From an uncultured Bacteroides sp. (GTDB lineage Bacteria > Bacteroidota > Bacteroidia > Bacteroidales > Bacteroidaceae), in NCBI GenBank assembly GCA_949288715.1, contig CASELH010000010.1, positions 1-64,000 on the forward strand: a DNA stretch of 64,000 nt, given 5' to 3'. The notes beneath the pieces were generated by a model. That model searched no databases. It was not told the DNA's origin and saw nothing but the letters and a program-made list of their open reading frames with translations. Numbering within the stretch: the stretch's first letter is position 1; every line of letters begins with the position of its first letter. Of the stretch, positions 1 through 64,000 are shown in pieces. Both the position numbers and the translations under genes were made by a program.

Positions 1-1
1 C

Positions 2-799
2 GGCACCATCAAGGAGGGCGACGTGGTCATCTTCTTCAACTACCGCAACGACCGCGCCAAGGAACTGACCATCGTGCTGACCCAGCAGGACATGCCGGAG
101 CAGGGCATGCACACCATCCCCGGCCTGCAATACTACTGCATGACGCCGTATGACGCTTCGTTCAAGGGCGTGCACATCATCTTTGACAAGGAGAACGTGG
201 CCGACACGTTGGGCGAATACCTCAGCAAGCAGGGCAAGAAGCAGCTGCACATCGCCGAGACGGAGAAGTATGCGCACGTCACCTTCTTCTTCAACGGCGG
301 ACGCGAGGCGCCCTTCGACGGAGAAGACCGCATCCTGGTGCCCTCGCCCAAGGTAGCCACCTACGACCTGAAGCCGGAGATGAGCGCCTACGAGGTAAAG
401 GACAAGCTGGTGGAAGCCATCAACACGCAGAAGTATGACTTTATCGTGGTGAACTACGCCAACGGAGACATGGTGGGTCACACAGGCGTGTACGAAGCCA
501 TCGAGAAGGCCGTGGTAGCCATCGACAACTGCGTGCGCGACACCGTAGAGGCAGCCAAGGCCAACGACTACGAGGTCATCATCATTGCCGACCACGGCAA
601 TGCCGACCATGCCCTCAACGCCGACGGCACGCCCAACACGGCCCACTCGCTCAACCCCGTGCCCTTTGTCTACGTCACCACGAACAAGGATGCCAAGGTG
701 GAGAACGGCGTACTGGCCGACGTGGCTCCCTCCATCCTGCACATCATGGGCCTGGCCCAGCCGGCCGACATGACGGGACATGATCTAATTAAAAATTGA
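2..799 (+). CDS. gpmI: 2,3-bisphosphoglycerate-independent phosphoglycerate mutase, 3' part
   Basis: C-terminal half of the cofactor-independent phosphoglycerate mutase, which interconverts 3- and 2-phosphoglycerate in glycolysis. The frame is open from the window edge, so the start lies upstream; about 265 residues of a usual ~500 are present. Family marks seen are the phosphatase-superfamily metal motif ADHGNAD and the late histidine motif TAHSLNPVP, plus an N-Y-R-N-D-R-A-K-E segment near the left edge typical of this family. The last residues (LIKN) and the stop codon are read from the left arm of the inverted-repeat element that begins at 786, so the native C-terminus may have been altered slightly by that insertion. 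Family identity is secure; cytoplasmic location is inferred from the family. Confidence 0.95.
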
Positions 800-1227
800 G
801 AATTGAGAATTAAGAAATGATAGACAGGGATAATGTTATCCATGTTAAAACGTATGCGTTTGCTATCCGTGTAGTGAACGCATATCGTTTTTTATGCGAT
901 TCCCAAAAAGAGTATGTCCTTTCTAAGCAAATGCTACGCAGCGGCACGGCTATTGGTGCCTTGGTTGCAGAAGCTCATCATGCCCAAAGCAGTGCGGATT
1001 TTCTAAATAAGATGAACATTGCATTGAAAGAAGCCAATGAAACGGCCTATTGGTTGTCTTTATTAAAAGATACAGGTTTTCTTGAAATGAAGTTGTATGA
1101 TTCAATGGCGCAAGATTGCAATGAGATAATAGCTTTGTTGGTGAGTATTGTTAAATCAATGAAGAATAGCTTGGGCAGATAGTTTCATGCATTTATTTTT
1201 TAATTTTCAATTTTTAATTCTCAATTA
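786..1227. mobile_element. IVS-like element: four-helix-bundle gene between 33-bp inverted repeats
   Basis: A 442-bp unit bounded by imperfect 33-bp inverted repeats, 786-818 and 1195-1227 (27 of 33 positions match; all six mismatches are transitions). The left arm carries the stop codon of gpmI and ends inside the ATG of the enclosed gene; the right arm stops six bases before the next start codon. A second pair of nearly the same arms, without a gene, lies at 59148-59252. The architecture resembles the intervening sequences of 23S rRNA, where a gene of this protein family sits in a hairpin, but here it is intergenic. Mobility is inferred. Confidence 0.6.
817..1182 (+). CDS. four-helix-bundle protein (23S rRNA intervening-sequence family)
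   Basis: A 121-residue, probably all-helical protein of the S23/IVP four-helix-bundle family (also related to Avd of diversity-generating retroelements). Recognised by the family pattern: an N-terminal A-x-R-V-V-N-A segment, the central L-R-S-G-T-A-I-G-A-L-V-A-E-A block and the later K-E-A-N-E-T-A-Y-W-L segment. Family members bind nucleic acid, but their cellular role is not established. The gene is clearly more AT-rich than gpmI and the DUF3109 gene on either side and sits exactly between the arms of the inverted-repeat element, with its ATG overlapping the left arm. I infer it is the cargo of, or the RNA/DNA-binding factor for, that element. No reverse transcriptase or transposase is near. 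Confidence 0.85.
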   Translation: MIDRDNVIHVKTYAFAIRVVNAYRFLCDSQKEYVLSKQMLRSGTAIGALVAEAHHAQSSADFLNKMNIALKEANETAYWLSLLKDTGFLEMKLYDSMAQDCNEIIALLVSIVKSMKNSLGR

Positions 1228-1232
1228 ATCAA

Positions 1233-1814
1233 ATGCTGCAAGTTGGTGATGTTGTCGTCAGTTTCGACGTGTTGAAAGAAAAATTCCTTTGCGACCTCAG
1301 GGCCTGCCACGGCGCCTGCTGCATCGAGGGCGATGCGGGTGCGCCCCTGGAGCTGGACGAGGTGGCGCAGATTGAAGAAGTGCTGCTCCTCATCTGGGAC
1401 GAGCTGTCGCCCCAGGCGCGGGCCGTCATAGACCGGCAGGGCGTGGCCTATGTGGACCGGGAGGGCGACTTGGTGACTTCCATCGTGGGTGGTAAGGACT
1501 GCGTGTTCACCTGTTACGACGAGCGGGGCTGCTGCTATTGCGCCATCGAGCGGGCGTGCCGCGAGGGGAAAACGAAGTTCCTGAAGCCCGTGTCGTGCCA
1601 CCTGTACCCCATCCGCGTGAAGGACTTCGGCGAGTTCAAGGGCGTGAACTACCACCGTTGGGACGTGTGCAAGGCGGCGGTCTTGCTGGGGCAGAAGGAG
1701 AATGTGCCCGTCTATAAATTCCTGCGCGAGCCGCTCATCCGCAAGTTCGGGGCAGAGTGGTATGCCGAGCTGGAGACAGCGGTGGAGGAACTGAAGAAGC
1801 AAAACTACCTTTAA
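1233..1814 (+). CDS. DUF3109 family cysteine-rich protein
   Basis: A 193-residue soluble protein of the DUF3109 family, related to the YkgJ-type metal-chelating cysteine cluster proteins. Cysteines are grouped as C-H-G-A-C-C near residues 26-31, then C..C..CCYC in the middle (C-Y-D-E-R-G-C-C-Y-C-A-I-E) and a C-H-L-Y-P-I-R motif, a pattern expected to bind zinc or an iron-sulphur cluster. The biochemical role is unknown. The chosen ATG lies 6 bases after the right arm of the inverted-repeat element, and the protein starts directly with the expected L-Q-V-G-D-V-V-V-S-F-D-V segment, so no N-terminal part appears lost. It was probably once directly downstream of gpmI. Confidence 0.85.
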   Translation: MLQVGDVVVSFDVLKEKFLCDLRACHGACCIEGDAGAPLELDEVAQIEEVLLLIWDELSPQARAVIDRQGVAYVDREGDLVTSIVGGKDCVFTCYDERGCCYCAIERACREGKTKFLKPVSCHLYPIRVKDFGEFKGVNYHRWDVCKAAVLLGQKENVPVYKFLREPLIRKFGAEWYAELETAVEELKKQNYL

Positions 1815-1825
1815 ACACCTTATAC

Positions 1826-1900
1826 AGCTGCCCTGCTGGCGTTGAAACGCTGCCGGGGTAGGGTAGTATCGCTACCGTGCTGGCGTAGGAACGCCGGGAA
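1826..1900. repeat. intergenic repeat with GGTAGTATCGCYACCGTG core
   Basis: A GC-rich palindromic stretch between the DUF3109 and tricorn genes. The same core (GGGGTAG...TATCGCTACCGTGC and flanking AACGC/GGCGTT words) recurs at 18340-18406 and, more diverged, at 57293-57360. The words GTAGTATCGCTAC pair to give a hairpin. Confidence 0.6.
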
Positions 1901-1960
1901 GGCGGTGGTGCAATGCTGTTTTATCTGCATCAAGGCGATGCTTTTCCCGATAATTTCCGT

Positions 1961-1968
1961 TACCTTTG
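1961..1968 (+). promoter_or_regulatory. -7 element (TACCTTTG) for the tricorn-type protease gene
   Basis: Matches the Bacteroidetes -7 consensus TAnnTTTG, 31 bases before the ATG at 2000. No TTTG is seen at the -33 position, so only half of the promoter is supported. Confidence 0.45.
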
Positions 1969-1999
1969 TGTTGTTTTAATCTAAAGCATCAAGCGAAAT

Positions 2000-4900
2000 A
2001 TGAAGAAGCAATTCCTTTTCTCCCTGCTCGCCCTCAGCGTGGCGGCAGGGGCACAGGCCGGCGACGAGGGGCGACTGCTGCGCTTCCCCGCTACGAACGG
2101 GACGGACGTGGTCTTCACCTATGCCGGCGACCTCTACACGGCGCCGCTTGCGGGCGGCGAGGCACGGCGACTGACGTCGCACATCGGCTACGAAATGTTT
2201 GCCCGTTTCTCGCCCGACGGCAAGACCATCGCCTTCACGGGCGAGTACGACGGCAACCGTGAAGTGTACGTCATTTCCGCCGAAGGCGGCGAACCCCGGC
2301 GCCTGACCTACACCGGCACCAATGCCCGCGACGACGTGGGCGACCGCATGGGCCCCAACAACATCGTGATGACGTGGACAACGGACGGGCAGAACGTGGT
2401 CTACCGCAACCGCATCAGCGACGGATTCCAAGGCAAGCTCTGGCTGGCGCCTCTCGCGGGCGGCATGCCCCAGGCGCTGCCCCTGCCCGAAGGCGGCTTT
2501 TGCAGCTACTCGCCGGACGGCACGAGGATGGCCTACAACCGCGTTTTCCGCGAATTCCGCAACTGGAAGTACTACCGCGGAGGCATGGCGGACGACATCT
2601 GGCTCTACGACCCCAAGGCCGGTAAGGTGGAGAATTTGACCAATAACGTGGCGCAGGACATCTGCCCCATGTGGATTGGCCAGGACATCTACTTCATCTC
2701 CGACCGCGACAAGACGATGAACCTCTTCGTTTACCACACCGCCAGCGGGCAGACGGAGAAGGTGACCAACTACACGGACTACGACATCAAGTTCCCCAGC
2801 ACGGACGGCAAACAGATTGTGTATGAGCATGCCGGCTACCTCTACCGCTTCGACCCGCAGACGCGCAAGGCCGAACAAATCCACATCACCCTCAATGCCG
2901 AGAACGTCTACGCCCGCACCGAGCAGAAGCACGTGGCCGGCTATCTGACCGCAGCAGGCCTCAGTGCCGACGGCAAGCGCTTGGCCGTCACTGCCCGTGG
3001 CGAAGTCTTTGACGTGCCTGCCGACAGGGGCGTGACGCGCAACATCACCCGCACCCCCGGCGCCAACGAGCGCAGTGCCGACTGGAGTCCCGACGGCAAG
3101 TACATCGCCTACATCTCCGACCGCACGGGCGAGACGGAAATCTACCTGCAACCCGCCGAGGGCGGCGACCCCATCCAGCTGACTACGGGCAGCGACACCT
3201 ACATCCGCGACTTCAGCTGGAGCCCCGATAGCAAGACCGTGCTCTACACCGACCGCAAAAACCGCATTGTCACCGTGGATGTGGCCTCGAAGCAGAAGAC
3301 TGTGGTGATGCAATGCCCCGAGCAGGAGTTCTACGACGTGGCCTTCGCGCCGGACAGCCGTTGGATAACCTACACCAAGCCCGCGAAGAACCAGTTCTCC
3401 GTGGTCTACGTCTACAACCTGGATACGAAGAAGGAATATGTCGTGACGGAGAAGTGGTACAACTCCTCGGCTCCCGTCTTCAGCACGGACGGCAAATATC
3501 TGGTGTTTGAATCCGACCGCGACTTCAACCCCATCTACGGACGCCTGGAGTGGAACCATGTCTACACCCGCATGGGCGGCATCTACCTGGCCATGCTGAC
3601 GGACGACACGCCCTCGCCCTTCCTGCCCGCAGACGAGGCGGTGAACAGCGATAAGGAACAACAGCAGGCACCCGAAACCAAAGACAAGGATAAGAAGAAA
3701 GATGCCCGGGCCGAGGCCAAGGCGGTGCAGATAGACCCCGAAGGCATCGTGGGCCGCATCGTCAAGCTGCCCCTGCAGGCCGGCAACTACTGGAACCTGT
3801 ACAGCGACGGGCAGACCGTGTGGTACTATGGCAACGGCGGCACGCATGCCTTCGACCTGAAGGAGCAGAAGGACGAACTGGTGGCCGAAGGCGCCATCAT
3901 GGCACCCGTGGACGGCAGCAAAAAGGCGCTCTACATGCGCGGCAACTCCCTCTATGTGGGCGAACTGTCCGCACGCAAGGTTGCGCTAGAGGACGCGGTA
4001 TCTCTGAACGACATGGTAGCCCCGATAGACTACGGGCAGGAGTGGGCGCAAATCTTCGACGAAGCCTGGCGCGCCTACCGCGACGGCTTCTACGTGGAGA
4101 ACATGCACGGCGTGGACTGGCAGGCCATCCGCGAGAAATATGCCGTGCTGCTGCCCTACGCCAAAACGCGCCTCGACCTGAACTACATCATCGGGGAGAT
4201 GATTGCCGAGCTGGCCTGCGGCCATGCCTACGTCAACCCCGGCGAATACGCCAAGCCCGAACGCATCGACATGGGCCTCCTGGGTGCCGAGCTGAGCCGC
4301 GACAAGAGTGGCTTCTACCGCATCGACCGGATTCTGCCCGGTGCGCCCTATAGCGAGAAGCTCCGTTCGCCCCTCACCGAGCCGGGCATGGAGATAAAAG
4401 AAGGCGACTACATCACGGCTATCGACGGCGTATCCACAGCCACGGTGGACAACATCTACCAGCTGCTCATCGGCAAGGCGGGCGTGTTGACCGAACTGTC
4501 CGTCAACACGAAGGCCTCGGCCGACGGTGCCCGCAAGGTAGTGGTGAAGCCTACGGCCGACGAGTACCCGCTCTACCATTATAATTGGGTGCAAAACAAC
4601 ATCCGCCGCGTGGAGGAAGCCACCCAGGGCCGCGTGGGCTACATCTACATCCCCGACATGGGTCCCGAAGGGCTGAACGAGTTTGCCCGCTACTTCTACC
4701 CGCAGCTGGACAAAGAGGCCCTCATCATCGACGACCGCGCCAACGGCGGCGGCAACGTTTCGCCCATGATTATCGAGCGGCTGCTGCGCAAGCCCTACCG
4801 CATGACCATGTCGCGCGTGTCCACCCTGACGGGCACCATTCCCGATGCCACGCAATACGGGCCGAAGGTGTTACTCATCAACAAATACTCCGCTTCGGAC

Positions 4901-5251
4901 GGCGACCTCTTCCCCTGGAGCTTCAAGGCCAACCAGCTGGGCACCGTCATCGGCACCCGCACGTGGGGAGGCATTGTGGGTATCAGCGGCTCCCTGCCCT
5001 ACATGGACGGAACGGACATCCGCGTGCCCTTCTTCACCAACTACGACGCCAAGACCGGCCAGTGGATTGTGGAGAACCACGGCGTAGACCCCGACATCCT
5101 CATCGACAACGACCCCATCCAAGAGCAGGCCGGCGTAGACCAGCAGTTGGAGAAAGCCATCGAAGTAGCTCTCGAACAGTTGAAGGACCGCAAGCCCCTG
5201 CCCGGCGTTCCCGCGCCGCGCACAATGAAGGACTTGGGGGTGGAAGACTGA
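2000..5251 (+). CDS. tricorn-type S41 serine protease, exported
   Basis: A 1083-residue exported peptidase of the tricorn/S41 family, which cuts oligopeptides released by other proteases. Residues 1-20 are a signal peptide ending AGAQA. Then come WD40/PD40-like beta-propeller repeats (S-P-D-G-K-x-I and variants, to about residue 530), a charged linker rich in K, D and E (about 550-575), a tricorn core domain with the catalytic histidine in C-G-H-A-Y-V (H742), a PDZ domain (about 760-860) and the S41 domain with the nucleophile in S-A-S-D-G-D (S966). The residue before H742 is glycine, where archaeal tricorn has serine, so the tetrad may differ. A strong hairpin terminator follows the gene. 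The peptide substrate is unknown; location is probably periplasm or cell surface. Confidence 0.92.
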   Translation: MKKQFLFSLLALSVAAGAQAGDEGRLLRFPATNGTDVVFTYAGDLYTAPLAGGEARRLTSHIGYEMFARFSPDGKTIAFTGEYDGNREVYVISAEGGEPRRLTYTGTNARDDVGDRMGPNNIVMTWTTDGQNVVYRNRISDGFQGKLWLAPLAGGMPQALPLPEGGFCSYSPDGTRMAYNRVFREFRNWKYYRGGMADDIWLYDPKAGKVENLTNNVAQDICPMWIGQDIYFISDRDKTMNLFVYHTASGQTEKVTNYTDYDIKFPSTDGKQIVYEHAGYLYRFDPQTRKAEQIHITLNAENVYARTEQKHVAGYLTAAGLSADGKRLAVTARGEVFDVPADRGVTRNITRTPGANERSADWSPDGKYIAYISDRTGETEIYLQPAEGGDPIQLTTGSDTYIRDFSWSPDSKTVLYTDRKNRIVTVDVASKQKTVVMQCPEQEFYDVAFAPDSRWITYTKPAKNQFSVVYVYNLDTKKEYVVTEKWYNSSAPVFSTDGKYLVFESDRDFNPIYGRLEWNHVYTRMGGIYLAMLTDDTPSPFLPADEAVNSDKEQQQAPETKDKDKKKDARAEAKAVQIDPEGIVGRIVKLPLQAGNYWNLYSDGQTVWYYGNGGTHAFDLKEQKDELVAEGAIMAPVDGSKKALYMRGNSLYVGELSARKVALEDAVSLNDMVAPIDYGQEWAQIFDEAWRAYRDGFYVENMHGVDWQAIREKYAVLLPYAKTRLDLNYIIGEMIAELACGHAYVNPGEYAKPERIDMGLLGAELSRDKSGFYRIDRILPGAPYSEKLRSPLTEPGMEIKEGDYITAIDGVSTATVDNIYQLLIGKAGVLTELSVNTKASADGARKVVVKPTADEYPLYHYNWVQNNIRRVEEATQGRVGYIYIPDMGPEGLNEFARYFYPQLDKEALIIDDRANGGGNVSPMIIERLLRKPYRMTMSRVSTLTGTIPDATQYGPKVLLINKYSASDGDLFPWSFKANQLGTVIGTRTWGGIVGISGSLPYMDGTDIRVPFFTNYDAKTGQWIVENHGVDPDILIDNDPIQEQAGVDQQLEKAIEVALEQLKDRKPLPGVPAPRTMKDLGVED

Positions 5252-5269
5252 TGGCGTAAAGCCCCCGGT

Positions 5270-5322
5270 AAAACAGGGCGGTGGTGTGTCGGACCCGTCC
5301 GGCAACACCACCGTCCTGTTTT
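5270..5322. terminator. bidirectional intrinsic terminator
   Basis: An 18-bp stem (5270-5287 with 5305-5322, one mismatch) around a 17-nt loop, with an A-run on the left and a T-run on the right. It can end both the tricorn gene (+) and the acyltransferase gene (-). Confidence 0.85.
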
Positions 5323-5444
5323 CATTGCTGCCGCACGGCTGCACCGGCACGGTGACGCTTGTCTGATAGCGCCGCAGTGCTTGTCCGCCGGCGCGGTAAC
5401 GTTGGCAAAGTCCTGTTCGCCAGCACCCCAGGCGGGGCGGGCAT

Positions 5445-6458
5445 TCACTGTCCAGTCAGAAACGCGGCGACTCTGCCCGGGCGGGTGCTTTTGTACCGCA
5501 CAATCAGCTTGTAAACCAGCAGCGGGAGGTAGATCCCCGTCATGATGGCGAGCACGCTTCCCACCTGCCACGGGGCGTGGGTGAGGCTCAGGAAGACTTG
5601 TTGCGAGGCCACCTGCGGGAACCACGAGAATAGGTAAATGGCATAGGATGCCCCGTACAGGTGGTCGAGGAAATGGGCTCGGTGGCAGATGTAAATCTTC
5701 CCCAAGAGGATACTCAGCAAGATGCCGTTGCAGGCCGTTATGAGGTCTTTCCCCGTGAAGTCGGGCACCACGGTGACCAGCGCGAGCGACAGCAGTCCGC
5801 TTGCCACCGCCGCGGCATGGATGTGTCCCGTCAGGCGGCCGATGATGCGGTAGTGGCAGCAGTAATAGCCTAGGAAGAAGTAAATCAGATAGCTGGCCAC
5901 CCCGGACAGGTTCATCAGCCGGAAGTGTGCCGCCGGATTGAACAGGTGCAGCAGTAACAGCGCGGCAAGCAGGACGAGGTGCCCCCGCAGGGTGTCAAAC
6001 CGTCTCAGGAGGCGTGCCCCATATGCGGCGAGGAGAAAGATGATGAACAGGGTTGGCAGGAACCAGAAGAAGATGATGACATTGTCCCACGGGTAAATGA
6101 GCTGGTGCACGTAGGTGTCCCACGATATTTCCACGGGGCGTACAGTAAACCGGTTGAGCAGGGCCTTGGGCAGGTAGGCCAGGGTGCTGATGAACACATA
6201 TGGGACAAGCAGGCGCCTGACCTTTTTCCAGATGAATCCTCGGCTGCTGTACAGCGGGGTGACCGCCAGGGACATCCCTTTCTTTTCGTTGCCATACCTC
6301 AGCAGGAACCCCGAAATGAACATGAACAACGGCATGTGGAACGAGTAAATCCACGTAAACCACAGCGGCTCGGAGGGTGCTCCCTGGCAGCTGTGCCCGA
6401 TGACTACAAGCAGGATGCCGAATACCTGCAGGAACGAAATCAGATGGTTTCTTTGCAT
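5445..6458 (-). CDS. membrane acyltransferase (acyltransferase-3 family)
   Basis: A 337-residue polytopic membrane protein of the acyltransferase-3 (OafA/NodX-like) family, which transfers acetyl or similar groups to cell-envelope or capsular sugars. The N-terminus has the family signature: hydrophobic F-L-Q-V-F-G-I-L-L-V-V-I-G-H-S with the family's histidine, followed by F-H-M-P-L-F-M-F-I-S-G-F about 20 residues later. About ten hydrophobic helices follow. It stands alone between the candidate 6S-like RNA and the tricorn gene, with no glycan-synthesis neighbours, so the acceptor cannot be deduced. Very short spacer to the RNA upstream; no convincing promoter of its own was found. Confidence 0.88.
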   Translation of the reverse strand: MQRNHLISFLQVFGILLVVIGHSCQGAPSEPLWFTWIYSFHMPLFMFISGFLLRYGNEKKGMSLAVTPLYSSRGFIWKKVRRLLVPYVFISTLAYLPKALLNRFTVRPVEISWDTYVHQLIYPWDNVIIFFWFLPTLFIIFLLAAYGARLLRRFDTLRGHLVLLAALLLLHLFNPAAHFRLMNLSGVASYLIYFFLGYYCCHYRIIGRLTGHIHAAAVASGLLSLALVTVVPDFTGKDLITACNGILLSILLGKIYICHRAHFLDHLYGASYAIYLFSWFPQVASQQVFLSLTHAPWQVGSVLAIMTGIYLPLLVYKLIVRYKSTRPGRVAAFLTGQ

Positions 6459-6529
6459 AAAACGAAAGATTTTATGCGCATTCTATCTACTACAGGAAAA
6501 CGGGGAAGCCAAGCACCGGCAGATAAGAA

Positions 6530-6694
6530 ACGTGGACGATAACCTATCCACGTTCCGGGGTACTTGGCCAAACCCACCACAACAGACAAGTCACGCCCAC
6601 GCTATCACGCGGGCGCTTGCGACTTATTCCTGTTGCGGTTCTTTCCACGGCCAAGTTTCCGGAACGTTTTCAGAATAAATAGCAAACGCTAATT
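6530..6694 (-). ncRNA. candidate 6S-like small RNA
   Basis: A 410-bp gap between gyrB and the acyltransferase gene holds a long rod-like fold. Pairings: 6550-6558 with 6659-6667 (9 bp), 6562-6569 with 6649-6656 (8 bp), 6577-6585 with 6630-6638 (9 bp), 6588-6594 with 6619-6625 (7 bp), and a short apical stem near 6595-6614. Where strands are not perfectly complementary the minus-strand RNA forms G-U pairs while the plus-strand RNA would have A-C mismatches, which fixes the strand. A -7 element lies just upstream and a hairpin (6530-6553) just downstream. A long rod with an asymmetric central bubble suggests a 6S-type RNA (a 6S-Flavo motif is known in Bacteroidetes), but this was not matched to a model. 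Ends are approximate. Confidence 0.5.
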
Positions 6695-6700
6695 CATACT

Positions 6701-6708
6701 CAAAAATA
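6701..6708 (-). promoter_or_regulatory. -7 element (TATTTTTG) of the candidate small RNA
   Basis: Reads TATTTTTG on the minus strand, fitting TAnnTTTG, 34 bases before the closing stem of the RNA. No clear TTTG at -33. Confidence 0.45.
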
Positions 6709-6791
6709 CAAGGAGATCGTCCTGCCGCTGCGGAACTTTCTCCGTTGCAAAAGTAGGGAAAAGATAACAGACTGTGCCTCTGTGCGGACAT

Positions 6792-6827
6792 AAAAAAAAC
6801 GGGCAGGGAGAAAAATCTCCTTGCCCG
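6792..6827 (-). terminator. intrinsic terminator of gyrB
   Basis: A 12-bp stem (6800-6811 with 6816-6827, one G-T mismatch), a 4-nt loop and, on the minus strand, a run of eight T. It separates gyrB from the small RNA downstream, so that RNA must be transcribed on its own. Confidence 0.85.
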
Positions 6828-6868
6828 GCATCGTTGAATTGATATGAAAAGTGAGATGAGTGATTCCG

Positions 6869-8863
<1,995 letters not shown>

Positions 8864-8929
8864 TTAACCCCGCAAAGATACAGAAAAAACTCGAAATAAC
8901 CGCCTTCCCGCGCGCTATATATGTCCCGC

Positions 8930-11900
8930 TTACGGCACAATGATGTATTGCGGGTATTGCCAGCCGTCTTTACTAACTGGATATTGGTAAACACTCGTGT
9001 CATATATACCCCATCCGGGGAATCTCGAGCTGTTATAGTCTGCTTCCGAGATGGTGATGCTGATAAACTGATAGTCGTAAAGCCTCCACATAACTTGCCC
9101 TGTACCGGCTATGTTCAGTGTTTTTAGTGCGTTGTTATTATTCGCTGTTAGGAATTCCATTTTAGGGCAATAGGATATGTCCAAACTACTCATGCCATTG
9201 CCGTCACAGCGCAAACTCTCTAAATTTGCACAATTGGCTGTGCTTAAAGTGGTCAGTTTCTCATTGCCGTCAGCCATTATTTCTTTAACTTGCGGACAGT
9301 TGGAAATGTCCAATGAAGTCAAATTATAATTCTCGCGAATCCTTATAGTAGTCAAATCCTGTAAATCCGACAAATCCAAAGCTCCTTCTATTTGAGTCCT
9401 AAATAAAACCACCTCCTGCAACTTGGGATGGCCTGTTATATCTATGCTTTGTATTGCCCCTTCCGAGATGCTTAGTACTTCTAAATTGGGTAATATGGAT
9501 AAGTCTATACTTTCAAACTTTCCGCCATTGCATGAAAGTCCTGTAATACTTTGATTATTGGCAGACATAATGGGCGCTTTCGTCATATCTTCTCCGCCCA
9601 ATTCTAAGCTTTCAAGTTCGGTCAACATGGAAATATCTACCTGTTCGCAGGGATTATCAGAGATGGCCAAACTACGAATTTTAGGTATTTTAGTGAAATC
9701 AAAGTGTTCTAATTGGTTGTTCCTACAATCAAGCACTTCCAAGTTCGGGCAATCCGAAAGTTCTAACTCTGTCAGATTATTATTATTAAGCCATAATTTC
9801 TGAAGTTGATTGCAGCCTGATATATTTAGTGATGTAAGTTCACAATTCTCGCAATCCAAATACTTTAGATCTGACAACCCTGCTACATTAATAGTAGTAA
9901 TACGTTTATTTATGTTTACAGAACCTAATGAAATAACTTGTAATCTGGACATACCCCTAAAGTCCGCAGTTCCATTTATCCCGGTCACATCATCCAAGTC
10001 TATGCTGAGCACTCTTTCTTCCCCCGTTTCCCAGTCATAGGTTGCTCCAATTCCATACCACTCATTCAGCGGTTTGTCCGTGCACCAATTGTCATGTCGC
10101 GACCAGTTGTCCCCGTCCGCCGAGCGGTAGAAGGCTTCCAATATCTCGCGGTCACGATTGAAGTCGGGGGCAAAGGTGGTGGTGCTTATCACTCGGTCGT
10201 CTTTCCCCATTACCTGTGCCTCCAGGCTCTTGGCCATGTCGGCCTTGGTGTGGATGTTGGCGCGCGTCTCCGGGTCGGGCGTCCATTGCACGGTCACCTC
10301 GCCATTCTCGTCGGAGTAGCCCAGCGATGCGTCCACTATGCCTTGCGAGGGGATGAACTGCACGGCGGCCTCGGCCGAAGCCTCGTTGTCGCCCGTTATG
10401 CTGAAGTCCGTCACGCTGAATTTCACGGTGATGGGTTGGTTTTCCGGCTGCAGGCTGCCGTTTTCCGGCGACACCAGCTCTATCTTGTCCGGCGTGCGGT
10501 GCAGGTCCTGCTCGGGGGTGCTGATGGTCATCGTGGCGCTGCTCCAGTCCCAGCCGGGTATGCCTGCGAAGTCCAGCGCCAGGTTGGCCTCCAGGTCGGT
10601 GCGGTAGTAGAGGCGGTTGCTCCACTTGGCGTGGTTTTCGCCCTCCATGCCTGCCCGCCCGTCAAACTCCAGGTGGTCCAGCAGGTAGGGCTTGATGGCG
10701 ATGTCCGGCCCGGCAAAGTTGAAGAAGCGCACCCTTATCTTGGGGTAGAGCGACATGTGGGCGTCTACATTGGCCTTGGCTGTCAGCTCGGGCTTGTGCA
10801 GGGTGAAGGTGGGGTCGGGCGCGGTCCATATAGGCTCCAAACTCCTGCTGCCGTACACGTAGGAGAAGCCTGCGTTTATGTCCATGCCGGCCGACATGCC
10901 TGCCGTCAGCTCCGCATTGGCGTCTGCCGCTATGGCGGCATCTACCATGATGTCGGCATTGACGTTCACTGTCACGGGCACGCCGGCCACCGGGAAGGTG
11001 AAGGTGAAACCCCTGGCCGTGAGCACGTCTTCCAGCACGGCTTCATTGAGGCCGGCGTCGAACTCGGATTCGGCTATGAGCTTCATAATCATCTCGGCGG
11101 ATGCCGCCCCATTCACGTAGCACCAGAAGCCCAGCAACTCGCCTTTGGGCACGCTGACCGTGCCGTCGTCGGACATCTCGGTCCTCATGCCGAAGGTGAA
11201 GTTGAAGTGCCCGGACACGCTGAGCCGGTGGTTGCACTTCTCCCACTTCAGGCGTGCGTTGCCCCAGTCGGCAATGGTCTCGCCGTCGGCGCTGTATGTT
11301 CGGTCGAAAAACGGGTGGTCGTCGCCCGCGTTGATGATGTCGCCTGTGGCGCGCGTGGCAGCTTGCACCTCCAGGTCGTAGAGCGTGCGCATGCTGCCGT
11401 CGGGCATGGAGGCGGTAATCCTGACGGGGTGTATCACGCCCCGTTCGTCGGTGGTGCGCACCCCTCCGCCGCGGGTCACCACGGCCCGCGACACCGGCGT
11501 GGTAGCCAAGGTGAACTCCTGGTTAACGAAAACGTCGGTCATGTCGCCCTCCTCGGTCTGCAAGGTCAGGGTGTTCCCGTCTTCACTGACCTGCCGCACG
11601 ATGCGGATATAGCTGATAGAGTCTGTGGGGATGACGATGGAGGCGCCTGCCCGCAAGGTGGGCTTCTGGTCGCCGTACTCCAAGGTGACGGTGCCCGTGG
11701 CGGGGTCGAAGCCGGTCAGCTTGTTTTCCTCGTAGTCTATGGGGATGTAGGCCGATATGCCAAACTGGCGGACGGTGAGCGTGTCGGCATCCTGCCCGTC
11801 GGCCGTGGCGAGAATGACGTCGCCTGTCCGTTCCTGGTATTCCGGGTTTTCCTCAATGCTCAGCGTCAGGCAGATGTCGGTTCCCTCCCCGCCGTCCGTA

Positions 11901-12172
11901 GGGGTTGCGCTCACCCATTCCGGCAAGCTCTTTATTTCCCAGTCGTCGGTCGCCTCAAAGCGCACTTCTTCTTCCGTGGCCTCGTAGGTCAGGTCCAGGT
12001 AGCTGTAGGCCAGCTCTATCCGGCTTGTTGTTTCGGGCGGTGTTGGCACAGGCGGATTGTCGGTGGGCTGTACGGGGCTGTCGTCTTTGCAGCCGAAAAC
12101 TATGGCCAGCAGGGCGCAGAGAAGGAGGCTTTCTGCCTGCCTCCGGATGGTGGGGAAAGAGTGCTTTTCCAT
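8930..12172 (-). CDS. large BACON-domain, leucine-rich-repeat lipoprotein
   Basis: A 1080-residue predicted lipoprotein: hydrophobic stretch then lipobox F-G-C (C28), followed by a proline-rich linker (about 34-47) and a BACON domain (about 50-140, with F-E-A-T-D-D-W-E-I and W-V-S-A-T-P). Residues about 140-680 are beta-rich and not recognised. After the motif R-S-A-D-G-D-N-W-S, which typically opens such arrays, comes an array of leucine-rich repeats of about 21-23 residues (about 690-1050; L-x-x-L-D-I-S-x-C-P-x-L pattern). The LRR half is visibly more AT-rich than the N-terminal half, which suggests a mosaic gene. BACON domains in Bacteroides are linked to surface glycan or mucin binding; no catalytic domain is seen. 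Likely surface adhesin or binding protein; function unproven. Confidence 0.8.
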   Translation of the reverse strand: MEKHSFPTIRRQAESLLLCALLAIVFGCKDDSPVQPTDNPPVPTPPETTSRIELAYSYLDLTYEATEEEVRFEATDDWEIKSLPEWVSATPTDGGEGTDICLTLSIEENPEYQERTGDVILATADGQDADTLTVRQFGISAYIPIDYEENKLTGFDPATGTVTLEYGDQKPTLRAGASIVIPTDSISYIRIVRQVSEDGNTLTLQTEEGDMTDVFVNQEFTLATTPVSRAVVTRGGGVRTTDERGVIHPVRITASMPDGSMRTLYDLEVQAATRATGDIINAGDDHPFFDRTYSADGETIADWGNARLKWEKCNHRLSVSGHFNFTFGMRTEMSDDGTVSVPKGELLGFWCYVNGAASAEMIMKLIAESEFDAGLNEAVLEDVLTARGFTFTFPVAGVPVTVNVNADIMVDAAIAADANAELTAGMSAGMDINAGFSYVYGSRSLEPIWTAPDPTFTLHKPELTAKANVDAHMSLYPKIRVRFFNFAGPDIAIKPYLLDHLEFDGRAGMEGENHAKWSNRLYYRTDLEANLALDFAGIPGWDWSSATMTISTPEQDLHRTPDKIELVSPENGSLQPENQPITVKFSVTDFSITGDNEASAEAAVQFIPSQGIVDASLGYSDENGEVTVQWTPDPETRANIHTKADMAKSLEAQVMGKDDRVISTTTFAPDFNRDREILEAFYRSADGDNWSRHDNWCTDKPLNEWYGIGATYDWETGEERVLSIDLDDVTGINGTADFRGMSRLQVISLGSVNINKRITTINVAGLSDLKYLDCENCELTSLNISGCNQLQKLWLNNNNLTELELSDCPNLEVLDCRNNQLEHFDFTKIPKIRSLAISDNPCEQVDISMLTELESLELGGEDMTKAPIMSANNQSITGLSCNGGKFESIDLSILPNLEVLSISEGAIQSIDITGHPKLQEVVLFRTQIEGALDLSDLQDLTTIRIRENYNLTSLDISNCPQVKEIMADGNEKLTTLSTANCANLESLRCDGNGMSSLDISYCPKMEFLTANNNNALKTLNIAGTGQVMWRLYDYQFISITISEADYNSSRFPGWGIYDTSVYQYPVSKDGWQYPQYIIVP

Positions 12173-12188
12173 GATGCCTATAATTTTG

Positions 12189-12219
12189 CAAAGGTAATTA
12201 TAAACTCATGAAAAGCAAA
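12189..12219 (-). promoter_or_regulatory. promoter of the BACON/LRR lipoprotein gene
   Basis: On the minus strand TTTG (12216-12219), exactly 19 bases, then TACCTTTG (12189-12196): a full Bacteroidetes promoter match, 16 bases before the ATG. Confidence 0.85.
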
Positions 12220-12292
12220 TTTTTCCCATAAAAAGTTATAAGGGTAAATAACTAATCATATTTGGCTTATGCGATGAAATGGGAATTTAACT

Positions 12293-12389
12293 GGCACACA
12301 GATGACACAGATTTTACGAGATGACCACAGATGCATAGCGAAAAAATAAAATCTGTGTAAATCTGTCTCATCTGTGTCATCTGTGTGCC
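12293..12389. repeat. long inverted repeat of CACAGATGACACAG words
   Basis: Perfect 18-bp arms, 12293-12310 and 12372-12389, enclosing further degenerate copies of ACAGAT/ATCTGT. It can form one long hairpin between the lipoprotein gene and rpsT. I found no second copy in the window. Confidence 0.8.
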
Positions 12390-12414
12390 GTCCCTGTACA
12401 CATACACACAAACA

Positions 12415-12456
12415 CATAAAGCAGAGGCCAGACAAATCACTTGTCCGGCCTCTGCA
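12415..12456 (-). terminator. intrinsic terminator of rpsT
   Basis: A 15-bp stem (12421-12435 with 12441-12455, one mismatch) with a 5-nt loop, lying 50 bases past the rpsT stop; the minus strand continues into a T-rich stretch. Confidence 0.8.
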
Positions 12457-12505
12457 CTCGTATGAAAGCCTTTATTTACTTATGGTTCTAAGTGGATGTT
12501 GTAAG

Positions 12506-12760
12506 TTATGCCAACTTATTGATATGCTTAGCCAGTTTCGACTTCAAGTTGGCAGCCTTGTTCTTGTGGATGATGTTCTTCTTAGCCAGCTTGTCCAACA
12601 GTTTGGTCACACCGGGAAGCATGTTCTGAGCTTCGGCCTTGTCGGTCGTAGCACGGAGTTTGCGCACTGCATTTCTCATGGTCTTTCCATAATATCTGTT
12701 GTGCAGTCTGCGCGTAGCGTCTTGTCTGATTCTTTTCAGTGATGATTTGTGATTTGCCAT
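12506..12760 (-). CDS. rpsT: 30S ribosomal protein S20
   Basis: An 84-residue, strongly basic, helical protein that binds 16S rRNA early in assembly of the small ribosomal subunit. The start M-A-N-H-K-S-S-x-K-R-I-R-Q and the R-N-A-V-R-K-L-R core are characteristic of S20; length is normal. It lies 38 bases downstream of tRNA-Glu on the same strand and is probably cotranscribed with it from the promoter at 12927-12957; a hairpin terminator follows. Confidence 0.97.
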
Positions 12761-12798
12761 CTCGACTAATCTTTTTTAATTCGTTTATTTTTTATTTG

Positions 12799-12870
12799 TA
12801 GCCCCTGGGGGAATCGAACCCCCCTTTCAAGAATGAAAATCTTGCGTCCTAACCGATAGACGAAGGGGCC
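12799..12870 (-). tRNA. tRNA-Glu (anticodon TTC)
   Basis: A 72-nt cloverleaf on the minus strand: 7-bp acceptor (GGCCCCT with AGGGGCT, including one G-U pair), D arm, anticodon stem CAAGA/TCTTG with loop TTTTCAT, T arm of five G-C pairs around TTCGATT, discriminator A. CCA is not encoded. Confidence 0.95.
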
Positions 12871-12926
12871 GGGCCTTCAGTGGGCGTTTCCGCCCGTGCA
12901 AACCTCATTTCCTCGATTTGCGGTTG

Positions 12927-12957
12927 CAAAGGTAGGAACTATTTTTGAATTGGCAAA
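12927..12957 (-). promoter_or_regulatory. promoter of tRNA-Glu (and rpsT)
   Basis: Minus strand TTTG (12954-12957), 19 bases, TACCTTTG (12927-12934). Full match to the Bacteroidetes consensus, about 57 bases before the tRNA. Confidence 0.85.
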
Positions 12958-13384
12958 ACATTCTTTGCATTTTTCTCTGTTTTTTGTGGAAATGCCGCTG
13001 AAACGCTTGTGGCAGTGGGGCTAAGGCGATGGCTACACCTTATTAATATTATAAGGGCAGGCGGCAAGATGTCGAGGCACCGACCGGCAAGTCAGCCTGT
13101 CCTTCCGTATCTTTTTCCTCCCACCTCCGCCTCACTTTGTCCGCTCTTTTTCCTTTCCATAGCGAAAGCCCGCAAAAGGAGCAGGTAAGGACCGGGTAAG
13201 GAGATGGTAAGGAGCGGGTAGGGGGCGGGGGTGTAAAATGTTCTGCTTTGTTGGAGGAATGGGGTTTCGGCTGCTTTCCTTGCATGGTGTCTACATCCAC
13301 TTTTTTTGCTTGGGGAATTTCGGGTAATGTGCTGGTTATAAGTGGAATAATTTCAACAGGCATCTACATGCCAAGAACTTCCTG
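12958..13384. other. gene-free stretch with a purine-rich degenerate repeat
   Basis: No convincing gene. At about 13170-13233 the words GGAGCAGGTAAGGACCGGGTAAGGAGATGGTAAGG and similar repeat with a period of about 13-15 bases. Comparable GGTACGA/GGTAGAAGG words occur at 34200-34245 and CTGCTTCGTACC words at 51074-51170. Confidence 0.5.
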
Positions 13385-13415
13385 TTTGACAGGTGCCCGA
13401 TTTCCCGTATATTTG
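13385..13415 (+). promoter_or_regulatory. promoter of the GH30 gene
   Basis: TTTG (13385-13388), 19 bases, TATATTTG (13408-13415); a full consensus promoter giving a leader of about 65 bases before the ATG at 13487. Confidence 0.85.
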
Positions 13416-13486
13416 TTCGCCCCCTGCAGAAGAGGGAGGCAAACCGATAGTTACTACATTACTAACCCTTAAAACAACTCAAAACA

Positions 13487-14959
13487 ATGAATCTGAAAAG
13501 AAAGACTTTAAAAGAAGTAGGCTTCTTGTGTGCCTGCACGGCGTTGCCTCTGCTGGCAGCGTGCACCGCTTCGGGCGGAAATGAGGTGAGTGCGTATGTC
13601 ACTACTGCCGACCGCGATTACGACCTGACGAAAGATACCTTGAGCTTTACCACTGCGCCTGCCGAGGACGGGGTTGCGCTGGTCCGGCTGGATGCCGCCA
13701 CGCGCTACCAGGAGATGGACGGATTTGGCGCGGCCATCACGGGCTCTACCAGCTATAACCTCTCGCTGATGCCGGAGGAGGTGCGCCGGCAGTTTCTGGC
13801 GGAGACCTTCTCGCCGGACAGGTATGGCTTCAGCTACGTGCGGGTGCCCATCGGGTGCTCGGACTTTTCGCTGAGCGACTATACTTGCTGCGACACGCCG
13901 GGCATCGAGAACTTTGCCTTGACAACGGAGGAGACGAAGTACATCATCCCCACGCTGAAGGAGATACTTACCATCAATCCCGACCTGAAAATACTGGCTT
14001 CGCCCTGGACATGCCCCCGCTGGATGAAGGTGAAGGACTTGAAAACCAAGGAGCCTTTTGAATCGTGGACCAGCGGGCACCTCAATCCCGACTACTATCA
14101 GGACTACGCCACCTACTTTGTGAAGTGGCTGGAGGCCTTCAAGCAGGCGGGCATCACGGTGGACGCCATCACGGTGCAGAACGAGCCGCTGAACCATGGC
14201 AACTCGGCCTCCCTCTTCATGGGCTGGGAGGAGCAGCGCGACTTTGTGAAGACTGCCCTCGGCCCGGCCATCAAGAAGAACTTCCCCGAGGTGAAGATTT
14301 ATGCCTTCGACCATAACTACAATTACGACAACCTGCCCGACCAGCAGGACTATCCGCTGAAGATTTATGCCGACCCCGAGGCCAAGCAGTACTTTGCCGG
14401 GGCGGCCTACCACAACTATGGCGGCAACCGCGAGGAGTTGCTGGACATCCACGCCAAGGCGCCGGACATGGAGCTGGTGTTTACCGAAACCTCCATCGGC
14501 ACCTGGAATAAGGGCAACGACCTCATGCTGGCCTTGAACCGCGACATGGAAGAAGTGGGCCTGGGCACGGTGAACAACTGGTGCCGGGGCGTGATAGTGT
14601 GGAACCTGGTGCTGGACAGCGACCGCGGGCCTCACGGAGGGCCGGGCGCTTGCGCCACCTGCTACGGAGCCGTGGATGTGGACAACACGACGTACTCCAC
14701 CATTACCCGCAACTCCCATTACTACCTCATTGCCCACCTGGCCTCGGTGGTAAAGCCGGGCGCCGTGCGCATAGGCACCTCTGCTGAGGCTGCCGACGGG
14801 CTGATGTATTCCGCCTTCGAGAACGTGGACGGCACGTATGCCTTCGTGGTGAGCAACGGCGGCGACACGGCGCGCGCCATCACCGTGGACGACGGCACGC
14901 ACCGCTTCACGGCCGAAGTCCCGGCCAAGGGCGTGGCTTCGTACCGCTGGATGAAGTAG
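13487..14959 (+). CDS. glycoside hydrolase family 30 lipoprotein
   Basis: A 490-residue secreted glycosidase of family GH30 (retaining clan A enzymes such as beta-1,6-glucanases and glucosylceramidases). Lipobox L-A-A-C with C26 predicts an outer-membrane or periplasmic lipoprotein. The (beta/alpha)8 domain starts with the typical Q-E-M-D-G-F-G-A-A-I-T-G-S; acid/base E233 lies in V-Q-N-E-P-L-N and nucleophile E334 in F-T-E-T-S-I-G. A C-terminal beta domain (about 400-490) completes the family layout. It is monocistronic with its own promoter and no SusC/D next to it. A GH16 of the SusC/D locus at 51-57 kb could act on the same beta-glucan, but this is inference. Subfamily cannot be fixed by eye. 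Confidence 0.92.
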   Translation: MNLKRKTLKEVGFLCACTALPLLAACTASGGNEVSAYVTTADRDYDLTKDTLSFTTAPAEDGVALVRLDAATRYQEMDGFGAAITGSTSYNLSLMPEEVRRQFLAETFSPDRYGFSYVRVPIGCSDFSLSDYTCCDTPGIENFALTTEETKYIIPTLKEILTINPDLKILASPWTCPRWMKVKDLKTKEPFESWTSGHLNPDYYQDYATYFVKWLEAFKQAGITVDAITVQNEPLNHGNSASLFMGWEEQRDFVKTALGPAIKKNFPEVKIYAFDHNYNYDNLPDQQDYPLKIYADPEAKQYFAGAAYHNYGGNREELLDIHAKAPDMELVFTETSIGTWNKGNDLMLALNRDMEEVGLGTVNNWCRGVIVWNLVLDSDRGPHGGPGACATCYGAVDVDNTTYSTITRNSHYYLIAHLASVVKPGAVRIGTSAEAADGLMYSAFENVDGTYAFVVSNGGDTARAITVDDGTHRFTAEVPAKGVASYRWMK

Positions 14960-14986
14960 GCGCAGGGTTGCGGCACGATAAGAAAT

Positions 14987-15131
14987 GGAGGTGTGTCACA
15001 ACCCTCTGAACGCTTTCAAAATATGATAGGCGCGGATTTCGCGGAATAACGCGGATTTAATAAGCTTAATCCGTGAAATCCGCGTAATCCGCGCCTAAAA
15101 GAAAGCATTCAGAGAGTTGTGGCACACTCTC
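14987..15131. repeat. palindromic intergenic element, GCGCGGATT core, copy A
   Basis: A near-perfect long hairpin of about 145 bp. Outer arms 14987-15017 and 15101-15131 (GGTGTGTCACAAC... with ...GTTGTGGCACAC) surround a palindromic core 15027-15097 made of GCGCGGATT and AATCCGCG words with AAGCTT at the centre. Copies B (41229-41381) and C (57091-57243, core inverted) are also intergenic. Confidence 0.9.
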
Positions 15132-15153
15132 ATTTTGTTTCAGCCCGGAGGCA

Positions 15154-18101
15154 TCAATAGCCGAAGATGTCCTCTGTAGTCAGCTCGGTGACGGGGCCTA
15201 TCTTCTTCAAGGCCTCCATGTCAAGGTCTTGCTTGTTGCCGAGGATGCCGTAGTAGTACGTGCGTCCCTTCACCCACTGTTGCTGGAAGGCGGCCACGTC
15301 GTCCAGCGTCATGGCCTGGATGTCGTTGTACAGCTTGATGCGGCTGTCCACCGTCTGTCCCAGGTCTTGTGCGTTCAGGTAGCTCCAGATGACGCTCATG
15401 CCGGTGATGCGGTCGGTGCGCAGGCGGGTAATCATGCCGTCCTTGGCCAGGCGGAAGGCGTTTTCGGAGAGCGGCATGTTGTTGATGATGTCGTTGAAGG
15501 TATTCACCGCATCCATCAGCTTGTCGCTCTGCGTGGCAATCTGCGAGATGAAGTAGTAGTCGCGGTCCAGGTAGGTAGGCGCGTTCAGTCCGGCCCAGGC
15601 GGAGTAGGCCAGTCCGCGGCTTTCGCGCATTTCCTGGAAGACGATGCTGTTCATGCCTCCGCCGAAGTACTCGTCATACAGCTGGCGGGCAGGCTCGATG
15701 GCGGGGTCGAACTTCTCGTTCTGGCTGGAGTATTGCAGCATGTAGAGGTTCTTGGCGTCGTAGGGGGCCACGAATACGCGGGTTTCGGGCGTCTGCCGCA
15801 AGGCCACGCGGTAGGCGGGGGCAGGGATGTCCTTCAGCGCGGCGGGCGTGTGATGCTCTTTGTCGATGATGGCCAGCAGCTCGTCCTGCGTGCTGGGGCC
15901 GTAGTACAGAATGCGGTGCTTGTAGCCGCTCAGTCCGTGGATGCGGTCCACCAGCTGTTGCGGGTCGGTGCCCTTCAGCTCGGCCTCGGTGAGTTGCAGT
16001 TTGAGTGCATCGGGACCTGCCCAGACGTATTGCATCAGCCGGCTGAAGTTGCGGCTTTGGTTCAGCTTGGCGTCCTTGCGGGCTTTCAGCTGGTCGGCCA
16101 CGAGGTTGGTGTAGGCTTGCGGATTGACTTGTGCGTCGGCCAGCAGCTTCTCAAAGAGGGCCATGGCCTGGGGCAGGTATTCGTTCAGTCCGGTCAGGGT
16201 GACGTAGGTGCGGCGTTCGCCGGGCGACACGCTGAAGCCGCAGGCCATGCGGTAGAACGCCTGCTTCACCTGCTCGGGTGTCATGTCGCTGGTGCCCAGG
16301 TATTCCAGGTATTGGGCGGCGATGGAGAGGAAGCGGTCTTGCTCGGCCCCCATGTCGAACAGGTACACCAGCTGGAAGATGTCGTTCTCCTCGTTCTGCT
16401 TGTAGAGCACGGGGATGGCGCCGTCCTTAGCCGTGAGTTGCGTCAGGTCCTTGGTGTAGTCCAGGAAGACGGGCTCGATGGGCGCGGCAGCGGCGGCTTC
16501 GGCCTGAATCTGGGTGAGGAAGGCGCTGGCCGTGTCGCGGTTCATGGCGATGGGCGTGATGTGCGGCTTGTCTATCTTCTTTTCATTGGGGTCTTTGCCT
16601 TGGCGCTTGTAGATGACGGCGTAGTTGTCGTCGCGCAGATACTTGTTGGCCAGGTCTACCACCTGTTGCTTGGTCACCTTGGCAATGCGGTTCAGCATGC
16701 TGGCTTCATTGGCCCAGTCGGTGCCGTTCACAAACGATTGCACAAACCAGTCGGCGCGGCTTGCGTTGCTTTGCAGGGTGTATTGCTGATACAGCTTGAA
16801 GTTGTTCAGCGTAGCCTCCAGCAGGGCGTCGTCGAAGTCGCCGTCGCGCAGCTTCTTCACTTCGGCCAGCAGCAGGTCTTTCACCTCGTCGAGCGATTGG
16901 CCTGCCTTGGGCCGTCCGGCCATTTCAAAGGTGCCGTAGTCGGCCATCAGCGAGGGGTAGGCATAGGCGCTCAGTGTCTTTTGCTGTTGGGTCAGGTCGA
17001 GGTCTATGAGGCCGGCCTGTCCGTTGTACAGTATCTGGCCCACCACCTGCATCAGTTCGGCATCGGGGTCGGCGGCTGCGGGCAGTCGCCAGGCCAGGGT
17101 GACGTTTTCGGCATCGGGTCCCAGCACTTCGCGCACGATGGGGGCGGTGATGTCGCTTTCCTTAGGCAGGTTCAATTTAGGCAGATTGGGGTTGGGCTGC
17201 AGCGAGCCGAAGTACTTGTCGATGGTGGCAATCATCTGGTCGGGGTCGAAGTCGCCGCTGAGGCAGATGGCCATGTTGTTGGGCACGTACCACGTCTTGT
17301 AGTAGTTCTTGATGTTGGTGATGAGTTCTTGATGTTGGTGATGGAGGGGTTCTTCAGATGCTCCTGCGTGCCCAGCACCGTCTGCGTGCCGTAGGGGTGG
17401 TGGGGGAAGAGGGCGGAGAGGGTGGCCTCCCACACCTTGCGGGCGTCTTGCGTGAGGGACATGTTCTTTTCTTCGTACACCGTCTCCAGCTCGGTGTGGA
17501 AGCCGCGGATGACGCAGTTGCGGAAGCGTTCGGCTTGAATCTTGGCCCACTCTTCTATCTGGTTGGAGGGGATGTCCTCGGTGTAGCAGGTCACGTCGAA
17601 GCTGGTGTAGGCGTTGGTGCCGTTGGCGCCGATGGCGGCCATCAGCTTGTCGTACTCGTTGGGGATGGCCAGCTTGGAGGCTTCGTAAGAGAGGCTGTCT
17701 ATCACGTGGTAGATGGCTTTGCGCTCGGCCTCGCCGGTGGTCTTGCGGTACACTTCAAACTGCTGTTCTATCTGGTCGAGCAGCGGCTTTTCGGCCTCGT
17801 AGTTCTGGGTGCCGAAGTGCGTGGTGCCCTTGAACATGAGATGCTCGAAGTAGTGCGCCAGTCCGGTAGTCTCGGCCGGGTCGTTCTTGCCGCCCACGCG
17901 CACGGCTATGTAGGTTTGGATGCGTGGTTCGTCGGGGTTGACGCTCATGTACACCTTCAGCCCGTTGTCCAGCGTGTAGATGCGCGCCTTCAAGGGGTCG
18001 TCGGGTACGGTTTCGTACGCGTACTTCGGGGAGCAGCTCCCCAAAGCCAGGGCAGCCAGCACCAGGGCGGGCATGCCCAACATTTTCAGTAATTTGTTCA
18101 T
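15154..18101 (-). pseudogene. M16 family zinc metallopeptidase, frameshifted
   Basis: An M16 (insulinase/pitrilysin-like) peptidase made of two homologous halves, broken into two frames. The upstream part (from 18101) has a lipobox G-S-C (C23) and the zinc motif H83-Y-F-E-H87. The downstream part continues from N-I-K-N-Y-Y-K-T-W-Y-V-P through the second, catalytically inactive M16 half with the F-x-G-G-M-N-S-I-V-F-Q-E-M-R-E motif. The frame changes at a 20-bp tandem duplication (17304-17343). Removing one unit restores a single frame of 975 residues, the normal size for this family. As written, translation stops shortly after the duplication. It may be a recent mutation, a slippage-prone switch, or a sequencing or assembly artefact. 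A TATCTTTG element (minus strand, 18129-18136) precedes the gene. Confidence 0.88.
17304..17343. repeat. 20-bp perfect tandem duplication causing a frameshift
   Basis: Two identical 20-bp units (AGTTCTTGATGTTGGTGATG), 17304-17323 and 17324-17343, inside the M16 gene. Twenty is not a multiple of three, so the reading frame shifts; the two halves are otherwise intact. Confidence 0.95.
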
Positions 18102-18182
18102 AAATCTTCAGATGTTAGATTGACGGGGCAAAGATAAATGTTTTTTTCGTACCTTGTTCATTGCCAGGCGGAAATAACCGGA

Positions 18183-18326
18183 GGCGTGTCGAAATAGGTG
18201 TTGACTATCGCTTTGCTCTGTCATCCTGAACAAAGTGAAGAATCTCACATTTATTTATGCTTTTAGGAGATTCTTCGCTTGCGCTCAGACTGACAAAATG
18301 ATAGTCATACTGCATCTTGACACGCC
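18183..18326. repeat. palindromic element with TGTCATCCTGAAC core
   Basis: Outer arms GGCGTGTC (18183-18190) and GACACGCC (18319-18326) enclose TTGACTATC/GATAGTCAT and an inner imperfect stem 18219-18246 with 18267-18295 (GAAGAATCTC...GAGATTCTTC). The stretch 18102-18474 holds this and the next repeat but no gene. Confidence 0.75.
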
Positions 18327-18339
18327 CCTATTCCCCGTC

Positions 18340-18406
18340 CGGTAGCTTTCCAACGCCCGCCCGCTGGGGTAGTATCGCCACCGTGCGGGCGTTCCAACGC
18401 TGCCGG
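18340..18406. repeat. intergenic repeat with GGTAGTATCGCYACCGTG core, second copy
   Basis: Shares GGGGTAGTATCGCCACCGTGC and flanking AACGC words with 1826-1900. The GCCCGC/GCGGGC and AACGC/GCGTT words pair, so it can form a hairpin. Confidence 0.6.
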
Positions 18407-18474
18407 GCTGGGCCTCGCGGCTCAGCTTTTTTTATTACCTTTTCATAAAATAGGCGCTGCCCGGGGCATAAAAT

Positions 18475-18505
18475 TTTGTATTGCCTGCGGTTTGCACTAT
18501 CTTTG
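18475..18505 (+). promoter_or_regulatory. promoter of prfB
   Basis: TTTG (18475-18478), 19 bases, TATCTTTG (18498-18505). Transcription should begin near 18512, which excludes the in-frame upstream ATG at 18492 and supports ATG 18528 as the start. Confidence 0.88.
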
Positions 18506-18527
18506 CATGCTCAAAAACAACGCGTTT

Positions 18528-19646
18528 ATGATAACTGTCGAACAACTGAAGGATGTCCGCGAACGCACCGAAGCGTTGAACCGCTACCTGGACATCGAGG
18601 GAAAGAAGATACAAGTAGAAGAAGAACAGCTGCGCACGCAGGCTCCCGGCTTTTGGGACGACCAGAAGGCCGCCGAAGCCCAAATGAAGAAGGTGAAGGC
18701 CCTGCAGCAGTGGATTAACGGCTACAACGAGGTGAAGACCCTGGCCGACGAACTGCAACTGGCCTTTGACTTCCGCAAAGACGAGCTGGTGACTGAGGAA
18801 GAAGTGGACGAGGCCTATGCCAAAGCCCTCTCGGCCGTGGAGGCCCTGGAGCTGAAGAACATGCTGCGCGACGAGGCCGACCAGATGGACTGCGTGCTGA
18901 AGATAAACTCAGGCGCCGGAGGCACTGAAAGCCAGGACTGGGCCAGCATGCTGATGCGCATGTACCTGCGCTATGCCGAGACCCACGGATACAAGACCGC
19001 CATTGCCAACCTGCAGGAGGGCGACGAGGCGGGCATCAAGACCTGCACCATCGAGATAAGCGGCGATTATGCCTACGGCTACCTCAAGGGCGAGAACGGC
19101 GTGCACCGCCTGGTGCGCGTCTCCCCCTACAACGCCCAGGGCAAGCGCATGACGTCGTTCGCCTCCGTCTTCGTCACCCCGCTGGTAGACGACACCATCG
19201 AGGTGAACATCGAGCCGGCACGCATCTCGTGGGACACCTTCCGCAGCGGCGGCGCAGGCGGTCAGAACGTCAACAAGGTAGAGTCCGGTGTGCGCCTGCG
19301 CTACCAGTACAAAGACCCCTACACCGGCGAGGAAGAAGAAATCCTCATCGAGAACACCGAGACGCGCGACCAGCCCAAGAACCGTGAGAACGCCCTCCGC
19401 CTCCTCCGCTCCATGCTCTACGACAAGGAGATGAAGCACCGCATGGCCGAACAGGCCAAGATAGAGGCCGGCAAGAAGAAGATAGAGTGGGGCTCGCAGA
19501 TACGCAGCTACGTCTTCGACGACCGCCGCGTGAAGGACCACCGCACCAACTATCAGACCAGTGATGTGAACGGCGTGATGGACGGCAAGATAGACGGCTT
19601 CATCAAGGCCTACCTGATGGAGTTTGCGGGCGAAGGAGAAGCGTGA
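18528..19646 (+). CDS. prfB: peptide chain release factor 2
   Basis: A 372-residue class-1 release factor that ends translation at UGA and UAA. The coiled N-terminal domain is followed by the S-P-Y-N-A-Q-G-K-R-M-T-S-F recognition region (the RF2 S-P-F motif has tyrosine here) and the catalytic G-G-Q (244-246) in S-G-G-A-G-G-Q-N-V-N-K. The codons at the usual autoregulatory frameshift site read CTG GAC without an in-frame UGA, so this gene is decoded in one frame and lacks the programmed +1 shift of many bacteria. The start was set at 18528 because the promoter overlaps the more upstream ATG. Confidence 0.96.
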   Translation: MITVEQLKDVRERTEALNRYLDIEGKKIQVEEEQLRTQAPGFWDDQKAAEAQMKKVKALQQWINGYNEVKTLADELQLAFDFRKDELVTEEEVDEAYAKALSAVEALELKNMLRDEADQMDCVLKINSGAGGTESQDWASMLMRMYLRYAETHGYKTAIANLQEGDEAGIKTCTIEISGDYAYGYLKGENGVHRLVRVSPYNAQGKRMTSFASVFVTPLVDDTIEVNIEPARISWDTFRSGGAGGQNVNKVESGVRLRYQYKDPYTGEEEEILIENTETRDQPKNRENALRLLRSMLYDKEMKHRMAEQAKIEAGKKKIEWGSQIRSYVFDDRRVKDHRTNYQTSDVNGVMDGKIDGFIKAYLMEFAGEGEA

Positions 19647-19681
19647 TTCATGGCCGGTTTCACAAAGGTGATAGGCAAAGA

Positions 19682-19716
19682 GGGTGTGCCGTGCTAAATT
19701 GCATTTTGGCACACCC
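19682..19716. terminator. hairpin between convergent prfB and Abi_2 genes
   Basis: A perfect 9-bp stem GGGTGTGCC/GGCACACCC (19682-19690, 19708-19716) with a 17-nt loop. Probably a bidirectional terminator; its arms match those of the larger palindromic elements. No long T-run follows. Confidence 0.6.
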
Positions 19717-19746
19717 CCGAAAGAAAATGTGATGTTTTTTATGTGG

Positions 19747-20640
19747 TCATTGCCATAAGGCTTCAGTTTCCCAGTCGGAAGGGAAACCCATTGCTGCGAC
19801 ATCCACGTTGGGGTAAGCCGCAATCAGGTCTTTCAGCGTTTGCGTGAATGTATTTCCGGGAAGAATATTGTTCAGCAGGTAGGCGATGCAGCATAGCTGT
19901 ATGTACAATTTGTTGTCCGCCACTGCGGTATGGCTTATCCAAGCGTTCTTCAGTTTGACGGGAATGGCAGGCGTAACGGGATAGCTCCTGTTCCACATTC
20001 TGGCGTGGTGGGCGCAACAGTTGCGTAATGCTGCCAGGCTGGCTGCCCAGCTTTCAAGTATCTTGTGCTGGGGCAGGTCAAGGCTGCGGGCAACGTTTTT
20101 CTTTACTTTTATGTCACTGAAGTTGTAATACATCTTCGACAATACGCCGAACGACACCACTTCCAAGGTCTTCCACGCAGGCGGAAAAGATGGGTTGTCG
20201 TATTTCTTGAAATGGTCTTTGATGAATTCCTCTTTCGTGCGGTGCAACTCGCGCTCCACGTTACCGAGGTTCTCCTGAAATAACTTCTCTTCCCTCGACA
20301 ACGATTTGTCTGCAAACCAAAACGCGCCGTGTGCCAGCGAGAAATGATGTATCATCTTCGTACGCAAGGCGATTTCTATCCGGGCGATGGCTTTGAACAA
20401 CAATTCACGCAAGGAAGCATCAAAATCATAAAGTCGAACGGCATTCTCGAAAGTAGCTCCGGGCTTGAATTGGTGGGATTGTTTATCCGTTTCCATCGGT
20501 CGGAAATAGTTGGCAAGTCGGAAATAACTGATGGAACCTAACACCTTCTGGGCGATGTCTTCGTCAATGATGGCAAGCCCACGGCCTTTCAGCAAGGAGA
20601 CTTGCTGCTCTATGGTGAGGGGTTGTTTGGAATACTTCAT
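19747..20640 (-). CDS. Abi_2 family (AbiD/AbiF-type) abortive-infection protein
   Basis: A 297-residue protein of the Abi_2 family, known for phage abortive infection and belonging to the HEPN ribonuclease group. The N-terminus (Y-S-K-Q-P-L-T-I-E-Q-Q-V-S-L-L-K-x-R-G) and the S-Y-F-R-L-A-N-Y-F segment are typical. The HEPN-like motif R206-N-C-C-A-H211-H212 is intact, so RNase activity is plausible. The ATG at 20640 was chosen over an upstream in-frame ATG (20664) because the family begins M-K-Y-x-K and the upstream one lies in a leader hairpin. The gene has its own promoter and a folded leader of about 45 bases. AbiF-type relatives have been reported to work with a small noncoding RNA; whether this leader is one is open. 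Convergent with prfB. Confidence 0.88.
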   Translation of the reverse strand: MKYSKQPLTIEQQVSLLKGRGLAIIDEDIAQKVLGSISYFRLANYFRPMETDKQSHQFKPGATFENAVRLYDFDASLRELLFKAIARIEIALRTKMIHHFSLAHGAFWFADKSLSREEKLFQENLGNVERELHRTKEEFIKDHFKKYDNPSFPPAWKTLEVVSFGVLSKMYYNFSDIKVKKNVARSLDLPQHKILESWAASLAALRNCCAHHARMWNRSYPVTPAIPVKLKNAWISHTAVADNKLYIQLCCIAYLLNNILPGNTFTQTLKDLIAAYPNVDVAAMGFPSDWETEALWQ

Positions 20641-20657
20641 ACCTGTATAAAATAAAA

Positions 20658-20700
20658 GTTCCACCCTGGTACGCTGTGCTAAGCAAGAAGCGTGGTGGAC
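20658..20700 (-). promoter_or_regulatory. structured leader of the Abi_2 gene
   Basis: The transcript from the promoter at 20711-20742 begins close to a stem-loop: 20694-20700 pairs with 20658-20665 and 20689-20693 pairs with 20671-20675. It ends about 17 bases before the ATG. Could be an attenuator, a translational brake or part of an antitoxin-like RNA. Confidence 0.5.
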
Positions 20701-20710
20701 TCTGTCGTCG

Positions 20711-20742
20711 CAAAAGTACGAAGTTTTTTCTTTGCCACCAAA
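20711..20742 (-). promoter_or_regulatory. promoter of the Abi_2 gene
   Basis: Minus strand TTTG (20739-20742), 20 bases, TACTTTTG (20711-20718). Confidence 0.75.
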
Positions 20743-20931
20743 TATGCTTTGTAAAAAGTCCTCGTCTCCTCAAGCAGCAGTGTGAATTGTCTGTACCTGT
20801 ATATATAGTTTTATTGTACACAATTTGCATTTTAAATGAAAGAGCCATGCTGTTTTTTCTCTTTTTTCTTGCAAACTTCCCGAATTTCCCCTTACTTTGT
20901 TTTGTTGTTGAACTAAAACTATTGAAGAACC

Positions 20932-21069
20932 ATGAGTAAGAAAGAAAGAAAACCGGCTACACATACCCGCAGGGAAGAAGAAAAAGGAAATAAAGTCATC
21001 GTGGTGATCGGTGTGGTGGCTGTGTTGCTGGCCATCGGCATCATTGCCGTAGCAGCGCTGGTGGGCTGA
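20932..21069 (+). CDS. 45-residue single-pass membrane protein
   Basis: A small gene: a basic/acidic, hydrophilic N-terminal 20 residues (S-K-K-E-R-K ... R-R-E-E-E-K-G-N-K) followed by one hydrophobic helix of about 23 residues to the C-terminus. Its stop codon overlaps the next start as TGATG, so it is translationally coupled to the CYTH gene. No family recognised. The strong coupling and amphipathic layout support it as real; N-terminus probably cytoplasmic. Confidence 0.65.
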   Translation: MSKKERKPATHTRREEEKGNKVIVVIGVVAVLLAIGIIAVAALVG

Positions 21070-21545
21070 TGGCTGCCCACGAGGAGATAGAACGCAAGTT
21101 CCTGGTGACGGGCGACGGCTACCGGCAGGCGGCCGCGTCGCAGAGCAGGGTGGTGCAAGGCTACATCAGCAGTGCCAGGGGGCGCACCGTGCGGGTGCGC
21201 ATCCGCGACGGACGGGGCTACCTCACCATCAAGGGGGCTTCCAACGCCTCGGGCACTACACGCTATGAGTGGGAAAGGGAACTTCCCCTCGACGAGGCGG
21301 AGGAGCTGATGAAGCTGTGCGAGCCGGGCATCATAGACAAGACCCGCTACCTGGTGCCGTGCGGAGGCCATACGTTTGAGGTGGACGAGTTTCATGGCGA
21401 AAACCAAGGCCTGGTGGTAGCCGAAGTGGAGCTTGCCCACGAGGACGAGCCTTTTGAGCGCCCCCCCTTCATCGGCCGTGAGGTGACGGGCGACGTGCGT
21501 TACTACAATTCGCAACTGATGAAGCATCCCTACCGGACATGGTGA
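21069..21545 (+). CDS. CYTH domain protein (triphosphate-handling)
   Basis: A 158-residue CYTH protein, a family of tunnel-fold enzymes acting on triphosphates (inorganic tripolyphosphatase, thiamine-triphosphatase, class IV adenylate cyclase). The signature E6-I-E8-R-K10 is at the N-terminus, and alternating basic/acidic strands follow (R-V-R-I-R, Y-L-T-I-K, E-W-E-R-E, E-V-D-E-F, V-A-E-V-E-L). Length matches the short bacterial type with no added CHAD domain. The likely activity is tripolyphosphatase, but this is family inference. It starts within the stop codon of the small membrane protein and is followed after 25 bases by a DUF4010 membrane protein. Confidence 0.92.
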   Translation: MAAHEEIERKFLVTGDGYRQAAASQSRVVQGYISSARGRTVRVRIRDGRGYLTIKGASNASGTTRYEWERELPLDEAEELMKLCEPGIIDKTRYLVPCGGHTFEVDEFHGENQGLVVAEVELAHEDEPFERPPFIGREVTGDVRYYNSQLMKHPYRTW

Positions 21546-21570
21546 GGGAAGCGCATCCCGCAGTATCGGT

Positions 21571-22863
21571 ATGGGACAGATTTACCAATATTTGCCTCGG
21601 GAGCTGGTCACCTTCCTGCTGGTCACCGTGTTCTCCCTGCTTATCGGCCTTTCGCAACGGCGCATCAGCCTGAAGCGGGAGGGCGAGACCACTTTGTTTG
21701 GCACCGACCGCACCTTCACCTTCATCGGCATATTGGGCTACCTGCTTTACATACTGGAGCCGGAGGGCTACCGCCTGTTTATAGGCGGCGGTGTGGTGCT
21801 GGGCGTGCTGCTGGCGCTGAACTATTACGTGAAGCAGGTGCAGTATCATGTGTTTGGCATTACCACCATCGTCATTGCGCTCATCACCTATTGCCTGGCT
21901 CCCATTGTGCTGACGCAGCCCATGTGGTTCTCGGTGATGGTGGTCGTGGTGGTGCTGCTGCTCACCGAGCTGAAGCACACCTTTACCGAACTGGCGCAGC
22001 GCATGAAGAACGACGAGATGATTACGCTGGCCAAGTTCCTTGCCATCAGTGGCATCATCCTCCCCATGCTGCCCGACAAGAACATTTCCCCGAATATCAG
22101 CCTCACGCCCTATAGCATCTGGCTGACCACAGTGGTGGTGTCGGGCATCTCTTACCTTTCCTATCTGTTGCGGCGCTACGTGTTCCACCGGTCGGGCATC
22201 TTGGTGTCGGGCATCGTCGGCGGGCTGTACAGCAGTACGGCCACCATTACTGTGCTGGCGCGCAAGAGCCGCGAGGCTGCCCCGCAGGACGTGCCCGAGT
22301 ATGTGGCGGCCATGCTGTTTGCCGTCAGCATGATGTTCCTGCGTTTCCTGATACTGATAGGCATCTTCAGCATGGAGGCGCTGGCCGCCATTTACCCCTA
22401 TCTGCTGGCCATGTCGCTGGTATCGGCAGGGGTGGCGTGGTACATCCACACCCGCCAGCGCCGTCCCAAAGTAGAGGAGCAGCTGGCCGAAGACGACACC
22501 AAGAACCCGCTGGAGTTTAAGGTGGCGCTGATTTTTGCCTTGCTGTTCGTGGTGTTTACGCTGCTCACGCACTACACGCTGGTCTATGCCGGCACCCAGG
22601 GGCTGAATGTGCTGTCGTTCGTCTCCGGCTTCAGCGACATCACTCCTTTCATCCTGAACCTGGTGCAGGGCACGGGCAATGTGGCCGTGATGGTCATTGC
22701 TGCGTGCAGCCTGCAGGCCATCATCAGCAACATTGCCATAAACATGTGCTATGCCCTGTTCTTCGCCGGGCGTAAGAGCCTGTTGCGCCCTTGGATATTG
22801 GGCGGCTTCGGTTGTGTCATTGCCGTCAATGTGGCGTTGCTGCTGGTGTTCTACTGGTTATAG
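21571..22863 (+). CDS. MgtC-like/DUF4010 integral membrane protein
   Basis: A 430-residue membrane protein with about a dozen hydrophobic helices. The N-terminal region (about 12-150; L-V-T-V-F-S-L-L-I-G-L-x-Q-R-R and R-T-F-T-F-I-G-I-L-G) resembles MgtC/SapB, and the C-terminal part (about 190-425; G-I-V-G-G-L-Y-S-S-T-A-T-I-T-V-L-A-R-K) is DUF4010. MgtC-like proteins are tied to magnesium and phosphate stress; the role of this two-domain form is unknown. A hydrophilic K/E/D-rich loop lies near 290-310. Last gene of the operon that starts at 20932; its stop lies one base from the convergent sulfatase maturase gene. Confidence 0.85.
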   Translation: MGQIYQYLPRELVTFLLVTVFSLLIGLSQRRISLKREGETTLFGTDRTFTFIGILGYLLYILEPEGYRLFIGGGVVLGVLLALNYYVKQVQYHVFGITTIVIALITYCLAPIVLTQPMWFSVMVVVVVLLLTELKHTFTELAQRMKNDEMITLAKFLAISGIILPMLPDKNISPNISLTPYSIWLTTVVVSGISYLSYLLRRYVFHRSGILVSGIVGGLYSSTATITVLARKSREAAPQDVPEYVAAMLFAVSMMFLRFLILIGIFSMEALAAIYPYLLAMSLVSAGVAWYIHTRQRRPKVEEQLAEDDTKNPLEFKVALIFALLFVVFTLLTHYTLVYAGTQGLNVLSFVSGFSDITPFILNLVQGTGNVAVMVIAACSLQAIISNIAINMCYALFFAGRKSLLRPWILGGFGCVIAVNVALLLVFYWL

Positions 22864-22864
22864 C

Positions 22865-24091
22865 CTATAGTTCACCTTTCCGTATGGCTTCCATCACATT
22901 GGCGGGGGCGCGCTTGGCTTGCAGCTCGCGCTTCATGAAGTCCATGTAGGGCGCCACGTGGTCGAAGAACTGGTAGTAGCCTTGGCACAGGTAGTTCAGA
23001 CCGGGCTCGCCGTCCTTGGTCTTGCAGAAGCGGTTCTTGGGGCACTCGCCGTTGCAAGCAAAGAAATAGGGGCACTCTTTGCATTGCGTAGGCAGGGACT
23101 CTCGCTTGGCAAGTCCGAATTTCTGTTGGCGTTCGCCGTACATCATCTCTACTAGTGTTTTCGAGTAAATGTTGCCCAGCTTGTATTGGGGGAAGACGAA
23201 GTGGTCGCACGAGTAGACATCGCCGTTGAACTCCATGACCCCGGCGTGCCCGCACGTCTGGGCCAGGGTGCACACGCCCGGTTGCTCGCCCACCCAGTTG
23301 GCCAGGGTGGAGTCGAACAGCTGGATGTAGTAGTTGCCCACGTCGTGGCGCACCCATTCGTCGAAGATGGCGCACAGAAAGTCGCCCCATTGCCGCGGGG
23401 TAACGGAGAAGTCGGCCAGGCCTGCCTTGCTATCCTCGTCCACCGCGGCCAGGTGTCGCCCGTCGGCATGGGGGGCAATGCGCTCCACAATGGGGGCAAA
23501 CTGTATGTAGTGGCAATCCAGCTCCTTGAAAAAGTGGTAGAACTCCAGCGGGTAGTCGGCATTGTAGTCGTTCACCACGGCCATGGCGTTCCACTCCACG
23601 TTGTGCTTCTTCAGCAGGTTGATGCCTTGCATTACTTTCACGAACGAGGGCTTCCCCTGCTTGTTCTTGCGGTATTCGTCGTGAAACTCCTGCGGGCCGT
23701 CTATCGAGATGCCCACCAGCCACTGGTTGTCGTGCAGGAAGCGGCACCATTCATCGGTGAGCAGCGTGCCGTTGGTTTGCAGGCAGTTGTCTATCTGCCG
23801 GCCGCGGGCATACTTGCGTTGCAGCTCCACGGCTTTCTGGTAGAAGGAGAGGGGGCGCATCAGCGTCTCTCCGCCGTGCCAGGTGAACAATACGTTCGGG
23901 CTGGTCTGCGAGTTGATGTATTCTTCGATGAACTTTTCCAGCAGTTCGTCGCTCATCACGTGCTTGGGGTTGTCCTGATACAGCTTGGACTTCTCCAGGT
24001 AGTAGCAGTAGTCGCAGGCCAGGTTGCACAAGGCTCCCGCCGGTTTCAGCATGACGTAGAGCGGGCGGGCAAAGGGGGCAAAGGTTGTCAT
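22865..24091 (-). CDS. anaerobic sulfatase-maturating enzyme (radical SAM)
   Basis: A 408-residue radical SAM/SPASM enzyme that oxidises the active-site serine or cysteine of sulfatases to formylglycine in the cytoplasm before export. The radical SAM cluster motif C-N-L-A-C-D-Y-C is at about residues 22-29; the SPASM cysteines are in the last 150 residues (C-T-L-A-Q-T-C-G, Y-S-C-D-H, C-K-E-C-P-Y-F-F-A-C-N-G-E-C-P). It corresponds to ChuR/anSMEbt of B. thetaiotaomicron. It lies 33 bases behind the hybrid regulator on the same strand, so both are probably cotranscribed. The three sulfatases at 30.7-36.7 kb all carry a serine-type motif and are expected substrates. Confidence 0.95.
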   Translation of the reverse strand: MTTFAPFARPLYVMLKPAGALCNLACDYCYYLEKSKLYQDNPKHVMSDELLEKFIEEYINSQTSPNVLFTWHGGETLMRPLSFYQKAVELQRKYARGRQIDNCLQTNGTLLTDEWCRFLHDNQWLVGISIDGPQEFHDEYRKNKQGKPSFVKVMQGINLLKKHNVEWNAMAVVNDYNADYPLEFYHFFKELDCHYIQFAPIVERIAPHADGRHLAAVDEDSKAGLADFSVTPRQWGDFLCAIFDEWVRHDVGNYYIQLFDSTLANWVGEQPGVCTLAQTCGHAGVMEFNGDVYSCDHFVFPQYKLGNIYSKTLVEMMYGERQQKFGLAKRESLPTQCKECPYFFACNGECPKNRFCKTKDGEPGLNYLCQGYYQFFDHVAPYMDFMKRELQAKRAPANVMEAIRKGEL

Positions 24092-24124
24092 AGTGGTAGT
24101 TTCTTTATAATTCGTTGGTAATGG

Positions 24125-27100
24125 TTATTTATAGTCTTTGGGATTGACGCCGAAGTGCTTTTTGAAGCTCACCGAGAAGTGGGAAACGGTGCCGAATCCT
24201 GTCAGGTCGGCCACTTCCGATACGTTGTATTTCCCGCTTCTCAGCAGTTCGGCGGCTTTGTTCAGCTTGTATTTCATGAAGAAGTGCGTGGGCGTTTCTC
24301 CGGTCAGCCCTTTCAGCTTGTAGTTGAACTTCGTCCGGCTCATAAAAAGCTTCTCGGCCACGTCGTTGAAGTTCCACTCTTCCTGGTCCATCATGCTGTC
24401 CATGAGTTTATACAGGTCTTTTAGAAACGCTGTGTCTTGGGGTGACAGGGCTTCGGCAATGTCTTTTGTGGCATTGGTGGCCGATGACAGCAGAGCCCGC
24501 AGGTGGTTTCTATTGCTTAGTATGGAGCGGATAAGTACTTTCAGGTAATCGGGGTCGAAGGGCTTGGTGACGTAAGCACTGGCTTCACTGCTCAGCCCCT
24601 CTATTTGTTCTCCGGTTTGTGCCTTGGCCGTTAGCAGAACGATGGGGATATGGCAATATAGTTTGTCTTTCTTCAGCTTGCGGCAAAAGTCATAGCCCGA
24701 CATCTCGCCCATGATGACATCAGACAGAATAAGGTCTGGCTCCACCGTCTTTAAAGCCTCCAAGGCCGATTCGGCGCTATATTTGTTTACGATGTTATAT
24801 TCCGGTGTCAGCAACAGGGTGAGGTAGGCGGCTACTTGGGTGTCATCGTCCACTACCATCAGGGTGGGTTTCTGCGGGTCGATGACAGGGGCGCTGACGG
24901 CCGGCATGGAGGAATCTACCGATATTTGGGGATTGTCTGTGGCTTCTTCTTGGCGGGAGTCGGCGACATAGGCGCTTTCGTCGGCAGGTAGAAGTACGTG
25001 GAAGATGGCGCCGTGTTTCTCAGCTTCTTCTCCTTTCACATTGTCGGCCATAACTTCCCCATGGTGCAGTTGCACCAGTCTTTTCACGTAGTAGAGGCCG
25101 ATGCCGGTGCCCCAGTTGGCATATTTCAATCCCGATTTGTTATCGGCCTGGTAATATCGTTTGAAGATGTCTTCCAGTTGCTCCGGTGGTATGCCTTTTC
25201 CACTATCCTGCACGTAGATGTGCAGATATCGTTCGGCTTTGGGCTCCAGGGCCGGCATGATGCTTTTGGCATGAGCTGCGTTTATACATTCAAAGCCTAT
25301 GTGTATGCTTCCTCCCTGCGGAGTGTGTTTCAAGGCATTGGTGAACAGGTTGCTTAGGATTTTGCCTAATTTGTCTTTGTCTAACCACCCAAAGAAGGCT
25401 CCTTCAAGTCCCGACCGTTCCACCCGGATGTTTTTTTGGCGGGCACCTGCTTGCAGTAGGTCAATCCAATGGTTTGTTTCGTCTACAATATCACATTTGG
25501 TTATTTGCATCTTCAGTGCATCATATTCCAGCTTGTTGAAGTCCAGCATCTGGTCGATAAGGCGCAGCATTTGGTTGATGCTTTGCGACACCACGTTCAG
25601 CAGGCGATGTGCTTCTCCGGACAGGTTCTTGTCTTTCTTTAATGTAGCAATGGGGCCGAAAATCATGGTCAGCGGGTTGCGGAACTCGTGGGAGATGTTG
25701 GCGAAGAAGTTCATGTTCATTTGGTTGGCCAGGTGCTCGCGTTCTTTGTCGCGCTGCAGCATCTCGGCTTTCAGGTGTTCGGCTTTGATGCGTAGATAAA
25801 GGCGGTTGATGTAGAACACTATTCCGGCTACCAGGATGACGTAGGCTACCAAGGCAGGCATAGAAAGCCACGGAGCTGGCCCTATAACGATACGGACGTG
25901 TTGTTCCAAGCCCCCCGTCTCGGTCTTCCCCGGAATGTTCAGCCTCAGCATGAAGGTGTAGTGTCCGGCCGGCAGGTTGGAGTAGATGACGGGGTGGCGT
26001 TCGTCGCTTTCAATCCAGTTGTGTTCAAAGCCCTCCAGCTTGTAGCGGCATGTGTATTGAGGGGATAGGGCATAATTGACGGTGCTGAAGAAGAACGTCA
26101 GGTCGTTTTCATTCCATTTCAGGTGCAGATTCGTGTCCGGCCGGCACAGGTAGTCTATGCCTTTTGTCTGGTTGGCCTTGTTCACCAATACTTTCTCTAT
26201 GTGTATGCTTGGCAGGCTGTATTGTTTCAAGGCGGAGGGGGTAAATATGGAGCAGCCTTGGGTATGGCCAAAGATGAGAATGGAGTCTTGCAGCCTGCAG
26301 GCACTGTGCGGGTTGAATATCCGGTGCCGGTGGGCCTCGTCGGCCGTGTTGGAGTAATGGGTCATTTCCTTTGTCCGGGGGCAGTATGTCACCATGCCTT
26401 GGTGTGTGCCTATCCACAGGTTGCCGTCCTTGTCTTCAAGCATGCTGCTGATGTGCAGGTTGGCAAGCGGCTCTATGAGGGTCAGTTCGCGGGCTTGCAG
26501 GTGCAGCTGGTAAAGCCCCTTGTCGCTTCCTATCCATAGTTGCTGCTGCCGGTCTTGATAAATGTAGGTGGGGTTTATGCCTTTGGGATTATAGTTTGTG
26601 GGCTGCGTGTCGAGGGGCTTCACTTGCCCGTTTTCCGGAGAGTAGCAGGCCAGTTGCAGGTCGGGCATGCAAATCAGAATTTCTCCACCGGAAAGTGTCT
26701 GCAGGCAGCTGTTCACGGTGTAGGCCGGCAATGTCATGGCTATGGTGTCGGTGTGGCAGTCGCGGGTGCCCGATACCTTCATCAGGCAGTTTTTGTCTGT
26801 CGTCACGTAGAGGTTGCCTTGCTTGTCGGCACAATAGTTCCCTATGGAGGTGTTCTGTATGCCGTAGCGGATGATGCTTTCCGTAATGATTCGCTCTCCG
26901 TCGTAATGGCAACGCATCAGTCGGCTGTTGTTGAGCAGCCATATCTTGCCTTGGTTGCAGAATATCTTGTCCATCTTGTGTTGGAACCGTGAGGTCAGTA
27001 TGCCTTCGATATCCGTGTTGCGGAATACTGTGAGCTGCTGCGTGGCCGGGTCGTAGCGGAAGAGGCTGTTGTTTCCCTGGATGCCATACACTGCCCCGTC

Positions 27101-28168
27101 TTCCGCCGCAGAGAGGGAACGGATGGATTTTCCCTTCAGCCGTTCGGTCAGCATGTGGTGTTGCAGAATCGTCCTGTCCGGCTGCCCCTTCAGGTTGATG
27201 AAGCCCCCGTTGGGGAAACCTATCCACAAATCCTGCCTTTCGTCCACATACACTGTGGAGATGAGCGAGGAGTAGTGGCGCATCACCCTGTCGGTCATGT
27301 CCTCTTCCACATCCAGACTGCGGGTTTGTGGGTTGTACGAGTAGATTTTGTCTTTGGCCACTATCCATATTTTGGAGCGGTAGGCAAACATCTCACGGGG
27401 CACAAGGTCGTTCCGGGCATATTGGGCGGAGTCGCAAAGAATGTCCAGGCGCTGGCTGTCTATGTCGTACTTGAGGAGCCCGTTCCCGCCGCTCACCCAG
27501 ATGCAGTTGTCTTTCATGAGGGCGCTTAGCATGTTGTAGGCTGCCGGGTTGGGTAGCGAAAGCGTGTGCTTGAAGTGTTGGTCGTAGCATCGTATGTCTT
27601 GCGTCGTTATCCTCCACAGGCGGTCTTGCCGGTCTATGAGGAAGTGCGAAGTGCTGGTTCTGGAGCTGATTGGGGCTGCAAGTGCCAGGCGGGCACTGTT
27701 GTTGTGTTCGTCATATTGGTACACTCCTTCGGTGGTGACAAAGAAAAGCTGTCCTTGGCTGTTTTCCAGAATTTGCAGGGTATAGGCCTGTTTGGCGGGT
27801 AGAGGCACGTTCTTGAATCTGTCGTAGCCGGTGTATTGGCACACTCCGCTGCCTGTGCCCACCCAAATCCTGTCCCGGCTGTCGCGAAAGAGGGTGTTAA
27901 TCTGGTTGCCGGCAAGGCTGGCAGAGTCTCCGGGCACGTATGAATACTGGCGGTAAGCGCTGCCGTCGAACAGGTTCAGCCCGTCCGATGTCCCTATCCA
28001 CATGTAGCCGTTCTTGTCCATCGTGAAGGCCGTAACGTCTTCCGATGACAAGTTGTAGGCATACTCCGGAGCCGATAAGGCCGAGAGCCGGCTGTGCTTG
28101 CGGGTGCAGCAAGTACACAGGCACAGCCCTGCAAGGCAGAGCAGGTAAGTGGCAAAGTCTTTTTTCAT
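24125..28168 (-). CDS. hybrid two-component system sensor/regulator
   Basis: A 1347-residue one-piece regulator that senses a glycan fragment in the periplasm and activates transcription. In order: N-terminal hydrophobic export segment (about 7-22, cysteine-rich), two-component-type propeller repeats (about 30-720; W-I-G-T and W-V-G-T repeats), Y_Y_Y domain, one membrane helix (about 778-798), HisKA with H827 in N-I-S-H-E-F-R-N-P-L, HATPase with G-T-G-I-G-L-Y-Y-V, receiver with D1150 in S-D-V-I-M-G, and AraC-type DNA-binding domain to the C-terminus. The H-box has N where T is usual. Divergent from the receptor/sulfatase operon; the period-20 repeats at 28293-28330 are its likely target. Ligand probably a sulfated oligosaccharide. 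Confidence 0.96.
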   Translation of the reverse strand: MKKDFATYLLCLAGLCLCTCCTRKHSRLSALSAPEYAYNLSSEDVTAFTMDKNGYMWIGTSDGLNLFDGSAYRQYSYVPGDSASLAGNQINTLFRDSRDRIWVGTGSGVCQYTGYDRFKNVPLPAKQAYTLQILENSQGQLFFVTTEGVYQYDEHNNSARLALAAPISSRTSTSHFLIDRQDRLWRITTQDIRCYDQHFKHTLSLPNPAAYNMLSALMKDNCIWVSGGNGLLKYDIDSQRLDILCDSAQYARNDLVPREMFAYRSKIWIVAKDKIYSYNPQTRSLDVEEDMTDRVMRHYSSLISTVYVDERQDLWIGFPNGGFINLKGQPDRTILQHHMLTERLKGKSIRSLSAAEDGAVYGIQGNNSLFRYDPATQQLTVFRNTDIEGILTSRFQHKMDKIFCNQGKIWLLNNSRLMRCHYDGERIITESIIRYGIQNTSIGNYCADKQGNLYVTTDKNCLMKVSGTRDCHTDTIAMTLPAYTVNSCLQTLSGGEILICMPDLQLACYSPENGQVKPLDTQPTNYNPKGINPTYIYQDRQQQLWIGSDKGLYQLHLQARELTLIEPLANLHISSMLEDKDGNLWIGTHQGMVTYCPRTKEMTHYSNTADEAHRHRIFNPHSACRLQDSILIFGHTQGCSIFTPSALKQYSLPSIHIEKVLVNKANQTKGIDYLCRPDTNLHLKWNENDLTFFFSTVNYALSPQYTCRYKLEGFEHNWIESDERHPVIYSNLPAGHYTFMLRLNIPGKTETGGLEQHVRIVIGPAPWLSMPALVAYVILVAGIVFYINRLYLRIKAEHLKAEMLQRDKEREHLANQMNMNFFANISHEFRNPLTMIFGPIATLKKDKNLSGEAHRLLNVVSQSINQMLRLIDQMLDFNKLEYDALKMQITKCDIVDETNHWIDLLQAGARQKNIRVERSGLEGAFFGWLDKDKLGKILSNLFTNALKHTPQGGSIHIGFECINAAHAKSIMPALEPKAERYLHIYVQDSGKGIPPEQLEDIFKRYYQADNKSGLKYANWGTGIGLYYVKRLVQLHHGEVMADNVKGEEAEKHGAIFHVLLPADESAYVADSRQEEATDNPQISVDSSMPAVSAPVIDPQKPTLMVVDDDTQVAAYLTLLLTPEYNIVNKYSAESALEALKTVEPDLILSDVIMGEMSGYDFCRKLKKDKLYCHIPIVLLTAKAQTGEQIEGLSSEASAYVTKPFDPDYLKVLIRSILSNRNHLRALLSSATNATKDIAEALSPQDTAFLKDLYKLMDSMMDQEEWNFNDVAEKLFMSRTKFNYKLKGLTGETPTHFFMKYKLNKAAELLRSGKYNVSEVADLTGFGTVSHFSVSFKKHFGVNPKDYK

Positions 28169-28188
28169 GAGTATGATTTTAAGCCTTG

Positions 28189-28219
28189 CAAAGATAATGC
28201 TTTTCTGTTATCGGGGAAA
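28189..28219 (-). promoter_or_regulatory. promoter of the hybrid regulator gene
   Basis: Minus strand TTTC (28216-28219), 19 bases, TATCTTTG (28189-28196); one deviation from consensus. Confidence 0.75.
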
Positions 28220-28292
28220 AACGGCCTTCTTTTCTTATTTTTCTTGAGAATAGGTAAAGCGATTGTGTATCAGTACTGTAAAAGCCTGCTCG

Positions 28293-28370
28293 TTGCAAGA
28301 ATTTGAAAAAAAATGCAAGAATACGAAAAAACTACCTTCTGCTGCGAAAACATGTTGCAAGAACCAGAAA
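28293..28370 (+). promoter_or_regulatory. putative regulator operator: TTGCAAGAAnnnGAAAAA boxes
   Basis: Two direct boxes with a 20-base period, 28293-28310 (TTGCAAGAATTTGAAAAA) and 28313-28330 (ATGCAAGAATACGAAAAA), and a weaker third at 28355-28370. They precede a -7 element TACCTTTG (28393-28400) that has no -33 TTTG, as expected for an activated promoter. The same paired boxes occur at 34872-34909. Confidence 0.65.
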
Positions 28371-28444
28371 GCCCCGGCCACCCTTGCTCCCTTACCTTTG
28401 CTGCAGGAAAAAACTGAAAAACAACCCTACCTAAAACAAACGAA

Positions 28445-30700
28445 ATGAAAAACCAGAACATGAAACTTTGGGCAGCACTCGCGCTGGGAGCCGTGTGCGC
28501 CCTTCCTGCCCAAGCGCAGAAACAGAAAGCAGCGGTGAAAGACACGGTGACCACCGTGCAGCACGGAGCCAACAACATGATGCTCAACGCCTCCAGTGAG
28601 AGCGAGCCGCGATTCATCAACGTGGGCTTGCCCGAAGCCACGGGAGGCACAGTAGTGACGGAAAACGGCCTCTCGGTAACCTACGACACCTACACGCTGA
28701 GAACCAACCAGGCCTGGCGGCAGGATGGTAGTTTTGCCGGAGCTACCTCGCGCAATCTTTCGGAGACGGCCATCAAGCTGGGCGAAGTGGGCGTATCCAT
28801 GATTACCAATTCCAAGAAAGGCGGCAACAAGTTTGCCGGAGTATTCAACCTCAAGACCAACTCTTTCGGTCTGATGAGTGGCAACCTCTCGCTGAGCGGT
28901 CCGCTGAAGCGTGGTTGGTATTATGCCGCCAACGCCTTTGTCAACCTCGACCCGGGGACAACGAATGTCAACTTTACCCGCTTCCTGGACAAAACGCAAC
29001 TTTACAAAGGCATCCTGACCAAGAGGTATAAGAAAGGCGAGTTCAACGTGCAATATAAGTATGTCACCTCCAAGATGATTAATACCAAGATGTCGCCTTA
29101 CATCTACCGCGACGGCAAGCAGGTCGACGCTTTGGACAACTTCGACATTTCCCACGGCAATTACCTGGGCAACTCCATCACCTGGCATGTGAAAGACCCC
29201 TTGACCGGTGAGTACAAGGACATCAACATCATGGACGATACCGGCACGCGCACACACATGCTCGACCTCTTTGGCAACCACACCTTCGACAACGGCATGA
29301 ACCTCGACTACAGTTTCCGCTACCAGCATGCCAACGCGGGTAGTGGTGAGTTCGCCTATTTTGCCATTACGGATGCCACCGTCCCGACAGAAGGCCAACG
29401 CTACATCTATGCCAACAAGGCCACCGACCAGCCTTACACGGGATTGGTGCAGAACGCTACCTACCAGTATTCATCGGGCACGCCAGTCAACAATGCCTTT
29501 GGTCGCCTGGAACTGAGCAAGAAGCACCGCAAGCACCAGTGGCTGGTGGGACTGCAGTCTTCTTACTCCAATGTGGACAACTATGCCACGGGCATTTTCT
29601 CCTTCCTGCAAGAAGTGGCCGAAAACCCGCAACACCTCATCCAGCAAAGCTATGTGAACGGCGCTTGGCAAAACACGCAGGCCGACCGCTACGGACAGTG
29701 GAACTACAACGGCTCCATGTTCTACTTCGACGGCTCGGAGACGCGCAATGCCATCTATGCCACCGAGCAATGGAAAATCCTTCCCAACCTGAAACTCGAC
29801 CTGGGCGCCCGCTTTGAGTGGCACCACATCAATGGCAACTGGGCACCTACCGAGGTGCGCAACACGTGGGCCGACAAAACCTGGGTGTCCGGCGATACGC
29901 AAAAGATAAAGAAGAACAACTTCAACAAGAGCTTCACCGCTACGCTGACCTGGAACATCCTGAGCAACTTCGGCCTGATAGGCGATGCCTACTACATTGA
30001 GGCCACCGATGCCCTGAGCGTGTACAAGACGAGCAATGACCCCCTGGCCAAGACCAACGTGGTGCCTTACTTTGCCGGCGGCGTGTTCTTCAACAGCAAG
30101 TGGATTAGCATCATCTCCCGCATCAGCCATATCAGCCGCTCCAACCTTGTAGCTTCCGGAGGTTTTACCAACTCGGCGGGCGAAAACACCAAGCTGTCGT
30201 TCAACTACGACATCCAGACCTTGGGCTGGACTACCGATGCCAACATCACCCCCTTCAAGGGCTTCAACCTGCACCTGATGCTGACGTTGCAGAATCCTAA
30301 ATATGACAACTTCGAGTTCGACGTCAGCTTCCTGCCCGTGCTGAAGGGGGAGAAGAATCCTAACGCCCGCGAGTGGGTCTTTGTGCACTACAAAGCCAAC
30401 CATGTGCCGCAGGCAGGTCTGGAGAAGTATGCTGCCCGCTACTTCAAGAACCGTCGCTACAAGCTTTATTCCAACGAGGAGTTTTATGACTTTGTGAACG
30501 ACCCCGAAGAGCAGCGCCCCATAGCCAAAGGCAAAGGCACGCCCGAAGCCGAAGCTGCCCGCAAGCAGTTCCAGGCCTTGATGGACCAACTGCCCGAATG
30601 GAAATTCACCGACGATAATGTACCCATGGTAGTGCTGCCCGGCCTGGAGCCTGAGCATGTGGGCGGAGGCAGAGACTATGTAAAACCCGATAAGAAATGA
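28445..30700 (+). CDS. TonB-dependent receptor fused in frame to a sulfatase C-terminal segment
   Basis: A 751-residue chimera. Residues 1-25 are a signal peptide; about 50-625 are an outer-membrane TonB-dependent receptor (plug-like region then beta-barrel strands such as W-K-I-L-P-N-L-K-L-D-L-G-A-R-F-E-W), lacking the N-terminal carboxypeptidase-like domain. From about residue 626 the sequence becomes the tail of an S1 sulfatase: V-S-F-L-P-V-L-K-G-E, R-E-W-V-F-V-H-Y, then R-R-Y-K-L-Y-S-N-E-E-F-Y-D-F-V-N-D-P-E-E. The final barrel strands and the terminal aromatic residue of a receptor are missing. The simplest reading is a deletion joining the receptor gene to the end of a downstream sulfatase gene, leaving a probably non-functional product. 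It overlaps the next sulfatase by ATGA. Preceded by the operator boxes. Confidence 0.8.
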   Translation: MKNQNMKLWAALALGAVCALPAQAQKQKAAVKDTVTTVQHGANNMMLNASSESEPRFINVGLPEATGGTVVTENGLSVTYDTYTLRTNQAWRQDGSFAGATSRNLSETAIKLGEVGVSMITNSKKGGNKFAGVFNLKTNSFGLMSGNLSLSGPLKRGWYYAANAFVNLDPGTTNVNFTRFLDKTQLYKGILTKRYKKGEFNVQYKYVTSKMINTKMSPYIYRDGKQVDALDNFDISHGNYLGNSITWHVKDPLTGEYKDINIMDDTGTRTHMLDLFGNHTFDNGMNLDYSFRYQHANAGSGEFAYFAITDATVPTEGQRYIYANKATDQPYTGLVQNATYQYSSGTPVNNAFGRLELSKKHRKHQWLVGLQSSYSNVDNYATGIFSFLQEVAENPQHLIQQSYVNGAWQNTQADRYGQWNYNGSMFYFDGSETRNAIYATEQWKILPNLKLDLGARFEWHHINGNWAPTEVRNTWADKTWVSGDTQKIKKNNFNKSFTATLTWNILSNFGLIGDAYYIEATDALSVYKTSNDPLAKTNVVPYFAGGVFFNSKWISIISRISHISRSNLVASGGFTNSAGENTKLSFNYDIQTLGWTTDANITPFKGFNLHLMLTLQNPKYDNFEFDVSFLPVLKGEKNPNAREWVFVHYKANHVPQAGLEKYAARYFKNRRYKLYSNEEFYDFVNDPEEQRPIAKGKGTPEAEAARKQFQALMDQLPEWKFTDDNVPMVVLPGLEPEHVGGGRDYVKPDKK

Positions 30701-32418
30701 AACCGTATCCCTTACTATTGGCAAGCGGTGCCCTGCTGATGCAGGGTGCCGCCCTCCGGGCGCAAGACGAGAAGCCCAACATCATCTGGATAACCTGCGA
30801 GGACATTTCCCCCTACATGTCGGTCTATGGCGATAGGGTGGTCAGTACCCCCAACATCGACCGCCTGGCCGGCGAGGGCATGCGTTTCCAAAGCGTCTAC
30901 ACCACGGCCGGAGTCAGCGCGCCCAGCCGCTCGTGCATCATTACCGGCATGTATCCCATGTCGATAGGCACGCAGCACATGCGCACGCAGATAGAGACCC
31001 CCGAAGTGAGCCGGAAGATAGGCGTGCCGCCCTATTCGGCAGTCTTGCCGGATTATGTCAAGGCGTTCCCCGAGTACCTGCGCAGGCACGGCTACTACAC
31101 CACCAACAACCTGAAGACCGACTACCAGTTCATTGCCCCGGTCACGGTGTGGGACGAGTGTGGCTCTGCCGCCACCTATCGGCATGCGCCCCAGGGGCAA
31201 CCGTTTTTCAGCATCTTCAACCTGTTCATTACCCACGAGTCGCAGCTCTTCGAGCAGTCGCCCTACTTTGACGAGCATCCCGAACTGCTGGTCGACCCGG
31301 CCGATGTCACCCTTCCGCCTTACTATAAAGACACGGAAGAAGCCCGCCGTTGCATGGCGCGCATGCTGAGTAACGTGCAGCTGATGGACCTCCACCTGGG
31401 TCAAATCATTGAGCAGCTGAAGCAGGATGGCGTGTACGACAACTCCTACATCTTCTTCTTCAGCGACCATGGCGGCACCATGCCCTGGATGAAGCGCGAA
31501 ATATTGGAGCGGGGTACGCACATCCCCTTCATCGTGAAGTTTCCCAAAGGCGCCCATGCCGGCACGGTCAACGACGACCTCATCAGTTCGGTAGACTTTG
31601 CCCCCACCATCCTCTCCCTGGCGGGCATCGACATCCCCGACTACATGCAGGGGCAAGCCTTCTTGGGCAGCCAGGCCTCTGCGGAGAAGCGGCAATACGT
31701 CTACGCCGCCCGCGACCGTCTGGACGAATGCTACGACCGGGTGCGCAGCGTGCGCGACAAGCGCTTCCGCTACATCTACAACTTTATGCCCGACCGCCCC
31801 AAGTACATGAACATCACCTACCAGCTGGGCATCCCCATGATGCGCGAACTGCTGCAACTGCACGAGGAGGGCAAACTGGACGCCTGTCAGGAGGACTGGT
31901 TCAAGCCCACCAAGCCGCAAGAAGAACTCTACGATGTGGTGAACGACCCGCACGAGCTGCACAACCTGGCCGATGACCCGGCCTACAAAGACAAACTGGA
32001 AGAACTGTGCACCGCCTTCCGCACGTGGATGGACGAGGTGGGCGACCTCTCCTACATGTCCGAAAAAGAGATGGTGACCAACTGGTGGCACGGGCAAGAC
32101 CACGCACCGCTCACCGGCGAGCCGGTTCTCCACCAGGTGGCAGGCGGCTGCACCCTGTCTTGCCCCACGAAGGGCGCCTCCATCGGCTACAAAATACTGA
32201 AGCCGGGGCAGGAAGACGGCAAGGTAAAGGCCATCCGCCAGTCTTATGACTCCGGCTATGTCATAGGCAAGCAGCCCAACGGGGTGGAGGAAGAAACTGA
32301 CACGCCGTGGCAAGTCTATCGGGAAGGCACGGTGCTGCACCTCAACCCGGGCGAACGCCTCTTGGTCAATGCCAAGCGCATAGGCTATGAGGAGAATGTG
32401 AAAACCTTCAACTTTTAA
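30697..32418 (+). CDS. S1-family sulfatase, serine type
   Basis: A 573-residue exported arylsulfatase-type hydrolase removing sulfate esters from glycans. Signal peptide to about residue 22 (ends R-A-Q). Metal-binding I-T-C-E-D-I near the mature N-terminus and the formylglycine motif S74-A-P-S-R78, which is of the serine type needing the anaerobic maturase. Later motifs: F-F-F-S-D-H-G-G-T-M (metal) and the typical R-F-R-Y-I-Y-N-F and E-L-Y-D-V-V-N-D-P-H-E-L-H-N-L end of the catalytic domain. About 100 further residues follow, longer than many sulfatases. The start overlaps the stop of the receptor chimera (ATGA), so it belongs to that operon. Exact sulfate position and subfamily cannot be told by eye. 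Confidence 0.93.
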   Translation: MKPYPLLLASGALLMQGAALRAQDEKPNIIWITCEDISPYMSVYGDRVVSTPNIDRLAGEGMRFQSVYTTAGVSAPSRSCIITGMYPMSIGTQHMRTQIETPEVSRKIGVPPYSAVLPDYVKAFPEYLRRHGYYTTNNLKTDYQFIAPVTVWDECGSAATYRHAPQGQPFFSIFNLFITHESQLFEQSPYFDEHPELLVDPADVTLPPYYKDTEEARRCMARMLSNVQLMDLHLGQIIEQLKQDGVYDNSYIFFFSDHGGTMPWMKREILERGTHIPFIVKFPKGAHAGTVNDDLISSVDFAPTILSLAGIDIPDYMQGQAFLGSQASAEKRQYVYAARDRLDECYDRVRSVRDKRFRYIYNFMPDRPKYMNITYQLGIPMMRELLQLHEEGKLDACQEDWFKPTKPQEELYDVVNDPHELHNLADDPAYKDKLEELCTAFRTWMDEVGDLSYMSEKEMVTNWWHGQDHAPLTGEPVLHQVAGGCTLSCPTKGASIGYKILKPGQEDGKVKAIRQSYDSGYVIGKQPNGVEEETDTPWQVYREGTVLHLNPGERLLVNAKRIGYEENVKTFNF

Positions 32419-32441
32419 TCAAACATTTAACGTATAAAGAC

Positions 32442-33929
32442 ATGAAACCTTTCGACTTTAAACTCCATGCCACGACGCAGGCCGTCACCCTGTTTTCGGT
32501 GCTGATGTGCAGTCATGACAATGCCTGGGCGCAGCAGAAAGCCCAGACCGCAGATGCCTCAGCCGCTGAGGCCGGCAAGTACAACGTGCTGTTTATCGTG
32601 GCCGACGACCTGAACTGCGACATGGGTTGCTTTGACGACCCCATCGTGAAGACCCCCAACCTGGACAAGCTGCGCAGCAACGCCGTGCGCTTCAACAACA
32701 ACTATTGCCAGTACCCCTTTTCGGGTCCCAGCCGGGCTTCTTTCCTTACCGGCTACTTGCCCGAGCATACCGGGGTGACAGACCTCGTGGCCAACTTCCG
32801 CGACAATGTGCCTGCTGCCGTCACCCTGCCCGAGCTGTTCAAGAAGAACGGCTACTTCACGGCGCGTGTAGGCAAGGTGTTTCATGCCGGCGTGCCCAAC
32901 GACATAGGCAAGCCGGGCAAAGACGACCCACAGTCGTGGACGGATACCTTTAACCCCATCGGCATAGACAAGACGCAGGAAGACCGCGTCATCAACTACA
33001 CCCCGCAACGCCACTTGGGCAGCGCCTTGAGCTTCATGATGACCGAGGGCTCGGACGACGAGCACACCGATGCCATCGGTGCCAACATTGTGTGCAGCAT
33101 GATAAAGGAGCACAAGGATGAGCCCTTCTTCATCGCCATGGGTTTCTATCGCCCCCATTCTCCCTACGTGGCTCCCAAGAAGTACTTCGACCTCTATCCC
33201 ATGGAGCAAATCACGCTGCCCGAGGTGCCCGAAGACGACTGGGACAACAAGCCCCTCTACGAGCGCTTCACCGACCCCCTGAACTGGGGCGTGCCCGAAG
33301 ACAAGCTTCGCGAGGTGAAGCGTGCCTACTACGCCTCCATCTCCTTTATGGATGCGCAAGTGGGCAAGCTGCTGGACACGTTGGAGGAAGAAGGCCTGGC
33401 CGACAAAACCATCATTGTCTTCTGCAGCGACCACGGCTACAATCTGGGCCAGCACGGCATGTGGATGAAGCAAGCCCTCTTTGAGCACACCACCCGCACG
33501 CCGCTCATCATCGCTGTGCCGGGCATAACGCGGGGCAAGGGCCAGACGTCGCGCGTCGTAGAGATGCTCGATGTCTACCCCACGCTGGCCGAGGTGTGCG
33601 GCCTGACGGGCATGCCCCGCGACCTGGACGGCCGCAGCCTGCTGCTCTTGCTCAAGGACACCGAAGCCCGGTGGGAGGGCGCCGCTTACAGCCAGGTGCT
33701 GCGTGTGGCCAACCCCACGCTGACCTACATGAAGAAAGGCGAACGCGCCATGGGGCGTAGCATCCGCGTAGACCGCTACCGCTACACCGAGTGGGACGAA
33801 GGGGCCAAAGGCGGCGAGCTCTACGACTACGAGGCCGACCCCAACGAGTTCAACAACCTCTACGGCAACCCCAAGTACAAGGCCCTGCAGGCCGAACTGC
33901 GGGCAAAGCTGCATGCCAAGTATGAGTAG
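32442..33929 (+). CDS. S1-family sulfatase, iduronate-2-sulfatase-like
   Basis: A 495-residue exported sulfatase, third gene of the operon, 23 bases after the previous one. Signal peptide to about residue 28 (A-W-A-Q). Metal residues in F-I-V-A-D-D-L-N; formylglycine motif S94-G-P-S-R98; the segment F-I-A-M-G-F-Y-R-P-H-S-P-Y-V-A-P-K-K-Y-F and F-C-S-D-H-G-Y-N-L-G-Q-H-G-M-W are typical of iduronate-2-sulfatase relatives. This hints at a uronic-acid-containing or related sulfated polysaccharide, but such sulfatases vary in substrate. Serine-type motif again fits the maturase at 22.9 kb. A terminator-like hairpin follows. Confidence 0.92.
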   Translation: MKPFDFKLHATTQAVTLFSVLMCSHDNAWAQQKAQTADASAAEAGKYNVLFIVADDLNCDMGCFDDPIVKTPNLDKLRSNAVRFNNNYCQYPFSGPSRASFLTGYLPEHTGVTDLVANFRDNVPAAVTLPELFKKNGYFTARVGKVFHAGVPNDIGKPGKDDPQSWTDTFNPIGIDKTQEDRVINYTPQRHLGSALSFMMTEGSDDEHTDAIGANIVCSMIKEHKDEPFFIAMGFYRPHSPYVAPKKYFDLYPMEQITLPEVPEDDWDNKPLYERFTDPLNWGVPEDKLREVKRAYYASISFMDAQVGKLLDTLEEEGLADKTIIVFCSDHGYNLGQHGMWMKQALFEHTTRTPLIIAVPGITRGKGQTSRVVEMLDVYPTLAEVCGLTGMPRDLDGRSLLLLLKDTEARWEGAAYSQVLRVANPTLTYMKKGERAMGRSIRVDRYRYTEWDEGAKGGELYDYEADPNEFNNLYGNPKYKALQAELRAKLHAKYE

Positions 33930-33964
33930 GCGGTGCCTGCCATAAGCAGACAGTATAAGGAGGG

Positions 33965-34005
33965 GCAGAAGCGTGCGCAGTGGCAAGGCTTCTGCTTTCC
34001 TTTTG
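33965..34005 (+). terminator. terminator of the receptor/sulfatase operon
   Basis: Stem GCAGAAGC (33965-33972) with GCTTCTGC (33988-33995), followed by TTTCCTTTTGT. Confidence 0.65.
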
Positions 34006-34431
34006 TAATCATAACTCCAGCCTCCCGCCGCAAGAAAAATAGGGAATTTGGCGCGGATTCATTCAGTAATTTGGCATGGATGATTCTTCATAGTTTACAA
34101 GAAAGCAGCTTTCCACCTCTTCCACCCTCCTTTCCGGAGGCCATTTTGTATATATCTGCTACCTTCCCGCTTCGATCCATAGAGAGCATCCGTGACCGAA
34201 GCAGGTACGAATGGGGTACGACCGGGATAGGTAGAAGGTAGGTCTTTACTACGGTTTTTTGATTGTAAATAGTTGGTTTTAAAAGGGATAAAAGCTTTAT
34301 TTGAATGGAAATATGTCAAGAAACAGGAACTTTTGATTCCCTTGTTGTAAGAGATTATTTATGCTTATGGGCATGAAAAGTGCCGGTTGAAATATGTTGA
34401 CGAGTTAAAGCGCAGCGCTTGGTAACAGGTA
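34006..34431. other. gene-free stretch with degenerate GGTACGA/GGTAGAAGG words
   Basis: No gene supported. At 34200-34245 the words GGTACGAATGGGGTACGACCGGGATAGGTAGAAGGTAGG resemble the purine-rich repeats at 13170-13233. A 12-mer GCAGCGCTTGGT at 34412-34423 is repeated at 34467-34478 inside the regulator remnant and may mark a deletion or recombination end. Confidence 0.4.
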
Positions 34432-34863
34432 TATAACACTAATACGGGCATAGGCCTGTACTATGTGCAGCGCTTGGTGCAACTGCACCATGGCAGCATC
34501 AGCGTGGAGAATGTTCAGACCACCGCCATTGGCGACGAGCTGTCACCCCAAGACCGCGCCTTTATGGACGACCTCTACCGGCTGATGGAGAAACACCTGT
34601 CGGACCTTGACTTGAACTTGAATACCATTTGTGAGGAATTGCGCATGAGCCGCTCTAAGTTGAACTACAAGATAAAGGGACTGACAGGCGACACGCCCAA
34701 CAGCTTCTTCAAGCGCTACAAGCTGAACTGTGCGGCCCGCCTGTTGAGGGAAGGCCGGAACAATGTCTCCGAGGTGGCGTTGCTCACGGGCTTCGGCACG
34801 GTGTCCTACTTCTCGGTGTGCTTCAAAAAACAGTTTGGAGTCAGTCCCAGCGAGTTCCAATGA
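34432..34863 (+). pseudogene. remnant of a second hybrid two-component regulator
   Basis: About 140 residues homologous to two non-adjacent parts of a hybrid regulator. It opens with the HATPase G2 box N-T-G-I-G-L-Y-Y-V-Q-R-L-V-Q-L-H-H-G and passes after about ten residues into the AraC-type DNA-binding domain (L-S-P-Q-D-R-A-F-M-D-D-L ... L-T-G-F-G-T-V-S-Y-F-S-V-C-F-K-K-Q-F-G-V). The sensor, HisKA and the whole receiver are gone. A stop codon at 34423-34425 closes the frame upstream. A truncated DNA-binding protein could still be made from GTG 34465, so competition with the intact regulator is possible. The C-terminus is near-identical in layout to the regulator at 24.1 kb but is not a copy. 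Confidence 0.85.
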
Positions 34864-34871
34864 AGCCGTTT

Positions 34872-34909
34872 TTGCAAGAAAACGAAAAACTTTGCACGCA
34901 ATCGAAACA
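34872..34909 (+). promoter_or_regulatory. putative regulator operator before the third sulfatase gene
   Basis: TTGCAAGAAAACGAAAAA (34872-34889) and TTGCACGCAATCGAAACA (34892-34909): two direct boxes with the same 20-base period as at 28293-28330. A -7 element TATCTTTG follows at 34930-34937. Confidence 0.65.
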
Positions 34910-34969
34910 CCTTTTGCCTGCCGATGGCGTATCTTTGCGGCATCCTTAACCCAAATATGCAAGAAACCA

Positions 34970-36652
34970 ATGAAAGCATTACCCCAACTGAATCTGTTCC
35001 TGCTCTCGGCAGCGGCCCTTTGTAGCTGCACGGGCAAGCAGGCGGGCGAGGCAAGCCGCCCCAACATTCTTTACATCATGTGCGACGACCATTCGTATCA
35101 GACCATCAGCGCCTATGGCAGCGCGGTGTCGCGGCTGGCTCCTACGCCCAATATAGACCGCCTGGCCGGCGAGGGCATGCTGTTCGACCGGGCGTTTGTC
35201 GAAAACTCGCTGTCCGCCCCCAGCCGCGCCTGCCTGATGACGGGGCTATACAGCCACCAGAACGGGCAGGAGCAGTTGTGCGAAGGCATCGACACCACCA
35301 AGACCTTCTTTACCGAACTGCTACAGCAGGCGGGCTACGAGACGGGCATCGTGGGCAAGTGGCACCTGATGTGCGAGCCCAAGGGCTTTGACTACTACCA
35401 CGTGCTGAACGACCAGGGGCAGTATTACAACCCCGCCTTCAAGAGCAAGGATACGCAGGGCGAATATGTGCAGGAGCAGGGCTATGCCACGTCGCTCATC
35501 ACCCGCCATGCCATAGAGTTTCTCGACGGGCGCGACAAGAGCAAGCCTTTCTGCCTGATGGTGCACCACAAGGCTCCCCACCGCAACTGGATGCCTGAGC
35601 AGCAGTACCTCGACCTGTATGAAGACGTGGAGTTCCCCATCCCCGAAACCTTTTGGGACGATTATGCCACCCGTGGCGTGGCTGCCAGCCAGCAGAAGAT
35701 GAGCGTGGCCCGCGACATGGAGATGGTGCAAGACCTGAAGGTGGAAGAGCTGGCCGACACGCTTACCCCCGAGGGGCGCTTTACCTACGCCTGCCTGATG
35801 GGCGAACTAAGCCGCCTCACTCCGGAAGAACGCGCTGCCTGGGATGCCCACTACAAGCCGCGCAACAAGCAGCTGCTGGAAGCCAACCTGTCGGGCAAGG
35901 AACTGGCGGTGTGGAAGTACCAGAACTACATGAAGGACTACCTGCGCTGCATCAAGTCGGTAGACGACAGCGTGGGCGAGCTGCTGGCTTATCTGGAAAA
36001 GGAAGGGCTGCTGGACAACACCCTCATTGTCTACACCTCCGACCAGGGCTTCTGGATGGGCGAACACGGGTGGTTCGACAAGCGGTTCATGTACGAAGAG
36101 TCGTTCCGCACGCCGCTGCTGATGCGCTATCCCAAGGCCATCGAGGCCGGCAGCCGCTGCAGTGCCTTGGTGCAGAACATCGACTTTGCCCCTACGCTGC
36201 TCAGCGTGGCCGGTGTCTCCGTGCCCGACGAGATGGAGGGACGCTCCCTGCTTCCGCTCTTTGGCAGCGGGCGCGACAGCGTGGAGTGGCGCACGAGCCT
36301 CTACTACCACTATTACGACTATCCCACCTTCCACCTGGTGCGCCGCCACGACGGGGTGCGTACCGACCGCTACAAGCTGGTGCACTTCTACGGGAAAGGC
36401 GGCGAAGCCGGTGCCACGCCCAACATGCTGAAGCCGGGCACGCGCGAAAACCGCACGTTCAACACGCTGAAGGCATCCAACTACTTCCCCGCCTCCAGTC
36501 CGGACATCGACTACAACGAACTGTATGACCTGCAGGAAGACCCCCACGAGCTGAACAACCTGTATGGCAAGCCCGGCTATGAAGCCATTACAGCCGAGCT
36601 GCAGCAACTCTTGGACGACTACCGCACGCGGCTCAAGGTGCAGGAGTATTGA
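34970..36652 (+). CDS. S1-family sulfatase lipoprotein, serine type
   Basis: A 560-residue sulfatase. The ATG at 34970 gives a signal with lipobox L-C-S-C (C20); a longer reading frame from 34763 was rejected because it runs through the regulator remnant and the promoter. Metal residues in M-C-D-D-H; formylglycine motif S82-A-P-S-R86; H-H-K-A-P-H-R-N-W and Y-T-S-D-Q-G-F-W-M-G-E-H-G-W-F are typical of heparan/N-acetylglucosamine-6-sulfatase relatives. Own promoter with operator boxes, so likely coregulated with the receptor operon. The last 48 bases (36611-36658, stop included) are repeated at 37991-38038 beyond the DUF1016 gene. Confidence 0.93.
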   Translation: MKALPQLNLFLLSAAALCSCTGKQAGEASRPNILYIMCDDHSYQTISAYGSAVSRLAPTPNIDRLAGEGMLFDRAFVENSLSAPSRACLMTGLYSHQNGQEQLCEGIDTTKTFFTELLQQAGYETGIVGKWHLMCEPKGFDYYHVLNDQGQYYNPAFKSKDTQGEYVQEQGYATSLITRHAIEFLDGRDKSKPFCLMVHHKAPHRNWMPEQQYLDLYEDVEFPIPETFWDDYATRGVAASQQKMSVARDMEMVQDLKVEELADTLTPEGRFTYACLMGELSRLTPEERAAWDAHYKPRNKQLLEANLSGKELAVWKYQNYMKDYLRCIKSVDDSVGELLAYLEKEGLLDNTLIVYTSDQGFWMGEHGWFDKRFMYEESFRTPLLMRYPKAIEAGSRCSALVQNIDFAPTLLSVAGVSVPDEMEGRSLLPLFGSGRDSVEWRTSLYYHYYDYPTFHLVRRHDGVRTDRYKLVHFYGKGGEAGATPNMLKPGTRENRTFNTLKASNYFPASSPDIDYNELYDLQEDPHELNNLYGKPGYEAITAELQQLLDDYRTRLKVQEY

Positions 36653-36658
36653 TAGAAG
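36611..36658 (+). repeat. 48-bp direct repeat, copy 1 (end of sulfatase gene)
   Basis: Matches 37991-38038 at 46 of 48 positions; includes the last codons, stop and seven bases beyond. The two copies bracket the DUF1016 gene. Confidence 0.95.
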
Positions 36659-36731
36659 AGGGAGGAAGGGAATTCGTACCAAATTGTATTTCGGCACGCC
36701 CCTCCTCTTGCTTACTGTGCTTTTTTTGAAG

Positions 36732-37877
36732 CTATTTCATCTCCAATTCTTTCTCAATTTCCTCAATTGTAGGCAGGCTGCCCCGGAAATCTTTCGGCAA
36801 AGCCTGTCCTAATTCATAGTCGGAAATTCCTATCGGTTTCTGAATATCGCGCAAGGCATATTCGGCCTTGATACGGTCTTTGGTCTTGCAAAGCAAAAGA
36901 CCGATAGTGCGGTTGTCACCCTCACGGCAAAGTATGTCATCCACGGCAGAACAGTAAAAGTTAAGCTTGCCGATATATTCCGGCATGAACTCAGTATCTT
37001 TCAGTTCAATTACCAGATATCGGTGCAGAAAAGTATTGTACATCAAGATGTCAATGTAATAGTCATCTCCCGACACTTCAATGTGATATTGCCGTCCCAT
37101 AAAGGCGAATCCGGCTCCCATTTCTATGAGGAACTTCTCCACATGGCTGACCAGACCTATTTCCACATCACGTTCATTGTATTGGTCAGTGAAAGTCAGC
37201 ATGTCAAATATATAGGGGTCTTTGAGCATTGATTTTACCTCGCTTGCTTCCGGTGCGGGCAGGGTCTCGGTGAAATTATTGGCCAACGCCCCATGCTTGC
37301 CATAATGGTCAAGTTTGATGGCCTCCTGCAAATAACGGGTAGTCCAATGATTAGTAATGCTTTGTACCATATACCAGTAACGGGCTCGTATGTCCTTGAC
37401 CTGCTGCAAAAGTATCAAGTTATGTGTCCAATTTAGATGCTTGATAGGAAGAGTGAAATTATATCCATTAAATTGCGAAATCACTGATTTCGTAATTGAC
37501 ATTGTAGCTTTGTCTGATTGCGCAATCACAGGTTGCGTAATTGCGGGAACGACTCCTTTTACCGTCGTCAGCTCCTGATTGTATTCATTGAAGAACTGTA
37601 TCATGCACTGCATATTACGCACGGAGAATCCTTTTATTTCAGGATAGTCGTTCTTCAAATCCACAGCGAGCCGCTGCAAAGTCTTCTTGCCCCATCCATC
37701 GGCAATCTGGCTCTGCTGTAGCATCCCGCCAATGTCCCAATACATTCGCAGCATTTCCTCATTAGCAGCATAAATCGCACGCTGTTGTGCAAGCAATACT
37801 CTTTGCTTGATCTGGCGGAGTAATTTAGCATATCCACGGAAGCTATCCGCTAACATATCATTTACTTGAGTGCTCAT
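36732..37877 (-). CDS. DUF1016/YhcG-type PD-(D/E)XK nuclease-domain protein
   Basis: A 381-residue protein of the YhcG family. The N-terminal DUF1016 region (about 10-150) is helical (R-Q-x-V-L-x-A-Q-Q-R-A, Y-W-D-I-G-G-M-L-Q-Q, K-G-F-S-V-R-N-M-Q-C-M); the C-terminal half is a PD-(D/E)XK nuclease-like domain with D276 in Y-I-D-I-L-M-Y and E291-L-K293. Members often accompany restriction or other defence genes; the molecular target is not known. The gene is visibly more AT-rich than the sulfatase before it and is bracketed by a 48-bp direct repeat, which suggests acquisition as a single-gene module. No partner gene is adjacent. Confidence 0.9.
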   Translation of the reverse strand: MSTQVNDMLADSFRGYAKLLRQIKQRVLLAQQRAIYAANEEMLRMYWDIGGMLQQSQIADGWGKKTLQRLAVDLKNDYPEIKGFSVRNMQCMIQFFNEYNQELTTVKGVVPAITQPVIAQSDKATMSITKSVISQFNGYNFTLPIKHLNWTHNLILLQQVKDIRARYWYMVQSITNHWTTRYLQEAIKLDHYGKHGALANNFTETLPAPEASEVKSMLKDPYIFDMLTFTDQYNERDVEIGLVSHVEKFLIEMGAGFAFMGRQYHIEVSGDDYYIDILMYNTFLHRYLVIELKDTEFMPEYIGKLNFYCSAVDDILCREGDNRTIGLLLCKTKDRIKAEYALRDIQKPIGISDYELGQALPKDFRGSLPTIEEIEKELEMK

Positions 37878-37990
37878 ATTCTTTTCCCTATTTGATTGCG
37901 AAGGTACATTTTTAATCAGCTGGGGAATAAAAGTTTCTTGATAATATTTTCGATATTTCTCTGTAAGTCAAAAACAAGTTTCACTCTTGC

Positions 37991-38038
37991 TTGGACGATT
38001 ACCGCACGCGGCTCAGGGTGCAGGAGTATTGATAGAAG
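37991..38038 (+). repeat. 48-bp direct repeat, copy 2
   Basis: Duplicate of the end of the sulfatase gene (46 of 48 identical to 36611-36658), here without the rest of that gene, 113 bases upstream of the DUF1016 start codon. Confidence 0.95.
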
Positions 38039-38041
38039 GGC

Positions 38042-38113
38042 AATATTTTCCCCAGTTAGGAAAAAAATATTTCTCGCTTGGAGAGGTTTTGTTTCCTAAC
38101 TGGGGAATATTTT
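38042..38113. repeat. hairpin of CCCCAGTTAGGAAA arms
   Basis: Perfect 14-bp arms, 38050-38063 and 38092-38105, extended by AATATT words; starts three bases after the second 48-bp repeat. A related word, CAGCTGGGGAATA, is at 37918-37930. May be a terminator of the lipoprotein gene or an end of the inserted segment. Confidence 0.7.
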
Positions 38114-38151
38114 GGGGCTTTTCAGAAAAGGAATTATTGAACAGCAGTTGC

Positions 38152-39555
38152 CTATTCTATCATTTGCGATATTTGGTATGATTCACCATTATAGGTGAAA
38201 TGCCATACGACAATCGGATTGTATACTCTTGTCAGATTATCCGTACCAAGGTTCTTGGTTTCTCCAGGGCTCAAAGTCCCTAGCAATGAGGCATCTTCTG
38301 TTGAGGCTACCACTCTTTCATCCATGGAGTCTATTATTTCAAATTTCGTCAAGGTGACTTCATGACTGCTGTTGTTGGTGATGTAGGAATAGAGCCACCC
38401 GGAGTGGTAGCCCATGATGTTTGTTCCGGAGAAAGACATACGCAATTCCATCATAGAGGTGATGTCCGTTACATGTACTGCAATTGTGGATGAAAATTCA
38501 CCGTCTTCTGTCGTCACCGTAATATTTGCCATACCTATGGAATTTGCTGACAGCATTTCGCCCTCAACAGATACTACTGCTGTGTTGTCGCTGGTGATGG
38601 TGACATTTTTATTGGCTGCATCAGTTGGGAACACTTCATAAACCACTTTTACTTTATCTCCTACAAGTAGTGCATCGATGTCGTGTACTTGTATTCCTGT
38701 TACTTTTACAGGAATAATTTCCACTTCGCATTTGCTCTCTACTTTCCCATTTGCCGATTTAACGGAAATAGTACATTTACCCACTTTGTGGGCCGTCACA
38801 ATGCCATCTTCCACAGTCGCAACAGTTTCATCGGAAGAAGACCATAAGAGTGTTTTATCTGTTGCATTGTTGGGAAGTACCTCTGCAGTCAAAGTATAAG
38901 TTCGGTTATTTTCTACTACTATTTGACTTTCACTCAAGGTTATCGCCTCTACTTCTACAGGCTCAACGGACACTTTGCATGTAGCAGAAATATCTGTTCC
39001 GGAAACTGTGACGGTAATTTCTGCTTCGCCCGCACCTGTGGCAGTTACGGTGCCTTTGTTCACTATTGCGACTTTTTCATTGCTTGTAGACCATTCCACA
39101 TCTTTAACTGTGGTATTTTCAGGCTCTATGGTATAGTGCAAATCAAACGTTTCGCCGGCTTTCAACTCAAGCGTATTCTCAGAGAGTGTAATGGCCGTTG
39201 CTTCCACATTGGTGACCGTAATAGTGCACTCATCAGTCAGAACAATTCCTTGGGAAGTAGCAGTAAGCATAATGGTAGCAGTGCCTTCCTTCATTGCTTT
39301 CACGAGCCCATCGGCGTTGACAGTAGTGACTGTGCTGTTTGATGACACCCATTGCGCTGCAGGCCTTTCTATTCCGGATGGCAAATAGCTGAATTCCAAT
39401 TGATGTTCTTCGCCTACCTTCATTTGTACTCCGGCATCAGTGATAGATACTGATTCCAATACTACTTGTTCTTCTTCCTCAGAACATCCTGCCAGCAGCA
39501 TGGCCGGTAGAATAGAGATTAAAAGTAACAACTTTCTTGTTTTTGCTTTTTTCAT
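38152..39555 (-). CDS. BIG2 (bacterial Ig-like) repeat lipoprotein
   Basis: A 467-residue lipoprotein: signal with lipobox L-A-G-C (C24), an acidic linker (S-E-E-E-E-Q) and four Ig-like BIG2 domains of about 80 residues (starts near 32, 115, 200, 285; each has a L-x-x-G-x-x-x-x-L or similar opening, a W-S-S-S/T-x-x-x-V-A-T-V middle and a G-x-a-x-I-T-V end). The last ~100 residues are a different beta-rich domain with no recognised family. Such proteins are usually surface-exposed and adhesive. No glycan or secretion partner is adjacent. Lower G+C than the sulfatase locus. Confidence 0.88.
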   Translation of the reverse strand: MKKAKTRKLLLLISILPAMLLAGCSEEEEQVVLESVSITDAGVQMKVGEEHQLEFSYLPSGIERPAAQWVSSNSTVTTVNADGLVKAMKEGTATIMLTATSQGIVLTDECTITVTNVEATAITLSENTLELKAGETFDLHYTIEPENTTVKDVEWSTSNEKVAIVNKGTVTATGAGEAEITVTVSGTDISATCKVSVEPVEVEAITLSESQIVVENNRTYTLTAEVLPNNATDKTLLWSSSDETVATVEDGIVTAHKVGKCTISVKSANGKVESKCEVEIIPVKVTGIQVHDIDALLVGDKVKVVYEVFPTDAANKNVTITSDNTAVVSVEGEMLSANSIGMANITVTTEDGEFSSTIAVHVTDITSMMELRMSFSGTNIMGYHSGWLYSYITNNSSHEVTLTKFEIIDSMDERVVASTEDASLLGTLSPGETKNLGTDNLTRVYNPIVVWHFTYNGESYQISQMIE

Positions 39556-39883
39556 TGTGGCTAAAATTAAACGTATTTTGTTGCAATATTGCCAATATCC
39601 ACAGGCAAAGTCATACGTTTAATCAAAAGAAAAGCGCAGACTTTCGCCATACGCCTTCTTGGCTCACCACAAGCCACAATTATCTATGGGAAAGTCCACG
39701 CCTATTGCGTGTTCCCAATGATAATTGTAATAGCTCGTTCATTTCCGAGGTGGTGATTCAGAAGGCGATTGAGCTATATATGTCTATTTGTAGTTAAGCA
39801 TTACGCTTACACGCCGCAAATGTACTTTATAAATTTGAGTTTTTCAAGATTATATCTAAAAAATAGAGATAAATCTACGTCAC
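39556..39883. other. AT-rich gene-free stretch
   Basis: I see no gene, tRNA or clear promoter. It includes the upstream region of the BIG2 gene and the last AT-rich part before the repeat flanking the Fic gene. Confidence 0.5.
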
Positions 39884-39930
39884 ATAAGACGCATATTTCG
39901 CGTCTTATTACTCGCATAATGCCTCTTTCC
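39884..39930. repeat. 47-bp direct repeat with internal palindrome, copy 1 (Fic flank)
   Basis: Matches 41164-41210 at 40 of 47 positions, all differences transitions. Contains the hairpin words ATAAGACGCAT/GCGTCTTAT. Confidence 0.85.
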
Positions 39931-39942
39931 CTTTTTAGAGTT

Positions 39943-39985
39943 GTAAAAAGAGGAGGGCATGCTGCGATCTTTGCGGCACGCCCTC
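39943..39985 (-). terminator. terminator of the Fic gene
   Basis: Stem GAGGGC (39953-39958) with GCCCTC (39980-39985), extended inwards by GCATGC/GCGGCAC pairs; the minus strand runs on into TTTTTAC. Located 15 bases past the Fic stop. The arms resemble those of the other intergenic palindromes. Confidence 0.7.
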
Positions 39986-39999
39986 ACTACTATTATTAT

Positions 40000-41124
40000 T
40001 TATTCCTCTATAGGTTTTGGAATAATTAGTATTGAGTCGTTGCACCGGATGCCGTAGAACACGTCGCGTACCCTCCCTTGTTGTGGTATTAAGATTCCTT
40101 TTTCCACAAGGTCTTTTATGTCGCGCAAGGCCGTGTCGAGCGATACTTTTGAATGTTTTGCCCAGTTCTTGGCTGTTAATTTCCCCGGATAACCGTCTAA
40201 ATATAGGTTTAAGACCTTGCGCTGCCTTTCGGATATAACGGTTTCGGCATGCGTTTGCCAGAATACCGTTTTATTCAGTACTCTTGATAAGGTCTTATCT
40301 GATTGCTCTACAGCACGAAGCAAGCAGTCTAGATACCATGCTATCCATTCGGTTATGTCGCAAGAGCCTTTCTGCGTTTTTTCCAAAATGTCATAATATT
40401 GTTTTTTGTCTGCATTAATCTGGTGGGAGATACTGAAAAAGCGCATGCTTGAATTCTCGGCTTGCGATAGAGCCATATCGGCAATGGCACGCCCGATTCT
40501 TCCATTGCCGTCGTCAAAGGGGTGGATGCAGACAAACCATAGGTGGGCTATTGCCGACTTAATGTATCCGTCGTGCGTGCCGGCGTTAAACCAATTCAGG
40601 AAATGCTGCATCTCCTCTTCTATCTTTTCTGCGGCAGGTGCTATATAATGCACCTTTTCCCTACCAAACATGCCCGATACCACTTTCATCTCTCCGCTGC
40701 GGTATTGGGCTACATCAATTTTAGTTGAGCCGCTCCATCCTGTAGGAAAAAGGCAGTTGTGCCATCCGAATAGCCTTTCGCGGGTTAGCGGACTGCTATA
40801 ATTGACTGTAGCGTCAAGAGCCATTTCTACAACTCCGTCTACATATCGGGAAGATTCTGCAGGTTGCTGTATAGGCACTCCAAGCTTGCGGGCTACCGAT
40901 GAGCGGACTTGTTCGTTGTTCAGCTCTATGCCTTCAATTTCTGAGGACGCAATGATGTCGTGCGAAATGGCTTCGGCTGCGGCTGACATCTTGTCGTCGA
41001 AACCTAGCATGCTGAGCCGTCCCATTAGATAACCTACTGTCTTGTATACATTATTCAGCTTTTCATGGATGAGTTCTTTGTTCCATGAGAATGAGGGCCA
41101 ATCTTTGTGTTCATAGATATACAT
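40000..41124 (-). CDS. Fic family protein with DUF4172 N-terminal domain
   Basis: A 374-residue Fic protein, predicted to transfer AMP (or another nucleotide part) to a hydroxyl side chain. N-terminal DUF4172 region (about 5-85) with an inhibitory-helix motif S-S-E-I-E-G near residue 61, matching the class II (S/T)xxxE(G/N) pattern. The Fic core has the intact active site H201-P-F-D-D-G-N-G-R. The C-terminal part (about 290-374) is a winged-helix-like region (A-K-H-S-K-V-S-L-D-T-A-L-R-D-I-K-D-L-V), as in many self-contained Fic proteins. A TATCTTTG element is on the minus strand at 41142-41149. The gene is bracketed by direct repeats and has its own terminator. No separate antitoxin is adjacent; target unknown. 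Confidence 0.94.
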   Translation of the reverse strand: MYIYEHKDWPSFSWNKELIHEKLNNVYKTVGYLMGRLSMLGFDDKMSAAAEAISHDIIASSEIEGIELNNEQVRSSVARKLGVPIQQPAESSRYVDGVVEMALDATVNYSSPLTRERLFGWHNCLFPTGWSGSTKIDVAQYRSGEMKVVSGMFGREKVHYIAPAAEKIEEEMQHFLNWFNAGTHDGYIKSAIAHLWFVCIHPFDDGNGRIGRAIADMALSQAENSSMRFFSISHQINADKKQYYDILEKTQKGSCDITEWIAWYLDCLLRAVEQSDKTLSRVLNKTVFWQTHAETVISERQRKVLNLYLDGYPGKLTAKNWAKHSKVSLDTALRDIKDLVEKGILIPQQGRVRDVFYGIRCNDSILIIPKPIEE

Positions 41125-41163
41125 GGCAAGAATCTTTTTTGCAAAGATAGGGTTTTGCAGGCA

Positions 41164-41210
41164 ATAAGACGCATGTTTTGCGTCTTATTGCCCGCATAGT
41201 GCCTCTTTTT
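41164..41210. repeat. 47-bp direct repeat with internal palindrome, copy 2 (Fic flank)
   Basis: Same orientation as 39884-39930 at an offset of exactly 1280 bases. The AATAAGACGCA/TGCGTCTTATT hairpin here is an 11-bp perfect stem. Confidence 0.85.
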
Positions 41211-41228
41211 GTTTCTTAAAAAGAAAAG

Positions 41229-41381
41229 AAGGTGCGCCGAAGAGTGTATGAACGGTTTCAGAATATTATAATGGTTAGGCGCGAATTACGCGGAATGACG
41301 CGGATTTAAATAAGCTTAATCCGTGAAATCCGCGTAATCCGCGCCTAAAAGAGAGCATTAAAAGTGGCTTGGCACGCCCTC
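41229..41381. repeat. palindromic intergenic element, GCGCGGATT core, copy B
   Basis: Core 41276-41347 is nearly identical to copy A; outer arms (AGGTGCGCC... and ...GGCACGCCCT) are diverged but still pair partly. Confidence 0.88.
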
Positions 41382-41409
41382 ACTTATGCTTCAGAGCCGG
41401 AAGTGTTTT

Positions 41410-42423
41410 TTACTTCACCTCCCAAGTATCATTTGTCAGCAGCAGCTCCTCGAAGTTGTGGTAGTTCTTCTTGGCGCTCACTTCCTCTATTTGTGCATGG
41501 ACAGCTTCGTCGTAGGTGGGCTCATTCACATCGCGGATAACGCCCAGGGCTATGGGGAAGTCCGGGCCTTCCATCAGGGCAAGCTTCAGCTGCAGGGTGT
41601 TGTCCATGCAGTGGGCGTCGTGCACCAGGATGTCTTTCTCCGTGATGCCGTTCTCCCCAAGTTTTACTACTTTGAGTCCGAAGCCTTCTTGCATCAGGCC
41701 GTATTCATTGTTCTCGCCAAACAGCATGGGCTTGCCGTGCTCCAGGTAGATGGCATTCTTGGCGCGCCCTTCCTTGTTGTACACCGAGTCGTGCGTGCCG
41801 TTATTGAAGATGACGCAGTTTTGCAGAATCTCGCACACGGCAGCACCCTTATGGGCGGCAGCGGCTTTCAGTATCTCCACCGTGCCGACGGCATCGGTGG
41901 CCACGGCGCGGGCAAAGAAGCGTCCGCGTGCGCCAAAGCAAAGCTCTGCGGGGTGGAAGGGGTCTTCCACCGTGCCGTAGGGCGATGACTTGCTGACAAA
42001 GCCGCGGGGTGAGGTGGGCGAGTATTGCCCTTTGGTCAGGCCATAGATGCGGTTGTTCAGCAGAATCATGTTGATGTCCACATTGCGGCGGATGGCATGG
42101 ATAAAGTGGTTGCCGCCGATGGCCAGCCCGTCTCCGTCGCCCGAAATCTGCCAGATGGTGAGGTTGGGATTGGCCACCTTGGCACCGGTGGAGATGGCTG
42201 CTGCGCGCCCGTGAATGGTCTGCATGGCGTAGGTGTTCATGTAGTAGGGCAGACGGCTGGAGCACCCGATGCCGGAGATTACGGCGGTCTCCCACGGCGC
42301 TTTGCCTATCTCGGCCATGGCTTTGTGCAGCGAGGCCAGGAAGAAGTGGTCGCCGCAACCCGGACACCAGCGGGGTTGTCCTTTTTTGAAATCTTTGGCT
42401 GTATATGTCGTATTTTCGCTCAT
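41410..42423 (-). CDS. korB: 2-oxoacid:ferredoxin oxidoreductase, beta subunit
   Basis: A 337-residue thiamine-diphosphate-binding subunit of the 2-oxoglutarate (or related 2-oxoacid):ferredoxin oxidoreductase, which makes acyl-CoA and reduced ferredoxin in anaerobic metabolism. It has the conserved W-C-P-G-C-G-D-H near residue 19, the TPP motif G-D-G-D-G-L-A-I-G-G-N-H, and N-N-R-I-Y-G-L-T-K-G-Q. It starts 15 bases after the alpha subunit gene on the same strand, so they form a two-gene operon. A separate ferredoxin-type subunit gene, present in some kor operons, is absent here. 2-Oxoglutarate as substrate is inferred from family resemblance. Confidence 0.94.
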   Translation of the reverse strand: MSENTTYTAKDFKKGQPRWCPGCGDHFFLASLHKAMAEIGKAPWETAVISGIGCSSRLPYYMNTYAMQTIHGRAAAISTGAKVANPNLTIWQISGDGDGLAIGGNHFIHAIRRNVDINMILLNNRIYGLTKGQYSPTSPRGFVSKSSPYGTVEDPFHPAELCFGARGRFFARAVATDAVGTVEILKAAAAHKGAAVCEILQNCVIFNNGTHDSVYNKEGRAKNAIYLEHGKPMLFGENNEYGLMQEGFGLKVVKLGENGITEKDILVHDAHCMDNTLQLKLALMEGPDFPIALGVIRDVNEPTYDEAVHAQIEEVSAKKNYHNFEELLLTNDTWEVK

Positions 42424-42438
42424 GATGTCATCCTCCTT

Positions 42439-44289
42439 TTATTTGTTTAATATTTCCGTGAACGCGGCTACCAGGTTGGCCACCACAAAGGGCTGACCCT
42501 TTACTTCATTGTACTGGTAGGGGGTGAAGTTGTCCACCTTCATGCGCAGGTAGGCGGCAAATTGCCCCAGGTTTTGCTCGGCCACCACCACTTTGGGATA
42601 CCGTTTCAGCACCTCTGCCGTGTTCTTGGGCAGCGGGTTGAGGTAGCTGAAGTGGGCAAGCGCCACTTTCCGGCCGGCCTTTATCATTTCGTCCATGGCC
42701 GAATACAAGTGCCCGTAGGTGCTGCCGAAGCCTACTATCAGCAGCGCGGCATCGTCCGCGCAGCCTTGCACCTCTACGTTGGGCACGGGTATCTTGGCCA
42801 CCTTTTCGGCACGCAGGTGACACATCAGGTTGTGGTTCTCCGGGTCGGTGGAGATGGCACCTGTCCAGCTGTCCTTCTCCAGTCCGCCCAATATGTGCAT
42901 ATAGCCTTCCTGTCCGGGGATGGCCCAATAACGCACGCCCGTCTTGGCGTTGCGGTGGTAGGGCGAGTAGCAGCCTTTCATGGCTGGGGTGACGTAAGGC
43001 GGATTGATGGCGGGATACTCATACAGTTTAGGCAACCGCCATGCCCCCGAGCCGTTGGCCACATAGCCGTCTGTCAGCAAGATGACCGGCGTCATGTGCT
43101 CCAAGGCAATCTTGCAAGCCATGAAGGCCGCGTCAAAGCAATTGGTGGGCGAGGTGGCGGCAATCACCGGCATGGGGCTTTCGCCGTTGCGCCCGAAGAG
43201 GGCTTGCAGCAGGTCGGTCTGCTCCGACTTGGTGGGCAGCCCCGTCGAGGGGCCTCCGCGTTGCACGTCGAGCACCACCAGCGGCAGCTCGGTAATGACA
43301 GCCAGATTCATAGCCTCCGACTTGAGGCAGACACCGGGCCCCGAGGTAGAGGTGACCGCCAGCGCTCCGGCAAACGACGCCCCTATGGCCGTGGCGCAGC
43401 CCGATATCTCGTCCTCGCACTGCACGGTGATGACGCCCAGCGACTTGTGCTTGGACAGTTCGTGCAGCACGTCTGTTGCGGGCGTGATGGGGTAAGAGCC
43501 CAGGAACAGCTGCAAGCCCGCCTTTTCGGCAGCGGCTATGAAGCCGTAGGCCGTGGCCTTGTTGCCCGTGATGTCCATGTAGCGACCGGGTGTCTTCTCC
43601 TTGCTCTCAATGCGGCAAGTGGCGTGGGCTATGGAGGCGTGGGTGTTGTGCCCGTAGTCCCATCCGGCATGGATGACCTTGATGTTGGCCTCGGCCACTT
43701 CGGGCTTCTTGGCAAACTTTTCGCGGATAAAGTCTTCCGCCAGCTTCAGGTCGCGGTCGAACAGCCAGCACACCAGCCCTACGGCAAACATGTTGCGGCA
43801 CTTCAAGATGGACTTGTTGTCCATGCCCGTGTCTGCCAGGCAGTCCTTCACCATCTGGGTGATGGAGGCGGCAATCACCTCTTGCTTGATGCCCAGCTCC
43901 TCTATGGGGCTGTCTGTGGCAAAGGCAGCCTTCTCTAGGTCGGCCTTTTTGAAGGCGTCCGTGTCTATGATGATGCACCCGTTAGGCTTGGTGAATTTGT
44001 ACTGCGTCTTCAGCGCGGCGGCGTTCATGGCCACCAGCACGTCACACTGGTCGCCTGGCGTGTACACCTTCCGTGCGCCCACGTGCACTTGGAAGCCCGA
44101 CACGCCCGTCAGCGACCCCTGCGGGGCGCGTATGTCCGCCGGATAGTCGGGAAACGTGCTGATGTCGTTTCCCACGGTAGCCGAAACTGTTGAAAAGATG
44201 TTGCCGGCGAGCTGCATCCCGTCGCCTGAGTCGCCGGAGAAGCGTACTACCACTTCGTCCAGCTCTTTGACCATCATGTCATTTGCCAT
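42439..44289 (-). CDS. korA: 2-oxoacid:ferredoxin oxidoreductase, fused gamma-alpha subunit
   Basis: A 616-residue subunit in which the gamma domain (about 10-190; V-R-F-S-G-D-S-G-D-G-M-Q-L-A-G near the start) is fused to the alpha domain (about 225-616; G-S-Y-P-I-T-P-A-T-D, Q-C-E-D-E-I-S-G-C-A-T-A-I-G-A-S-F-A-G, and V-A-E-Q-N-L-G-Q-F near the C-terminus). With KorB it catalyses oxidative decarboxylation of 2-oxoacids with ferredoxin. Length is normal for the fused type. The upstream 200 bases hold a divergent promoter region towards tRNA-Arg. Confidence 0.95.
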   Translation of the reverse strand: MANDMMVKELDEVVVRFSGDSGDGMQLAGNIFSTVSATVGNDISTFPDYPADIRAPQGSLTGVSGFQVHVGARKVYTPGDQCDVLVAMNAAALKTQYKFTKPNGCIIIDTDAFKKADLEKAAFATDSPIEELGIKQEVIAASITQMVKDCLADTGMDNKSILKCRNMFAVGLVCWLFDRDLKLAEDFIREKFAKKPEVAEANIKVIHAGWDYGHNTHASIAHATCRIESKEKTPGRYMDITGNKATAYGFIAAAEKAGLQLFLGSYPITPATDVLHELSKHKSLGVITVQCEDEISGCATAIGASFAGALAVTSTSGPGVCLKSEAMNLAVITELPLVVLDVQRGGPSTGLPTKSEQTDLLQALFGRNGESPMPVIAATSPTNCFDAAFMACKIALEHMTPVILLTDGYVANGSGAWRLPKLYEYPAINPPYVTPAMKGCYSPYHRNAKTGVRYWAIPGQEGYMHILGGLEKDSWTGAISTDPENHNLMCHLRAEKVAKIPVPNVEVQGCADDAALLIVGFGSTYGHLYSAMDEMIKAGRKVALAHFSYLNPLPKNTAEVLKRYPKVVVAEQNLGQFAAYLRMKVDNFTPYQYNEVKGQPFVVANLVAAFTEILNK

Positions 44290-44387
44290 AATCTATGATT
44301 TTCTTGTTGGTTTGCTTTCCAAAAGGAGCATTATCCATCTGCTCGGACGGCAAATTTCGTAAAGTTCGCCGGATTAACAAAACTTTT

Positions 44388-44418
44388 TTCGTAAAATCGC
44401 CGGAATCCATTATCTTTG
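44388..44418 (+). promoter_or_regulatory. promoter of tRNA-Arg
   Basis: TTCG (44388-44391; one deviation from TTTG), 19 bases, TATCTTTG (44411-44418). Confidence 0.7.
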
Positions 44419-44496
44419 CACCCGGTTTAGCCGGCATAACCGCATTTTTATGCAAAATGCTTTGTCCGGAGGGGCAAAAACGCCACAGCTACACTT

Positions 44497-44568
44497 GCCT
44501 TCATAGTTCAATGGATAGAACAACTCTCTCCTAAAGAGTAAATCCCAGTTCGATTCTGGGTGGAGGTA
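44497..44568 (+). tRNA. tRNA-Arg (anticodon CCT)
   Basis: A 72-nt cloverleaf: acceptor GCCTTCA with TGGAGGT (two G-U pairs), D arm with GTTCAATGGATAGAAC, anticodon stem ACTCT/AGAGT with loop CTCCTAA, T arm CCCAG-TTCGATT-CTGGG, discriminator A. CCA not encoded. Confidence 0.95.
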
Positions 44569-44583
44569 CTTCTCGTTTTCAGC

Positions 44584-44622
44584 AAAAAAGAGGCAGTATC
44601 ATCCCCGATACTGCCTCTTTTT
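44584..44622 (+). terminator. terminator of tRNA-Arg
   Basis: Stem 44585-44600 with 44607-44622 (16 bp, A-rich to T-rich), 6-nt loop; ends in TTTTT. Confidence 0.9.
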
Positions 44623-44636
44623 GTTCGTGCTGGGCG

Positions 44637-44681
44637 AAAAAAAACGAGAGGCAAGCACCCTCGTCGGGCGCTTGCCTCTCG
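44637..44681 (-). terminator. terminator of secDF
   Basis: Perfect 12-bp stem CGAGAGGCAAGC/GCTTGCCTCTCG (44645-44656, 44670-44681) followed on the minus strand by eight T (44637-44644). Confidence 0.9.
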
Positions 44682-44723
44682 GCTTATGCAGTGGCGTCAG
44701 CAGCGCTTGCCGCGCTGCTGCCG

Positions 44724-47699
44724 TCAGGCTTTCATTTCCTCTTCGGTCACTACTTCGCCTTTCTTCTTCATCATGCCATAGGCAATGGGCGAAGCGATGA
44801 ACAGTGACGAGAACGTACCGATTACCACACCCAGAATCATGGCAAACGAGAAGCTGCGGATGCTTTCGCCGCCAAGGAAGAAGATGATGACGAGCACAAT
44901 CAGCGTAGACGAACCGGTGAACAACGTACGGGTCAGCGTAGAGTTCAGTGAGTCGTTGAACAGGCGGAAGGTGCCGCGCTTGGGATACAGGTGGAGGTAC
45001 TCGCGCACACGGTCGAAGATTACCACCTTATCGTTGATGGAGTAACCGATAGCCGTCAGGATGGCACCGATAAACGTCTGGTCAATCTCCATGGAGAACG
45101 GCAGGATGCCCCAGAAGATGGAGTAGATGCCGAGGATGCCGACCGTATCGAATGCCAGGGCGGCGATGGAGCCCACACTGAACGCGATGTTGCGGAAGCG
45201 GAACAAGATGTAGAGGCCGATGGCCAGCACGGCGAAGATGACGGACCAGATGGCCGATACCGTAATGTCGTCGGCAATGCTGGGGCCTACCTTCTGCGAG
45301 CTGATGATGCTGCCGCCTGCGTGGTTGTCGCGGTCGATGAACTGCTCAAGGGTGGTGCCCTCGGTGAGCAGCGGCTTCAGCAATTCGTAGAACTTGGCTT
45401 CGATTTCCGAGTCTACGTTGCTGCCTTCCTCGTTGATGCGGTAGTTGGTGGTGATGCGCACCGTGCGGCCGTCCGTACCGATGGCAATGACGTTGACATT
45501 GGCGTCGTCAAACTGGCCTTCCAGCAACTCGCGCACTTGCTCGGGCTCAATGGCCTGCTCAAACCTTACTTGATAGTTGCGGCCGCCGGTAAAGTCGATA
45601 CTTTGGCTCAATCCGCGTATGGCGAGGAAGCCTACGAATACGATGACAATAATCAGTCCGGAAGTCAGCCACGTCTTGTTGCGTCCCATGAAGTTGTAGT
45701 GCGTGTCTTGCAGTACGCCCTTCGACAGTCTGGTTTCAAACGTGAGGTGTTGCCACTTGTCCTTGCTCATGAAGTAGTCGAATACCAGGCGCGTCAGGTA
45801 AACGGCGGTAAAGAACGAAATGGCGATACCGATGATAAGCGTCGTGGCAAATCCGCGGATAGGACCTGTACCGAAGTAGAACAGGATGATACCCGTGATG
45901 ATAGACGTGAAGTTGGAGTCGAAGATGGCCGAGAAGGCATTTTTATAACCATCGGCCAAAGCCATCTTCACGCCCTTGCCGTTGCGCAGCTCTTCCTTGG
46001 TGCGCTCGAAGATAAGCACGTTGGCATCCACCGCCATACCCAGCGACAGCACCATACCGGCGATGCCCGACATGGTCAGCGCGGCTTGGAACGAGGTGAG
46101 GATACCGAAGGTGAAGAACATGTTGAGCAGCAAGGCGCCGTTGGCTACCATACCGGCCGTGAAGCCGTACATGCTGCACACGTAAACCATCAGCAGGATG
46201 AAGGCTACCACGCACGATATGAAACCTGCCTGGATGGAGGCTGCACCCAGCGACGGGCCTACGATGTCTTCCTGCACAATGTGTGCCGGCGCGGGCATCT
46301 TACCGGACTTCAGCACGTTGGCCAAGTCTTTTGCCTGCTCGGGGGTGAAGTTACCCGTAATCTGCGAGTTTCCGCCGGTGATTTCCTGGTTGACGGTCGG
46401 GGCGGAATATACATAATTATCCAGAACGATGGCGATGCTGCGGCCCACGTTCTGCTTGGTGAGCTGTGCCCAGCGGCGGGCGCCGTCGGTGTTCATCGAC
46501 ATGCTCACGGCGGGGTGTCCGTATTGGTCGTATTCATCGCGCGCGTCTACTACCACGTCGCCTTCCAGCGGGGCACGGCCGTTGCGCTCGGTGGACTTGA
46601 TGGCATACAGCTCGTAAATCTGTGCCTTCTGGTCGTAAGCCGAAACGCCCCACTTCAAGCGCAAGTCTTTGGGCAGTTCTGCCTGCACTTCGGGCATGGC
46701 AAGGTAGCGGTTGATTTCTGCCGTATCCTTATAGTGGGCATAGCCGGCTATGGGGCCTTGTCCTGTGGGGTTGGCTTGCAGGATGGCCAGCAAGGGGTGC
46801 TGCTTCTTCAGCACTTCCATGTCGGCTGCTTCGGCGCTTTCGCCTTTCAGTGCGGCGGCCAGGCTGTCTGTAGTGCTGGTGGCGGCTGCAGGTGTTTCAA
46901 CTGCTTCTTCCGTTTCGGTGGAAGTGCTGGTCAAAATGGTGTGCAGCTTCACGTCGGCAGCTTGCAGGTAGGGCATCACATCCCTGGCATTGTATGTTTC
47001 CCAGAACTCCAGGTTGGCAGAACCTTGCAGTAATTTTCTTACACGTTCGGGCTCCTTGATGCCGGGCAGTTCCACCATGATGCGGCCCATCTTGTCTTCC
47101 AGACTCTGGATGTTGGGCTGAACCACGCCGAAGCGGTCGATACGGGTGCGCAGCACGTTGTACGAGTTGTCTACGGCAGCTTTCACTTCTTCGCGCAGCA
47201 CTCTCTCTACTTCTGCATCGGTCGACTTCTGGTTTACTTTGTCTTTCAGTTGCTGGGTGGCGAACAGTTGCGCGAGGGTGGCGTCGGGTGCCAGCCGGTG
47301 ATACTCTCTGATGAAGAGGGTGATTACGTCGTCCTGGCTTGTCTGTGCCTGCTTGGCGGCATTCTTCAACGCCTGGTTGAAGGCTTCATCCGTCTTGTTG
47401 TCGGCCAGCACCTTGATGACATCGGGCACCGACACTTCCAAGATTACGTTCATACCACCTTTCAGGTCCAAGCCCAGACCTATTTCCATCTCGCGGCAAT
47501 CTTTCAGGGTCCAATTGCCAAGCCAAACCTTCTCGTTTGCCAGAGAATCCAGGTACTCTTGCTCCAGCTGTTCATTGCCTTTTGCATACTCTTTCGCCTT
47601 GTTGGTGTAGTGGCGAGTCACAAAAGAGAACGACAGGTAGAACAAGCATACCAAGGTAAGCAGAATGGCAAAGACCTTTACAAATCCTTTGTTTTGCAT
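44724..47699 (-). CDS. secDF: protein translocase subunit SecDF (fusion)
   Basis: A 991-residue fusion of SecD and SecF, which uses the proton gradient to pull exported proteins across the inner membrane after SecYEG. SecD part: first helix at about 8-27, periplasmic domain with G-L-G-L-D-L-K-G-G-M-N-V-I-L-E, long insert (about 230-330, rich in A, T, E), then five helices with G-M-A-V-D-A-N-V-L-I-F-E-R. SecF part from about 640: D-F-T-G-G-R-N-Y-Q-V, then five helices with G-Y-S-I-N-D-K-V-V-I-F-D-R-V-R-E. The fused form is standard in Bacteroidetes. A TATATTTG element (minus strand, 47758-47765) precedes the gene; a strong terminator follows. Confidence 0.97.
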   Translation of the reverse strand: MQNKGFVKVFAILLTLVCLFYLSFSFVTRHYTNKAKEYAKGNEQLEQEYLDSLANEKVWLGNWTLKDCREMEIGLGLDLKGGMNVILEVSVPDVIKVLADNKTDEAFNQALKNAAKQAQTSQDDVITLFIREYHRLAPDATLAQLFATQQLKDKVNQKSTDAEVERVLREEVKAAVDNSYNVLRTRIDRFGVVQPNIQSLEDKMGRIMVELPGIKEPERVRKLLQGSANLEFWETYNARDVMPYLQAADVKLHTILTSTSTETEEAVETPAAATSTTDSLAAALKGESAEAADMEVLKKQHPLLAILQANPTGQGPIAGYAHYKDTAEINRYLAMPEVQAELPKDLRLKWGVSAYDQKAQIYELYAIKSTERNGRAPLEGDVVVDARDEYDQYGHPAVSMSMNTDGARRWAQLTKQNVGRSIAIVLDNYVYSAPTVNQEITGGNSQITGNFTPEQAKDLANVLKSGKMPAPAHIVQEDIVGPSLGAASIQAGFISCVVAFILLMVYVCSMYGFTAGMVANGALLLNMFFTFGILTSFQAALTMSGIAGMVLSLGMAVDANVLIFERTKEELRNGKGVKMALADGYKNAFSAIFDSNFTSIITGIILFYFGTGPIRGFATTLIIGIAISFFTAVYLTRLVFDYFMSKDKWQHLTFETRLSKGVLQDTHYNFMGRNKTWLTSGLIIVIVFVGFLAIRGLSQSIDFTGGRNYQVRFEQAIEPEQVRELLEGQFDDANVNVIAIGTDGRTVRITTNYRINEEGSNVDSEIEAKFYELLKPLLTEGTTLEQFIDRDNHAGGSIISSQKVGPSIADDITVSAIWSVIFAVLAIGLYILFRFRNIAFSVGSIAALAFDTVGILGIYSIFWGILPFSMEIDQTFIGAILTAIGYSINDKVVIFDRVREYLHLYPKRGTFRLFNDSLNSTLTRTLFTGSSTLIVLVIIFFLGGESIRSFSFAMILGVVIGTFSSLFIASPIAYGMMKKKGEVVTEEEMKA

Positions 47700-47757
47700 G
47701 TTACTTTTAGTTTATTATGATTACTTTTTTAATTGTTTCCTGCGGTATACAAGGCTG

Positions 47758-47765
47758 CAAATATA
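47758..47765 (-). promoter_or_regulatory. -7 element (TATATTTG) of secDF
   Basis: Minus-strand match to TAnnTTTG, 58 bases before the secDF start; no TTTG at -33. Confidence 0.45.
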
Positions 47766-47804
47766 GTTTTTTTTTCACACATTTTGCCTCGATGCGCCTT
47801 TTTT

Positions 47805-48899
47805 TCACTGTTTTTTGGCCATGTGGCACCAGATGGGGTAGTGGTCGGATGCCCGTATGCTGCGGTCTACCGTGCAGTTATACGTCTGCAGGTTCCGGCT
47901 TGCCATGATGTTGTCTATGCGGAAATAAAACTTGTTCCGGTTGTACGAGATGCCCAGCCCGCAGCCCGATGCCGTGAAGGCGTCGTCCAGCTGCCGGGCT
48001 ATGGTGTGGTGCGCGTAGGAGATGGGCGTGTCGTTGAAGTCGCCGCACACCACGATGTAGCGGTGCGGGCAGCGGGCAATGGTTTGTGCGATGGCATCGG
48101 CTTGCGGCGCCCGCAGCTTGGTGGCCTCGGCCAGCTTGCGCACCAGCAGGCGCAGGCCGCTCTTCACGGTCTCCTTCTCGGGGTCGGTGAGCATGTCTTC
48201 GTAGACGGCCTTGTCCGAAGTAGTCAGTTTGTTGGACTCCAGGTGCACGTTCAGCAGCATCAGCGTGTCGTTGCCCCATTTCAGTTCGTACATCATCACG
48301 CCGTTGTAGTTGCTGGGGGTGGGCAGCTCGCGTGCCGAGAGGATGGGCCACTTGGAGTAGCAGGCCACTTGGTTGGCCCGGCTCTGCCCCACGTGGCCTA
48401 TGTGGTGGTAGGGGTATTGGGCCAGTGCCCGGTCCACGTCTCTTTGGCTGACGTTCTTTCCCGAGGCGGCGGTGCGGTACTCTTGCAGGCAGATGACGTC
48501 GGCCCCGCTGCCGGCCAGATATTCCAGCAGGGGGCTCTTGCCCTCGCGCTTGGTGGCATCGGCAAAGCCCATGATGTTGTACGAAAGCACCTTGGCGCTT
48601 CCCTGGAGCAGGGTGTCGGTGTGGAAGTTCACGGGGCAGTACGTGCGCAGCTGTATGAAGCACGCCGCGAAGCCCAGCAGCGGCAGCAGGGCCGACTTGT
48701 AGCGCCGGATGCACAACCAGAAGAGCAGGAAGCACCCGTTGAGCACCGCAAAGACCGGGAAGGCCAGCCCTAAGCACGACAGCACCGGGTGCTCGGCAGG
48801 CGCGAGGCAGGGGCTGTAGGCCGACAGCAGCAGGCATCCCGCTACGCAGGCATTGGCTGCCAGCAGAAGGAAAGAGACCAGGTAACCGAGATGTTTCAC
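47805..48899 (-). CDS. membrane-anchored endonuclease/exonuclease/phosphatase family protein
   Basis: A 364-residue protein with three hydrophobic helices in the first ~90 residues, then an EEP-fold hydrolase domain. Motifs: L-S-Y-N-I-M-G-F (first metal-site region), C-L-Q-E-Y, N-V-H-L-E-S-N-K-L, V-C-G-D-F-N-D-T-P-I-S-Y and the final S-D-H-Y-P-I, with catalytic N, E, D, N and H all in place. EEP enzymes cut phosphodiesters of nucleic acids or lipids/inositol phosphates; the membrane anchor and large Bacteroides family do not tell which. It is last in an operon with two rhomboid proteases (41-base gap). Confidence 0.9.
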   Translation of the reverse strand: MKHLGYLVSFLLLAANACVAGCLLLSAYSPCLAPAEHPVLSCLGLAFPVFAVLNGCFLLFWLCIRRYKSALLPLLGFAACFIQLRTYCPVNFHTDTLLQGSAKVLSYNIMGFADATKREGKSPLLEYLAGSGADVICLQEYRTAASGKNVSQRDVDRALAQYPYHHIGHVGQSRANQVACYSKWPILSARELPTPSNYNGVMMYELKWGNDTLMLLNVHLESNKLTTSDKAVYEDMLTDPEKETVKSGLRLLVRKLAEATKLRAPQADAIAQTIARCPHRYIVVCGDFNDTPISYAHHTIARQLDDAFTASGCGLGISYNRNKFYFRIDNIMASRNLQTYNCTVDRSIRASDHYPIWCHMAKKQ

Positions 48900-48940
48900 T
48901 GCATGGATGGCTTTAAAGGTAGATGGAGTGTCGGGGCGGG

Positions 48941-49840
48941 CTACCGCTTGCTAGCGTCGAACAGACTTTTCTTTTCCTCGTCGCTCAGCCCTTCGTAGCC
49001 TGTCTTCCGCAGCTTGTCGAGTATGCGGTCTATCTCGTCGGACTGCGCCTTCTTGCGGGCGTTGTAGTCATAGTCTTGCCGGCGGGGGCCGCCCGTGCCA
49101 TAGTGCACCTTCATCTTAGGCTTGCGCGGCTTGTGTCGGAACAGGGCTCCCGCCCCGTCCAGCACGCGGTTTATCCATGCCGTCAGGTCGCGCCCTTTGC
49201 CCAGCTCGGATGCGAAGAGCAGGCCTGCCAGCGCCCCGCCCAGGTGGGCTATGTGGCCGCCGGCGTTGTCCGACGTGATGAGCAGCAAGTCCATGCCGAT
49301 GACGATGAGCGCCAGGTACTTCAGCCTCAGGGTGCCCAGCAGGAACAGGCGTATGGGGTAGTTGGGCTCGCGGTAGGCCGCCGCCGCCACGATGGCGAGC
49401 ACGGAGGCCGAGGCGCCCAGCATGAAGGAGTGGTCTATGTAGGGACGGAAGTAGGGAAACACATTGTAGGCCGCCATGTAGAGCACGCCCCCGCAGATGC
49501 CGCCCAGCACATACAGCCCCCGCAGGTGCTTGGCCGAGAACATCTGCAGGAAGATGGCGCCAAACCAGTAGAGCCACAGCATGTTGAACAGAATGTGCAG
49601 CAAACCCTCGTGCATGAACATGTAGGTGAGCAGCGACCAGGGCTGCATGAGGAAGCGCACGGGCGACGCCGGCAACTCCAGCCACGCCAGCCAGCCCCCC
49701 GCAGCCCCTGCGTTGAACAGTTGCAGCACAATGCCCGTCAGCGCCACGGCCACAAACACCGCCACGTTGATGTATATAAGTTGTATGTAGATGCTTCCCC
49801 GGCGGAAGGTGTCCCGCAAATCAGTTATAATAGTAGCCAT
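48941..49840 (-). CDS. rhomboid family intramembrane serine protease (second of pair)
   Basis: A 299-residue membrane protease that cuts within transmembrane helices. Family marks: M-F-M-H-E-G-L-L-H-I-L-F-N-M-L-W, nucleophile in G-A-S-A-S (GxSx) and catalytic histidine in H-I-A-H-L-G-G-A. A basic, hydrophilic C-terminal tail of about 80 residues (R-R-Q-D-Y-D-Y, K-T-G-Y-E-G-L-S-D-E-E-K) follows the helices and is probably cytoplasmic. The start overlaps the end of the upstream rhomboid gene by 20 bases, so the two are cotranscribed and possibly act together. Substrate unknown. Confidence 0.92.
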   Translation of the reverse strand: MATIITDLRDTFRRGSIYIQLIYINVAVFVAVALTGIVLQLFNAGAAGGWLAWLELPASPVRFLMQPWSLLTYMFMHEGLLHILFNMLWLYWFGAIFLQMFSAKHLRGLYVLGGICGGVLYMAAYNVFPYFRPYIDHSFMLGASASVLAIVAAAAYREPNYPIRLFLLGTLRLKYLALIVIGMDLLLITSDNAGGHIAHLGGALAGLLFASELGKGRDLTAWINRVLDGAGALFRHKPRKPKMKVHYGTGGPRRQDYDYNARKKAQSDEIDRILDKLRKTGYEGLSDEEKKSLFDASKR

Positions 49841-50504
49841 TGCCTCGGTTAGTCTTTTTCCAATACATTATCATAATGAAGCCGAACAGCATGCCGCCCA
49901 GGTGGGCAAAGTGGGCCACGTTGTCGCCGCTGCTGTTCGAGATGCCCGCAAAGAGCTCGATGATGGCATACCCTATCACGAAATACTTCGCCTTGATGGG
50001 CATGGGCAGGGGGAAGATGAACATCTGCTGGTTGGGAAACAGCATGCCGAAGGCCAGCAGGATGCCATATACGGCGCCCGACGCACCCACGGTGCTCATC
50101 ATGTTCAGGTACTCCTCCATGGGGATGATGGAGTAGCCCGTGTTCACCCCGCTGTAGGGAGCCAGCTCTTGCAGGTAGAACAGGTATTGCACCACCTCTT
50201 GTATGAGCCCCGCCCCGATGCCGCACACCAGGTAGTAGAACAGGAAACGCCGCGGCCCCCACACCTGCTCCAGTATCCGCCCGAACATCCACACGGCAAA
50301 CAAGTTGAAGAAAATGTGCGCAAAGTTGGCGTGCATGAACATGTAGGTGATGAGTTGCGCCGCATTGAAGTTGTCGGCAATGAAGAGGTGCAGCCCCAGG
50401 TACTCGGTCAGGTCGATGCCATACCGTTCCAGCACGAGCGTCGCCAGGAAAAGCAGCACGTTGATGATAAGCAGGTTTTTGGTTACAGTAGGGATAGAGT
50501 TCAT
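49821..50504 (-). CDS. rhomboid family intramembrane serine protease (first of pair)
   Basis: A 227-residue rhomboid protease with about six membrane helices, shorter than its neighbour because it has no C-terminal tail. Motifs: F-M-H-A-N-F-A-H-I-F-F-N-L, nucleophile in G-A-S-G-A-V-Y-G, histidine in H-F-A-H-L-G-G-M. The ATG at 50504 (M-N-S-I-P-T-V-T-K-N) was chosen because the family begins just before the first helix; an in-frame ATG 36 bases upstream adds an atypical tail. First gene of an operon of two rhomboids and an EEP-family hydrolase. Divergent from the HU gene. Confidence 0.92.
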   Translation of the reverse strand: MNSIPTVTKNLLIINVLLFLATLVLERYGIDLTEYLGLHLFIADNFNAAQLITYMFMHANFAHIFFNLFAVWMFGRILEQVWGPRRFLFYYLVCGIGAGLIQEVVQYLFYLQELAPYSGVNTGYSIIPMEEYLNMMSTVGASGAVYGILLAFGMLFPNQQMFIFPLPMPIKAKYFVIGYAIIELFAGISNSSGDNVAHFAHLGGMLFGFIMIMYWKKTNRGNGYYYN

Positions 50505-50619
50505 ATTCCGTGATTGGTTCAAAACGTTGCAAAAATACAAATTAATTCTGTTCTACAGCAGAAATTGGCCATTCTCTTTCCCGTTTTTGGAGTTTATCCA
50601 TCTTTTTTTACTGATTTTG

Positions 50620-50650
50620 TTTGACATTCAGAATGAAATTCTTATATTTG
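50620..50650 (+). promoter_or_regulatory. promoter of the HU gene
   Basis: TTTG (50620-50623), 19 bases, TATATTTG (50643-50650): full consensus, 72 bases before the ATG. Confidence 0.88.
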
Positions 50651-50722
50651 TCCTACTGCGTGAAAAGCACATAGTGAGTGAAAATGTATATCGTATAACA
50701 AACCTAACTAAACTTACGCCTT

Positions 50723-50989
50723 ATGAATAAATCGGAACTGATTGAAGCAATGGCAAACGATGCCGGACTGCCGAAAATCGTTTGCAGGAAAGCGTTGGAG
50801 GCGTTCTTGGCCACAGTAGAGAAGGCCATGAAGAGCGGCGAGAAAGTTTCGCTGGTGGGGTTTGGCACGTTTGTAGTGGCAAAGAAGGCTGCCCGCACCG
50901 GATACAATCCCTCCACCAAGCAGCCCATCGACATCCCCGCCAAGAGAAGTGTGAGGTTCAAGCCCGGCAACGACCTGCTGCTGGAGTAA
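50723..50989 (+). CDS. hup: HU family DNA-binding protein
   Basis: An 88-residue histone-like protein that bends DNA and organises the nucleoid. Standard HU layout: helical N-terminus (M-N-K-S-E-L-I-E-A-M-A), G-F-G-T-F turn, beta arm with A-R-T-G-Y-N-P-S-T-K-Q-P-I-D-I-P (normally R-N-P), and V-R-F-K-P-G-N. One perfect promoter and a perfect terminator make it a single-gene unit. Confidence 0.95.
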   Translation: MNKSELIEAMANDAGLPKIVCRKALEAFLATVEKAMKSGEKVSLVGFGTFVVAKKAARTGYNPSTKQPIDIPAKRSVRFKPGNDLLLE

Positions 50990-51004
50990 TCCCTTACCTT
51001 TAGC

Positions 51005-51053
51005 ACAAAGATGTCCGCCATTGTTGTAGCGCTGCAGTGGCGGACATCTTTGT
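51005..51053 (+). terminator. terminator of the HU gene
   Basis: Perfect 16-bp stem (51005-51020 with 51038-51053) and 17-nt loop. Confidence 0.85.
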
Positions 51054-51370
51054 GTCTGCCCCTCGCGTACTCTCCCCGTCCTATCTGCTTCGTACCCGAT
51101 TCGTACCTGCTTCGAACCTGCTTCGCTCATGCTTCGTCCCTATGGAAGCGAAGGTGAAGCGAAGCAAAACCCTTCCGGGCAAGGCGGAAGAAGCCAGGGG
51201 TGGAAAGGGAACTTTGAAGCCGGGAAAAGGCGTGCATGCGGGCTTGCGTAGGGAGTAGACGTAGAAGAGGAAAGCCGTATTGCTGCTGTATTACATTGTA
51301 TTATATCCTGTTGGCGTATAGCTGACGTATTCCTATTTCCCGTTTGGCGTATTAATGAATAGTAAGGTAT
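51054..51370. other. gene-free stretch with CTGCTTCGTACC-type repeats
   Basis: No gene supported. At 51074-51170 the words CTGCTTCGTACC, GATTCGTACC, CTGCTTCGAACC, CTGCTTCGCTC and the complementary GAAGCGAAG/GAAGCGAAGC occur in series, so part of it can fold back. The rest (51260-51370) is AT-rich with repeated GTATT words. Confidence 0.5.
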
Positions 51371-51401
51371 TTAGCAAATAATAGCATTTCCGATAATTTT
51401 G
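51371..51401 (+). promoter_or_regulatory. promoter of the SusC operon
   Basis: TTAG (51371-51374; one deviation from TTTG), 19 bases, TAATTTTG (51394-51401). Leader about 50 bases. Confidence 0.7.
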
Positions 51402-51455
51402 CGCCGATATTTTAATTTCCCTAAACAAACAGTTAATCTTAATTAAGTAAGACGC

Positions 51456-54400
51456 ATGAAGAAGCTACTATCAGTTTTGTTTATGTTGAGCTTTACCTTT
51501 GCTGCTGTATGGGCGCAGAACATACAGGTAAAAGGTACGGTGGTGAGCGGGTCGGATGACTTCCCCTTGCCGGGTGTGAATGTGGTGGTGAAAGGCACTA
51601 CCACGGGTGTGATTACCGACATTGACGGTAACTTTATGATTTCAGTTCCCTCGGATGCTACGCTGGCATTTACCTACGTGGGCTTCAAACCCCAGGAAGT
51701 GGCCGTAAACGGACAGACTACCTTGAACGTGGTGCTGGAAGAAGACATGGAGACACTGGAAGAAGTGGTCGTAGTGGGCTACGGCGTGCAGAAGAAAGCC
51801 AACCTGACCGGCGCGGTGACTTCCATCAAAAGCGACGAGTTGCTGAAGGCCAAGTCGGCCAACTCTACCAACGCGCTGGTGGGGCAGATGCCGGGCTTGA
51901 TATCCAAACAGGCCACCGGCGAGCCGGGCGCCGACGATGCCAACCTGTATATACGTGGTATTGCCACGTTCCAGGGTGATACGTCCCCGGCCTTTATTAT
52001 TGATGGTATTGAGCGCACGTCGGCCGACTTTGCGCGCATGGACCCCAACGACATCGAGTCCATCAACGTGTTGAAGGACGCGGCTTCGGCAGCCATCTTC
52101 GGTATGCGCGGTGCCAATGGTGTCATTGTGATTACCACCAAGCGCGGCAGCTCGGAGAAACCTACCATCAAGTACTCGGGCAACGTGTCCATCCAGTCGC
52201 CTACCCGCCTGCCGGAGTTTGCCAACTCTTACGACTATGCCCGCTTGTATAACCAGTTCATGGGGCAGGAGATTTACTCGGCAGAGGCTTTGCAGAAGTT
52301 TAAAGACGGCTCCGACCCCATCAATTACCCCAACACGGACTGGTATGACGAGATGTTGTCAAAGAACGCCATCCAGCACCAGCACAATGTGTCGGTTTCC
52401 GGCGGTACGGACAAGATTCGCTACTACGTCAGCCTCGGCTACTTGCGCCAGGGCGGCTTGTGGGAAGACCTCGACTACAAGCGCTACAACCTGCGCAGTA
52501 ACATCGACGTGGACATCACCAAGACTACCCGCCTGGGCGTGGATGTGTCCGGACGTATGGAGAACTCCCTGAACTCCGGCTCCGCACAAGGCGTGTTCCA
52601 GCAGCTGATACGCAACACGCCCGTGCTGCTGTGCCGCTATCCCAACGGCCTCTTTGCAGTGCCCGACGCCACGCACCCCAACATCGTGGCTTCCAACCAG
52701 CCCGGCGGCAGCTACAGCAAGGGCAAGACGTTTGTGGTGGATGCCCGCATGGAGCTGGAGCAGAAGCTGGACTTCATAACCGAAGGCCTTTCGGTGAAGG
52801 GTACCGCCTCGTTCAGCAAGAACACCTACCGCAACAAGGCCTGGAACGTGGCCAACTACGTGTACACCCTGACGGACGGCGAGTATGTGCTGAGCCCCCG
52901 CTCGAGCGCCAGCCTGGGACTGACCCAGAACAGCGACGAGTATCAGGAATACCAGCTCCAGGCCAACTACAACCGCTCCTTTGGGCAGCACAACGTCACG
53001 GCCATGGCCATGGTGTTGGCACGCAAGGGCTTCCTGGAGCGTTCGGGCATGAACCGCAACTCTTTCGACTCTGAAATCCTCGACCAGATGAATGCCGGCA
53101 ATGCCACCGGCCAGACACTGAACGCCTACGACAGCGAGACGGCCCGCGCCAGCTACATGGCCCGTGTCAACTACAACTACGCACAGCGCTACCTGGTGGA
53201 GTTCAACATCCGTCGCGATGGCTCGGAGAACTTCGCGCCTTCCCGCCGCTGGGGCACGTTCATGTCGGCCTCTTTGGGTTGGGTAATCTCTGAGGAGAAA
53301 TTCTTCGAGAACTTAAAGAACACGGTGAACTTCTTGAAAGTCAGAGGCTCTTACGGTACGCTGGGCAATGACAACATCGGTGGCGTATCCTTCCCCTTCT
53401 ATAGCCGTTTCGACCTGTATTCGGGTGGCACCGCCAGCAACGGTTTTGCCAATAACCTGGGCGACTATGTGTTCGGCGAATTGCTCACCAAGGGCATGGT
53501 GCCGGGTGCCATAGCCAACGCTTTGGCCACATGGGAAAAGTCGCACAAGACCAATGTGGCCATCGATGCCACGCTGTTCAACCGCTTGAACCTCACCGTG
53601 GACTACTTCCTGGAAAGACGTGCCAACATCCTGGCGCAGCGCGATGCAGAGATTCCCTCTACCTTTGGCGGCATTTTGCCCTTGGAGAACCTGGGCGAGG
53701 TGAAGAACCAAGGTATCGACTTCTCGGTGAACTACCACCAGCAGATTCGCGAGGTGAACTTCTCGCTGGGCGGAAACTTTACGTTTGCCCGCAACAAGAT
53801 TATCGAAATGGCTGAAGCTGCCGGCACCTCTGAGTACATGCGCAAGACGGGCCGCCCCATCAACGGCTACTATGGCTATAAGACGGACGGCATCTTCAAG
53901 ACCCAAGAGGAGATAGACAACTACGCCAAGCAGGAAGTGGCCGGCGTGGGCTATGTGACGAAGCCGGGCGACATAAAGTATGTGGATGTAGATGGCAACG
54001 GCGTGGTAGACTCCAACGACATGACCTACCTGGGCTATGGCAATGTGCCGGAAATCATCTATGGCATCAATGGCGCGCTGAGTTGGAAGAACCTTGACTT
54101 CAGCTTCCTGTTCCAAGGCGCAGCACGTGCCCAGGTGTACCTGAAGGGTGGCGTCATCCAGCCCTACTTCAACCAAGGTAACCTGCCCCAGTTCTGGGTA
54201 GACGAGGCTTGGACGGAAGATAATATGGACGCCCGCTATCCCCGCCTGGTGAACTCCACGCACAACTTCCCGGGCACGGACATCAGCGGCGTGCAGACTT
54301 ACCTGTATGATGCCTCTTACCTGCGTTTGAAGAACATCGAGATAGGCTATACGCTGCCCGACAAGTGGCTGCGTCCGGCAGGCATCAGCAGCATGCGCGT

Positions 54401-54530
54401 GTATGTCAACGCACAGAACCTCTTCACCATTACCGACGTTCCGCAGATTGACCCGGAAAATACCCAGCAGGAAGGCTGGACTTATCCGCAGATGAAATCG
54501 TTCAACGTGGGACTTACACTTCAATTCTAA
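51456..54530 (+). CDS. SusC-type TonB-dependent outer-membrane transporter
   Basis: A 1024-residue oligosaccharide importer. Signal peptide 1-20 (ends V-W-A-Q), then a carboxypeptidase-like regulatory domain (about 24-95; V-K-G-T-V and G-V-N-V-V-V-K-G-T-T-T-G-V-I-T-D-I-D-G-N-F), the conserved E-E-V-V-V-V-G-Y-G-V-Q-K-K-A-N-L-T-G-A stretch, the plug (about 120-240; D-P-N-D-I-E-S-I-N-V-L-K-D-A-A-S-A-A-I-F-G-M-R-G-A-N-G-V-I-style motif) and a 22-strand barrel ending in F. It forms the pedal-bin complex with the SusD protein 13 bases downstream. With the GH16 enzyme in the same operon the substrate is probably a beta-glucan such as laminarin. No regulator gene is adjacent. Confidence 0.96.
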   Translation: MKKLLSVLFMLSFTFAAVWAQNIQVKGTVVSGSDDFPLPGVNVVVKGTTTGVITDIDGNFMISVPSDATLAFTYVGFKPQEVAVNGQTTLNVVLEEDMETLEEVVVVGYGVQKKANLTGAVTSIKSDELLKAKSANSTNALVGQMPGLISKQATGEPGADDANLYIRGIATFQGDTSPAFIIDGIERTSADFARMDPNDIESINVLKDAASAAIFGMRGANGVIVITTKRGSSEKPTIKYSGNVSIQSPTRLPEFANSYDYARLYNQFMGQEIYSAEALQKFKDGSDPINYPNTDWYDEMLSKNAIQHQHNVSVSGGTDKIRYYVSLGYLRQGGLWEDLDYKRYNLRSNIDVDITKTTRLGVDVSGRMENSLNSGSAQGVFQQLIRNTPVLLCRYPNGLFAVPDATHPNIVASNQPGGSYSKGKTFVVDARMELEQKLDFITEGLSVKGTASFSKNTYRNKAWNVANYVYTLTDGEYVLSPRSSASLGLTQNSDEYQEYQLQANYNRSFGQHNVTAMAMVLARKGFLERSGMNRNSFDSEILDQMNAGNATGQTLNAYDSETARASYMARVNYNYAQRYLVEFNIRRDGSENFAPSRRWGTFMSASLGWVISEEKFFENLKNTVNFLKVRGSYGTLGNDNIGGVSFPFYSRFDLYSGGTASNGFANNLGDYVFGELLTKGMVPGAIANALATWEKSHKTNVAIDATLFNRLNLTVDYFLERRANILAQRDAEIPSTFGGILPLENLGEVKNQGIDFSVNYHQQIREVNFSLGGNFTFARNKIIEMAEAAGTSEYMRKTGRPINGYYGYKTDGIFKTQEEIDNYAKQEVAGVGYVTKPGDIKYVDVDGNGVVDSNDMTYLGYGNVPEIIYGINGALSWKNLDFSFLFQGAARAQVYLKGGVIQPYFNQGNLPQFWVDEAWTEDNMDARYPRLVNSTHNFPGTDISGVQTYLYDASYLRLKNIEIGYTLPDKWLRPAGISSMRVYVNAQNLFTITDVPQIDPENTQQEGWTYPQMKSFNVGLTLQF

Positions 54531-54543
54531 CTTTAAGCAATAC

Positions 54544-56220
54544 ATGAATAAGATGAAAAAATATAGGAATTTAGCACTGGCCACCGTGGTGGCTCTGGCT
54601 TCGGGTTGCTCGGACATGCTGGACATCAAGCCGACCACCTTTATTTCGGATGAAGCCCTTTGGGAGGATTCCAAGCTTATCAACCAGTTTGTGGCCAATA
54701 CATACGGCTCCATGCTGTGCGGCTTCAACCGCTGCACGGCCGGTGTGGGGCAAGACTGGGCCATGTCGTGGGCCGGAAACCTGGACTCGGGTACGGATGA
54801 CGTGGCCTGTGTGTCCGACTCCCCCATCTACCTGCAGCTGAACAAGGATGCCATCACAGAGCAAAGCTGCCCCTTCATTGAGGAAATATGGCAACAGGAG
54901 TACAAGGTCATCCGCAAGTGCAACATCCTGATTGCCCAGTTGCCCGATGTAGACGAAATGGTGCTCACCGCCGAACAGAAGGCAGTGCTTGATGCCGAAG
55001 CCCGCTTCCTGCGCGCGTTCTGCCACTTTGAGCTGGCACGTACCTTCGGCAAGGCTCCGCTGATGCTGGTGGCACAAGAGCTGACCGACGACCTGCTGGT
55101 GCCCCCTTCCACCTTTGAAGACATTGTGAACTTCATTGTAGACGAGTGCGACACCTATGCCGACAACCTGCCGCTGACCCGCACAGCCGACGAGACCGGA
55201 CACGCCACCAAGGGCGCCTTCCTGGCCTTGAAGTCGCGCGCCTTGCTCTACCTGGCCAGCCCCTTGAACAATGCCGGCGGCGACACGCAGCGTTGGGCCG
55301 CTGCCGCACAGGCTGCCAAAGACGTGATGGACCTCAGCGTTTACCACCTCTACCGCCAGGGCGAGACGCCTTACTACAGCATGGCTTTCGACAAGACGGC
55401 GGCCAATGAGGAAATCATTTTCGAGCGCCGCTTCACCTACCCCGAAGCACCCCACAACATCCACATGATGTGGAGCTCCGACGTCACCGACCATGGCTCG
55501 TGGAACGGCGTGTATCCCACCCAGAACTTGGTGGATGCCTACGAAACAACCAACGGCATGATGATAGACGACCCCGCCAACACCCTGTATGACGACCAGA
55601 ACCCCTATGCCAACCGCGACTCGCGCTTCTACCAGAGCCTGCTGTACCACGGCCTGACGTGGGAGGGCGATGAAATAAACATGCTGCCCGGCGGCTCGTG
55701 CGAGCCCGAGTTGGGCCGCTGGCGCTGCGGCTATGGCTTGCGGAAGTTCATGGAAGAGCTGCCCGGCACCACCAACATCTACGGCGGCTATGCCCAAAGC
55801 AACAACTTCCCCTACTTCCGCTATGCCGAGGTGCTGCTGAACTATGCCGAAGCACAGAACGAGGCACTGGCCGCCCCCGACCAGAGCGTGTACGACGCCA
55901 TCAACGAAGTGCGCGACCGTGCCGGCCAGCCGGGCTTGCCTGCAGGCCTCACCAAGGACGCCATGCGCGAGCGCATCAAGAACGAGCGCCGCGTGGAATT
56001 CCTCATGGAAGAACACCGCTTCTACGACCTGCGCCGCTGGCTTGACGGCGATGTGCTGGCCCAACCCATCATGGGCATGAAGGTGTATGACGAGAATGAG
56101 GACGGCGTGCTGGAGTACGTGGTATCCCAGGTGGAAGAACGTGCCTTCACCGGCGCCCACTACTACCTGCCCATCCCCTTGGCCGAACAGGAAAAGAACC
56201 CCTTGCTGAAAGACGAATGA
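54544..56220 (+). CDS. SusD-type glycan-binding outer-membrane lipoprotein
   Basis: A 558-residue surface lipoprotein that caps the SusC pore and binds the oligosaccharide. Lipobox A-S-G-C (C22 from the first ATG; a second in-frame ATG three codons later is equally possible). Family pattern: D-M-L-D-I-K-P after the lipid site, helical TPR-like core (E-A-R-F-L-R-A-F-C-H-F-E-L-A), and the RagB/SusD C-terminal part (Y-F-R-Y-A-E-V-L-L-N-Y-A-E-A-Q-N-E and E-R-R-V-E-F-L-M-E-E-H-R-F-Y-D-L-R-R-W). Stop overlaps the start of the GH16 gene (ATGA). Confidence 0.96.
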   Translation: MNKMKKYRNLALATVVALASGCSDMLDIKPTTFISDEALWEDSKLINQFVANTYGSMLCGFNRCTAGVGQDWAMSWAGNLDSGTDDVACVSDSPIYLQLNKDAITEQSCPFIEEIWQQEYKVIRKCNILIAQLPDVDEMVLTAEQKAVLDAEARFLRAFCHFELARTFGKAPLMLVAQELTDDLLVPPSTFEDIVNFIVDECDTYADNLPLTRTADETGHATKGAFLALKSRALLYLASPLNNAGGDTQRWAAAAQAAKDVMDLSVYHLYRQGETPYYSMAFDKTAANEEIIFERRFTYPEAPHNIHMMWSSDVTDHGSWNGVYPTQNLVDAYETTNGMMIDDPANTLYDDQNPYANRDSRFYQSLLYHGLTWEGDEINMLPGGSCEPELGRWRCGYGLRKFMEELPGTTNIYGGYAQSNNFPYFRYAEVLLNYAEAQNEALAAPDQSVYDAINEVRDRAGQPGLPAGLTKDAMRERIKNERRVEFLMEEHRFYDLRRWLDGDVLAQPIMGMKVYDENEDGVLEYVVSQVEERAFTGAHYYLPIPLAEQEKNPLLKDE

Positions 56221-57062
56221 TGAAAGGTAAGCTGATATTGTTGACAGGAATACTGGTGGCCATGGTGGGGGCTTCGTGCACCCACCGGCCTGCCGGTGCC
56301 CCGCAGGTGGCGGACAGCCCTTATGTGCCTGCCGGCTACAAGCTGGTGTGGCACGACGAGTTCGACTCCGAAGCCAAAGTCTTGCCCGACACCACGAAGT
56401 GGAAGTACCAGCTGGGCGGAGGAGGCTGGGGCAACCGCGAGTTGCAATACTACGTCCCCGCCGTGCTGGGGCAAGACACCGTGGCCTTTGTGGAAAACGG
56501 CGTGCTGAACATCGTGGCCCTGAGGCCTGCCGCCCCCGTGGAAGGGCATGAATACCTCTCCGCCCGCATGAACTCCAAGCAGAGCTGGACGTATGGCTAC
56601 TTTGAGGCCGGGCTGAAGATGCCCGTAGGCCGCGGCACGTGGCCCGCCTTCTGGATGTTGCCCCAAGACATGAAGAGCTGGCCGCTGGACGGCGAAATAG
56701 ACATCATGGAGCACGTAGGCAGTCACCCCGACTCTGTCTTGGTGACGGTGCATACCCAGAAGTACAACCACACCATCGGCACCCAGAAGGGCGTGCACGC
56801 CATGACTCCCCGCAGCCAAAGCGAGTTTCACGTCTATGCCTTGGAGTGGACTGCAGAGGCTATCAAGGGCTTCGTGGACGGCAAGCAGTGCTTCTTCTAT
56901 CCCAACGAAGGCACCGGCAAGGAAGTCTGGCCGTTCGACGTCCCCTTCTACCTGCTGCTCAACCAAGCCGTAGGCGGTGGCCTCGGCGGGCTGAAGGGGG
57001 TGGACGATGCCTGCTTCCCCGCCACCTACCAGGTGGACTACGTCAGGGTCTATCAGAAATAG
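56217..57062 (+). CDS. glycoside hydrolase family 16 lipoprotein (beta-glucanase)
   Basis: A 281-residue endo-beta-glucanase of family GH16, laminarinase-like. Lipobox G-A-S-C (C21 from the first of two adjacent ATGs) predicts a membrane-anchored, probably surface enzyme. The catalytic signature G-E160-I-D162-I-M-E165-H gives nucleophile, assisting Asp and acid/base. Substrate-cleft residues W-x-x-Q (K-W-K-Y-Q) and F-W-M-L-P, and the C-terminal V-D-Y-V-R-V-Y motif complete the fold. Coupled to SusD by overlap, last gene of the operon. It would cut beta-1,3 (or mixed-linkage) glucan at the surface for import by SusC/D. A palindromic element follows. Confidence 0.94.
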   Translation: MMKGKLILLTGILVAMVGASCTHRPAGAPQVADSPYVPAGYKLVWHDEFDSEAKVLPDTTKWKYQLGGGGWGNRELQYYVPAVLGQDTVAFVENGVLNIVALRPAAPVEGHEYLSARMNSKQSWTYGYFEAGLKMPVGRGTWPAFWMLPQDMKSWPLDGEIDIMEHVGSHPDSVLVTVHTQKYNHTIGTQKGVHAMTPRSQSEFHVYALEWTAEAIKGFVDGKQCFFYPNEGTGKEVWPFDVPFYLLLNQAVGGGLGGLKGVDDACFPATYQVDYVRVYQK

Positions 57063-57090
57063 GCTTGCTGGAAGTTTTTGCTATAAGATA

Positions 57091-57243
57091 GGAGGTGTGT
57101 CAAACAACCTCTGAACGCTTTCTTTTAGGCGCGGATTGCGCGGATTTCACGGATTAAGCTTATTAACATCCGCGTTATTCCGCATAATCCGCGCCTAATA
57201 TGTAACATCTTGAAAGCGTTCATGGGCTTTTGGCACACCTCCC
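57091..57243. repeat. palindromic intergenic element, GCGCGGATT core, copy C (inverted core)
   Basis: Outer arms 57091-57122 and 57212-57243 (GGAGGTGTGTCA... with ...TGGCACACCTCC) are in the same order as copy A, but the core 57126-57198 is the reverse complement of that in copies A and B. This suggests core inversion or independent exchange. Confidence 0.9.
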
Positions 57244-57292
57244 TCTTTTGCCTCCCCGCAGGGCTTTAAGGTCCCGTGCAGTAGCCTTTCAA

Positions 57293-57360
57293 GCCCCGCT
57301 TGCTGGGGTTGAAACGTTGCCATGCCGGGGGAATAGGACACTACCGGGGGCTGTGTCCCC
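57293..57360. repeat. diverged copy of the GCTGGGGTTGAAACG intergenic repeat
   Basis: Shares CGCTTGCTGGGGTTGAAACGTTGCC-type words with 1826-1900; core diverged (ACACTACCGGGGG). The whole stretch 57063-57776 contains this, copy C and the direct repeat below, and no gene. Confidence 0.45.
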
Positions 57361-57408
57361 CCGCATCAATCCCCCCCGGGCTGCGCACCGGAATATGTTG
57401 CAGAAATC

Positions 57409-57449
57409 GCCTTAAATGTAACAGATAAGGCCTTAAATGTAACAGATAA
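57409..57449. repeat. direct repeat GCCTTAAATGTAACAGATAA
   Basis: Two identical 20-bp units, 57409-57428 and 57430-57449, with a period of 21 (two helical turns), about 330 bases before the aminopeptidase gene. Could be a regulator-binding site. Confidence 0.75.
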
Positions 57450-57701
57450 CGGCAATAAATGCAGGAAAAGTGTACTTTGGTACACATAGCATAGAATAGA
57501 ATAGCACAGTAAAGCATAGCAAAGCACATCCCCTTCCTCATAGGGTTTCCCCCGCCACAGGCAGCGTCGGTGAAAACCCCTCCGGCGGGAAAGGGGGCGG
57601 AGGCGAGGGAGGATAGGCCTGTCGGCTTTCTGTAATGAAAAAAGCTGTAGTGCCGGCATGCTTTTTCTGCCGAATCGTGAGGTTTTTCCGTTTTTTTCCT
57701 G

Positions 57702-57709
57702 TAAGTTTG
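57702..57709 (+). promoter_or_regulatory. -7 element (TAAGTTTG) of the aminopeptidase gene
   Basis: Matches TAnnTTTG; 68 bases before the ATG at 57777. No TTTG at -33. Confidence 0.4.
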
Positions 57710-57776
57710 CTTGGCGTTCGCCCCACAGGGGGAGGAAGCACATTGAATAGCCACAAAACATATAAACCGAAAGATT

Positions 57777-59150
57777 ATGTTTGCCAAGGAAACCTACATC
57801 CAGCGCAGGGCCACGCTGAAGAAACAAGTTGGCTCGGGAGTGTTGCTGTTCCTGGGGAATGAGGAGCAGGGGTTGAACTATGAGGACAACACCTTCCGCT
57901 ACCGGCAGGATTCTACGTTTTTATACTACTTCGGGTTGTCGTTTGCCGGGCTGGCGGCCATTATCGACATCGACGAGGACCGGGAGATTATCTTCGGCGA
58001 CGAGCTGAGCATAGACTACATTGTGTGGATGGGTACCCAGCCCACGCTGCACGAGAAGAGCGAGCGGGTGGGCATCGGCGAGACTCGCCCCTATGCCGAC
58101 GTCATGGACTACCTGCACCGCGCCGTGCAGCGGGGGCAGACCATACACTACCTGCCGCCTTACCGTGCCGAGCACAAGCTGAAACTTATGGACTGGCTGG
58201 GACTTCCGCCTGCCCACCAGGAGGGCTCCGTGCCCTTTATTCGTGCCGTGGTGGCGCAGCGCAATCACAAGTCGGCCGAGGAAATAGAGGAGATAGAGAA
58301 GGCCTGCAACGTGACGGCCGACATGCACATTGCTGCCACGCGCTTCATCCGTCCCGGCATGTACGAGTATGAGGTGGTGGCCGAGATGAACTACGTGGCC
58401 GAGCGGAACAACTGCGAACTCTCTTTCGCCACCATTGCCACCATCAACGGGCAGACGCTGCACAACCACTACCACGGCAACAAGATACAGTCCGGCCAGC
58501 TGTTCCTCATAGATGCAGGGGCAGAAGTGCCTTCGGGCTATGCGGGCGACATGTCGTCCACCATCCCCGTCGACAAGACGTTTACCCCGCGCCAGCGTGC
58601 CGTGTACGAGGTGCAGAACGCCATGCACCTGGAGTCGGTCAAGGCACTGCGTCCGGGCATCCCCTACATGGATGTGTACGACCTCTCGGCCCGCGTCATG
58701 GTGGAGGGACTGAAGGAACTGGGACTGATGAAGGGCAATGCCGAGGATGCCGTGCGCGAGGGTGCCCACGCCTTGTTCTATCCCCACGGATTGGGGCACA
58801 TGATGGGCCTGGACGTGCACGACATGGAGAACCTGGGCGAGTTGTGGGTAGGCTACAACGGCCAGCCCAAGAGCACGCAGTTCGGCCGCAAGAGCCAGCG
58901 CCTGGCCATTCCGCTGGAGCCGGGCTTTGTGCACACCGTGGAGCCGGGCATTTACTTCATCCCCGAGCTGATAGACCTGTGGCGCGGGCAGAAGAAGTTC
59001 ACCGACTTCATTAACTACGACAAGGTGGAAAAGTACCGCCACTTTGGCGGCATCCGCAACGAGGAGGATTACCTGATTACCGAGACCGGTGCCCGCCGCC
59101 TGGGCAAGAAAATCCCCTTGACGCCCGACGAGGTGGAGGCGATGAGATAA
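57777..59150 (+). CDS. pepP: Xaa-Pro aminopeptidase (M24B family)
   Basis: A 457-residue metallopeptidase removing N-terminal residues that precede proline. N-terminal aminopeptidase-P domain (about 5-145) and C-terminal pita-bread catalytic domain. Metal ligands are visible in L-I-D-A-G-A-E-V and G-Y-A-G-D-M-S-S-T, H-G-L-G-H-M-M-G-L-D-V-H-D, V-E-P-G-I-Y-F and the late glutamate in G-G-I-R-N-E-E-D. No signal peptide, so cytoplasmic. Length normal for bacterial PepP. Its stop codon is the first base triplet of the inverted-repeat element at 59148-59252, the same arrangement as gpmI at the left end. Confidence 0.95.
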   Translation: MFAKETYIQRRATLKKQVGSGVLLFLGNEEQGLNYEDNTFRYRQDSTFLYYFGLSFAGLAAIIDIDEDREIIFGDELSIDYIVWMGTQPTLHEKSERVGIGETRPYADVMDYLHRAVQRGQTIHYLPPYRAEHKLKLMDWLGLPPAHQEGSVPFIRAVVAQRNHKSAEEIEEIEKACNVTADMHIAATRFIRPGMYEYEVVAEMNYVAERNNCELSFATIATINGQTLHNHYHGNKIQSGQLFLIDAGAEVPSGYAGDMSSTIPVDKTFTPRQRAVYEVQNAMHLESVKALRPGIPYMDVYDLSARVMVEGLKELGLMKGNAEDAVREGAHALFYPHGLGHMMGLDVHDMENLGELWVGYNGQPKSTQFGRKSQRLAIPLEPGFVHTVEPGIYFIPELIDLWRGQKKFTDFINYDKVEKYRHFGGIRNEEDYLITETGARRLGKKIPLTPDEVEAMR

Positions 59151-59252
59151 TTGAGAATTGAGAATTGAGAAATAAGAATAATTGGTTCCCCTTGGGAAAT
59201 AGTCCGTTATAGAGTATTTCTTAATTTTCAATTCTTAATTCTCAATTTTTCA
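59148..59252. mobile_element. gene-less inverted-repeat element (second copy of the IVS-like arms)
   Basis: Arms of about 31 bases, 59148-59179 (TAATTGAGAATTGAGAATTG...) and 59215-59250, match each other and the arms of 786-1227. They enclose only about 35 bases. The pepP stop codon lies in the left arm and the stop codon of the opposing kinase gene at the end of the right arm, so the element fills the whole intergenic space. Confidence 0.7.
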
Positions 59253-60638
59253 AGCGTGCAGCTCCAGCACGAAGCGTGCGCCCTTGCGGTAGGTGGCATC
59301 CAGCGTGAGGGTGCCGTTCATTTTGGTGGCTTCCAGCGAGCAGATGGGGAGGCCCAGGCCATCGCCTTCGGCCAGGTTCCGCACTTGGGCAAAGGGCTTG
59401 AAGAGGTCGGCCTGCTGCTCCTCGGGGATGCCACACCCGGTGTCGGTTACGATGAATTGCTGGGTGTGTGCTCCACGCTTTTTGAAGTCCAGCCATATTT
59501 TGCCGTCGGCGGGGGTGTGCAGGGCGGCGTTTTGCAGGAGGTGGGTCAGTATTTTCCCCACGTGTTCCCGGTTGATTTTAACGGACAGTTTGGGGGCGTT
59601 CACCAGGATAGCGACGTTTTCCTTGGTCTCTCCTTTCACTTTATCTGCAATGTCCTCGCAGAAAGTCAGGGCGTTGGCTTCTTCCAGCGCGTAGAGCTCG
59701 TCCAGCGAGTTCTCCAGTGCCGACATTTCCTCAATATGTGCCGCAAAGGTCTTCAGTGCCTGCACGGCGGGCAAAGTGGCGTCCAGCGTGTCGAGGGTGG
59801 GAGTCATTTGCGCGGAGATGTTCTGTATAAACTTCGTCTTCAGCGCATTGTGCTCGTTGGCGGTACGTATGGCCTTCTGCTGCTTGCGGTTTTTGGCCAG
59901 CAGGCGCAGCAGGGCTATGGCGCCCAGTACCAGTGCGGTGGCCAGCACGGTTGCCAGTATGCCCAGGCCGGCAATGATGTATTGGCGTGTTGCCAGCGAG
60001 CCGTCTTTTTCCTTGATGGTCTGCAGGCTGGCCTGATATTGCGTGTCCAGTTCGTCGTACTTCTGTTGTGCGGCCAGCTGCTGTATGGAGTCGTGGCGGC
60101 TGATGAAGGCACGGACGGCGGCATCGCCTTGCGCGTCCAGGCCGAAGGCATAGTAGTATCTTGTCTTGGTGCGTAGCAGGTCGGCGTCCAGCGAGTCGTT
60201 TTGCGCAGCCTCGGCCCAACCCTCCAGTTGTGCCAGCTGTGCTTTGGCCCGGGTGGGGGTGCGTTGCTTGGTGTAGATGAGCAGGCGCTCGCGTGTGATG
60301 GGGTAGCGCAGGGCAGGCATGGCTTTCCCGCTTTTCTGTTCGCCGTTGGCAACGGTTTGTTCTACGGAGGCGAGCAGTTCAAAGGCTTCCTGGTTGTAAT
60401 TCTCGCGGTGGTAGAGGGCGCTGGCCTGCACGCCGCAGGCCACGGCTTTGTCGTACTGCGTGCCCTGGGCGTATGCGTAGTAAGCCTGCAGGAACAGGTA
60501 GCGTGCCTTGGTGTAGTCTTTTTTGTTGAGGCACTCTTGTGCCTGTTGTCTCAGGTTGTCCCCGCTGTCTTGTGCGGCTGCGGGCAGAAAGCATTGGCAG
60601 ATTGCCATGCAAATCAACATACCGATAACTTTTTTCAT
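59250..60638 (-). CDS. sensor kinase-like protein without the phospho-acceptor histidine
   Basis: A 462-residue membrane protein. Signal peptide to about 22 (A-A-A-Q), TPR-like helical periplasmic domain (about 25-200), coiled segment, membrane helix (about 222-246), then a kinase core. The dimerisation/H-box region reads N-I-S-A276-Q-M-T-P-T-L where S-H-E-x-R-T-P-L is expected, so the histidine is alanine and the following Glu is Gln. The HATPase N box (L-L-Q-N-A-A-L-H-T), G1 (D-T-G-C-G-I-P-E-E), F (F-K-P-F) and G2 (G-D-G-L-G-L-P-I-C) boxes look intact. It could act as an ATP-binding signalling pseudokinase or partner another kinase. No response regulator is adjacent. Confidence 0.85.
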   Translation of the reverse strand: MKKVIGMLICMAICQCFLPAAAQDSGDNLRQQAQECLNKKDYTKARYLFLQAYYAYAQGTQYDKAVACGVQASALYHRENYNQEAFELLASVEQTVANGEQKSGKAMPALRYPITRERLLIYTKQRTPTRAKAQLAQLEGWAEAAQNDSLDADLLRTKTRYYYAFGLDAQGDAAVRAFISRHDSIQQLAAQQKYDELDTQYQASLQTIKEKDGSLATRQYIIAGLGILATVLATALVLGAIALLRLLAKNRKQQKAIRTANEHNALKTKFIQNISAQMTPTLDTLDATLPAVQALKTFAAHIEEMSALENSLDELYALEEANALTFCEDIADKVKGETKENVAILVNAPKLSVKINREHVGKILTHLLQNAALHTPADGKIWLDFKKRGAHTQQFIVTDTGCGIPEEQQADLFKPFAQVRNLAEGDGLGLPICSLEATKMNGTLTLDATYRKGARFVLELHA

Positions 60639-60722
60639 CTTGTTTGAGGTTTTGTCCGCCGTAAAGTTACGGTATTCTTCAGTATGATATACTTCGCAGG
60701 GCAGTTTTTTGTTGCGGAAGCG

Positions 60723-62396
60723 TCAATATTTGAAACTGCTCCCCCCCAGGAACTCCCTCAGCAGGGAGGTGGGCGGGATTTCCTTGTCCTGCACCGGCGT
60801 GAAGTATTTGATGAACTTCAGCAGGCGGTAGGCCTCGGCATACTCCGGGCAGTTGCGGGGCACGCTGTTCAGGATGGGCTCCACGTGGTAGCGCAGCACG
60901 GCAAACTCGAACAGCAAGGCCGAGTTGAACATCACGTCGGCATTCTCCTGGTAGGGGAATATCCACTTGTCTTCGCCGGCGCGCACGCTGGGCCAGCGCG
61001 CTATGGTTTCGCGGGCGGAGTTTCCCCGGTAGTTGTAGTCGCGTATGATGCGGCGCACCAACCGGTTGTCGGTGGTGGGAATCCAGTTGTGGTCGTCCAG
61101 CGAAATGGTGGTGAGTGCCGACACGTAGATTTTGTATTTGTTCTCGTCGGGAATCTGTGGCGTCAGCTCGGGGTTCAGGGCATGGATGCCTTCCAGGATG
61201 AGGATGGTGTTGTCGTCTATGTGCAGTTTGTCTCCCCTGAACTCTTTGTGCCCGGCAGTGAAGTTGTAGTGGGGCAGTTCCACTTCTTCCCCACGCAGCA
61301 GGGCTTGCAACTGCTCGTTGAACAGTTTCAAGTCGAGGGCGTAGAGCGATTCATAGTCGTAGTCTCCATTGGCGTCGCGCGGCGTCTGGTCGCGGTCTAC
61401 AAAGTAGTCGTCCAGCGAGATGGGGTAAGGCTTCAGCCCGTTGGTCATCAGCTGGATGGAGAGCCGCTTGCTGAAGGTGGTTTTCCCCGACGACGACGGC
61501 CCCGATATGAGTACCAGTTTGACGCGCCGGTCGCCGTCGCCCCGGTGGTATATGTCATCGGCTATCTGTGCTATCTTTTTCTCTTGCAAAGCCTCGGCCA
61601 CCTTGATGAGGTCGGTGGCATGCCCGTCTTCGCAGGCGTGGTTAAAGTCGCCCACATTGCTCAGGCCCATGATGTGGTTCCAGCGCAAGTGTTCTTTGAA
61701 CACGTCCAGCATTTTTTCCTGTTTTACCACATCTTCCAGCACATTGGGGTTCTCTTTGCTGGGGATGCGCAGCAGCAGGCCGTCGTAATACTTCACGATG
61801 TCGAACAGCTTGATGAAGCCCGTGCTGGGCAGCAGGTTGCCATAGTAATAGTCCACCGTGTCGCCCAGCGTATAATAATAGGTGTACAAGTCGCCCGACG
61901 TCTCCAGCAGTTTCACTTTGTCGTTCATGCCCCGCTCGCTGAAGATGCGTGCCGCCTCCGTCACGTGGCACTCCGTGCGGTGGAAGGGGATATCCTCAGC
62001 AATGATTTCCTGCATCCGCTTCTTGATGGCCTGCACGTCTTCCAGCTCGATGGGCCGCCCGATGCGCAGGTTGCAGAAGTAACCCTTCGACACCGGGTGC
62101 TCTACATACAGTTTGCCTTTGGGAAACAGCTCGCTCACAGCCTTATAGAGTATGAAGCACAGCGAGCGCACATAGGTGCGCATGCCCGAGGGGTTGCGCA
62201 CGTCCAGAAACTCCACATCCTTGTTGTTGTAGACCCGGAAGTTCAGCCCTTCGGAGCGGTTGTTTACCCTTGCACTCACCACTTGATAGGGAAAATCGAG
62301 GTCTAATGCAGAATAAATCTCTAAAAGACTGCTCCCGACGGGGAAATCTTTATAAATATTATTATTTTTGCAACAGATTTGTAACATGTGTTTCAT
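60723..62396 (-). CDS. nucleoside (uridine) kinase-like P-loop protein
   Basis: A 557-residue cytoplasmic protein: TGS-like ubiquitin-fold N-terminus (about 1-70), threonyl-tRNA-synthetase second-additional-domain-like region (about 80-200; H-P-V-S-K-G-Y-F-C), and a uridine-kinase/phosphoribulokinase P-loop domain from about 275 (L-I-S-G-P-S-S-S-G-K-T-T, later D-D-Y-F-V-D-R and I-L-E-G-I-H-A-L-N). It probably phosphorylates uridine/cytidine; the fused form is common in Bacteroidetes and Firmicutes. ATG 62396 was chosen because the promoter at 62424-62454 excludes the longer upstream frame; a second ATG (62387) is possible. Confidence 0.9.
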   Translation of the reverse strand: MKHMLQICCKNNNIYKDFPVGSSLLEIYSALDLDFPYQVVSARVNNRSEGLNFRVYNNKDVEFLDVRNPSGMRTYVRSLCFILYKAVSELFPKGKLYVEHPVSKGYFCNLRIGRPIELEDVQAIKKRMQEIIAEDIPFHRTECHVTEAARIFSERGMNDKVKLLETSGDLYTYYYTLGDTVDYYYGNLLPSTGFIKLFDIVKYYDGLLLRIPSKENPNVLEDVVKQEKMLDVFKEHLRWNHIMGLSNVGDFNHACEDGHATDLIKVAEALQEKKIAQIADDIYHRGDGDRRVKLVLISGPSSSGKTTFSKRLSIQLMTNGLKPYPISLDDYFVDRDQTPRDANGDYDYESLYALDLKLFNEQLQALLRGEEVELPHYNFTAGHKEFRGDKLHIDDNTILILEGIHALNPELTPQIPDENKYKIYVSALTTISLDDHNWIPTTDNRLVRRIIRDYNYRGNSARETIARWPSVRAGEDKWIFPYQENADVMFNSALLFEFAVLRYHVEPILNSVPRNCPEYAEAYRLLKFIKYFTPVQDKEIPPTSLLREFLGGSSFKY

Positions 62397-62423
62397 CTTC
62401 CTCTCTGGTTTGGGATTCGCCCT

Positions 62424-62454
62424 TAAAGATAGAGGGAATAAAGCACGTTGCAAA
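62424..62454 (-). promoter_or_regulatory. promoter of the nucleoside kinase gene
   Basis: Minus strand TTTG (62451-62454), 19 bases, TATCTTTA (62424-62431). Confidence 0.75.
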
Positions 62455-62476
62455 AGAACCCGCTAAATTATTAGGG

Positions 62477-64000
62477 ATGGAATATTCTTTTTATGATTTG
62501 TTAAAGCTGCTCGGCTCATTGGCCTTATTCCTCTACGGCATGAAAATCATGAGCGAAGGGCTGCAAAAGTTCGCAGGCGACCGCTTGCGCAAGATTCTCA
62601 CCGTAATGACCACCAACCGCGTCACCGGCGTGTTGACGGGCATGTTGATAACAGCCCTGGTCCAGTCTTCTTCCGCCACCACAGTCATGGTGGTCAGTTT
62701 CGTCAACGCAGGCTTGCTCACCTTGTCGCAATCCATCAGCGTCATCATGGGCGCCAATATCGGCACCACGGTCACGGCCTGGATTATCTCCGCCTTGGGC
62801 TTCCAGGTAGACATCTCCGCCTTTGCCTTGCCTCTGTTGGCTTTCGGCGTGCCGCTGCTCTTCTCTCAGCGCAGTTCGCGCAAGTCGGTGGGCGAGTTCA
62901 TCTTTGGCTTCTCCTTCCTGTTCATGGGGCTTTCCATGCTTCAGGTCAATGCTCCCAACCTGGAGGAGAACCCCGAGATGCTGGCCTTTGTGCAGAACTA
63001 CACCGACATGGGCTTCGGCTCCGTGCTGCTGTTTGTGGCCATCGGCACCATACTGACCATGATTGTGCAGGCCTCTTCGGCCACCATGGCCATCACCCTC
63101 ATCATGTGTGCCAACGGCTGGATTAGCTTCGAGCTGGGTGCCGCCCTGGTGCTGGGCGAGAACATCGGCACCACCATCACCGCCAACCTGGCTGCCCTCA
63201 CCGGCAACACGCAGGCCCGCCGTGCCGCCTTGGCTCACTTGGTGTTCAACGTGTTTGGCGTCATCTGGGTGCTGTGCCTGTTCCCCTTCTTCACCGGCGC
63301 CGTGTCGTGGTTTGTGGAGAACATCATGGGCGTCACCGAGATGTCCGTAGCCGTGCCCTTCAAGCTCTCGGCCTTCCATACCGCGTTTAATGTGTGCAAC
63401 GTGCTGGTGCTGATATGGTTTGTCCGCTTCATCGAGCGCACAGTGTGCGTCATCATCCCCCAGCGCGAGCAGGACGAGGAGTACCGCCTGCGCTTCATCA
63501 CGGGCGGCATGCTCTCTACCTCCGAGCTCTCCATCCTGCAGGCCAGCAAGGAAATCCACCTCTTTGCCGAGCGCACGCACCGCATGTTCGGCATGGTGCG
63601 CGACCTGCTGCATACGGAGAAGGACGACGACTTCAACAAGCTCTTCAGCCGCGTGGAGAAGTACGAGAACATCAGCGACAGCATGGAGCTTGAGATAGCC
63701 AACTACCTGAACAAGGTGTCCGAAGGCCGCCTCAGCTCGGAAAGCAAGCTGCAGATACGCTCCATGCTGCGCGAGGTGACGGAGATAGAGAGCATAGGAG
63801 ACAGCTGCTACAACCTGGCACGCACCATCAACCGCAAGCGCCAGTCCGACGAAGACTTCACCCCTGCCCAATACGAGCACATCCACACCATGATGAAGCT
63901 GGTGGACGACGCCCTGGCGCAAATGATAACCCTTGTAGAGCACTCCGAGCACCCGCAGGATGTAGACGTGAACAAGTCGTTCAACCTGGAAAACGAAATC
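62477..64000 (+). CDS. Na/Pi cotransporter family protein, 5' part
   Basis: First 508 residues of a sodium/phosphate cotransporter II-type membrane protein; the frame is open to the window edge. Two inverted repeats carry the family motif: Q-S-S-S-A-T-T-V (about 65-72) followed by G-A-N-I-G-T-T-V-T-A, and Q-A-S-S-A-T-M-A (about 199-206) followed by G-E-N-I-G-T-T-I-T-A. About eight to nine helices to residue 320. The part after about 345 is a PhoU-like helical domain (E-I-H-L-F-A-E-R-T-H-R-M-F). It would import or export phosphate with sodium; the PhoU-like tail suggests a regulatory role. Starts 23 bases after the divergent kinase promoter. Confidence 0.92.
   Translation, partial: MEYSFYDLLKLLGSLALFLYGMKIMSEGLQKFAGDRLRKILTVMTTNRVTGVLTGMLITALVQSSSATTVMVVSFVNAGLLTLSQSISVIMGANIGTTVTAWIISALGFQVDISAFALPLLAFGVPLLFSQRSSRKSVGEFIFGFSFLFMGLSMLQVNAPNLEENPEMLAFVQNYTDMGFGSVLLFVAIGTILTMIVQASSATMAITLIMCANGWISFELGAALVLGENIGTTITANLAALTGNTQARRAALAHLVFNVFGVIWVLCLFPFFTGAVSWFVENIMGVTEMSVAVPFKLSAFHTAFNVCNVLVLIWFVRFIERTVCVIIPQREQDEEYRLRFITGGMLSTSELSILQASKEIHLFAERTHRMFGMVRDLLHTEKDDDFNKLFSRVEKYENISDSMELEIANYLNKVSEGRLSSESKLQIRSMLREVTEIESIGDSCYNLARTINRKRQSDEDFTPAQYEHIHTMMKLVDDALAQMITLVEHSEHPQDVDVNKSFNLENEI

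Follow-up and report, generated by a model that had tools for sequence, protein, structure and literature searches.

An S23-family gene between inverted heptamer arrays, and matching gene-less palindromes, in a Bacteroides genome

We showed that an S23 (23S rRNA-IVP) gene of an uncultured Bacteroides sp. is enclosed by two inverted arrays of a tandemly repeated heptamer, and that the same heptamer forms the ends of gene-less palindromes dispersed in the same genome. The unit found beside the resident S23 gene matches the dispersed unit in most of the genomes examined, and it changes with the S23 lineage in several bacterial phyla. The S23 copy in the window (the whole stretch of 64,000 nucleotides that was analysed) is old, vertically inherited and under purifying selection, and the gene-less copies differ between sister species in presence and in unit. 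These observations suggest that S23 genes and heptamer repeats constitute a previously unrecognised gene-and-repeat system.

The S23 family is best known from ribosomal RNA inserts. The element at the beginning of the window lies between gpmI and a DUF3109 gene, outside any 23S rRNA gene, and is composed, together with its neighbours, as follows:

23..799, + strand: 3' part of gpmI (BPG-independent phosphoglycerate mutase), an ORF with PF01676 and PF06415 (iPGM_N); the gene start precedes the window
787..814, + strand: left array of 4 AATTRAR heptamers (arm as first described, 786-818)
817..1182, + strand: S23 / 23S rRNA-IVP four-helix-bundle gene, 121 aa; PF05635 E=5.6e-26, TIGR02436 E=1.3e-29
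1192..1226, - strand: right heptamer array, inverted, 5 units (arm as first described, 1195-1227)
1233..1814, + strand: DUF3109 gene, downstream neighbour of S23; PF11307 E=2.3e-80

The earlier note had described the arms as 33-bp inverted repeats which differ by transitions only, and our recount agrees (27 of 33 positions match, and the six mismatches are all A/G). The arms are more than plain 33-mers, however: AATTRAR is repeated in tandem in each of them, in opposite orientations on the two sides of a gene of 121 codons. The gpmI stop codon (TGA, 797-799) is supplied by the left array and the S23 start codon (ATG, 817) is found where the arm 786-818 ends on its inner side, both as previously stated; in several relatives TAA stands around the position of this TGA. 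The assignment of the gene to the 23S-IVS type is likewise sound, the profile scores being 91.3 bits for PF05635 (cut-off 33.8) and 102.6 for TIGR02436 (cut-off 24). The RNA of the element is predicted to fold into a long hairpin formed by its ends (z = -6.66). PADLOC gave no match, and PHROGs two weak ones (E 0.024 and 0.062). Promoter-like matches in the arms (2, compared with 0.3 in shuffles) were given no weight.

A second pair of arms, near the other end of the window, encloses no gene:

57777..59150, + strand: M24 aminopeptidase P-type gene; the left array overlaps with the end of this gene, at the stop codon; PF00557, PF05195
59149..59176, + strand: left array of the palindrome, 4 heptamers
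59177..59219, no strand assigned: core of the palindrome, without gene; RNA hairpin predicted
59220..59247, - strand: right heptamer array, inverted, 4 units
59250..60638, - strand: HATPase_c (histidine-kinase-type) gene in convergent orientation, with its stop codon at a distance of 3 bases from the right array; PF02518

This palindrome spans the interval from the M24 stop codon (59148-59150) to that of the convergent HATPase gene (59250-59252), which verifies its reported start on an upstream stop codon. Its arms (59149-59178 and 59218-59247) are 90% complementary and its predicted RNA fold is again strong (z = -7.85). With up to 3 mismatches allowed, a 23-mer is matched 6 times in the window, which is beyond chance (shuffle mean 0.00).

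The palindromes are by no means confined to the window. The pattern AATTRARAATTRARAATTRA occurs at 126 places in the window genome (G000), compared with 12 for the reversed control, and the stricter AATTGAR form at 59 places compared with 0. The genome contains one PF05635 gene, and the dispersed palindromes match the ends of this single resident gene, S23. The view of the earlier note that gene-bearing and gene-less members belong to one repeat family is upheld, and the arms do recur, in many copies in G000 and in other genomes searched. In a sample of 51 arrays, drawn from the window and 24 fetched stretches of the same genome, 43 consist of 4 or 5 whole units, as do 26 of 31 in a further count. 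Many gene-less elements read (AATTRAR)4-5 AAATA, core and inverted arm, and others consist of a single array; where a copy bears S23, its arm can close on the inner side with AAATG, the ATG of which is the gene start. The variant order GAG.GAG.AAA.GAG followed by AAATA recurs within the arms in G000, G229 and G212.

The arrays are located preferentially behind genes and in their sense. When ORFs of 80 aa or more were scored, a stop codon on the same strand was found within 12 bases of the beginning of the array, read in the AATTRAR sense, in 20 of 51 cases in G000 and in 19 of 31 in four other genomes, as opposed to 3 of 51 and 0 of 31 for the opposite sense (in total 39/82 and 3/82; 4.5% for random intergenic positions). 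At gathering thresholds, Rfam detected two tRNAs in the whole window and nothing else: tRNA-Glu(ttc) at 12798-12870 (-) and tRNA-Arg(cct) at 44497-44569 (+). The proposal of an element family that targets gene ends rather than rRNA is consequently borne out as regards position, though not as regards recent movement of S23.

The gene-less copies have cores of their own, some of which are common to several sites within one genome. The word GGCTGCGC, which was chosen after inspection, is present in the core of 12 of 39 elements of the genus (counted out of 63 distinct ones) across several arm units, compared with 0.03 in shuffled cores; it is not enriched in the window as a whole. The target duplication that the earlier note had proposed to look for was not consistently present in 30 array pairs, TA being found on both sides in 6 of them; as the outer dinucleotide, TA occurs in 36 of 88 arrays, more often than any other. 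A reading of the outer flanks as palindromic targets was rejected: complementarity is slightly above chance at 4 and 6 nt (p 0.017 and 0.027), less so at 8-10 nt (p 0.06 and 0.08), and shows no excess at 12 nt. Viral contigs yielded 7 stretches with the pattern, no confirmed S23 relative and no exact copy of a 26-base arm. Two unusual forms were noted: a left arm and core in tandem triplication followed by a single right arm (L175 1027-1260, contig C25 of the window genome), and an expanded arm of 13 heptamers opposite a normal arm of 5 units (L186 1129-1219).

In the genus, 43 PF05635 matches were identified in 30 of 60 genomes, and the arms were read at one S23 locus per genome (30 of the 43 matches). 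AATTGAR arms flank S23 on both sides in G000, G229, G205 and G212 and on one side in G207, and these genomes contain 59, 27, 33, 44 and 40 AATTGAR 20-mers, respectively. At least 27 exact 20-mers of this kind occur in all five genomes with an AATTGAR-armed S23 and in 3 of the 55 others (Fisher p about 1e-5, the species compared not being independent). The sorting into 5 and 55 is incomplete because one S23 locus per genome was read; G218, with AATTAAA arms and 5 hits, was placed among the 55. The three other genomes that reach 27 are G208 and G222 (74-76% complete), which are unit-rich with no S23 detected, and G254, which is unit-rich, yet its S23 has a different unit.

The strongest counter-example to the pairing of S23 and palindromes is genus g24. 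The AATTRAR pattern is present in 7 of its 11 sampled genomes (G161 262, G175 222 and G024 46 hits), and no PF05635 match was found in any of the 11. Palindromes therefore exist without a resident S23. The reversed control pattern is also common in a number of genomes from other genera. Several AATTGAR palindromes of this genus (L190-L194) have, as judged by eye, a common core resembling GTCGCRRGYTTACGCAGGT.

The association with heptamers extends well beyond the genus. In a scan of genome contigs, 71 S23 relatives were fetched and 68 analysed (3 were dropped for short flanks). An array of period 7 (score at least 12, within about 200 bases) lies beside S23 at 46 of the 68 loci, as compared with 21 of 138 for other genes in the same loci (Fisher p about 1e-13); each of the other periods from 4 to 12 was found beside S23 at 0-1 of the 68. 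Plasmid loci, 12 of which were picked from 28 records, have period-7 arrays in 10 cases, including Nostoc, Treponema, Bernardetia and Chlorohelix, and 27 of the 30 S23 loci fetched from the genus score at least 10 on one side or both. The best 30 PF05635 hits of the family comprise 8 with period 7 (score at least 12), 13 others with period 8-12 and 9 with none. Arms of 8-, 9- or 10-base units were observed in other S23 lineages (L051, L052, L055, L058, L059), and several 8- to 10-base units have a GGAGTTA or AGTTAAG core with a variable spacer.

Where arrays are present on both sides of S23 (61 of the 83 loci put in), 49 pairs are inverted and 11 direct, with one tie. The similarity of the units tracks that of the S23 proteins (Mantel r 0.472, null maximum 0.204; 83 kept of 109), and linkage alone may be the cause of this co-variation. 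Distal arrays in the same loci also fit the unit of the resident S23 better than the units of other S23 genes (5.42 vs 4.65, sd 0.13, null maximum 5.17 of 2000; 40 arrays, 25 loci).

The idea that the S23 copy of the window is a recent mobile insertion was not supported. The order gpmI, S23, DUF3109 was found at 9 of the 11 named loci tested, out of 71, and S23 evolves about like the neighbouring gene, with a pairwise omega of 0.03-0.11 for pairs with finite dS (synonymous sites being near saturation) and a pN/pS of 0.09-0.25 for the remaining pairs. Two of the nine conserved copies are damaged, one by an in-frame stop (L069) and the other being matched over residues 1-69 alone (L108). Among 30 DUF3109 loci fetched from the 60 genomes of the genus, gpmI lies upstream in 24, and S23 is present between the two genes in 3 of these (G000, G229, G212). 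At the 21 junctions that lack S23, the two genes are separated by 66-354 bp in 17 cases and by 763-1018 bp in 4, and a period-7 array above score 7 is absent from 20 of them. The exception is the sister species G216, where a different ORF of 217 aa occupies the place of S23 (L134 813-1494) beside a lone right arm of 4 AATTRAR units, whose outer joint is identical to that in the window. Because such an arm with the same joint stands beside another gene, S23 was probably lost from this junction in G216.

The gene-less copies differ between sister species. Of 10 junctions comparable between G216 and the window genome, two carry the same element (argG, and L166 with one array only) and six a different heptamer (M24-HATPase, frr-rsgA, ispD, obg, L182 and L171), namely AATGAAG and once AATTGAC; the remaining two are the lone arm at gpmI-DUF3109 and L186, whose fetched locus has no array (best score 5). 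Here frr and obg were identified by Pfam, and rsgA, ispD and argG are presumed from the look of their proteins. Element-free junctions exist in relatives, as the earlier note had expected of a mobile family: G215 and G231 lack the element at ispD, obg and L171. The frr-rsgA junction is occupied in all four species, and at M24-HATPase arrays are present in 3 of the 7 relatives whose locus contains both genes. The picture of one locus toggling between "loaded" and "empty" states is too simple, and is unsupported because the cores differ. At two junctions, orthologous elements have a common core in opposite orientation (frr-rsgA in G215 and G231, L280/L282; M24-HATPase in G229 and G217, L209/L213), as if the palindrome flips.

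We propose that these elements may form a two-component system resembling REPIN/RAYT, an explanation that we consider about equally likely to be right or wrong. One component would be the single, long-resident S23 gene between two inverted arrays of 4-5 heptamers, and the other the gene-less palindromes, which have the same units and short cores and are located at gene 3' ends in the sense of the upstream gene. The S23 protein, as a pentameric ring, would recognise the arms by binding an array with about one unit per subunit, and the bound array would most likely be single-stranded (a transcript or an ssDNA hairpin). Such recognition could allow S23 to act in trans on gene-less copies without a Y1 transposase, with cutting and joining performed by a host enzyme. 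Since a unit of 7 bp does not correspond to the helical repeat of duplex DNA, a single strand wound around the S23 ring, in the manner of TRAP, would be the more likely arrangement. A solved S23 relative (2rld) has 5 chains, and Xcc0516 has been described as a pentamer (PMC4990558). In REPIN/RAYT, too, palindromic non-coding copies are described as matching the sequence next to a single gene, and the tree of this gene is for the most part that of the species (PMC3116915); the RAYT protein, however, is a Y1 transposase, whereas S23 is a four-helix bundle and the ends in the window are tandem heptamers.

The alternative that survives best, though we judge it unlikely, is that the palindromes are host RNA hairpins of mRNA 3' ends, selected for termination or mRNA stability and showing little or no present movement, with S23 as a domesticated regulator or a passenger. 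The strong predicted hairpins, the sense arrays right behind stop codons and the vertical inheritance of S23 under purifying selection would all fit this, as would the intergenic DNA of other species at gpmI-DUF3109 and M24-HATPase, which by eye often contains a terminator-like hairpin. It is difficult to reconcile with the differences in presence and unit between sister species, the cores common to unrelated sites, and the 32 of 60 genomes of the genus without an AATTGAR hit; moreover, when the arms of both window elements were examined with a simple scan, no terminator-like site was found. We consider it improbable that the elements are ordinary MITEs of a DNA transposon, with S23 as cargo only and a conventional transposase lost or encoded elsewhere in the genome. 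Terminal inverted repeats, dispersed non-coding copies, the recurring arm order and element-free junctions are all compatible with MITEs, but the lack of a consistent target duplication in the 30 array pairs and the linkage of S23 with changing units over several phyla are not what they would lead one to expect, and tandem-heptamer ends are unlike the known ends of bacterial transposons.

Mobilisation by a reverse transcriptase or a Y1 transposase, either DGR-like or as in REPIN/RAYT itself, in which S23 would be an accessory comparable to Avd, appears very improbable. It draws on the layout shared with REPIN/RAYT (PMC3116915) and on the described likeness of PF05635 to Avd of diversity-generating retroelements in sequence and structure (PMC10053308). 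The window genome, however, a 93.9% complete draft, has no match to PF01797 (Y1) or PF00078 (RT), and both enzymes were rejected as partners, having no clear relation to palindrome counts in 23 genomes: of the 11 genomes rich in palindromes, 7 have Y1 matches and 8 RT matches, and of the 12 poor ones 5 and 8, respectively. Simple-sequence slippage combined with hot-spot gene conversion, in which case the link to S23 would be secondary, has an equally slight chance of being correct. The 13-unit array, the tandem triplication and the reported over-representation of heptamers among bacterial repeats (PMC4692102) speak for it, but inverted pairing, the narrow range of 4-5 units, the recurring variant order and the common cores are left unexplained.

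The nearest published link to the proposed two-component system appears to be in Coxiella, where heptameric GACAGAT repeats are described just upstream of the S23 ORF (PMC4990558). The 23S rRNA IVS of Coxiella and Leptospira, like the window element, contains an S23-family gene inside an inserted element, which is described as excised by RNase III (PMC4990558). The window element differs in its position between protein genes, its arrays at both ends and its many gene-less copies; moreover, the Coxiella ORF is reportedly decaying, whereas the window S23 is under purifying selection. The GGGAATC heptamers of Xanthomonas and GGGGAYT heptamers of Nostoc are also described as intergenic, near stop codons and in sense, and inverted pairs number 70 and 75 in the two Xanthomonas genomes reported (PMC4692102); their units are different, inverted pairs are few in Nostoc, and the cited part of that report mentions no S23 or four-helix gene. 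The TAACTGA heptamers of Beggiatoaceae, Cyanobacteria and Bacteroidetes similarly form intergenic tandem sets of scattered distribution (PMC4679880), but they are mostly direct and upstream of start codons, and S23 is not mentioned in the part cited.

More tentatively, and with considerable doubt, we suggest that S23/IVP proteins of several phyla might be ring-shaped readers of tandem 7-nt words, with a word for each lineage, and that the heptamers of Xanthomonas, Nostoc, Beggiatoaceae and Bacteroidota, together with the S23 intervening sequences of rRNA, might be one ancient class of palindromes that spreads without a known transposase type. If true, this would join two literatures, on rRNA intervening sequences and on bacterial heptamer repeats, which are kept separate in the papers cited here; among the matches listed in our search of the open-access literature, S23 genes tied to dispersed heptamer arrays were not found. 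PF05635 proteins are described as widespread, solved as pentamers and functionally uncharacterised (PMC11270868), and a lineage-specific 7-nt partner beside the gene provides a concrete candidate ligand for them.

Some S23 genes were also observed inside defence-type gene clusters (L239, an Anabaena cylindrica plasmid; L243, a Monoglobus plasmid; L236 and L241), where they lie between cas2 and cas1, between the genes of the restriction subunits S and R, or between a helicase and a DNA methyltransferase gene. The presence of 18 such genes in cas loci has been reported (PMC3936711).
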